Shown piece after piece: positions 1 through 33,308 of a stretch of 33,308 nt of DNA. The notes beneath the pieces were generated by a model. It saw nothing but the letters and a program-made list of their open reading frames with translations. It made no database searches and was not told the origin of the DNA. The stretch comes from a bacterium (GTDB lineage Bacteria; BMS3Abin14). The stretch lies in contig CP070719.1 of NCBI GenBank assembly GCA_020350725.1, forward strand, positions 1,482,096 through 1,515,403. The letters run 5' to 3'. The translations under genes and the position numbers were made by a program. Position 1 is the stretch's first letter, and each line of letters opens with the position of its first letter.

Positions 1-119
1 AGGCCATCGCGTCTGTGGATAACAAGGCCGTCATCGACGTGCTGCGGGATCTGTCGGAAAATGATCCCGACCGGATCGTGCGCGACACTGCCCGTTCCCT
101 GACGGAGGGCAGAAAATAA
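1..119 (+). CDS. C-terminal end of a HEAT-repeat-like protein (5' truncated)
   Basis: The reading frame is open from the left edge and ends in TAA at 117-119, giving about 38 residues. They have the look of the last helix pair of a HEAT repeat: a V-x-x-L-x-x-L helix, the turn DPDRIVRD, then a helix with alanine and leucine and a glycine-containing end. The turn D-P-x-x-x-V-R is typical of HEAT/PBS-lyase repeats. The gene stops one base before the cheR ATG, so the two are probably co-transcribed, and HEAT proteins do occur in chemotaxis-like clusters. The fragment is too short to say more, and the assignment rests only on this pattern. Confidence 0.5.
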   Translation, partial: AIASVDNKAVIDVLRDLSENDPDRIVRDTARSLTEGRK

Positions 120-120
120 T

Positions 121-981
121 ATGCTGCTCGATGACACCGGCAGGGTTGAACTCACCGATGAGGAGTTCAGGCTCCTATCCAGCTTCATATACGATTACTG
201 CGGCATCTTCTTTGACGTCTCGAGCCGCTTTCTCCTGGAAAGCCGCCTCCAGAACAGGCTGAAGTCCCACCGTTTCGATTCCTTCCTCAAGTACTACCAT
301 TACCTGCTCTTTCACCAGGACAGGATCCAGGAGATCAACGCTCTCCTGGATGTGGTCACCACCAACGAAACCTATTTCTTCAGGGAGATCAACCAGCTCA
401 ATGCCTTCTCGGAGGAGATCCTCCCTGAGCTGGCTCGCCGCAAGGCGGCCCAGAGGCACATCAGGATCTGGAGTGCGGGCTGCTCGACAGGCGAAGAGCC
501 CTACACTTTGGCTATGATGATCAGGGATTCGAAGCTTTTCGATGGGTGGAAGCTCGACATCATCGGTACCGATATCAGCCAGCGTGTCCTCAAAACCGCT
601 CGGAAGGCCGTTTATTCCCAGTCATCCTTCAGGGTAACGGATGCCTCCTACATGCTGCGTTATTTCCGGAAGGCGGATGACGGGAAGTACTCTCTGGACG
701 AGTCCATTCGATCCATGGTGCACTTCGGTCACCATAATCTGCTCGACCAGAGGATGATGGGGCTTATCGGCGAATGCGACCTGATCATCTGCCGAAACGT
801 CATCATCTATTTTGACGCCAATGCAAAGGCGAAAGTGGTCCATTGCTTCCACAGCAGGCTTGTCCCGGGCGGCTACCTGCTCCTGGGGCATTCGGAATCC
901 CTTATGAACATTACGACGGCCTTTCGACTGAAGCACCTGAAAAAGGTCATGGTCTATCAAAAACCCGGAGGAGAGGAATAG
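121..981 (+). CDS. cheR: CheR chemotaxis protein methyltransferase
   Basis: A 286-residue protein of normal CheR length. CheR transfers methyl groups from S-adenosylmethionine to glutamates of chemoreceptors. The N-terminal helical CheR_N domain covers about residues 10-75. NETYFFRE (82-89) and the SAM-binding segment SAGCSTGEEPYTLAM (118-132) are both hallmarks of the family. They are followed by the acidic strand end GTD (149-151), the ICRNVIIYF segment (223-231) and GHSES (256-260). No TPR extension or receptor-binding pentapeptide tail is visible. The ATG is one base after the previous stop, and cheB follows 17 nt downstream, so the methylation and demethylation enzymes form a pair. The receptors and CheA are not in the window and probably lie to the left. 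Confidence 0.96.
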   Translation: MLLDDTGRVELTDEEFRLLSSFIYDYCGIFFDVSSRFLLESRLQNRLKSHRFDSFLKYYHYLLFHQDRIQEINALLDVVTTNETYFFREINQLNAFSEEILPELARRKAAQRHIRIWSAGCSTGEEPYTLAMMIRDSKLFDGWKLDIIGTDISQRVLKTARKAVYSQSSFRVTDASYMLRYFRKADDGKYSLDESIRSMVHFGHHNLLDQRMMGLIGECDLIICRNVIIYFDANAKAKVVHCFHSRLVPGGYLLLGHSESLMNITTAFRLKHLKKVMVYQKPGGEE

Positions 982-998
982 ACAGGGAGTAAAATACA

Positions 999-2063
999 TT
1001 GCGAATTCTAGTCATCGATGATTCAGCCTACAATCGTAAGATGATCCGTTCCATGCTCATGGAAATGGCGGAGGTCGAACTGGTGGACATCGCCTCCGAC
1101 GGTGAAGAGGCCATCAAGGCGGTCATGACGGAACCACCCGACGTCATTACCCTTGACCTGAACATGCCCCGGATGGATGGTTTCACTTTTCTGCGCTGGC
1201 TGATGCGAAACCGCCCCCTTCCCGTCGTCGTTGTCAGTTCAGAGGGTGGGGAAAAGAATGTCTTCAAGGCCCTGGATCTCGGAGCACTGGATTTTGTCGT
1301 AAAACCGCTCAGGTACGCTTCCGAGAGGATCGTCGAGATCAGGTCTGAACTGCAGGAGAAAGTGCGGGCCGTAGCCAGCAAGAACATGAAGCAATATCTG
1401 GATCACCTGAAGGCATCCAGGCCCCCTCGGCGGTACCCTGTCCACCACCCGTCGGCAGCCACGGACGATGATATCAAGGGGGTCCTTGTCATTGGAGCGT
1501 CCACAGGAGGTCCATCCGCCGTGCAGCGGGTCCTGTCTGAGATCCACGAGGACTTTTCCCTCCCGATCATCGTTGTTCAGCACATGCCACCCGTGTTCAC
1601 AAGACAGTTTTCCCTGCGTCTGGGAAAGAATACCCCCCTGGAAGCGAAGGAGGCGGAGGAGGGCGATCCACTCGTGCCGGGAAGGATCCTGGTCGTCCCG
1701 GGAGGATATCATCTGAAAATGGATGATCGGCAGGGCCACAGGGTCGTCCTGGTGGAAAAGCAGGAGGGAGATCGATTCGTCCCCTCCGTGGACGTGACCA
1801 TGACTTCCGCGGCAGAGATTTTCGGAAGGAGGGTCGTGGGCGTCCTCCTGACCGGCATGGGAAATGATGGGGCTGACGGTATGAGCAGGATACGTGAAAT
1901 GGGGGGACGGACAATCGCGGAATCAGAGGAATCCACTGTGGTCTTCGGAATGCCCAGGGCCGCCCTCCAGAAAGGTGCTGTCGAAGAGGTCCTCGATCTG
2001 GAGGAGATACCTGACAGGATCATGGAGATGGTCCGCGACATAAGCGGCTTGAAAAATGGCTAG
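999..2063 (+). CDS. cheB: CheB protein-glutamate methylesterase/deamidase response regulator
   Basis: A 354-residue two-domain protein. The receiver domain (1-120) has the acidic pair D7/D8, phospho-acceptor D53 in TLDLNMP, and K102 before a proline. A linker of about 40 residues leads to the methylesterase domain (about 160-350). Its catalytic triad is readable as S168 in GASTGGPS, H195 in VVQHMPP and D290 in GMGNDG. It removes receptor methyl groups and deamidates receptor glutamines when phosphorylated, normally by CheA. The start is TTG at 999, with GGGAG at 985-989 ending 9 nt upstream; the receiver domain begins right at this codon, and no ATG lies near it. It follows cheR directly. Confidence 0.97.
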   Translation: MRILVIDDSAYNRKMIRSMLMEMAEVELVDIASDGEEAIKAVMTEPPDVITLDLNMPRMDGFTFLRWLMRNRPLPVVVVSSEGGEKNVFKALDLGALDFVVKPLRYASERIVEIRSELQEKVRAVASKNMKQYLDHLKASRPPRRYPVHHPSAATDDDIKGVLVIGASTGGPSAVQRVLSEIHEDFSLPIIVVQHMPPVFTRQFSLRLGKNTPLEAKEAEEGDPLVPGRILVVPGGYHLKMDDRQGHRVVLVEKQEGDRFVPSVDVTMTSAAEIFGRRVVGVLLTGMGNDGADGMSRIREMGGRTIAESEESTVVFGMPRAALQKGAVEEVLDLEEIPDRIMEMVRDISGLKNG

Positions 2064-2172
2064 AGCGGTGATAATTGATAATAATTTACCAGACAGCCAA
2101 TGTCCTTCTGATTGCCGGCCAGGATGCCGGGAATGGCGCGTCAAAATGCATCCATGAATTGGAGCCGTGAAA

Positions 2173-2982
2173 ATGGACGATGAGAATAAAAAAGACTCAC
2201 TCTTCAGGAAGGGTGAAGAGTTTCTGGAGATGTTCCGGCAGGGGCAGGAATTTACCCAGGAGCTCATGCAGGATAACGAGCGGCTCAGGTACCGGGTCGT
2301 CCAGCTCGAGGAAGAATTAAAGGCTAAACTGGACTTCTCGCAGGAGCCGGTCGCTTTAGCGGCCTACGACGAGAGACTGCGCGAGCTGGAAAACAGGCTT
2401 GTCCAGGTGGAGGAGGAAAATCTCAACTTCGCACAGAGATACATTGACGTCGAAGAGCAGAACAACAATCTTGCCAATCTCTACGTTGCCAGCTATCAAC
2501 TCCACTCCACTCTCGATTACGATGAGGTCCTGCAGATCATCCTGGAGATCATCATCAACCTCATCGGCGCCGAGGTTTTCGCCATCTTCCTTCTGGACGA
2601 GAAGGAGAAAGCCCTGCTACCGGCGGCGGCAGAGGGGGTCGGGCTGGAGGCGATCGAACCCATACCCCTAGGTCAGGGGACCATCGGCCAGGCGGCGGAG
2701 CTGAACCAGAGTTATTTCAACGAAAACCCCCCAAAATCCATAGATGACCTCTTTCAGGACCCGCTGGTATGTATTCCGCTCCTCATCAAGGAAGAGCTGA
2801 TAGGGGTCATATGCCTTTACCGGCTTCTCCAGCAGAAGGAGGAGTTCGTGGCGGTCGATTTTGAGCTCTTCACACTCCTCGCCGGACACGCCGCAACCGC
2901 TATTTTCAGCGCCAGGCTCTATACGGAGTCGAGGAGAAAACTCACGACCTATCAGGGTTTCCTTGACCTTCTCAGCCAATAG
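2173..2982 (+). CDS. Coiled-coil plus GAF domain signalling protein
   Basis: About 269 residues. The first 35 are charged. Residues about 35-100 look like a coiled coil, with heptad-like leucines among glutamates. From about 110 to 255 there is a GAF domain: a long helix with L-D-Y-D-E-V-L, the strand AEVFAIFLLDEKE, a GQGTIGQAAE turn, and the closing strand PLLIKEELIGVICLY. GAF domains bind small ligands or make dimers; no ligand can be inferred. ATG 2173 is preferred because GGAG at 2161-2164 lies 8 nt upstream, while the in-frame GTG at 2167 is only 2 nt from it. It sits between cheB and a CheY-like gene, so a role in the same signalling pathway is inferred. There is no output domain or kinase. 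Confidence 0.85.
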   Translation: MDDENKKDSLFRKGEEFLEMFRQGQEFTQELMQDNERLRYRVVQLEEELKAKLDFSQEPVALAAYDERLRELENRLVQVEEENLNFAQRYIDVEEQNNNLANLYVASYQLHSTLDYDEVLQIILEIIINLIGAEVFAIFLLDEKEKALLPAAAEGVGLEAIEPIPLGQGTIGQAAELNQSYFNENPPKSIDDLFQDPLVCIPLLIKEELIGVICLYRLLQQKEEFVAVDFELFTLLAGHAATAIFSARLYTESRRKLTTYQGFLDLLSQ

Positions 2983-2999
2983 GCGGGCGGGAGAGAACG

Positions 3000-3374
3000 A
3001 TGGCGTCCCTAAAGTTCCTGGTGATTGAAGACTCCCCGACGATGAGGCAGCTGATTCGCTTCGCCCTTAACCGTATCCCTCAGGTGGAAGTCGTCGAGGC
3101 GTCGGATGGTGTGGACGGTTTGAAGAAGCTCTCCTCAGCGGATATTGATCTTATTCTCACCGATATCAACATGCCGATCATGGATGGGATCAAACTGGTG
3201 ACGCTCGTCCGTTCGAACGAGAACTACAAGGACATCCCGATCATCATTATCACGACCGAGGGCGCCAAAGAGGACAAGGACAGGGCCATGGCCCTCGGGG
3301 CCAATGCCTACATCACTAAACCGATCCAGGCGAGCAGCCTCGTTTCCACAGTTAAACAGCTTCTCAAGCTCTAG
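3000..3374 (+). CDS. cheY: CheY-like single-domain response regulator
   Basis: A 124-residue stand-alone receiver domain with the complete phosphorylation site: E10/D11, phospho-acceptor D55 in LTDINMP, the T85/T86 switch position and K107 followed by proline. There is no DNA-binding or enzymatic output, which is the CheY pattern. GGGAG at 2988-2992 is 7 nt before the ATG, and the gene follows the GAF gene by 17 nt, so it is the last visible member of the chemotaxis block. It could act on the flagellar motor, on type IV pili, or as a phosphate sink; the window does not say which. Confidence 0.93.
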   Translation: MASLKFLVIEDSPTMRQLIRFALNRIPQVEVVEASDGVDGLKKLSSADIDLILTDINMPIMDGIKLVTLVRSNENYKDIPIIIITTEGAKEDKDRAMALGANAYITKPIQASSLVSTVKQLLKL

Positions 3375-3481
3375 TGATCCGATATTCGTACCCCGGCGGC
3401 GGTATAGGATACCGTGACGGACGGTTCGGGAAACCGGGTATCAACCTGCCCGCAGCCCGCCGGAACCTGGACCCGGGTACC

Positions 3482-3509
3482 TTGAATTTCTCCCCCCGAC
3501 ACGCATAAC
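3482..3509 (+). promoter_or_regulatory. Possible sigma70-type promoter for leuS
   Basis: TTGAAT (3482-3487) and CATAAC (3504-3509) are separated by 16 nt, each matching four of six consensus bases. A start near 3516 would put the leuS ribosome-binding site (GGAGG, 3520-3524) at the very 5' end of the message. This is a weak match in the 157-nt spacer between cheY and leuS and could be chance. Confidence 0.28.
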
Positions 3510-3531
3510 AGGTAACACCGGAGGTATTTCC

Positions 3532-6015
3532 ATGTCGTCACCCAGATATTCACCGCGGGAACTCGAGCCGAAATGGCAGGCGCGTTGGGAGGAATCCCGT
3601 CTCTACCGGTCCACGGAGAAGTCCTCCAGGGAGAAGTTCTACTGTCTCGAGATGTTTCCCTATCCCTCGGGGGACCTCCACATGGGGCACATGCGGAACT
3701 ACGCCATAGGAGACGCCTATGCCCGATTCCTGCGAATGAAGGGCTATAATGTCCTCTACCCAATGGGATACGATGCTTTCGGGCTGCCGGCGGAGAACGC
3801 CGCGATCACGAGAAAGGTGGATCCGGCGAAGTGGACCCGCCGGTCCATCGAGAGGATGATGAGCGTGCAGAGGAGGATGGGCCTCTCCTATGACTGGGAG
3901 AGGACCCTGGCCACCTGTGAGCCGGCTTACTACCATTGGAATCAATGGATCTTCCTTAAATTCCTGGAGAGGGGACTGGCTTACCGCAGGTCGGCACCGG
4001 TGAACTGGTGCCCGTCCTGCGGTACGGTTCTGGCCAACGAGCAGGTCGAAAATGGGGGATGCTGGCGATGCAGTTCCCAGGTTGAGAAGAAGGACCTCGA
4101 GCAGTGGTTCTTCAAGATAACGGAATACGCCGATGAGCTCCTCAAAGACCTGGACGCTCTCGAGAACTGGCCGGAGCGGGTCAAGACCATGCAGCGCAAC
4201 TGGATCGGCAGGAGTGAGGGGGCCGAAATCGACTTCCCGCTGGTCGGTTCCGATACCATCATCTCCACCTTCACTACCCGGCCCGATACCGTTTTCGGTA
4301 TCACCTACCTGGTCCTGGCCCCTGAACATCCGCTGGTTGCTCAACTGGTCTCCGGCTCCGAGAGGGAGAAGGCGGTGCTGGATTTCGCCGACAGGGCCAT
4401 GAGGCAATCGGCCATCGAGAGGACGGATGAGACCCGGGACAAAGTGGGTATAGACACCGGCCGAAGGTTCATCAACCCGGTAAACGGTCAGCAATTCCCC
4501 ATTCTGGTGGCCGATTACGTTCTGATGGAATACGGTACGGGAGCGGTCATGGGTGTCCCGGCGCACGATCAGAGGGACTTCGAGTTCGCGAGGAAATACG
4601 GTCTTCCCGTCAGAGTCGTCATCCAGGACGAGACCGGCGCCCTTGACGGCGATACGATGGTCTGCGCCTACGAGGGCGATGGACCCATGGTGGACTCGGG
4701 GCCCTTCAACGGGCGGAACAACCGTGAGGCAATGGGCCATTTCGTCACGCATCTCGAGGACAACGGATGGGGACGCTCTGCCGTGGGCTACCGGCTCAGG
4801 GACTGGCTCATCTCCCGCCAGCGTTACTGGGGCACGCCCATACCGGTCATATATTGCGGCGGCTGTGGTACCGTTCCCGTTCCGGAGGACCAGCTCCCGG
4901 TTCTCCTCCCCCACGATGTGGAGTTCACAGGTGAAGGGAACCCTCTTGAGACTTCGCCCTCCTTTCTGAACACCTCCTGTCCGTCCTGCTCAGGTCCCGG
5001 ACGACGGGAGACGGACACAATGGATACCTTCATCGATTCGTCACATTATTTTTTCCGCTACACGGATCCGGCCTATGGCAAGCTGCCCTTCGATCCGGAC
5101 AAGGCCGCCTACTGGATGCCGGTTGACCAGTATATTGGGGGTATCGAGCACGCCATATTGCACCTCCTGTACGCCAGGTTCTTCACGAAGGGCCTCAGGG
5201 ACCTCGGTCTGACCGATGTGGGCGAACCCTTCACACGGCTCCTCACCCAGGGAATGGTGATCAAGGATGGGGCCAAGATGTCCAAATCCATGGGGAATGT
5301 CGTCCCGGCCGAGGACATGATGGAACGGTATGGGGCCGATACGGCAAGGATGTTCATCCTCTTCGCCTCTCCACCCGAAAAGGAGCTGGAATGGAGCGAC
5401 CAGGGTGTCGAGGGCTCTTTCCGGTTCCTCACGAGGGTCCATCGGCTGGTGGTGGAGAACCGGCATCTCCTCAATGGCGCCATTGGGGGACAGGAGGTTG
5501 AGGACGAGACAGCCCGATCACTCCGCCACGCCACCCACAGGACCATCAGGAAGGTCACCGACGATATCGAGAGGCGGTTCCAGTTCAATACAGCCATCAG
5601 CGCCATCATGGAGCTGGTAAACGAGCTGCAGCGTTTCCTCACCGAAAGGGGACCGGAGGTCACTGCCGGCCGCGGCGCCGCAGGCGAGGCGATCAGGGTG
5701 ATCGTTCTCCTGTTATCCCCCTTCGCGCCCCATCTGGCGGAGGAACTCTGGGAGACCATCGGTCAGCCCTACAGCGTCGCCCTCCAGGAATGGCCGCAAT
5801 ACGATCCCGATCTGACCGTAAGCAGCAGTGTGGAGGTGGTGGTGCAGGTCAACGGCAAAGTCAGAGCCCGCTTTGCCGCCAACCCGGAAGCCAGCGAGGA
5901 GGAATTGAAGGAGGCGGCCCTGCGGATCCCCAGGATCAAGGAGTACCTCGAGGGGTCTGAACTGGTCAAGCTGGTTGTCGTTCCCGGAAAACTGGTCTCC
6001 ATTGTGGTTCGATGA
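3532..6015 (+). CDS. leuS: Leucyl-tRNA synthetase (class I, bacterial type)
   Basis: An 827-residue cytoplasmic enzyme that charges tRNA(Leu); the length is normal for bacterial LeuS. The class I signatures are HMGH at 50-53 and KMSKS at 582-586. Two cysteine pairs follow the catalytic entry (CPSC and CWRC near 160-180), and another cysteine-rich segment lies near 440-490. The CP1 editing domain contains TTRPDT (248-253) and GVPAHD with D346, the residues that in E. coli LeuS (T252, D345) control hydrolysis of mischarged tRNA, so editing should be intact. GGAGG at 3520-3524 is 7 nt before the ATG. The last four bases are shared with lptE (ATGA), indicating coupling. leuS-lptE-holA is a conserved order in proteobacteria. 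Confidence 0.98.
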
Positions 6016-6485
6016 AGAGACGTCTCCGATTCCTTTCCCTCATCCTCGCCGTCCTTCTGACGGGATGCGGGTACCGGTTCACCGCCGGTTATTCAGCAGA
6101 GCGGTTTTCCCTGGCGAAACTCCAGAACGCCACCGCCGAACCCCGGTTGGCGGACATGTTTGAGGAAGCGCTTCTTAAAGCGGCCGGTATCAGAAGACGG
6201 GACGGAAGTCCCTCGCTGCAGGTCGTCCTGGCGGAATTCTCGGAGGTGGTTCAGTCCGTGACCTCGCAAGGGGAACCCGTCCGGCAGGAGATTTACCTGA
6301 CCTTCGAATGGAGAGCCGAATCGCCCTCAGGCGGTGAGGATCTGTCGGGGAGGGCCAGGGTCGATCGGTCCTACCTGTGGTCCCCTGACCCGGTGACGCT
6401 GGACTGGAACCGGCGGGCGGCCCTGAGGCTCATCTGCGAGGAGGCAGCCAGGGGCCTCTCGGACAGGCTGGCAGGGATCAAATGA
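6012..6485 (+). CDS. lptE: LptE-like LPS-assembly lipoprotein
   Basis: A 157-residue protein with a lipoprotein signal peptide: basic MKRR, a hydrophobic stretch, and lipobox LLTGC with C19 as the predicted lipidated residue. The mature part has the GYRF start common after the lipobox in LptE, then alternating strands and helices. LptE is the outer-membrane lipoprotein that plugs the LptD barrel for lipopolysaccharide insertion. Sequence identity in this family is low, so the call leans on the lipobox, the size and the position between leuS and holA, where lptE usually sits. It overlaps leuS by 4 nt, and holA begins 10 nt after its stop. Confidence 0.85.
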
Positions 6486-6495
6486 GGAGGAAGTG

Positions 6496-7452
6496 ATGGG
6501 CAGCCGGGAAAAAGAGGCAGCCTTTCTGATCATATCACCGGAGCCCCTCCTCCTGAGGGAGACCGAGCAGCAGCTGCTGGATGGTCTCGTTCCCCCCGAG
6601 GCTCGATCACTGAACTATCTCCCCGTCTACGGATGGGAGGCGGATATCCGCTCTGTCCTGGAATTTCTTCAGACAATACCCTTCCTCTCCGCCGGACGGC
6701 TCTTGGTTCTCCGCGAAGTCCACGCGTTCGACCAGTGGAAGGACCTCATCGAATACCTCAAGGATCCCAATCCGACTTCGACCCTCGTCATGACCTCCAG
6801 CGAGCTGAAGAAGAAGGACGCTGCATACAGGACCCTGTCTCAATATTGCCAGGTTCGGGAACTGAAAAGACCCTACGGCGAGGCCGTCGTCAGCTGGGTC
6901 GTGGACAGGTTCCGGAGCCTGGACAAGAAAATAGATCGCCATCTCGCCCGAATACTGGTGGAGACCAGCGGCACTTCCCTGACGGATCTCGGTTCCGAGG
7001 TGGAGAAGATCTCCATCCATGCCGGGGAGAGGGCCGAGATCGAGAGGGACGATCTGGATGTGTCCATCCCCGGGGGAATCGAGAATATCTTCAACCTTAT
7101 CGACGCTCTGGGAGACGGTGACAGGGAGACAGCCCTTAAGTGCCTGCGCAGGCTGACGGATTCCGGCAGCCGGCCGGAATACCTCATTCCCATGATAGCG
7201 CGTCACTACCGCCAGATGATCCGGGGGCGGTCCCTGATCTCGGAGGGTATGGAACCCGCCGCGGCAGCAGCTCAGCTCGGCATTAAATACAGGGGATTAC
7301 AGGAAAAATTCTTCCGCCACATGGCGCGCGCCGGAAAGAGGGATCTGGAGAGAGATATGGTCCGTCTTTCGGTCAGCGACCGGCTTTTAAAGACCGGCAG
7401 CATGCCCGAAGATATCATACTGGACAGGCTTCTGATGGAATTACTGGTCTGA
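6496..7452 (+). CDS. holA: DNA polymerase III subunit delta
   Basis: A 318-residue protein of typical HolA length. The delta subunit opens the beta sliding clamp as part of the clamp loader. The N-terminal part (about 10-110) contains the FLSAGRLLVLREVHAF segment expected in the first RecA-like domain. The middle has the T-S-G-T-S-L-T-D-L-x-x-E-x-x-K helix and NIFNLIDALGDGD. The C-terminal collar domain is helical and includes RHYRQMIRGR. ATG 6496 is preferred because GAGGAGG at 6484-6490 is 5 nt away; the GTG at 6493 is only 2 nt away. The end overlaps the end of convergent rpsT by 12 nt (7441-7452). Confidence 0.93.
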   Translation: MGSREKEAAFLIISPEPLLLRETEQQLLDGLVPPEARSLNYLPVYGWEADIRSVLEFLQTIPFLSAGRLLVLREVHAFDQWKDLIEYLKDPNPTSTLVMTSSELKKKDAAYRTLSQYCQVRELKRPYGEAVVSWVVDRFRSLDKKIDRHLARILVETSGTSLTDLGSEVEKISIHAGERAEIERDDLDVSIPGGIENIFNLIDALGDGDRETALKCLRRLTDSGSRPEYLIPMIARHYRQMIRGRSLISEGMEPAAAAAQLGIKYRGLQEKFFRHMARAGKRDLERDMVRLSVSDRLLKTGSMPEDIILDRLLMELLV

Positions 7453-7713
7453 CTTAAGGGAGTTGACCTGTCGGGTAAGACGGGAGATTTTTCTGGAAGC
7501 GGTGTTCCGGTGCATGGTGCTCTTTGCAGCAGCCTTCTGAATGGCCGGTATGGCCTGTCCCAGGGCACCTTCAGCGGTTCCCCGGTCGCCGGCCTCCACG
7601 GCACTGATGACCTCCTTGGTCAGGTTCTTTATCCTGGTCCTTCTCTGCTGATTGCTCAGCTTCCTCTTGAGACTCTGCTTGTGCCTCTTGATAGCGGATT
7701 TATGCGTTGCCAA
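7441..7713 (-). CDS. rpsT: 30S ribosomal protein S20
   Basis: A 90-residue, very basic helical protein beginning MATHKSAIKRHKQS, the classic S20 N terminus, followed by NQQRRTRIKNLTKEV and the KAAAKSTMHRNTASRKISRL segment. S20 binds 16S rRNA early in 30S assembly. The start is TTG (complement of 7711-7713), with AGGAGG (complement of 7721-7726) 7 nt upstream; the only in-frame ATG lies about 26 codons further up and would add a tail foreign to S20. A strong promoter lies at 7759-7787. The stop is inside the last codons of holA. The E. coli rpsT gene also uses UUG, which is linked to its autogenous control, so the same regulation is possible here. Confidence 0.97.
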   Translation of the reverse strand: MATHKSAIKRHKQSLKRKLSNQQRRTRIKNLTKEVISAVEAGDRGTAEGALGQAIPAIQKAAAKSTMHRNTASRKISRLTRQVNSLKSDQ

Positions 7714-7758
7714 TTGAAATCCTCCTGTTACAGTAGGGACTGTCCGACAGAAAGAAGC

Positions 7759-7787
7759 AGATAACCCGATTTCTTTAAACTTGTCAA
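7759..7787 (-). promoter_or_regulatory. Sigma70-type promoter of rpsT
   Basis: On the minus strand TTGACA (complement of 7782-7787) and TTATCT (complement of 7759-7764) are separated by exactly 17 nt. The -35 is a perfect consensus. Transcription would begin near 7752, giving a leader of about 38 nt before the TTG start of rpsT, containing its AGGAGG site. Confidence 0.8.
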
Positions 7788-7827
7788 ACACTTTCTGAAT
7801 GTTCCACTGGAGAATAGGGACAGCTCA

Positions 7828-9396
7828 GTGACCGAGCGAAAGGGCATTATCAGAGCCGCCGGCGTGGTGGGCGGAGCCACTGTACTCAGCCGTGTTCTCG
7901 GGCTGGTGAGGGACGCCGTCATGGCATTCCTTTTCGGGGCCACGCCGGCGGCTGACGCCTTCTTCGTGGCGTTTCGCATACCGAATCTGATGCGACAGCT
8001 TTTCGGAGAGGGCGCTCTCGCCTCCTCCTTCGTTCCCGTTTACACGGATGTCCTTGAGCACGGGGGCGAGGAAGAGGCCCGTCGGCTCACGGACGGGCTG
8101 TTCACAATGGTTCTTTTGCTGCTCGCCGCTATCAGCCTGGCCGGGATCCTCCTGGCTCCCCTTGTCGTCAGGTGCATCGCCTTCGGTTTTGAACCGGGAA
8201 GCGACATCTTTCACCTGACCGTTCTTCTCACCCGGTGGATGTTCCCCTATACCCTTCTCATATGCGTGGCGGCTCTGGGTATGGGTCTTCTCAACGCTAA
8301 CCGCCATTTCCTTATTCCGGCGCTGGCCCCCGCCCTTCTTAACATATGTATCATCGGTTTCGCCCTGGGCATCTCCCCCAAGGTGGAAAGACCGATATTG
8401 GCTTTGGCTTGGGGCGTCCTGGTGGGCGGTGTGCTGCAGGTCCTCATCCAATGGTATCCCCTCAGGCAGAGAAGGGTCCTGCCCCGCCTCACCGCCAGTC
8501 TGATCTCGCCGGGGACGAAAAGGGTCCTGGTGATGATGGTTCCGGCGGCACTGGGCGTCGCCGTCTATCAGGTCAACATGCTCGTCGACACACTGCTGGC
8601 GTCTTTTCTCCCTCGGGGAAGCATCACATATCTCTGGTATGGCAACCGGATGGTTCAGTTCCCCCTTGGCGTATTCGGCATTGCGCTCGCCACGGCCGCT
8701 CTTCCCACTCTCTCCAGGCAGTTTTCCGAGGGCAGGAGGGAGGATTTTACCGGTACTGTGTCCTTTGCCCTTTCTCTGACGGCTTTTATCGGTCTCCCGG
8801 CCGCTCTGGGACTGATGGTCCTGAAGGAACCAATCATGGCCACCCTTTTCGCCAGGGGAGCTTTCGGCGGGGCGGAAGTGGATGGCGCGGCCAAGGCGAT
8901 GATGTTCTACTCCTTGGGGCTTCCCTTTTTCATCGGCGTAAAGATCTTCGGAAGAGCCTTCTACGCCATGGAGAACACACGGATACCCTTCGCCGCGGCT
9001 ACGGCCTCCATGGTCACCAATGTGATCCTGAATCTGCTCCTGATGGGTCCCCTTCTCCATGGGGGATTGGCGCTGGCTACTTCCCTGTCCTCCTTCCTGA
9101 ATTTCGCGATCCTCGCGGTGGCCTTCACCGGGCGCACCGGAACCCCTTGGCTGTCGGCGGAAATGATGAAGGATGCCGGAAAATCCCTTTTATCAGCCCT
9201 GATCATGTCAGCGGTCGTTCTGTTCGCAGCCACCAGGATGTCCTGGTTGGAAACGGGCACCGGCTCGAGGATCGCCGGGCTCGTCGGTTGTATGGCCCTG
9301 GGGATTATTGTATACTCCGGGTCGGCCCTCGTCATGGGCAGCAGTGGCGCAGCGGCTGTCAGGGACAGGTTCTCCGGCAGGGAGAAATTGAAGTGA
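7828..9396 (+). CDS. murJ: MurJ (MviN) lipid II flippase
   Basis: A 522-residue, strongly hydrophobic inner-membrane protein with about 14 predicted membrane segments. MurJ moves lipid II, the peptidoglycan precursor, across the inner membrane. The N terminus carries the family signature: VVGGATVLSRVLGLVRD, then AADAFFVAFRIPNLMRQLFGEGALASSFVPVY, including the conserved arginines of the central cavity and the GEGA turn. The start is GTG at 7828 with AGGGA at 7816-7820, 7 nt away. It is transcribed away from rpsT. The final TGA overlaps the GTG start of the next gene (GTGA), suggesting coupling with the alkyltransferase gene. Confidence 0.96.
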   Translation: MTERKGIIRAAGVVGGATVLSRVLGLVRDAVMAFLFGATPAADAFFVAFRIPNLMRQLFGEGALASSFVPVYTDVLEHGGEEEARRLTDGLFTMVLLLLAAISLAGILLAPLVVRCIAFGFEPGSDIFHLTVLLTRWMFPYTLLICVAALGMGLLNANRHFLIPALAPALLNICIIGFALGISPKVERPILALAWGVLVGGVLQVLIQWYPLRQRRVLPRLTASLISPGTKRVLVMMVPAALGVAVYQVNMLVDTLLASFLPRGSITYLWYGNRMVQFPLGVFGIALATAALPTLSRQFSEGRREDFTGTVSFALSLTAFIGLPAALGLMVLKEPIMATLFARGAFGGAEVDGAAKAMMFYSLGLPFFIGVKIFGRAFYAMENTRIPFAAATASMVTNVILNLLLMGPLLHGGLALATSLSSFLNFAILAVAFTGRTGTPWLSAEMMKDAGKSLLSALIMSAVVLFAATRMSWLETGTGSRIAGLVGCMALGIIVYSGSALVMGSSGAAAVRDRFSGREKLK

Positions 9397-9854
9397 GATC
9401 CGGTTACTTCACGGTCAGGTTCCCTCTGGGGAAGGTCGTTGTCCAGTCGGACGACGGAATGGTACCCCGGCGCGTCTTTTTCGATCTGGAAGATGCTATC
9501 CGGGATTGCCCCGGATCCGGGCCGCTGGCGGGCTCTCTGGAGCGTTATCTGGCGGGGGAGCCGGAGCCCCTGGATTTTCCCGTCGATCTGGACCGTTTGC
9601 CCTCCTTTACCCGAATGGTTCTGGAATATGTCAAGGAGATCCCCTACGGAACAGTGGCCACCTACGGTTGCATCGCGGCCGGGCTCGGCAGGCGGGGGGC
9701 ATCCAGGGCCGTCGGCAGGGCGATGGGGGCCAACCCTCTGCCGCTGGTCATCCCCTGCCACCGGGTTATAGCGGCGGGAGGCGGTCCAGGCGGGTTCACC
9801 TCGGGGATCCAGCTCAAGCTCTGGCTCCTGGCATTGGAAGGGGTCAGGATCTGA
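9393..9854 (+). CDS. ogt: Methylated-DNA--protein cysteine methyltransferase (Ogt/MGMT type)
   Basis: 153 residues. The C-terminal ATase domain is complete: F-T-x-x-V-L-E-Y-V-K-E-I-P-Y-G-T-V-A-T-Y (72-91), a winged-helix segment with the arginine finger in ASRAVGRAMGANP (R109), and the suicide cysteine C122 in PCHRVI. It removes alkyl groups from O6 of guanine by transferring them irreversibly to C122. The N-terminal lobe is short, about 65 residues, but aligns in size with small bacterial Ogt proteins. The start is GTG 9393, with AGGGAG at 9379-9384, 8 nt upstream, overlapping the murJ stop by 4 nt. Its own stop overlaps the proposed dtd start in the same way. A frame open further upstream inside murJ is not coding. 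Confidence 0.93.
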   Translation: MRSGYFTVRFPLGKVVVQSDDGMVPRRVFFDLEDAIRDCPGSGPLAGSLERYLAGEPEPLDFPVDLDRLPSFTRMVLEYVKEIPYGTVATYGCIAAGLGRRGASRAVGRAMGANPLPLVIPCHRVIAAGGGPGGFTSGIQLKLWLLALEGVRI

Positions 9855-10291
9855 AAGCGCTGGTCCAAAGGGTCCTCTGGGCGAAAGTGGAGGTCGGTGG
9901 CGACACGGTCTCCTCCATTGGCCCCGGCCTTCTGGTCTTCCTGGGAGTGGCGGCCGATGACGGGCCTCGCGAGGCGGATTACCTGGCTGCCAGGGTGGCG
10001 GCGCTAAGGGTCTTTGAGGACAGGGAAGGCAGGATGAATCTGTCTCTTCGTGACACAGGCGGAGAGGCACTGGTCGTATCCCAGTTCACCCTCGTGGCCG
10101 ACACGGCCAGGGGCAACAGACCCGGTTTTTCCGGAGCGGCCCCTCCTCAGGAAGCCGAGGGGATCTACCAGCGTTTCCTCGAGTCGCTCAAGGGGGAGGG
10201 GATCAAGACAGGCTCGGGGGTGTTCAGGGCCCAGATGACCGTTTCCCTGGCCAACGACGGACCGGTGACGATCATGCTGGAGTCAAAATGA
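9851..10291 (+). CDS. dtd: D-aminoacyl-tRNA deacylase, with probable CTG start
   Basis: 146 residues if translation begins at CTG 9851, the usual length of DTD. The enzyme hydrolyses D-aminoacyl-tRNAs and protects translation from D-amino acids. The family motifs SQFTL (77-81) and NDGPVT (135-140), with the cross-subunit Gly-cisPro pair at 137-138, are intact, as is GNRPGF (88-93). The N terminus reads x-K-A-L-V-Q-R-V, matching the conserved M-x-A-L-x-Q-R-V. No ATG, GTG or TTG stands at this place, and the next GTG would remove the first strand. AAGGGG at 9838-9843 is 7 nt upstream. CTGA (9851-9854) overlaps the ogt stop, as GTGA does between murJ and ogt. Confidence 0.92.
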   Translation: MKALVQRVLWAKVEVGGDTVSSIGPGLLVFLGVAADDGPREADYLAARVAALRVFEDREGRMNLSLRDTGGEALVVSQFTLVADTARGNRPGFSGAAPPQEAEGIYQRFLESLKGEGIKTGSGVFRAQMTVSLANDGPVTIMLESK

Positions 10292-10466
10292 CCCTGCCCC
10301 GGAGGAGATCCGGCCTACCGTATCAGACGGTGGATCGGCCGGAGGCTTCGGCATCGAAGGGCATGCTGCGGACCATCTGACTCGAGGGTCAGCTCAGTTT
10401 GAGTGGTGCAGGCGTCTCTAATCCGGTCTCCCGGCCTATGGTATCCTTTGGAAAGGACCGTATCGT

Positions 10467-11093
10467 ATGACTCTCGAACACCTTCTGGTAGGCCCGCTTC
10501 AGTCGAACTGTTTTATCATCGGTGACGAGAAGACCGGCAAGGCCGCCGTCATCGACCCCGGGGGAGATGGTCCGGAGATCATCAAAAGGATCCAATCGAA
10601 ACCATGGGATGTTGTCGCTATTCTCAACACTCATGCCCACTTCGATCACATTGCCGCCAATGCCGAACTCGTGCGCGGGACAGGAGCTCCCCTGATGGTG
10701 CCACAATTGGATGCTGCACTTCTCGATCAGGCCGCCTTTCAGGCCCGCATGTACGGGATCAGCGTCCAGGAGTCGCCGAAGCCGGACAGGTTGCTGGAGG
10801 ATAGCGACATCATCGAGATCGGAGGGGAACGGGTGGAGGTGATCGCCACCCCGGGCCATACTCCGGGCGGGGTGACCTTCAGGTCAAGCCTGGGGATTTT
10901 TTCCGGGGACGCCCTCTTCGCCGGCTCCATCGGACGAACGGATCTTCCCGGAGGGGACTTCGAAACCCTCATAAAGTCGATCAAGGAGAGGATACTCGCT
11001 CTCCCGGACGATACACCGGTTTATCCGGGACACGGACCGTCGACCACCGTGGGACGGGAGAGGCAATACAACCCCTTTCTGCAGGCTTTCTAG
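10467..11093 (+). CDS. Metallo-beta-lactamase-fold hydrolase (glyoxalase II-like)
   Basis: 208 residues. All ligands of a binuclear metal site are present: H56, H58, D60 and H61 in THAHFDH, H131 in GHTPGG, D148 in SGDALF and H189 in PGHG. The T-H-x-H-x-D-H spacing and short length match the stand-alone glyoxalase II-like group (YcbL/GloB type), which hydrolyses glutathione or other thioesters. There is no rhodanese or long C-terminal substrate-binding domain, so the substrate cannot be named. AAGGA at 10453-10457 is 9 nt before the ATG. A 175-nt spacer separates it from dtd, and 66 nt separate it from coaBC. Confidence 0.9.
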   Translation: MTLEHLLVGPLQSNCFIIGDEKTGKAAVIDPGGDGPEIIKRIQSKPWDVVAILNTHAHFDHIAANAELVRGTGAPLMVPQLDAALLDQAAFQARMYGISVQESPKPDRLLEDSDIIEIGGERVEVIATPGHTPGGVTFRSSLGIFSGDALFAGSIGRTDLPGGDFETLIKSIKERILALPDDTPVYPGHGPSTTVGRERQYNPFLQAF

Positions 11094-11159
11094 CCGGGAA
11101 ATTCGCAACACCTGGTATCCGCCGGTCTCCAACGTCATGCAGCAGGGGGAGGGGGGGTA

Positions 11160-12389
11160 GTGATGAAAAGGCATCCGGCAATAAATGGTATCAAGGTCCT
11201 CCTGGGAATCACCGGGGGAATCGGAGCCTATAAGAGCGCCGAACTGATCAGACTGTTCATGAAACAGGGGGCGGAGGTGTCGGTGGTCATGACCCGGAAC
11301 GCCACCCAGTTCATCACGCCATTGACCGTGGAAACCCTGAGCCGGAATCCCGTCGGTACGGATCTTTTCTCCCTGTCCGAGGAGAGATCCATCGACCACA
11401 TCTCCAGGGCCCGGTGGGCGGATCTTATGGTGATCGCACCCGCCACCGCCAACTACCTGGCGAAGGCGGCCCACGGCATAGCCGATGATCTCCTGACCAC
11501 CATTTCTCTGGCAGCGACGTGCCCGGTTCTCATAGCACCGGCCATGAACTCAGCGATGTGGGACCACGTCACTGTCAGGAGTAACCTGGAGATCCTGACT
11601 TCCCGCGGAGTCGCTGTCGTCCCCCCGACGGAGGGTGAACTGGCATGCGGAGAGGAGGGAGTGGGAAGGATGGCCGATCCCGAACAGATCGTGGCCGCGG
11701 CCGCGGCCGCAATTCAGCTCCACGATCTCGATGGGGTCAGGGTCCTCGTCACCGCAGGTCCGACGAGGGAGGCTGTGGACCCCGTTCGGTTTCTGTCCAA
11801 CCGGTCCTCGGGCAAGATGGGATATGCCCTGGCTGAAGCTGCGGCGACCAGAGGGGCCGAGGTCATCCTGGTCTCAGGCCCCGCGGCACTCGATCCCCCC
11901 AGCGGAGTCACACTCGTCAGCGTCGAGAGCGCCCGGGAGATGCTGGCCGCCGTCAGAGCCAACCTGAAAGCCTGCCAGTGGGTCATCATGGCCGCCGCGG
12001 TCGCCGATTTCCGCCCCTCGGCGGTCCTGGAGAGCAAGTTGAAAAAGAAAGGCCGCCAGGGGCTGTCACTCGATCTGACAGCCAATCCGGACATCCTGAA
12101 AACCATCGCGGCAGACAAGGGCAACAGGCTGTACATCGGATTCGCGGCCGAGACCGAGGATCTCCTGGAGAACGCCAGGGCCAAACTGGAGGGGAAAGGC
12201 CTCGATCTGATCGTCGGCAACGACGTGACCGAAAGGGGATCCGGTTTTGGTTCGGAAACCAATCAGGCCGTCATTATTCTCAGGGACGGGACGGTGGAGC
12301 GCCTTCCCCTTATGACAAAGAGAGAACTGGCCGACCAGATCCTCGACCAGTCTATGAGATGCTGGCAATCCGGAGATGTGGATGGATGA
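11160..12389 (+). CDS. coaBC: Bifunctional phosphopantothenoylcysteine decarboxylase / phosphopantothenate-cysteine ligase
   Basis: 409 residues, the normal size of CoaBC (Dfp). It carries out steps two and three of coenzyme A synthesis from phosphopantothenate. The FMN-dependent CoaC half (about 1-185) has GITGGIGAYKS (16-26), catalytic H80, the substrate clamp PAMNSAMW (127-134) and LACGEEGVGRM with C163. The CoaB half (about 190-405) begins VLVTAGPTREAVDPVRF and carries NRSSGKMG (214-221), the ligase dimer and nucleotide segment, followed by a lysine-rich loop near 293. GTG 11160 and ATG 11163 are adjacent, both downstream of a long G-rich site (11145-11157), and either may be used. It overlaps the next gene. 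Confidence 0.97.
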   Translation: MMKRHPAINGIKVLLGITGGIGAYKSAELIRLFMKQGAEVSVVMTRNATQFITPLTVETLSRNPVGTDLFSLSEERSIDHISRARWADLMVIAPATANYLAKAAHGIADDLLTTISLAATCPVLIAPAMNSAMWDHVTVRSNLEILTSRGVAVVPPTEGELACGEEGVGRMADPEQIVAAAAAAIQLHDLDGVRVLVTAGPTREAVDPVRFLSNRSSGKMGYALAEAAATRGAEVILVSGPAALDPPSGVTLVSVESAREMLAAVRANLKACQWVIMAAAVADFRPSAVLESKLKKKGRQGLSLDLTANPDILKTIAADKGNRLYIGFAAETEDLLENARAKLEGKGLDLIVGNDVTERGSGFGSETNQAVIILRDGTVERLPLMTKRELADQILDQSMRCWQSGDVDG

Positions 12390-13053
12390 TCTCAGGTCGA
12401 TCTATCTCGACTCCCTGGGCCTCGATGTTCTAACGGAACGCCGGGACCGGCCTCGGCGTGAGGGATCGACAGACGGTGATCGAGCCGCAGCCCTTGAAGA
12501 TCTCCACACGTCTCTCGTCGATTGTCACAGATGCCCCCTCGGTGACACGCGGACGAATCTGGTATTTGGAACGGGTGATCCCCATGCCCGTCTGGTATTC
12601 GTCGGTGAAGCTCCGGGACGGGACGAGGACCTGAAGGGAGAGCCCTTCGTCGGAAAGGCCGGCCAGCTCCTGACGAAGATCATTGCCGCTATGGGGCTCA
12701 CCAGAAAGGATGTGTACATCTGCAATGTAAACAAATGCCGTCCGCCAGGCAACAGGGACCCCCATCCCAGCGAAGTGGAGGCATGTCAGCCTTTCCTCCT
12801 CCGGCAGCTGGAGATCATCTCGCCGAAGGTGATATGTGCCCTCGGCGGTTTCGCCGCCAAGGCTCTTCTCGATTCCGATGCCAGGATCTCGCAGGTACGC
12901 GGGACATTCCACACATATAACGGGATACCGCTCATGCCCACCTACCACCCTTCGTTCCTCCTTCGCAATCCCAATGCGAAAAGAGAAGTCTGGGATGACA
13001 TGAAGAAGATCATGGAATACCTGGACCTTCCAATACCGAACGGACGGGCTTAG
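12382..13053 (+). CDS. Family 4 (Fe-S) uracil-DNA glycosylase
   Basis: About 223 residues. It removes uracil from DNA in base-excision repair. Motif GEAPGRDED (75-83) and HPSFLLR (H179) are the active-site motifs of the family 4 group. Four cysteines, C48 and C51 in CHRCPLG, C119 in NKCRPPGNR and C135, match the set that binds a 4Fe-4S cluster. The N-terminal extension of about 45 residues before the first cysteine is typical of bacterial members. ATG 12382 is preferred because GGAG at 12372-12375 is 6 nt away; ATG 12376 abuts it. The gene overlaps coaBC by 8 nt. Older annotations call such proteins phage SPO1 DNA polymerase-related. Confidence 0.93.
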   Translation: MDDLRSIYLDSLGLDVLTERRDRPRREGSTDGDRAAALEDLHTSLVDCHRCPLGDTRTNLVFGTGDPHARLVFVGEAPGRDEDLKGEPFVGKAGQLLTKIIAAMGLTRKDVYICNVNKCRPPGNRDPHPSEVEACQPFLLRQLEIISPKVICALGGFAAKALLDSDARISQVRGTFHTYNGIPLMPTYHPSFLLRNPNAKREVWDDMKKIMEYLDLPIPNGRA

Positions 13054-13089
13054 GTCGCCGTAGTACCGTCCAGGGAGCTCCTTAAGGAC

Positions 13090-16000
13090 TTGAAACGTCG
13101 AATTACAGCCTTTCTGCTGATCATAGTCCTCGCCGGCATCACGGTGGCCATGAAGATTATCACCAGTCCCCGGCTGGACACGGTGATCCGGAATGTCCTG
13201 GTTCAACAGGCCGAGGAGCATCTTGGCGTGAGGCTTTCTCTCGGCTCACTGGATCACAACATCCTTCTGACCAGGTTCACACTGGAGGATGTCACCCTTT
13301 CGGACCTCAGGGGTGAGGGTCGGGAGATCAGAGCCCGGAGGCTCATCATCGCCTTCGATCCCTATGCGACTTTCAGGGGCATGGTGTCCGTCAGTGACAT
13401 CCAGCTGGAGGGAATCGATCTGCGGGTGGTCCACGGAACGGACGGGAGTGTGTCCGTCGACCCCATCCTGCCTTTCTGGCAGGGAGAAGGGGTCTCCGAT
13501 CGTTCCAGGATCCGACCGGTCAAGGTCGAATTCAAGCGGTTTTCCCTCATAGATTCACATCTGTCCTACAGGGACCTGCAGGCCGGGCTGGACCTGGACC
13601 TGGACAAGGTTCTCATCAATGTAGGACGGGGCAGATTTGATTCCCCGGATCGGAGGAATATCACCGTTTCCAGCAGATCGGGACAGTTGAAGTGGCGGGC
13701 CTTCCCCGAAGGTCGCGCGGTGCCTATCCAATCCATACGTGCGAACCTCGTTTACGGCAGGAATGAGATCGAGCTCTCCAGGGTTTCTCTGCTGACCGGA
13801 CCTATCCAGGTTGAACTGTCCGGAACGGTACCTTTGGAGAAAAGCGCTTCGCTGTCGGGTTCCCTGGAGATTGTGGCCGACCTCGATGAGCTCTCGTGGC
13901 TTCTCCGGGGCGGAAAGGGCAAGATCCGTCTGTCGGGGGAGATTGTCGGGCAGCTGTCGTCACCGGAGTTCAGGGGAAGGTTGACCTCGGACGAAGTACA
14001 CCTCGCGGACAGGACCTTCGATGATCTGAATGCCGTCATGGAGATGGACAGCGGCGGTGGAAGGCTGACCGACCTCCTGTTCCGCTACCGAGAGGAAGAG
14101 ATCGAGGCGGCCATGGATATCCGATTCCATCGCGATCTCCCGTTCAGTATGGAAGTAAAGGCCGATGACTATCCCATCTTCAGGTTGATCCAGGAGTTCC
14201 AGAAGGATGCCGTCAAACCACTGGGTGAGCTTGATATTTCCTGTCGCATCGAGGGCAGGCTTTCCCCAGCCTTCCATCAACCGGGTGCCAACGTGAGGCT
14301 GACCGGACAGGGAGAAATACCCCTTTCCCAAAAGGGTGCCGCGAGAGCCTTCACCATGGACGTCAGGGGTACCTACCAGGACCAGGAGATGCTCCTCGAG
14401 GATTTTCAAGCTCAGCTCGGCTCCGCGAGGCTCACGGCTGCCGGGACAATGAGTCGAGAGGGGTTCTCGGTGGAGTTCAGGGTCCAGGAAGATGACCTGG
14501 CCCCCTGGAGCGATGTGCTGCTCCTGGACGACATGAGGGGTAATCTTGTTGCCGGAGGTGAGATCACCGGCAGTTGGCTGTCGCCCGTGGCGAGGATGGA
14601 TATCGTCGCAAAAGGTCTTTCCGGAGGGGATTTTACCGTAGATCTGGTTGAGGCCCATGCGGACGTCGATCGTTCAGGGATCTCCTTTCCATTGGCCTCC
14701 GTCAAGATCCAATCCTCGGCGGTCACCTTCCAGGGCGAGTTTCCATGGAGCCGAGGGGAGGAGGCGTGGTTTTCCGTTGGGGTCTCCAGCGGACGCATCG
14801 AGGATCTCATCGGCGCCATAGGAGTGCCTCTGCATTTTTCAGGCGAGGTCACCGCTCTGATGAATTTTTCCATGAGGCACGGCAGCCTGGTGGGAGCCGG
14901 GGAAACGACCATGAGAGACCTCTCCCTGTTCGGAGAGGTGTTCCAGGAATGCCGATTCAAATTGGAGGTTTTGGATGACGGCATGGTCCTCAACAGAGTC
15001 GAGCTGGTCAAGGCTGAGAGGCTTATCTCGGGCCGGGCTGAGCTCCGGGATGGCCGCTTCAAAGCCAGGCTGAAGAGCGAGGATCCGGTGCTGTTGGACG
15101 AGGTCTGGGCCCTGAAGAAACTGAAGGTCCCCTTAACGGGTGACATGGTGATCGAGGTGGAGGCGGAGGGGACGCTTGACGGAGAGGAGCTCTCGGCAGA
15201 CGCTCGGCTCCAGTGGCAGAATATCAGTTTCGAGGGCAGACCCTGGCACAGCGGGAAGGGTACCTTCGTCCTCAAGAACAGGACCCTTGAAGGGGCAGCC
15301 GATCTCATCGACAGCAAACTCTCCGCGCGGGCGGTCGCTGAACTGGGGGGCGAATTTCCCTTCTCGGGCACCATCAGGTCCGTCGGACAGATCGAGCACA
15401 GTGATCTGAACGATTTTCTGGGTCTTGGAATCTCATCCGACTTCGCCTCAGGAAGGGGCACCGCTTCTGCCAGGGCCCGCGGTATCCTGGCCGACCTCGA
15501 CAGGACCGAAGTCGAGGGTGTCCTTGATGACTTCATCTTCAGGATCCGGGGGTTGAATTTTTCCTCCCGGCAACAGGCCCCTTTTACGTACACCCCTGAG
15601 GACGGGATCATTTTTGAGGATCTCAAGCTGAAGTCCGGAGAGTCAGAGATCGAGGGCTCCCTGGTGATCGCCCCGGGAGGGAGCCTGGGGGGTACGGTTT
15701 CCGGTGGCATCGACCTGGGTGGATTTTCCTTTCTGGAGCCGACCGTGGATACCTTCAGCGGCAGGACTGATATCGAGGTCAAGGTTTCAGGATCCCTTGC
15801 CCAGCCTTATCTCAGCGGTTTCGTGACCCTTATGAGTTCCTCGTGCGTCGCCCACCTGCCCTTTCCCATGGAAATTACCGGGCTCGCGGGGCGCATAGAA
15901 GTCGTCAAGGACAGGCTTCACTTCGAATCCATCACGGGAAGGGTGGGCGCCGGATCCCTGATCATGACGGGGGACATATTTTTCAGGGGGCTTCAGCCTG

Positions 16001-17010
16001 TTGAGGGAGATCTCGAATGGCGCGGAGAATCCATACCGGTGAAGTTCCCGGAGGGCCTGTCCACAGTCAACCGCGGCCACGTGACCATGAGGTTCTCAGG
16101 GGGGAAGGGTGACGTGAGGGGAGCCATCCAGATGGACGAGGGCAGATACAACAGGGAGATCGATCTCGATAACCTGGCAGGCCTGATCGGGGAAGGGTCC
16201 CGATTCAAGGTGTCCGGGGAACCCGGCGACCGGGCAGAGAACGGAGGGGGGGACTGGCTTGCTCTGGACATCGAGATGACGACGGTCAATCCTATCGATG
16301 TGGACATTAAATTGATCAGGGGTGAGGCGAGGGGCGCACTCAGGCTTCAGGGAACCGCAGCCAGGCCCCTTCTCAGCGGCAGGCTGGAGATGGATGAGGG
16401 TATCATCCAGTACCGAGGAAAGGCTTTTGATATCACCCAGGGCACTGTGGGTTTTTTCAATCCCCAGGAAATAGAGCCCAACTTCGACTTCGCCGCCAAG
16501 GCCGAGGTGAGTGGATTAGACCGTGACGGAGTCCTCAGGGATTACGAGGTTGACCTCGTCGCTGCTGGAGTGCCGACAAAATTCCAGTTGGACCTCATGT
16601 CGTCGCCTCCGTTGAGTGAGGCAGACGTCATCTCACTGCTGACCTGGGGTGCAGTTGGTGAACAGGCATTCGCCGAGGGAGGCGGGATCTCGGCAACTGA
16701 GGCAACTCTGATCCTCACTCAGCAACTGAGGGGGAAACTGGAAACGGAAGTCCAGCAGATCACCGGTTTCGACCGATTCGTCATCGACCCGGCTTTCGTA
16801 TCGTCCAAGGGCGAAAGGGTGCCCCGTGTCCGGGTGGATAAGAGGCTCGGTGACCGTCTCTCCCTCAGTGCTTCCACCCCCATACTTTCGGGTGAGGAAT
16901 CGGAATTTCTGCTGCGCTACCGGATTTCAGACACCTTTTCCCTGCTTGGCGAACAGGGAGGAGAGAGCGAATTCGGGCTGGACCTTGATTTTAAATTTGA
17001 GATCCCCTGA
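13090..17010 (+). CDS. tamB: TamB/AsmA-family translocation and assembly protein
   Basis: 1306 residues. One N-terminal membrane anchor (about 7-22, after KRR) is followed by a long periplasmic stretch rich in beta strands with repeating L-x-G/I-x-G patterns, as in the hydrophobic groove of the AsmA-like bridge proteins. The C-terminal DUF490/TamB domain (about 900-1306) is clear: NPIDVDIKLIRGEARG, the RLEMDEGIIQYRGKAFDITQG strand pair and LLTWG near residue 1183. TamB spans from the inner membrane to the outer membrane and works with an Omp85 partner in protein assembly or lipid transport. The start is TTG 13090, needed to keep the anchor; AGGGAG at 13072-13077 is 12 nt away, so initiation looks weak. 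Its stop overlaps the Omp85 gene by one base. Confidence 0.93.
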   Translation: MKRRITAFLLIIVLAGITVAMKIITSPRLDTVIRNVLVQQAEEHLGVRLSLGSLDHNILLTRFTLEDVTLSDLRGEGREIRARRLIIAFDPYATFRGMVSVSDIQLEGIDLRVVHGTDGSVSVDPILPFWQGEGVSDRSRIRPVKVEFKRFSLIDSHLSYRDLQAGLDLDLDKVLINVGRGRFDSPDRRNITVSSRSGQLKWRAFPEGRAVPIQSIRANLVYGRNEIELSRVSLLTGPIQVELSGTVPLEKSASLSGSLEIVADLDELSWLLRGGKGKIRLSGEIVGQLSSPEFRGRLTSDEVHLADRTFDDLNAVMEMDSGGGRLTDLLFRYREEEIEAAMDIRFHRDLPFSMEVKADDYPIFRLIQEFQKDAVKPLGELDISCRIEGRLSPAFHQPGANVRLTGQGEIPLSQKGAARAFTMDVRGTYQDQEMLLEDFQAQLGSARLTAAGTMSREGFSVEFRVQEDDLAPWSDVLLLDDMRGNLVAGGEITGSWLSPVARMDIVAKGLSGGDFTVDLVEAHADVDRSGISFPLASVKIQSSAVTFQGEFPWSRGEEAWFSVGVSSGRIEDLIGAIGVPLHFSGEVTALMNFSMRHGSLVGAGETTMRDLSLFGEVFQECRFKLEVLDDGMVLNRVELVKAERLISGRAELRDGRFKARLKSEDPVLLDEVWALKKLKVPLTGDMVIEVEAEGTLDGEELSADARLQWQNISFEGRPWHSGKGTFVLKNRTLEGAADLIDSKLSARAVAELGGEFPFSGTIRSVGQIEHSDLNDFLGLGISSDFASGRGTASARARGILADLDRTEVEGVLDDFIFRIRGLNFSSRQQAPFTYTPEDGIIFEDLKLKSGESEIEGSLVIAPGGSLGGTVSGGIDLGGFSFLEPTVDTFSGRTDIEVKVSGSLAQPYLSGFVTLMSSSCVAHLPFPMEITGLAGRIEVVKDRLHFESITGRVGAGSLIMTGDIFFRGLQPVEGDLEWRGESIPVKFPEGLSTVNRGHVTMRFSGGKGDVRGAIQMDEGRYNREIDLDNLAGLIGEGSRFKVSGEPGDRAENGGGDWLALDIEMTTVNPIDVDIKLIRGEARGALRLQGTAARPLLSGRLEMDEGIIQYRGKAFDITQGTVGFFNPQEIEPNFDFAAKAEVSGLDRDGVLRDYEVDLVAAGVPTKFQLDLMSSPPLSEADVISLLTWGAVGEQAFAEGGGISATEATLILTQQLRGKLETEVQQITGFDRFVIDPAFVSSKGERVPRVRVDKRLGDRLSLSASTPILSGEESEFLLRYRISDTFSLLGEQGGESEFGLDLDFKFEIP

Positions 17011-19745
17011 TGCTCGGGACCCTTCGATCAGCCACCATTCTCTTTTTCTGTTCGGCCTCCATCTGCCTGGCTTCCGGGGCCGCTGATTCCGTCAACACCT
17101 TCGTTGGTCTCACCGTTTCAGAGATCTCGCAGGAGGGATCCGACATGGCCGATGGGGAGTTCCGTGCCCTGGTCCCCTTCGAGGTGGGTGATGTCCTCGA
17201 AATGAGCCGGGTCAGAAACGGCATCTTGAATCTCTTTCGAACGGGTCTCTATCGCAGAGTGGAGGTAAGGGGTCGGCCCCATGATGGAGGCGTTGCGGTG
17301 TTGTTCCGACTCACTCCCAAGAGGTGGCTCAATGAAGTGATCTTCCAGGGCAATCTCCGGCTTTCGGACGGAGATCTCTCGAGGAAGGTGGATCTCGGCA
17401 GGGAGGATGAACTGACGCCGGCGGATCTCGAGCGCAACAGGGAGAGGCTGGTCGATTACTACAGGTACAGAGGTTTTATGGAGCCCCAGATCTCCTATCT
17501 GACAGAAGTTGCGCCGAAGAACCGAACGGACGTCATTTACAGCATAGCGGAGGGTCTGCGCTGGCAGATCTCGGAGGTCAGCATGTCGGGGGATTCGGGC
17601 ATGTCCAGGGGGAAGCTGATGGCGACCATCGCCTCAATGCCCGGAACCCAGCTGGACGGAGAGGATCTGGACAGGGACCTGACCAGGATCACGGAACATC
17701 TCAAGGAGAAGGGATATTACTATCCAAGAGTGTCCTACACGGTGGAGAAAGATCCCCGGTTCAGGGGCGATGCTGTCGTTGAGTTCCTGATAGAGAAGGG
17801 GACTTTGTACAGGCTGGGAGTCGAGAGCCCATCCGGCCTGGAGAGCATCGGCCGTTTCAGGAGGTGGATGCGGTCGTCATTCCTCGTTGAACCCGATCCG
17901 GACAGAGCGATGGAGAGATCCGGGACAAGGGTCAAGGAGTATTTTCTCGGGACAGGATACCCCTTTGTCTCAGTGGAGTGGGAAGACCGGTCTCCGGAGG
18001 CCGGCGAGAGGGAGTTGGTCCTCAAAATCAGCAGGGGTGACCTGGCGGTCATCGGTACCGTCACCATCGAGGGGATCCAATCCCTCACGGATCAAGAAGT
18101 GGCGAGGGCACTTCAGATGAACACCGGCGATCCCTTCGTTCACGCGTCCCTCGATAGAGGCCTGCAGCTTCTGGATGAGGCCTATATGACGAAAGGGTAT
18201 CAGTCGGCCAAGATCATCCAAAAACCCCTGAATTTCGTTCCGGTCGATGGGCGGCAGGAGGTCATGATCCATATCGTCGTGGAGGAGGGGATCCGGACCA
18301 TCGTCAACGGGGTCAGAGTCCAGAGCGATGTCTACGGAAGGGACGAGATCATAGATATTCTGAACATCCATCCGGGAGATCCACACGTCCCCTCTCGGGT
18401 CGAGGAAGGCCGCCTGTCCCTGATCGAGAGGCTCTCCGGGGACGGGTACCTCTTCGGTTCGATACCCCTCCCTGAGGTCGTCAGGATCGAGGAGGGCAAG
18501 GTGGACCTCGTCTTCGACATCCGGGCGGGACCGAAGGTGCGCCTGGGAAGCATCATCATCCTGGGCGGTGAGGAGGTCGATAATACGATCGTCAGGCGCG
18601 CCGTCAATATGGAACGAGGGCACCTTCTGAGCCTTGAGGAGATCCTGGAGGCCCAACGCAGGGTCTATGCACTGGGTGTGCACAGTTCGGTTGAGATCAG
18701 CCTCGTCGACCCGGAGATCGCCGCGGAGGTCAAGGACCTGGTCGTCAAGGTCAGGGAAAGGCCGCGTTATGCCATCGGAATCAGGCTGGGATACGGCAGT
18801 GAAGAGAAGGGCAGGGTAAGGTTTACCGTAACCGATAGGAATTTTGCCCATATGGCCCGCTCCCTGATCCTGGGCTTTCGATTCAGTGACATCGAGGAGC
18901 TCGCCTCCCTGACCTACCTCCACCCGTGGTTCCTGGGTGAGCCCATTGAATTTTCCATCTCCCTCATCGACCTGATCGAGGAGAGGGAGAGCTACACCCG
19001 TGACGAGCTCGGAGTGGTCCTGAGCGCCAAGACGGATCTGACCAGGAGAACGACATTAAGGCTTCAGTACGCTTTCGAGGGCCTCGAGCTGACAGACGTT
19101 TCGCCCGACGCACAGCTCTCACCCGAAGACGAGGGGAGAACCGATGTCGCTTCTCTGATCCCCGAACTCCTCTACGACAGCCGTGACGACTTCTTCGAAC
19201 CCTCCTCCGGGATCCTCGGTGATATCCGGCTGGAGGTGGCCATGGAGCAATTGGGTTCCAAGGCCGAGTTCCATAAACTCGAGATATCCATCCGCAAATA
19301 CTTTTCCCTCGGGGGTGGGTTTGTACTCGCCGGGCTAGCGAGGGGAGGGATCGCAGAAAGCTTCGGGATAAGCGATGAAGTCATCATCAGTGAAAGGTTC
19401 TTTCTCGGCGGACAGAACTCGGTAAGGGGATACGACCTCGACAGCCTGGGTCCGCTGGATGCGGACGGCGATCCAATCGGGGGGATCAAAATGGTGAACC
19501 TCAACCTCGAACTGAGATACCCCATATACAGGTCGATCAAAGGAGTCCTCTTCGCGGACTCGGGAGCACTGTGGCTGGATCAAGCCCCCTATGATGACAG
19601 GACCCTGCGTCTTGCAGCCGGCACCGGGTTGCGGTGGTCATCACCTATAGGTCCCCTGAGTCTGGACTACGGCAGAAAATTGAATCCGGCCACAGATGAA
19701 GAGGATCAATGGCGGGTTCATTTTTCCATCGGACACGCGTTCTGA
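17010..19745 (+). CDS. Omp85-family outer-membrane protein (TamA/BamA-like), long POTRA arm
   Basis: 911 residues with an N-terminal signal peptide of about 24 residues. Periplasmic POTRA-like repeats begin near residues 30, 107, 184, 266, 345, 429 and 510, judged from the recurring strand-helix-helix-strand pattern with G-x-x-x-x-x-x-Y at helix ends; the count of seven is my estimate. The 16-stranded barrel starts near 583 (YAIGIRLGYG), and the lid loop motif VRGY is at 805-808 after FFLGGQNS. Such proteins insert beta-barrels into the outer membrane. TamA usually has three POTRAs and BamA five. TGATG joins it to tamB, so the two are probably coupled partners. BamA remains possible, since no second Omp85 gene is in view. 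Confidence 0.93.
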   Translation: MLGTLRSATILFFCSASICLASGAADSVNTFVGLTVSEISQEGSDMADGEFRALVPFEVGDVLEMSRVRNGILNLFRTGLYRRVEVRGRPHDGGVAVLFRLTPKRWLNEVIFQGNLRLSDGDLSRKVDLGREDELTPADLERNRERLVDYYRYRGFMEPQISYLTEVAPKNRTDVIYSIAEGLRWQISEVSMSGDSGMSRGKLMATIASMPGTQLDGEDLDRDLTRITEHLKEKGYYYPRVSYTVEKDPRFRGDAVVEFLIEKGTLYRLGVESPSGLESIGRFRRWMRSSFLVEPDPDRAMERSGTRVKEYFLGTGYPFVSVEWEDRSPEAGERELVLKISRGDLAVIGTVTIEGIQSLTDQEVARALQMNTGDPFVHASLDRGLQLLDEAYMTKGYQSAKIIQKPLNFVPVDGRQEVMIHIVVEEGIRTIVNGVRVQSDVYGRDEIIDILNIHPGDPHVPSRVEEGRLSLIERLSGDGYLFGSIPLPEVVRIEEGKVDLVFDIRAGPKVRLGSIIILGGEEVDNTIVRRAVNMERGHLLSLEEILEAQRRVYALGVHSSVEISLVDPEIAAEVKDLVVKVRERPRYAIGIRLGYGSEEKGRVRFTVTDRNFAHMARSLILGFRFSDIEELASLTYLHPWFLGEPIEFSISLIDLIEERESYTRDELGVVLSAKTDLTRRTTLRLQYAFEGLELTDVSPDAQLSPEDEGRTDVASLIPELLYDSRDDFFEPSSGILGDIRLEVAMEQLGSKAEFHKLEISIRKYFSLGGGFVLAGLARGGIAESFGISDEVIISERFFLGGQNSVRGYDLDSLGPLDADGDPIGGIKMVNLNLELRYPIYRSIKGVLFADSGALWLDQAPYDDRTLRLAAGTGLRWSSPIGPLSLDYGRKLNPATDEEDQWRVHFSIGHAF

Positions 19746-19749
19746 GTCT

Positions 19750-19812
19750 GCCGGTATAGCGCGAAGGGCGAAGAACGGAGAGCTGAGAACCAGGAACTGA
19801 GACCCAAACGAT
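19750..19812. repeat. Short low-complexity purine-rich spacer
   Basis: Between the Omp85 stop and the terminator the DNA is made of repeated similar words (gaagggcgaagaacgg, gctgagaaccaggaactgagac). There is no coding potential. It resembles in style the spacers at 26800-26925, 28227-28318 and 30191-30260. Confidence 0.4.
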
Positions 19813-19817
19813 AACCC

Positions 19818-19842
19818 AAAAAAAAAGCGCCCTCCGGCGCTT
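19818..19842 (-). terminator. Intrinsic terminator of the minus-strand response regulator
   Basis: AAGCGCC (19825-19831) and GGCGCTT (19836-19842) make a perfect 7-bp stem with a 4-nt loop. Read on the minus strand it is followed by nine T residues (A run at 19818-19826). It lies about 20 nt beyond the regulator's stop. On the plus strand the hairpin is preceded by As and not followed by a T run, so it serves mainly the minus-strand gene. Confidence 0.88.
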
Positions 19843-19863
19843 CAGATAAATAGTCCTCAGAAC

Positions 19864-20475
19864 TCACTTCTGTTTTTCCTGATCGAGCACCATCCTGATC
19901 CTCTCGAAGGCTACCGAGGGGTCGAGACTCTTGTCCAGAAAACCGGAGGCTCCCATCTCCCGCACGATCTGGATGTCCTCATGACTGTCGTGGACACCCG
20001 TCATGACGATGATGGGAGGAACCGGCAGATCGGCCTCCTTCAGCTGCTCCAGAACGCCGAACCCTGAAAGCCGGGGCATCTGCAGGTCGAGAAGAATAAG
20101 CAGGAAAGCATCGGGGGCAGCCTTGAATATGTCGAGGGCCTCCTGTCCGTCCGCGGCCGCCTTGACCCTGTAACCGTTGCTTACGAGCAGATCGGACATC
20201 ATGGTCCTGAAGAATTCCGTGTCATCGGCAAGGAGGATGTACTGTTCATCCGCGGCGGGTCCGGGCAGGGGAGTCTCGGGTACTTTCGCTGCCCTGGCCG
20301 CTTCCTGGGTATGGATCGTTTCCCCTGTCTGGGACCCGTGGGATCGCCAGCCGGCCGGAAGGAGGACCGTGTATTTGGTCCCGCAGGTTCCGCAGGAGAT
20401 TCGGAAGCCCTGATCGGGAATCTTGGCCGGATCGAAGATGTATTCCTTTGAACAGAGGACACAGGATAATCTCAT
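19864..20475 (-). CDS. Response regulator with N-terminal zinc-ribbon domain
   Basis: 203 residues. Residues 1-40 form a zinc ribbon of the MJ0042 type: C5-x-x-C8 and C28-x-x-C31 with aromatic and glycine spacing typical of the family. After a linker of about 35 residues comes a receiver domain (78-203) with D84/D85, phospho-acceptor D130 in LLDLQMP, T149 and K172. K172 is followed by serine rather than the usual proline. There is no DNA-binding output; the zinc ribbon may mediate protein contacts. The gene stands alone on the minus strand, with a consensus promoter at 20487-20515 and a terminator at 19818-19842, so it is a monocistronic unit. No kinase is adjacent. No Shine-Dalgarno site precedes the ATG. 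Confidence 0.92.
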   Translation of the reverse strand: MRLSCVLCSKEYIFDPAKIPDQGFRISCGTCGTKYTVLLPAGWRSHGSQTGETIHTQEAARAAKVPETPLPGPAADEQYILLADDTEFFRTMMSDLLVSNGYRVKAAADGQEALDIFKAAPDAFLLILLDLQMPRLSGFGVLEQLKEADLPVPPIIVMTGVHDSHEDIQIVREMGASGFLDKSLDPSVAFERIRMVLDQEKQK

Positions 20476-20486
20476 GACGGTGGAAA

Positions 20487-20515
20487 ATTTAACAGTTACT
20501 CCCCCAGCGTGTCAA
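20487..20515 (-). promoter_or_regulatory. Sigma70-type promoter giving a nearly leaderless mRNA
   Basis: On the minus strand TTGACA (complement of 20510-20515) and TTAAAT (complement of 20487-20492) are 17 nt apart. Only 11 nt separate the -10 element from the ATG at 20475, so transcription should start about 4-5 nt before the start codon. Confidence 0.75.
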
Positions 20516-20677
20516 CGGAATTGGGCTCTCAGCCACCCACAGCAGGAGGCGGGGTTCGTGAGCGGGTCGGTCGGGCCCGGTCAGGCGAGGCTTTTTCGGC
20601 ATAGGGTTCAGAGTTGCGGGTGTCCATTTGCCTGTCGTCCGCTCCCCCGGTCCCTGAAATTTCTTCGATCATGCCGT

Positions 20678-20707
20678 TTGACAGCCCCGTCGGGCATGAA
20701 ATAGACT
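20678..20707 (+). promoter_or_regulatory. Sigma70-type promoter for the SurA-like/queD operon
   Basis: TTGACA (20678-20683) and TAGACT (20702-20707) are separated by 18 nt. The -35 is perfect; the -10 matches four of six bases. The expected start, near 20714, is just before AAGGGA at 20720-20725, which serves GTG 20734. Confidence 0.65.
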
Positions 20708-20733
20708 CATACTTGGGGGAAGGGACCGGATAG

Positions 20734-21438
20734 GTGAACCCGATAACCCTGCAGTCCAGATGGGAGACCAGGTCCGACATGACAAAATTAGGGAGACTTT
20801 GTATCGCCGCAGGCGCCCTCCTGCTGCTGCTCCGATCCTCCGTACCCTCCCTCGCTCAGGACGAGAGGGACAACGGGGCCATTATCGATCAGGTGGTCGC
20901 GACCCTCGACGACAGCCCGATCCTTCTCAGCGATGTCCTGATGGAAAAGGAGCTGGGTCTGCTGGAGACAGGCCGACCGGCTGCAGGCCTCGAGGCACTG
21001 CTCGAACCCTTTCTCAACCGCCTGATGATCCATAAAGAGATCGAGGAGGTGGGCAGTTTCAGGCTGTCCCAGGGTCAGTTCGAGGGGGCCCTCACCGGAT
21101 TTCTGGCCAGCTTCGGCAGAAGGGAGGACTTCGAACGGAGGCTTGATTTCTGGGGCATAGACGAGCAGGAGTTCAGAAGGCGCCTGAACCGGGCTCTGAC
21201 GGTGTCCCTGTACACTGAGAGCCGCATCCAGTTCTTCGCGAGAGTTCTGCCCTCCGATATCGAGCGAACCTACAACGAGGAGCCCGAAAGGTGGGGTGGA
21301 CGCCTCCTCCACGAAGTTTGGGACGACATCAGGGAGATTCTGCTCGAGGAAGCGTTCACCAAGGAAAGAGAGAGGTGGCTTGCCACCCTCCGCAACCGTT
21401 ATCATCTGGAGATCCTCGTTGCCATGGATGAGGGCTAG
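20734..21438 (+). CDS. SurA-like periplasmic protein lacking a PPIase domain
   Basis: 234 residues from GTG 20734 or 219 from ATG 20779. The second start gives a textbook signal peptide, MTKLGR plus a leucine-rich core ending SLA-Q; the first has the better ribosome-binding site (AAGGGA, 8 nt away). The mature part begins D-Q-V-V-A-T-L-D-D-S-P-I-L-L-S-D-V, like the SurA/PrsA N-terminal chaperone domain, with the expected helices LLEPFLNRLMIHKEI and Q-F-E-G-A-L. After DIERTYNEEPERW it passes directly into a helix and the terminal W-L-A-T-L-R-N-R-Y-H-L-E-I-L segment that in SurA relatives follows the isomerase domain. A chaperone role for outer-membrane proteins is inferred. queD follows after 2 nt. 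Confidence 0.75.
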   Translation: MNPITLQSRWETRSDMTKLGRLCIAAGALLLLLRSSVPSLAQDERDNGAIIDQVVATLDDSPILLSDVLMEKELGLLETGRPAAGLEALLEPFLNRLMIHKEIEEVGSFRLSQGQFEGALTGFLASFGRREDFERRLDFWGIDEQEFRRRLNRALTVSLYTESRIQFFARVLPSDIERTYNEEPERWGGRLLHEVWDDIREILLEEAFTKERERWLATLRNRYHLEILVAMDEG

Positions 21439-21440
21439 GG

Positions 21441-21809
21441 ATGCGCTATCAGCTCGTTGTCAGAGACGGATTCGCCGCTGCCCACAGGCTCGTCGGGAGC
21501 GGCGGCCGGTGCGAGAACCTGCACGGCCATAATTTCAAAGTGGAGTTGAAGGTCGGTGGCCAGGAGCTTGGCGAGGCCGGCATGCTCATTGACTTCTCCG
21601 ACCTGAAAGGCATCCTGAGGGATGTCCTGTCCAGCCTGGATCACCAGGACCTGAACGCCCATCGGGCTTTCGCGGCAGGGAGTCCCTCTTCGGAGATGAT
21701 CGCCGAATTCATTTTCCGATCCGTGGAGGAGAGGATCGAGGGAGATATTTCCGTTATCTCCGTAACGGTTAGCGAGTCGGACACAGCTTCGGCCACCTAT
21801 TCAGGCTAG
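21441..21809 (+). CDS. queD: 6-carboxytetrahydropterin synthase (QueD/PTPS family)
   Basis: 122 residues, the size of bacterial QueD. The zinc ligands H15, H28 and H30 are present, and C24-x-x-x-H28-G-H30 is the QueD-type C-x3-H-G-H motif. H68 in LDHQDLN and E112 complete the usual catalytic set. QueD makes 6-carboxy-tetrahydropterin from dihydroneopterin triphosphate, the first committed step to queuosine. No queC, queE or queF is in the window, so assignment to queuosine rather than another pterin pathway depends on the motif alone. The ATG is 2 nt after the stop of the SurA-like gene, with which it should be co-transcribed from 20678-20707. Confidence 0.9.
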   Translation: MRYQLVVRDGFAAAHRLVGSGGRCENLHGHNFKVELKVGGQELGEAGMLIDFSDLKGILRDVLSSLDHQDLNAHRAFAAGSPSSEMIAEFIFRSVEERIEGDISVISVTVSESDTASATYSG

Positions 21810-21865
21810 ACAGGCCAGGCCGGGCCACGCTGAGTCCCCGGCCGGCGAAGAAAGGGATATTGAAA

Positions 21866-22615
21866 ATGGAGATCATTGACGGTCATGTTCACATCGGCAG
21901 AAGACATCTTCCCCTGGAACAGGTCGAGGGGGTTCTCGACAGAGCGGGTGCTGACAGAGCAGTTGTCTTTGCGGATCCCGAAAGCATGGACATCCCCGGG
22001 GACAACAGGTATGTCCTCGAGTCGGCCGCCCGATCCCGGCATATTCCCTTCATCTACATCGGGGGCAACGCCTACAGCACCAACAGACCATTTCCCCAGT
22101 TACCCGATCCCGAGGAACTGGAGCCCTACAGGGGCATTAAATGGCACTGCTGGTTCACGCCGGGACACGATTTCGGGGGCATCCGCCTCGGGATGGACGG
22201 GGGCCGGATAGAGGAGGTTCTCACCGAGCCGCGGATGGCGGCCCTCATGGGAAAGGCCCGGGAGATGGGGATTCCGGTGAACTTTGAGGAACACTTCGAC
22301 ATCACAGTGCGTTTCGTGGATCTCTATCCCGATGTCATGATCATCATTCCCCACATGGGAGGGCTCAACGGGGGCACCGAGAGGATTCTCAGTGCAGTCG
22401 GGAGCAAGCCGAACGTCTTTTTCGATGTCAGCCTCGCCGGTTTGACGGAGAGTCTCGTCAAGACCTTCGGTGCCCGGAAATTCATCTGCGGGTCCGATTA
22501 CCCATACGGCAGCCCGGCCTGGAGTATCGACAGGATCAGGAAGCTCAACATCTCGGAGGAGGACCGAGAGTCCATCATGTCGGGTAATGTCCTATCCCTG
22601 ACGGGAACGACCTGA
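21866..22615 (+). CDS. Amidohydrolase 2-family TIM-barrel hydrolase/decarboxylase
   Basis: 249 residues. The metal-site pattern of the amidohydrolase 2 family is visible: H7 and H9 in DGHVH, H143 in FEEHFD, H163 in IPHMGG and D211 in CGSDYP, with the C-terminal helix ending in S-G-N-V-L. The substrate is unknown; the family contains hydrolases and nonoxidative decarboxylases. ATG 21866 is preferred because AAAGGGA at 21851-21857 is 8 nt upstream, while TTG 21860 is too close. It lies 56 nt after queD and shares TGATG with the sirtuin gene, so it is coupled to that gene. Confidence 0.85.
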   Translation: MEIIDGHVHIGRRHLPLEQVEGVLDRAGADRAVVFADPESMDIPGDNRYVLESAARSRHIPFIYIGGNAYSTNRPFPQLPDPEELEPYRGIKWHCWFTPGHDFGGIRLGMDGGRIEEVLTEPRMAALMGKAREMGIPVNFEEHFDITVRFVDLYPDVMIIIPHMGGLNGGTERILSAVGSKPNVFFDVSLAGLTESLVKTFGARKFICGSDYPYGSPAWSIDRIRKLNISEEDRESIMSGNVLSLTGTT

Positions 22616-23397
22616 TGAGCGACGCGGCTGAATCCGGCCGAATACCGCAAGAGGTTGTCACTCGGTTGAGCGAGGCACAGCGCGTGGCCGTTCTGACGGG
22701 CGCAGGGGTTTCGGCCGAGAGCGGCATCCCCACCTTCAGGGGCAAGGCCGGCCTCTGGAAGAACCACCGCCCGGAGCAACTGGCGACGCCGCAGGCGTTT
22801 CGGTCCGACCCGGCTCTAGTCTGGGAGTGGTATCATTGGAGGAGGGGCCTGGTCAGGCAGGCCGACCCCAATCCGGCCCACTCTGCCCTCGCGGAGATGG
22901 AGAACAGGATCCCTCACTTCGTCCTCATCACGCAAAATGTTGACGGTCTCCACATGAGGGCGGGGAGCGGGAACGTCCTGGAGATGCACGGCAATATCAA
23001 CCGAGCCAGATGCTGCTCCTGCGACAACAGGATCCAGCTGACCGACGAATCGGGTGTTCTTGACTGCGCCAGGTGCGGTTCCCTGATGAGGCCTGACATC
23101 GTATGGTTCGGCGAGAGTCTGGACCCGGACATCCTGGCGCAGTCCTACCGGGCCGCGGGGACTGCGGACGTCTTTGTCGTGGCAGGGACATCCAGCGTGG
23201 TTCAGCCGGCTGCCTCGCTGGCCTTCTCCGTGAAAGAGGCCGGCGGATTTGTCCTGGAGATCAACCTGGATCCAACCCCTCTGACCGGTGCGGCAGACAT
23301 AACGGTCCTGGGAAAGGCCGGCGAGGTGCTCCCGGAACTGGTGAAGAGGATGTGGGAAAATCAAACGCCAGGTTCCTTGTTCCAGCCTGACAGATGA
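22615..23397 (+). CDS. cobB: NAD-dependent protein deacylase, sirtuin class III (CobB type)
   Basis: 260 residues. The NAD-binding motif GAGVSAESGIPTFR (29-42), QNVD (107-110) and the catalytic H125 are complete. The zinc ribbon is C133-x-x-C136 and C151-x-x-C154. Y73 and R76, spaced Y-x-x-R, match the pair that lets class III sirtuins such as SIRT5 and E. coli CobB bind acidic acyl groups, so desuccinylation or demalonylation is likely along with deacetylation. The ATG overlaps the amidohydrolase stop by one base. pta, which makes acetyl phosphate, a chemical acetyl donor, lies about 2.3 kb downstream; a functional link is only inference. Confidence 0.95.
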   Translation: MSDAAESGRIPQEVVTRLSEAQRVAVLTGAGVSAESGIPTFRGKAGLWKNHRPEQLATPQAFRSDPALVWEWYHWRRGLVRQADPNPAHSALAEMENRIPHFVLITQNVDGLHMRAGSGNVLEMHGNINRARCCSCDNRIQLTDESGVLDCARCGSLMRPDIVWFGESLDPDILAQSYRAAGTADVFVVAGTSSVVQPAASLAFSVKEAGGFVLEINLDPTPLTGAADITVLGKAGEVLPELVKRMWENQTPGSLFQPDR

Positions 23398-23587
23398 CTC
23401 CATGGGATCCACGGGGAGCGCAAATCAATTCCTATCTCCAAGCTGCGGTAAGGGGCAAAGGGGTGCGGAAATATCTCAGTTGGATCTTTGAACCGGTTGC
23501 CTGCGGATCTTGCCCTCATTGTCGGGGTCATGGGATGAGGCGAGGATGCCGATACCTGGAACTTGAAACCTCACACAAGGAGACCTT

Positions 23588-24661
23588 ATGCGCAAGGAAT
23601 CGCTGAGTTTTCTGTCCAAACTCGTTGAGACACCGAGTCCCTCGGGATTCGAGGGGCCGGTTCAGGAAGTCTGGCTCAAGAGAACGGCCCCCTTCGCCCA
23701 CAGCACCAGAGTCGATGTCCACGGAAATGCCATTGCCACCCTGAATCCCGAAGGCACCCCGCGGGTCATGCTGGCCGGTCACTGCGACGAGATCGGTTTT
23801 ATGGTCAAGTACATTTCCGAGGAGGGATATCTCTCCTTCGCCGCCATCGGGGGAATCGACATCCACCTCGTGCCGGCGCGCAGAGTGCTCATACACAGCG
23901 CCGAGGGGCCTGTCCCGGGGGTCATCGGCAAGAAACCGATCCACCTGCAGGATCCCGCGACCCGGGCAACTCAGAAGCTGGAGTGGCACAATCTATGGAT
24001 CGACATCGGTGTTGAGAACCGCAAGGAGGCCGAGAAGCTGATCTCCCTCGGAGACCCCATTACCTTCACGGATGGTTTCAGCCGTTTGGAGGGGTCTCTG
24101 GCCGTGGGAAGGGGTTTTGACGATAAGATGGGGAGTTTCGTCGTATCGGAGGTTGTCCGCCTCCTCTGTGACAGGAAGATCAAGGCGTCCGTGCACGCTG
24201 TCAGCACCGTCCAGGAGGAACTCGGTCTGAGGGGGGCGAAAACAAGCGCTTACGGTATCGACCCCGATGTGGGCATCGCGGTGGATGTGACCTTCGCCTC
24301 GGACTACCCGGAGATGGACAAGAAACAGGTCGGGGACATAAAGCTGGGCAAGGGTCCCGTCATCGCACGAGGGGCGAACATCAACCCCAAGGTGTTCACG
24401 GGGCTGGTCGAAACGGCCCGAGCCAAGAAGATACCCTATCAGGTGGACCCGTCGCCGAGGGCGACCGGCACAGACGCAAGCGTCATTCAGCTCACCCGCA
24501 GCGGGGTCGCCGCAGCCCTGGTGAGTGTACCCAACCGGTACATGCACACACCGGTTGAGACCATTTGCCTCAAGGACCTGGAGAACGCGGCGCGCCTGCT
24601 GGCGGCATTTATTGAATCCCTGAAACCGGGGCAGGATTTCATCCCCTTTGGCAAAAAGTGA
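23588..24661 (+). CDS. M42-family metallopeptidase (tetrahedral aminopeptidase-like)
   Basis: 357 residues, typical of M42 cytosolic aminopeptidases that form large tetrahedral cages and trim peptides. Readable metal and catalytic residues are H65 and D67 in AGHCDEIG, the bridging D178 in GFDDKMG, the glutamate pair E210/E211 in VQEELG, the aspartate in AVDVTF and H320 in MHTPVE. The N terminus carries the LVETPSPSGFE segment. AAGGAG lies a few bases before the ATG. The 190-nt spacer upstream holds no gene that I can support. The last four bases (GTGA) are shared with rsmD. Confidence 0.93.
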   Translation: MRKESLSFLSKLVETPSPSGFEGPVQEVWLKRTAPFAHSTRVDVHGNAIATLNPEGTPRVMLAGHCDEIGFMVKYISEEGYLSFAAIGGIDIHLVPARRVLIHSAEGPVPGVIGKKPIHLQDPATRATQKLEWHNLWIDIGVENRKEAEKLISLGDPITFTDGFSRLEGSLAVGRGFDDKMGSFVVSEVVRLLCDRKIKASVHAVSTVQEELGLRGAKTSAYGIDPDVGIAVDVTFASDYPEMDKKQVGDIKLGKGPVIARGANINPKVFTGLVETARAKKIPYQVDPSPRATGTDASVIQLTRSGVAAALVSVPNRYMHTPVETICLKDLENAARLLAAFIESLKPGQDFIPFGKK

Positions 24662-25218
24662 GAATTATCGCCGGATCGGCAAAGGGGCATCCGCTGAGGT
24701 CCCCGCGTGGAAGGAGGACACGTCCTACACCGGATCGCGTCCGTGAGGCCATCTTCTCCATTATCGGAGACACGGTGGAGGGCGCCACCGTCATTGACCT
24801 GTTCGCAGGTACGGGTGCGCTCGGGCTGGAGGCCCTGAGCCGGGGTGCCTCGGAGGCGGTCTTTGTCGAGAGGGATCCGGTGGCCCTGAAATGTCTGAGG
24901 GAGAACATCGGCGCCTGCGGGTTCTCGAATGTCGCCCGGGTGGTGTCCTCGCCGGTCCTACCCTTCTTAAGGCGTCTCGACCTGCCGGACGCCGGAGCGA
25001 TCATATTCGCGGATCCGCCCTACAGAAGCGGCGAGGGGACTAAGACCTTGCTGGCTCTTGCTAAAAATGCTAAATCCCTGTCCAGAAGCGTCATCGTCCT
25101 GGAGCATGCTCCCGGAAGAGAACCCGATAGAATACCCGAGGGGATGATCGTTCAAAGTCGCAGACGGTACGGAGACACCTGCGTCATGTTTCTGAGCATG
25201 GGTGCTCAAGGAGGCTGA
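24658..25218 (+). CDS. rsmD: 16S rRNA (guanine966-N2)-methyltransferase
   Basis: 186 residues. RsmD methylates G966 of 16S rRNA in the assembled small subunit. The N terminus MRIIAGSAKGHPL, then TRPTPDRVREAIFSI, is characteristic. The SAM motif DLFAGTG (47-53) and the catalytic DPPY (119-122) are intact. The start is GTG 24658, overlapping the peptidase stop by 4 nt. coaD follows after one base; the rsmD-coaD pair is widely conserved in bacteria. The AAGGAGG that serves coaD is inside the last codons. Confidence 0.96.
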   Translation: MRIIAGSAKGHPLRSPRGRRTRPTPDRVREAIFSIIGDTVEGATVIDLFAGTGALGLEALSRGASEAVFVERDPVALKCLRENIGACGFSNVARVVSSPVLPFLRRLDLPDAGAIIFADPPYRSGEGTKTLLALAKNAKSLSRSVIVLEHAPGREPDRIPEGMIVQSRRRYGDTCVMFLSMGAQGG

Positions 25219-25219
25219 T

Positions 25220-25708
25220 TTGGAGTTGACCGCCATCTATCCCGGCACCTTCGATCCCATCACGAACGGACATGTGGACCTCATCATCAGAGCGAGCGCC
25301 ATTTTTCCCAGGGTCCTGGTCCTGGTGGCGGCTGACACAAAGAAGGTTCCCACGTTCACCACCGAGGAGAGGACCAACATGGTGAGGGAGGCGGTTAAGA
25401 GCCACAGCGAAGGCGTTCAGGTCCTGCCCTTTCACGGACTTCTCGTCCAGGAGGTCGAGAAACACTCGGCACAGGTCATAATCCGCGGCCTGAGGGCTGT
25501 CAGTGATTTCGAGTACGAATCCCAGATGGCCCTTATGAACAAAAGGCTCGATCCACGGGTCGAGACGTTCTTCATGATCAGCCGGGAGGAGTTCGCCTAC
25601 CTGAGTTCCAGCTTCGTCAAGGAGATCGCCAGCCTGGGAGGCGATGTGAGTACCATGGTGCCCTCCGGGGTCGGAGAGATGCTCCTGTCGAGATTCGGCA
25701 AAACATAG
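25220..25708 (+). CDS. coaD: Phosphopantetheine adenylyltransferase
   Basis: 162 residues, the usual CoaD length. It transfers AMP from ATP to 4'-phosphopantetheine, the fourth step of coenzyme A synthesis; coaBC in this window covers steps two and three. The nucleotidyltransferase motif T10-F-D-P-I-T-N-G-H18 is complete, [14 protein letters not shown] binds the phosphate side, and SSSFVKEIA replaces the common SSSLVKE. The start is TTG 25220: AAGGAGG at 25208-25214 is 5 nt upstream, rsmD ends one base earlier, and the protein then begins [13 protein letters not shown] as in the family. A longer GTG start at 25202 would lie before the ribosome-binding site. Confidence 0.96.
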
Positions 25709-25737
25709 AGCAGGCAGGAAAAGGGGGGAATGAAACC

Positions 25738-26799
25738 ATGGCTGTTCCGGCGTCAGACGGATCGGGGGTGCGGAAGAAGGCCGCCGGTGGGCTCGGTAAT
25801 ATCATACAGGATATCAGGGCAAGAGCGCGGGAGGGGGATGCCCACATTGTTCTTCCCGAGGCCGACGACGCGAGGGTCCTGGAAGCCGCCTTCGCCGCCC
25901 GGCGGGAAGGGCTGGCCAGGATCACCCTTGTCGGGGACGCTGACAGCATCAACGGCGAGTGCTCCCGGCACGGTTGGCCCCGGGGGGAGGTGGGTGTGGT
26001 GGACCACCTGCGCAGTCCCTCCCTTGAGCGATATGCGGAGCTCTACCACGACCTTCGCAAAGCGAAGGGCGTGACCATCGAAATGGCCAGGGAGGAGGTT
26101 CTCGACCCCATTGCCTTCGCTGCCCTGATGGTGCGCGATGGAGACGCCGACGGGTTTGTCGCCGGGGCGGGGACCACCACCGAGGTGGTGGTGCGCAATG
26201 CCCTGAGGATCATCGGCAGGGATCCCGATGCGGAGGTCGTGTCCAGCTGCTTCATCATGGTCATGCCGATGGAGGAATATGGAGAGAAGGGAGTTTTTAT
26301 CTTCTCGGACTGCGGTATCGTCCCGGACCCTGACCCGTCCCAGCTTGCCCAGATCGCCCTTTCAGCCGCCCGGAGCGGCGCCTTCTTCCTTGGAATGGAG
26401 CCGAGAGTGGCCATGCTGTCATTCTCCACCCACGGCAGTGCCAGACATCCGAAGGTGGACAAGGTAAGGGAGGCAACCGGCATCCTGAAGGAGAGAGAGC
26501 CGACTCTCCTCGTGGACGGGGAGATCCAGCTCGACGCAGCTATCGTTCCCAAGGTCGCCGATAGAAAGGTGCCCGGAAGCCCCCTTGGGGGGAGGGCAAA
26601 TGTCCTGGTATTTCCGGATCTCGATGCAGGCAACATAGCGTACAAACTGGTGGAGCGGCTCGCCGACACCCAGGCCATTGGACCCATCCTTCAGGGCCTG
26701 AGGAAGCCCGCCAACGATCTCTCCCGGGGTTGCGGCGTGGAGGACATCGTCAATGTCATCGCCATAACCGCCATACAGGCTGCGGGGGTAAGGGAGTGA
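25738..26799 (+). CDS. pta: Phosphate acetyltransferase (short, single-domain type)
   Basis: 353 residues, about the size of the single-domain Pta enzymes without the DRTGG regulatory domain. It interconverts acetyl-CoA and acetyl phosphate. The PTA/PTB fold motifs are visible: [15 protein letters not shown], the [19 protein letters not shown] segment, SSCFIMVMP, and the active-site stretch [13 protein letters not shown]. The closing [16 protein letters not shown] and [17 protein letters not shown] are also typical. Phosphate butyryltransferase is the main alternative, but the SFSTHGSA form favours acetyl. No ackA is next to it. It follows coaD after 29 nt, so CoA supply and acetyl-CoA use may be co-expressed. 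Confidence 0.93.
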
Positions 26800-26925
26800 A
26801 GGGAGTCCAGAGTTCAGGGTCCAGAGGAGGGGAAGATCGGACGCGGGGACACGGAGACACGGCGACAGGGAGAAAGAGCGGATCAAGATACCGGAACTTC
26901 AACCGGAAACTGTAAACTGAGAGCA
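26800..26925. repeat. Word-like low-complexity spacer downstream of pta
   Basis: The sequence is built from recurring short words: ccagagttcagggtccaga, then gacacggagacacggcgac, then ccggaacttcaaccggaaac. The frame is open for tens of codons only because stops are rare in such repeats; the product would be meaningless. The rest of the spacer, up to 27030, holds the aspartate aminotransferase leader and a G-rich ribosome-binding site; I see no clear promoter or terminator in it. Confidence 0.5.
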
Positions 26926-27030
26926 TTCTTTTGGATTTTGGGTTTTTCTCTTCGGGCACGGGACTGAGGGGATCAAGCCATTGGAGGGCCCCTTACCGGA
27001 GTCCTCAGACAAGCGAGAGGGGGAACAGAA

Positions 27031-28221
27031 ATGGAACTTGCCAAGAGAGTAAAAGGGATCAAGCCGTCACCCACCCTGGCGATCACCGCTAAAGCCAAGC
27101 AGATGAAGGCTGACGGACTCGACGTCGTCGGATTCGGGGCTGGCGAGCCTGATTTCGACACGCCCGACAACATCAAACAGGCGGCGATAAGGGCCCTTGA
27201 GGAGGGCTTCACCAAATACACCCCCGTCCCGGGTACCAACGAGGCCAAGGACGCCGTCATCCGCAAGCTCAAGAGAGATCAGGGGCTGGATTACGAGCGG
27301 GAGAACATCATTATCTCCTGCGGGGCCAAGCACACCCTCTACAACATCGCTCAGGCCATGTTCGAGGAGGGTGATCAGGTGATCATCCCCGCGCCCTACT
27401 GGGTCTCGTATCCGGACCAGGTGATCCTGGCCAGCGCTGAGCCGGTGATCGTGGATGCGAGTGAGAGGACAGGATTCACCGTCACCGCCAAGGATCTGGA
27501 AAGGGTGACTACGAAGAGAACAAAGGCCCTGGTGGTCAACAGTCCCAGTAACCCGACGGGAGCTGCCTACACCAGGGAGCAACTGGAGGAGATAGCGGAT
27601 TTTGCCAGGAAACGGGACATGTTCGTCATCTCGGACGAGATCTACGAGAAACTTGTATACGACGGTTTCGAGTTCACCAGCATCGCCCAACTGGCCGGGA
27701 TGCAGGACAGGACCGTGGTGGTGAACGGTCTTTCCAAGGCCTACTCCATGACCGGTTGGCGGATCGGCTATGCTGCCGGGCCCAAGGAGCTGGTCTCGGC
27801 AATGACGAAGATCCAGAGCCAGAGCACCTCGAATCCGACCTCCTTCGCTCTTCCGGCCACGGAGGAGGCTCTGGACGGTCCCCAGGAGTTTATCTCGGTG
27901 ATGCTGGCCGAGTTTGACAGGAGACGCCTTTACATCGTGGATCGACTGAACGCCATGGACGGCGTGACCTGCTTCAGGCCTCAGGGAGCGTTCTACGTCT
28001 TTCCCAACTTCTCCGACCTGTACGGGAGGACCTTCGGCGGCAAGAAGATAGGCGACTCAAACGGATTCGCCGATTACCTCCTCGATCAGGCCAAAGTGGC
28101 TATCGTTCCGGGTATCGCCTTCGGCGCGGACGATTATGCCAGGCTTTCCTATGCCTCCTCCATGGAGAACATAGAAAAGGGGCTGGACAGGATCGAAAAG
28201 GCGATCGGGGAACTGGAATAA
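27031..28221 (+). CDS. Aspartate aminotransferase (class I/II, PLP-dependent)
   Basis: 396 residues, normal for the family. It transfers the amino group of aspartate to 2-oxoglutarate or a similar acceptor in the cytoplasm. NSPSNPTGAAYT, the SDEIYEKLVY strand and SKAYSMTGWRIGY, with the PLP lysine at K236, are all present, and the C-terminal ARLSYASS contains the arginine that binds the substrate carboxylate. The N terminus MELAKRVKGIKPSPTLAITAKAK and the gene's overall pattern match the bacterial I-gamma (Thermus/Bacillus AspC) group. These enzymes sometimes accept prephenate. A G-rich ribosome-binding site precedes the ATG. pdxA, which makes part of its cofactor, is about 1 kb downstream. 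Confidence 0.94.
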   Translation: MELAKRVKGIKPSPTLAITAKAKQMKADGLDVVGFGAGEPDFDTPDNIKQAAIRALEEGFTKYTPVPGTNEAKDAVIRKLKRDQGLDYERENIIISCGAKHTLYNIAQAMFEEGDQVIIPAPYWVSYPDQVILASAEPVIVDASERTGFTVTAKDLERVTTKRTKALVVNSPSNPTGAAYTREQLEEIADFARKRDMFVISDEIYEKLVYDGFEFTSIAQLAGMQDRTVVVNGLSKAYSMTGWRIGYAAGPKELVSAMTKIQSQSTSNPTSFALPATEEALDGPQEFISVMLAEFDRRRLYIVDRLNAMDGVTCFRPQGAFYVFPNFSDLYGRTFGGKKIGDSNGFADYLLDQAKVAIVPGIAFGADDYARLSYASSMENIEKGLDRIEKAIGELE

Positions 28222-28226
28222 GGAAA

Positions 28227-28318
28227 ATTCCAAATTCCGGATGCCAAATTCGAAAATCAGGAAAAAGACCCGTAAGGGTTGCTGTGAGATCAGTGGTTTG
28301 GAGTGTGGAATTTGAAAT
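28227..28318. repeat. Imperfect inverted repeat in the aminotransferase-FAH spacer
   Basis: The arms are 28227-28248 and 28297-28318. When one is reverse-complemented, 17 of 22 bases agree, with an exact core CAAATTCC. The 48 nt between the arms include a small ACCC-GTAA-GGGT hairpin. The left side also repeats AAATTC three times. The structure ends 18 nt before the FAH ATG. No T run follows, so it is not a standard terminator. Confidence 0.6.
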
Positions 28319-28336
28319 GGGGGAGAGGCTAAAATC

Positions 28337-29155
28337 ATGCGCATAGCCAGGTTCCATCTGCCCGATCTCTCCCGTCCCAGGGCCGGAGGGAGCAGCGGAG
28401 GCACGGTCACCGATTATCAGACAGCCCATTGGGGCGTCATCGACGATAAGTGGATCCACCGTCTCTCCCACCCTCCCTTCGAGGGGATCAGACGGAGCCA
28501 GACGAGATACCCCCTCTCGGATGTTCATCTTCTGCCGCCGGTGGTTCCAACGAAAGTCGTCGCCGTCGGCTACAACTACATCGGTCACATTGAGGAGATG
28601 GGCCATGAGCGGCCGGAGGAGCCGTTGATCTTTCTCAAGGCTCCCAGCTCCATCGTCGGTCACGGTGACGCCATTTTCCTTCCGAAAGAGTCCGAAAGGA
28701 TCGATTACGAGGGAGAGCTTGCCGTCGTTGTCGGCAGCAGGTGCCGCAGGATAGACCCTGGAGAGGCGCATCAGGTGATCCTCGGTTACACGATCCTCAA
28801 CGATGTCACCGCCCGGGACCTCCAGCGCCGGGACGGACAGTTCGCCCGAGCAAAAGGTTTCGACACCTTCTGTCCGATGGGACCGTGGGTAGAGACCGAA
28901 CTGGATCCCTTGAGGGTGCGGATAACGACGGTGGTCAACTCCGAACTCCGCCAGGAGGACAACACCTCCACGATGCTCTTTGACGCCTATTGCCTGGTTT
29001 CCCATGTCAGCACGGTCATGACCCTTGAACCGGGGGACGTCATCGCCACCGGGACACCGGCCGGGGTTGGTCCCCTCGCGGACGGAGACGAGGTGAGCGT
29101 CGCCGTTGAGGGGATCGGCGTCCTGACGAATCCCGTAAGGGTCGAACCATCATGA
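28337..29155 (+). CDS. Fumarylacetoacetate hydrolase (FAH)-family protein
   Basis: 272 residues. The C-terminal FAH domain (about 70-270) has the expected metal site pattern, with YEGELAVVVG and the NDVTARDLQRRDGQF segment, and closes with VIATGTPAGVGPL. The N-terminal 65 residues form the small domain usual in this family. Members hydrolyse or decarboxylate acylpyruvates or open-ring dioates; the substrate cannot be told from sequence. Many relatives are oxaloacetate decarboxylase/tautomerase or acylpyruvase, which would suit the C4-acid genes nearby, but that is speculation. The gene shares ATGA with pdxA, so the two are coupled. Confidence 0.9.
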   Translation: MRIARFHLPDLSRPRAGGSSGGTVTDYQTAHWGVIDDKWIHRLSHPPFEGIRRSQTRYPLSDVHLLPPVVPTKVVAVGYNYIGHIEEMGHERPEEPLIFLKAPSSIVGHGDAIFLPKESERIDYEGELAVVVGSRCRRIDPGEAHQVILGYTILNDVTARDLQRRDGQFARAKGFDTFCPMGPWVETELDPLRVRITTVVNSELRQEDNTSTMLFDAYCLVSHVSTVMTLEPGDVIATGTPAGVGPLADGDEVSVAVEGIGVLTNPVRVEPS

Positions 29156-30183
29156 CTTCCAGCCGGCGCAGGAGGGAAAGTGAGGCTGCCCGCCCCGTGG
29201 CTCCCCTCGCCGTGACCATGGGAGATCCAGCCGGGGTCGGGCCCGAGATCATCTCTCTGGCTCTGGAGGATAATAACCTGAGGCGATGCTGTCTTGTGGT
29301 CGGGAACTTAGACCGTCTCGCCGCGGGCGCCCGGAAGGCAGGCAGCACACTGAAGTACCGGATGGTGGACGACGTATCGGATATAGATCCGGTCGATGAT
29401 CGGGTTCCCGTGGTCCACCAGGATCTTCCTTCAGCAGAAATCCCCTTCGGTAAATTGAGTGCAGAGGCGGGAGAATGCGCCTACCGCTGTCTCGTCCGGG
29501 CCATCGACATGGCGATGCAGGGCAGAGTGGCCGGGATCGTGACCGCTCCCCTGAACAAGGGGTCTCTTCATCTGGCCGGGCACAGGTTCCCGGGGCATAC
29601 CGAGATCCTGGCCGAGAGAACGGGGGCTGAGGACTATGTCATGATGTTGGCCGCCGGCGGCATGAGGGTCCTGCACGTCACGACCCATATGCCGGTAGCC
29701 GCGGTTCCAGGAGCCCTCAACCGGGAGAGGATCCTCAGAGTTCTGCATCTGGGGCAAGAGGCCCTCGTCCGAATGGGAATAGAGAGGCCCAGGTTCGGGG
29801 TGGCGGGGTTGAATCCCCATGCCGGTGAGGGAGGGATCTTCGGAGATGAAGATGTGAACATAATAGCCCCGGCCGTCGAGGACGCCGTCAGGGTCGGCAT
29901 CGATGCGAAGGGTCCCATTGCTCCCGACATAGTCTTTCTGAAGATGAACAGGGGGCATTACGATGCGGTTGTCGCCATGTATCACGATCAGGGACACATA
30001 CCCCTTAAGCTTCTCGCTTTCGAGTCCGGCGTCAATATCACTCTCGGCCTTCCGATCATCCGGACCTCAGTCGATCACGGAACCGCGTTCGACATCGCGG
30101 GTAAGGGGCTGGCCGACCCCGGCAGTCTCATCGAGGCGATCAGGTTGGCGGCCTCGATGGCCGGCATCGTTATCGCGAGGTGA
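29152..30183 (+). CDS. pdxA: 4-hydroxythreonine-4-phosphate dehydrogenase
   Basis: 343 residues, normal for PdxA. It oxidises 4-phosphohydroxy-threonine in the DXP-dependent route to pyridoxal phosphate. The N-terminal VTMGDPAGVGPEI is the family signature. The three metal histidines are H149 in GHTE, H223 in NPHAGEGG and H278 in MYHDQGH. The C terminus keeps RTSVDHGTAFDIAGKG. PdxA2-like relatives work in catabolism of hydroxythreonate or sugar acids and look similar. The four-base overlap with an FAH-family gene makes that alternative worth keeping, but nothing in the motifs separates the two, and pdxJ is not in view. Confidence 0.94.
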   Translation: MTSSRRRRESEAARPVAPLAVTMGDPAGVGPEIISLALEDNNLRRCCLVVGNLDRLAAGARKAGSTLKYRMVDDVSDIDPVDDRVPVVHQDLPSAEIPFGKLSAEAGECAYRCLVRAIDMAMQGRVAGIVTAPLNKGSLHLAGHRFPGHTEILAERTGAEDYVMMLAAGGMRVLHVTTHMPVAAVPGALNRERILRVLHLGQEALVRMGIERPRFGVAGLNPHAGEGGIFGDEDVNIIAPAVEDAVRVGIDAKGPIAPDIVFLKMNRGHYDAVVAMYHDQGHIPLKLLAFESGVNITLGLPIIRTSVDHGTAFDIAGKGLADPGSLIEAIRLAASMAGIVIAR

Positions 30184-30190
30184 GGAGGGG

Positions 30191-30260
30191 TGGAGATCAG
30201 AGATCAGAGATTAGACATTAGATATTGGATATTGGATATTGGAGATCAGACGTTGGAGAT
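30191..30260. repeat. Short tandem repeats downstream of pdxA
   Basis: Exact copies of GATATTG stand at 30221-30227, 30228-30234 and 30235-30241. They are flanked by variants: GAGATCAG words near 30193-30209 and again at 30242-30249, then CGTTGGAGAT. The period slides between 7 and 8 bases. The stretch is AT-richer than its surroundings. The following 130 nt up to the leader ORF show no feature that I can support. Confidence 0.75.
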
Positions 30261-30396
30261 AGGGGATTTGAGGCATGAGCCGGGAGCCGGAAGACCGGTC
30301 GTTCCAGGTCCCCGGCTCCGGGTATCGGGTCGGGATGAACACAACGAACACCCGGCGGGGGACGAGGGTCCTCAGGCGGGACCGCGGAGAAAGATC

Positions 30397-30423
30397 ATGA
30401 GCAAGGGATTGTATCCACTGTGA
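30397..30423 (+). CDS. Possible 8-codon leader ORF before the binding-protein gene
   Basis: ATG 30397 opens an 8-codon frame, MSKGLYPL, ending in TGA at 30421-30423. A GGAGAAAG ribosome-binding site (30386-30393) is 3 nt from the ATG. The stop overlaps the GTG start of the next gene as GTGA, the same arrangement as other coupled genes in this window. It may promote re-initiation at the GTG. It is short enough to be chance. Confidence 0.3.
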   Translation: MSKGLYPL

Positions 30424-31646
30424 GAGCCAGGGTCGCCGTCCTCATTCTGACCTTTCTTGCCGTGTCGACAGGAGCGTTGATCACCCCTGGGAGTGAGGCC
30501 CTGGCCGATGACATCACTATCGGCGTTCTGGTGGACCTCTCGGGGCCCAACGGGGCTATCGGCAGGGCACAGAGGAACTCCTATCTCATGGCCCGCGATG
30601 AGATAAACGCCGCCGGCGGGCTCGCCGGAGGCCTCCTTCAGCTGGATCTGAGGGATACGGGAGGGAGGCCTGCCACCGCCCGTTCCGTGACGAAGCACTT
30701 CATCGAGAACAAGGGGTACCCGCTCATTGTCGGGGGATCGGGGTCACCCGTAGCCGGAGAGGCCGCCAGGCTTTGTCAGAATCTGGGAATCCCTTATCTC
30801 GTGGTTTCAGGGGCCGAGGACAGTATCACGAGAAGGGGCTACAACTATGTCTTCAGGTTGGCCCACACCTTCGAGATGTATCAGGCCGGTGCCGTCGATT
30901 TTCTGAAGAGTGTGATCGATCCCAGGAAGGTCTCCCTCGTCCATGAGCGGTCCCTGTTCGCCGAAAGAACCATGGTTACCCTGCGCCGAGCCGGCAGGCA
31001 ACTCGGATGGGAGGTATCCGTCTTCCCATATGATTACGGGACGGACGACTTTTCCTCCATCCTGGCCAGAGTGGGAGAGGCTGAGCCCGATGTCGTCACC
31101 GTCATATCCTTCGGCAGGGATGCAGCCAGCATAGTGGCGGGCCTGAGGGGATCCGGTATTGCCCCGGAGGCGCTCATCGGGGGGTCTTCGGCATTTTCCG
31201 GCCGGGAGTTCTACCGCGCCGCGGGACCGTCTGCAGATGGGGTGCTTTTCGTCTCTGTGTGGTCTCCGAAGCTTCCCTACCCTGAGGCGAGAACCTACTT
31301 TGAGGAATATCGGCGGCGGTTCGGCGCTGACCCCGACTACCATGGTGCTCAGGCCTACTCAGCGATCTACGTAGTCCATAGAGCCCTGGCCCTCTCGCCC
31401 TCCCGGAAAGCCGTTGACATTCGAAATGCGCTGGCTGGAACCGCGATGCGAACAGCGATCGGTCCGGTCCGGTTCGTCTCAGAACACGGATACACGAACC
31501 AGAGCCTTCCGACCGTCTTTCTTCAACAGTGGATCGACGGCGTTCCGGAGATCGTCTGGCCTCCTGATCTCAGGACGGCCGAGCCCTTGACGAATACGCC
31601 GGGCGGTCTATCGGGGGAGATGAGCCCCCGGCGGGATCTTCCCTGA
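30420..31646 (+). CDS. Branched-chain amino acid-type ABC transporter substrate-binding protein
   Basis: 408 residues. A signal peptide with an R-x-R start and a core VAVLILTFLAV ends at about residue 35 (ALA before DD). The mature part is a type I periplasmic binding protein of the LivJ group (Peripla_BP_6): ITIGVLVDLSGPNGAIG, the ARDEINAAGG helix, P-L-I-V-G-G-S-G-S-P-V, and the hinge region followed by FGADPDYHGAQAYSAIYVV. Related proteins bind amino acids, amides or aromatic acids. No permease or ATPase genes follow within the window, so it is an orphan binding protein here. The start is GTG 30420; AAGGGA at 30403-30408 is 11 nt away, a loose spacing. Confidence 0.9.
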   Translation: MRARVAVLILTFLAVSTGALITPGSEALADDITIGVLVDLSGPNGAIGRAQRNSYLMARDEINAAGGLAGGLLQLDLRDTGGRPATARSVTKHFIENKGYPLIVGGSGSPVAGEAARLCQNLGIPYLVVSGAEDSITRRGYNYVFRLAHTFEMYQAGAVDFLKSVIDPRKVSLVHERSLFAERTMVTLRRAGRQLGWEVSVFPYDYGTDDFSSILARVGEAEPDVVTVISFGRDAASIVAGLRGSGIAPEALIGGSSAFSGREFYRAAGPSADGVLFVSVWSPKLPYPEARTYFEEYRRRFGADPDYHGAQAYSAIYVVHRALALSPSRKAVDIRNALAGTAMRTAIGPVRFVSEHGYTNQSLPTVFLQQWIDGVPEIVWPPDLRTAEPLTNTPGGLSGEMSPRRDLP

Positions 31647-31650
31647 CAAC

Positions 31651-31670
31651 CCTCCCGCGGCGGCGGGGGG
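31651..31670 (+). terminator. GC-rich hairpin just after the binding-protein gene
   Basis: An 8-bp stem (31651-31658 with 31663-31670, one G-U pair) and a GGCG loop begin 5 nt after the stop codon. No T run follows, so it is either a non-canonical terminator or a 3'-end stabiliser. Confidence 0.35.
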
Positions 31671-31949
31671 ATCACCACAGGCTGCGGTTACCCGGAGAGG
31701 GGAACTCCCTTCTGCCGCCCGCTTTCCGTAGGTGCTCTGGGATGTGGCCGCGGAGATCTTTTCCGGCGCGGTTGACGATCGTTCGATCCTTTCCGCGCTG
31801 GAGGGGCCCGTCCAGGATCCTTCCCGGAGTTTCTCTCCTCCGCCCTTTCTCCTCGGGAAAATGTCGGTGGGATGTGACTGCCTCGGTGCCCGTGGAGATC
31901 CACGGTCCCATGGCGCAGGTCGAACCGGCCTTCCTTCCCGGCGCCCCGG

Positions 31950-31978
31950 TTGCTAAAATTAATCGATGGTGATAATTA
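31950..31978 (+). promoter_or_regulatory. Possible sigma70-type promoter for the malic enzyme gene
   Basis: TTGCTA (31950-31955) and TAATTA (31973-31978) are separated by 17 nt within the only AT-rich patch of this spacer. It would give a leader of about 110 nt before ATG 32094. Confidence 0.4.
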
Positions 31979-32093
31979 AATCTGTCGGCGCATCTATGGG
32001 CCACGTAAAGCATTTTTCATTTCGATAGGGCGCTGGACGAGACCTTTGAACCTGCACTTCATATCGTTCCACAGGATCTGAGGGGAGGCCAAA

Positions 32094-33308
32094 ATGGCCA
32101 TGAAGAAGAAGTCGGGCAAACGTGCCGGTGACAAGTCGGGAAGCGAGCATTTCGGTCTTGAAATGAGGTCGAAGCACCAGGGCCTCATCGGTGTCGACAG
32201 TAAAATACCCATCAAGGATTCCTCCGCTCTCAGTCTCCTCTACACTCCGGGAGTCGCCGCACCCTGCCTCGAGATCGCGGCAAACCCCATCAGATCCTTC
32301 GATCTGACCTGCCGGGGAAACACGGTCGCCATAATCAGCGACGGATCGGCCGTCTACGGACTGGGAAGCACCGGGCCGGAGTCGGCCCTGGCAATGCTCG
32401 AGGGGAGGGCTGTTTTCTTCAAGACCTTCGCCGGAGTGGACGCTTTTCCCATATCCTTGAATACTCAGGACTGCGACGAGATCGTTGAGATCGGTGTTCG
32501 GCTGGCCACCAATTTCGGGGGACTTGTCCTTGAGGACATAGCCGCTCCGAAGTGTTTTACTCTGGAGAGAAACCTCAAAAAAGCGACCCGTATACCTGTC
32601 TTTCACAATGATCAGCACGGCGGGGCCATTGCTGTTTACGCGGCTCTCATCAATGCCCTCAAGGTGGTGGACAAGAAATTGAACCGGGTGAAGATCGTCA
32701 TCAGCGGTGCCGGAGCGGCCGGAATAGCCACGGCGAAGCTTCTCCTGGCGGCCGGAGCGAAAAATATCATCCTCTGTGACCGGTATGGTTCCATCTACCG
32801 CTATCGGGTGGATCCCACGAACTGGGCCAAATCGGAGATCGCCATCAAGACCAACATCGATCGCCGCAAGGGATCCCTCAAGGACATGATGGTGGACTGC
32901 GATGTTTTTATCGGTCTGTCCGCTCCGGGTGTCGTTTCCCCGGAAATGGTCAGGAGCATGACGAAAGGCGCAATTGTCTTCGCCATGGCCAATCCGGTGC
33001 CGGAGATCATGCCCGATGAGGCCCTCGCCGCCGGCGCGGCAGTGGTCGGTTCGGGAAGGTCTGATTTTCCGAACGAGATCAACTCCGCCTACGTCGCGCC
33101 GGGTGTCTTCAGAGGGATGCTGGACGTCAGGGGCGTCCGCCTCACCGAGGATATGTACCTTGCGGCCGCTGAGGTTGTCGCCAGCATGGTCGTGGAGAGG
33201 AAGCTGAACGCTTCCAATATCGTTCCTCCGATATTCGACTTCCAGATGGCCGCCAAGGTTGCCAGGGTGGTTGCCCAGACGGCCATCGAATCGGGTGATG
33301 CGAGAGTG
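32094..33308 (+). CDS. NAD(P)-dependent malic enzyme (3' truncated by the window edge)
   Basis: 405 codons are open from ATG 32094 to the right edge without a stop. AGGGGAGG at 32081-32088 lies 5 nt before the ATG. The protein is the short bacterial type of about 400-450 residues, with no phosphotransacetylase-like domain visible so far. It decarboxylates malate to pyruvate. Motifs: LYTPGVAAPC with Y50, SDGSAVYGLG (82-91), FFKTFAGVDAFP with K110, LEDIAAP with E147/D148, FHNDQHGG with D173, and the dinucleotide motif GAGAAG (205-210). ANPVPEIMP and the DFPNEINSAYVAPG segment complete the C-terminal half. The choice between NAD and NADP cannot be read. A basic, poorly conserved tail covers the first 15 residues. 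Confidence 0.95.
   Translation, partial: MAMKKKSGKRAGDKSGSEHFGLEMRSKHQGLIGVDSKIPIKDSSALSLLYTPGVAAPCLEIAANPIRSFDLTCRGNTVAIISDGSAVYGLGSTGPESALAMLEGRAVFFKTFAGVDAFPISLNTQDCDEIVEIGVRLATNFGGLVLEDIAAPKCFTLERNLKKATRIPVFHNDQHGGAIAVYAALINALKVVDKKLNRVKIVISGAGAAGIATAKLLLAAGAKNIILCDRYGSIYRYRVDPTNWAKSEIAIKTNIDRRKGSLKDMMVDCDVFIGLSAPGVVSPEMVRSMTKGAIVFAMANPVPEIMPDEALAAGAAVVGSGRSDFPNEINSAYVAPGVFRGMLDVRGVRLTEDMYLAAAEVVASMVVERKLNASNIVPPIFDFQMAAKVARVVAQTAIESGDARV

Follow-up and report, generated by a model that had tools for sequence, protein, structure and literature searches.

A bacterial response-regulator gene beside bamA with a conserved promoter and a predicted near-leaderless mRNA

The window analysed here is a stretch of 33,308 nucleotides, positions 1,482,096-1,515,403 of a closed genome of 2.78 Mb (G+C content of about 60%, from a 400-kb sample), for which a plasmid search returned none. 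Its minus strand carries, at 19864..20475, a coding sequence of 203 aa, whose product combines an N-terminal zinc ribbon with a C-terminal REC receiver domain, as judged from Pfam and from orthologs. The zinc ribbon (PF13717; aa 1-35, 20371..20475, minus strand) contains two CxxC knuckles, scores 31.1 bits against a cut-off of 30.3, and its four cysteines, C5, C8, C28 and C31, are invariant among the orthologs. The receiver domain (PF00072; aa 80-193, 19897..20238, minus strand) was recognized with E = 4e-22, above the gathering score, and possesses the acidic pair (D84/D85), the phospho-acceptor Asp (D130), T159 and K182, all of them invariant. This match and the invariant phosphorylation residues bear out the identification of the gene as a response regulator, which had been proposed in an earlier reading of the sequence without database searches (the sequence-only reading).

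Neither Pfam nor NCBIfam indicates a C-terminal DNA-binding output domain of the OmpR, NarL or NtrC type, the protein stopping directly after the receiver, and no named NCBIfam family reached its cut-off among the matches listed. The protein resembles CheY-like PF00072 proteins devoid of a classical output domain, with the same receiver and all of the phosphorylation residues, and its closest solved relatives are CheY-type and similar receivers. However, it differs from these in bearing a fused N-terminal zinc ribbon, and at the level of titles and abstracts we found no paper evidently devoted to such an architecture. As regards function, phosphorylation of D130 presumably governs binding by the zinc ribbon or by the receiver.

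The gene is located between two conserved neighbours. Convergent to it lies bamA (17010-19745; Omp85 and POTRA domains in Pfam), which is preceded by tamB. A gene at 20779-21438 is divergent from it and is followed by a homologue of 6-pyruvoyl tetrahydropterin synthase. This divergent gene has no Pfam or NCBIfam match and was named SurA-like because of its gene context; it keeps its place beside the bamA region across the phylum, and its product is a candidate chaperone of the periplasm, diverged beyond the reach of the available models. It possesses a promoter-like site of its own, TTGACA-18-TAGACT (20678..20707, plus strand), separate from that of the response-regulator gene.

Right after the stop codon of the response-regulator gene sits an intrinsic terminator (19818..19843, minus strand), composed of an 8-bp stem, a loop and a T run. 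The sequence-only reading had placed a terminator at 19818-19842; it is indeed present, on the minus strand after the stop codon, but its stem occupies 19843-19824 and its T run extends to 19818. Since a shuffled region of equal size would be expected to yield 1.1 terminator-like sites in our scan, the assignment relies on the position after the stop codon and on the similar GC-rich inverted repeats found downstream of several orthologs. Wherever the orthologous contigs extend far enough, they show this gene order (in the G008 contig, L147, the stretch is partly masked and bamA was not seen there). In one genome (G006, genus g7) the response regulator is missing and bamA is directly followed by the SurA-like gene, therefore the response-regulator gene behaves as a separable unit. 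With a convergent bamA, a divergent SurA-like gene and its own terminator, it is predicted to be monocistronic, and the proposal of a self-contained single-gene unit agrees with both this arrangement and the absence of the gene from g7.

Orthologs were identified in nine of the 12 genomes sampled for the phylum, all of which belong to a single family. No full-length ortholog was detected outside the phylum, either in 50 other genomes or in a scan of named species; the named relatives are metagenome-assembled genomes labelled Proteobacteria, Pseudomonadota or bacterium. The orthologs are 63-72% identical to the 203-aa protein, align from Met1, which is invariant, and all nine start with ATG. 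As they are related to one another, they do not constitute independent observations.

Upstream of the start codon, the minus strand reads TTGACA-CGCTGGGGGAGTAACTGT-TAAATT-TTCCACCGTC-ATG. The -35 element TTGACA (20510..20515) is identical in all nine orthologs, the 18-bp spacer ends in the TG of an extended -10 (TGT, 20492..20494) whose G at -14 is invariant in 9/9, and the -10 element TAAATT (20486..20491) conforms to TAnnTT at 18 bp from the -35 in every case. This is a sigma-70-type promoter, with a spacing within the 16-18 bp range and 10 of the 12 consensus positions matched, and the 1.3-kb region contains 3 promoter-like sites versus 0.2 expected in shuffles. The claim of a TTGACA -35 and a TA-rich -10 close to the ATG was therefore correct, also when set against shuffled sequence. 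Its register was not: the -10 had been read as TTAAAT at 17 bp, which is ruled out since TAnnTT at 18 bp, together with the invariant G at -14, applies to every one of the nine orthologs; in this register 10 nt, instead of 11 nt, remain between the -10 and the ATG. Pairwise conservation follows the same elements, i.e. identity is 1.00 in the -35, 0.78 in the -10 (four of six bases invariant, as is the spacing), 0.41 in the spacer and 0.29 in the unconserved 30 bp above the -35.

In the DNA sampled from the source genome, 13 sites combine an exact TTGACA with a TAnnnT at a spacing of 17-18 bp, versus 1-3 sites for each clearly wrong spacing tested. In 8 of these 13 sites, admittedly a small sample, the -10 is TAnnTT, with T favoured over A at position 5. 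Since the correct spacings exceed the wrong ones and T is frequent at the fifth -10 position, TAAATT looks native; the bias is possibly a preference of the main sigma factor of this phylum.

The ATG start codon (20473..20475, minus strand) is not preceded by a Shine-Dalgarno sequence, as the sequence-only reading had noted. The best anti-Shine-Dalgarno duplex within the 20 nt before it has an energy of +1.2 kcal/mol, whereas 320 sampled genes have a median of -8.3 (the best of the candidate starts of each gene) and random positions one of -3.6. A standard anti-Shine-Dalgarno was assumed for all pairing energies, because the 16S 3' end was not found in the stretch searched, which contains 100 masked bases. 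One might suppose that the true start codon lies downstream, so that the mRNA has an ordinary leader, but we regard this as hardly credible. Nothing was found in its favour, Met1 is invariant in the nine orthologs and cysteines 5, 8, 28 and 31 are all conserved; as these begin at residue 5, a downstream start would destroy the zinc ribbon.

The gap of 10 nt between the -10 and the ATG leaves room for a leader of the leaderless class (0 to about 10 nt). Transcription most likely starts at G20478 (range from 20481 to the ATG), which would give the leader GUC (20476..20478, minus strand), i.e. about 3 nt with a range of 0-6. This placement follows from the orthologs with a short gap, in six of which, out of seven, the eighth nucleotide after the -10 is a purine, the seventh being so in the remaining one. 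A nearly absent leader, as suggested previously, is thus supported, with a probable length of 3 nt rather than 4-5 nt.

The gap is 10 nt in the source gene, 7 in G002, 6 in G008, 7 in G004 and 10 in each of G010, G007 and G005, so that a distance of 6-10 nt is found in 7/9 orthologs from five genera (g1, g3, g5, g6 and g8). The conservation that the sequence-only reading had asked for in related genomes is therefore largely present, with genus g4 as the exception (see below). Counting from the end of the -10, the eighth base in six of the seven is the G of a GTC or GTT preceding the ATG or else the first base of the ATG, an A, which in G008 comes seventh; starts at these positions would produce leaders of 3 or 0 nt, with 3 nt predicted in four genomes. 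None of the seven has a usable Shine-Dalgarno site downstream of the -10. Their pairing energies range from +1.2 to -4.9 kcal/mol (+0.6 in G007 and +1.2 in G005); the weak pairing in G002, G008 and G004 uses bases within or above the -10, which would not be transcribed, and a weak possible pairing of CAGGU in G010 (-3.2 kcal/mol) is too near the ATG for a normal Shine-Dalgarno. The gaps cluster at 6-7 and 10 nt, and in each of the four orthologs with 10 nt the ATG is immediately preceded by GTC or GTT, as though one triplet had been added.

In genus g4 the homologous promoter is further from the ATG, at 76 nt upstream of it in G003 and 132 nt in G009, and these two orthologs are the only ones whose predicted transcript contains a Shine-Dalgarno site (-7.2 and -5.7 kcal/mol). 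Related genomes with a clear ribosome-binding site and a different start codon had been named as counter-evidence; g4 provides the former, but its start codon is unchanged relative to the other orthologs. The alignment of g4 with g6 reveals a shared promoter block, TTGACAT...CAT...CTTCCTG.TA..TTC, which implies that extra sequence parts the promoter from the ATG in g4. The simplest reading, although not proved, would be a single gain of the leader in g4; the protein trees have weak resolution and no root. In G009 (L148, upstream of 10447) a second TTGACA promoter is situated at 80 nt, between the conserved promoter and the ATG, and the leader contains an imperfect inverted repeat, CCTGCCTGTGCATCGCATGCAGACAGG.

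Leaders without a Shine-Dalgarno sequence are known in bacteria, and the transcript might accordingly start further upstream and carry a long leader of this kind, translated e.g. with the help of ribosomal protein S1. We consider this quite improbable, as there is no other conserved upstream element (0.29 identity over 30 bp), the conserved promoter would become pointless and both orthologs that have a leader also have a Shine-Dalgarno site.

Based on these observations, we are rather confident that a sigma-70-like extended -10 promoter gives rise to a near-leaderless single-gene response-regulator mRNA devoid of a Shine-Dalgarno sequence, its transcription start and translation route being what we infer from the sequence. 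From a housekeeping-type promoter, transcripts would be initiated about 7-8 nt past TAAATT, with G20478 as the likeliest first base, and the mRNA would begin GUC-AUG, with a leader of about 3 nt and at most about 6. Lacking a Shine-Dalgarno sequence, it would undergo leaderless translation by 70S ribosomes and initiator tRNA at the AUG near its 5' end, a mode of initiation reviewed in PMC9031893. The transcript would end at the terminator just past the stop codon, forming a one-gene unit between bamA and the SurA-like gene.

Leaderless genes are already known as a kind, and the present gene adds an example rather than a new mechanism. In the bacterial TA-led genes described by Zheng et al. 2011 (PMC3160421), a TANNNT -10 near the start replaces the Shine-Dalgarno signal, and the response-regulator gene likewise has its -10 near the start in place of that signal. 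It differs from them in that its -10, measured from the first T, stands 16 bp from the ATG (12-13 in three relatives), while the distances of TA-led genes peak near 12, and in adding a strong -35 and an extended -10, in a host phylum that is a small candidate lineage. In a study of Leptospira interrogans (PMC5243855), mRNAs with mapped leaders of 0-10 nt count as leaderless, a range into which the predicted leader of 0-3 nt falls, and leaderless mRNAs are also known from Mycobacterium tuberculosis (PMC3898074). In both of these species the leaders were measured, whereas here they are predicted.

Whether the arrangement has any meaning for the host is another matter, and two explanations can be considered: (i) it is real but neutral, the promoter happening to abut the ATG in a compact intergenic region, so that the short leader has no regulatory meaning, or (ii) leaderlessness itself is selected, the regulator being made when 70S/leaderless initiation is favoured (e.g. 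under stress), with g4 having switched to Shine-Dalgarno at leader insertion. We give the former about an even chance, and the latter is only a doubtful speculation. Since g4 makes the same protein with a leader and a Shine-Dalgarno site, leaderless translation is inessential to the function of the gene; orthologs are also known to switch between TA-led and SD-led initiation (PMC3160421). Moreover, leaderless-type spacing is not strongly over-represented among the 320 sampled genes, where strong promoters at 4-11 nt precede 4 genes, against 1-5 in other 8-nt bins. On the other hand, the short spacing persists in five genera despite randomised upstream sequence, which argues against neutrality. 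With fixed synteny and a single conserved promoter, the gene being predicted to be leaderless in five genera and having a leader and Shine-Dalgarno site in a sixth, the locus is a clean comparative case, and its two forms make up a natural pair in which the effect of a leader on the output of a signalling protein could be tested. It also puts on record predicted leaderless genes from a small candidate phylum; our analysis found no such data for that phylum.

Figures for sampled genes of the source genome were derived from a sample of stretches. In this genome, the pattern TTGAC-N17-21-TANNNT-N5-11-ATG occurs in 22 places versus 9 for a reversed control, which corresponds to about 3 and 1 in 10,000 ATGs, respectively. 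Across the 12 genomes, a gap of 5-10 nt yields 239 matches versus 112 reversed (excess 127) and a gap of 25-30 nt yields 185 versus 118 (excess 67). Strong leaderless-type promoters precede about 1% of sampled genes, and TAnnnT forms only a small peak, at 6-7 nt. Energies of -4.5 kcal/mol or lower were obtained for 81% of sampled genes (a figure somewhat inflated, as the best of several candidate starts was taken per gene) versus 41% of random positions. This dominance of Shine-Dalgarno and the small TAnnnT peak rule out a genome-wide leaderless mode.

Seven more open frames of at least 111 aa that start at a patterned ATG have protein-family support, although for some of them the frame extends upstream of the ATG, which makes the start less certain. 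They encode an M50 protease, a 50S ribosome-binding (MMR_HSR1) family GTPase, a DUF6502 protein, an ArsR-like regulator, an SH3-domain protein, an MltA-like protein and an epimerase. As at least seven other genes share the arrangement while Shine-Dalgarno dominates, predicted leaderless genes form a minority class in this genome. Upstream of the DUF6502 gene (L101:228-1052, minus strand; G000:C1:447449-447487), a palindrome, TTGGGAATATATTCCCAA, spans the -10 and ends just before the ATG; near-identical matches in G001 and G008 suggest that this gene is leaderless, under operator control and conserved within the phylum.
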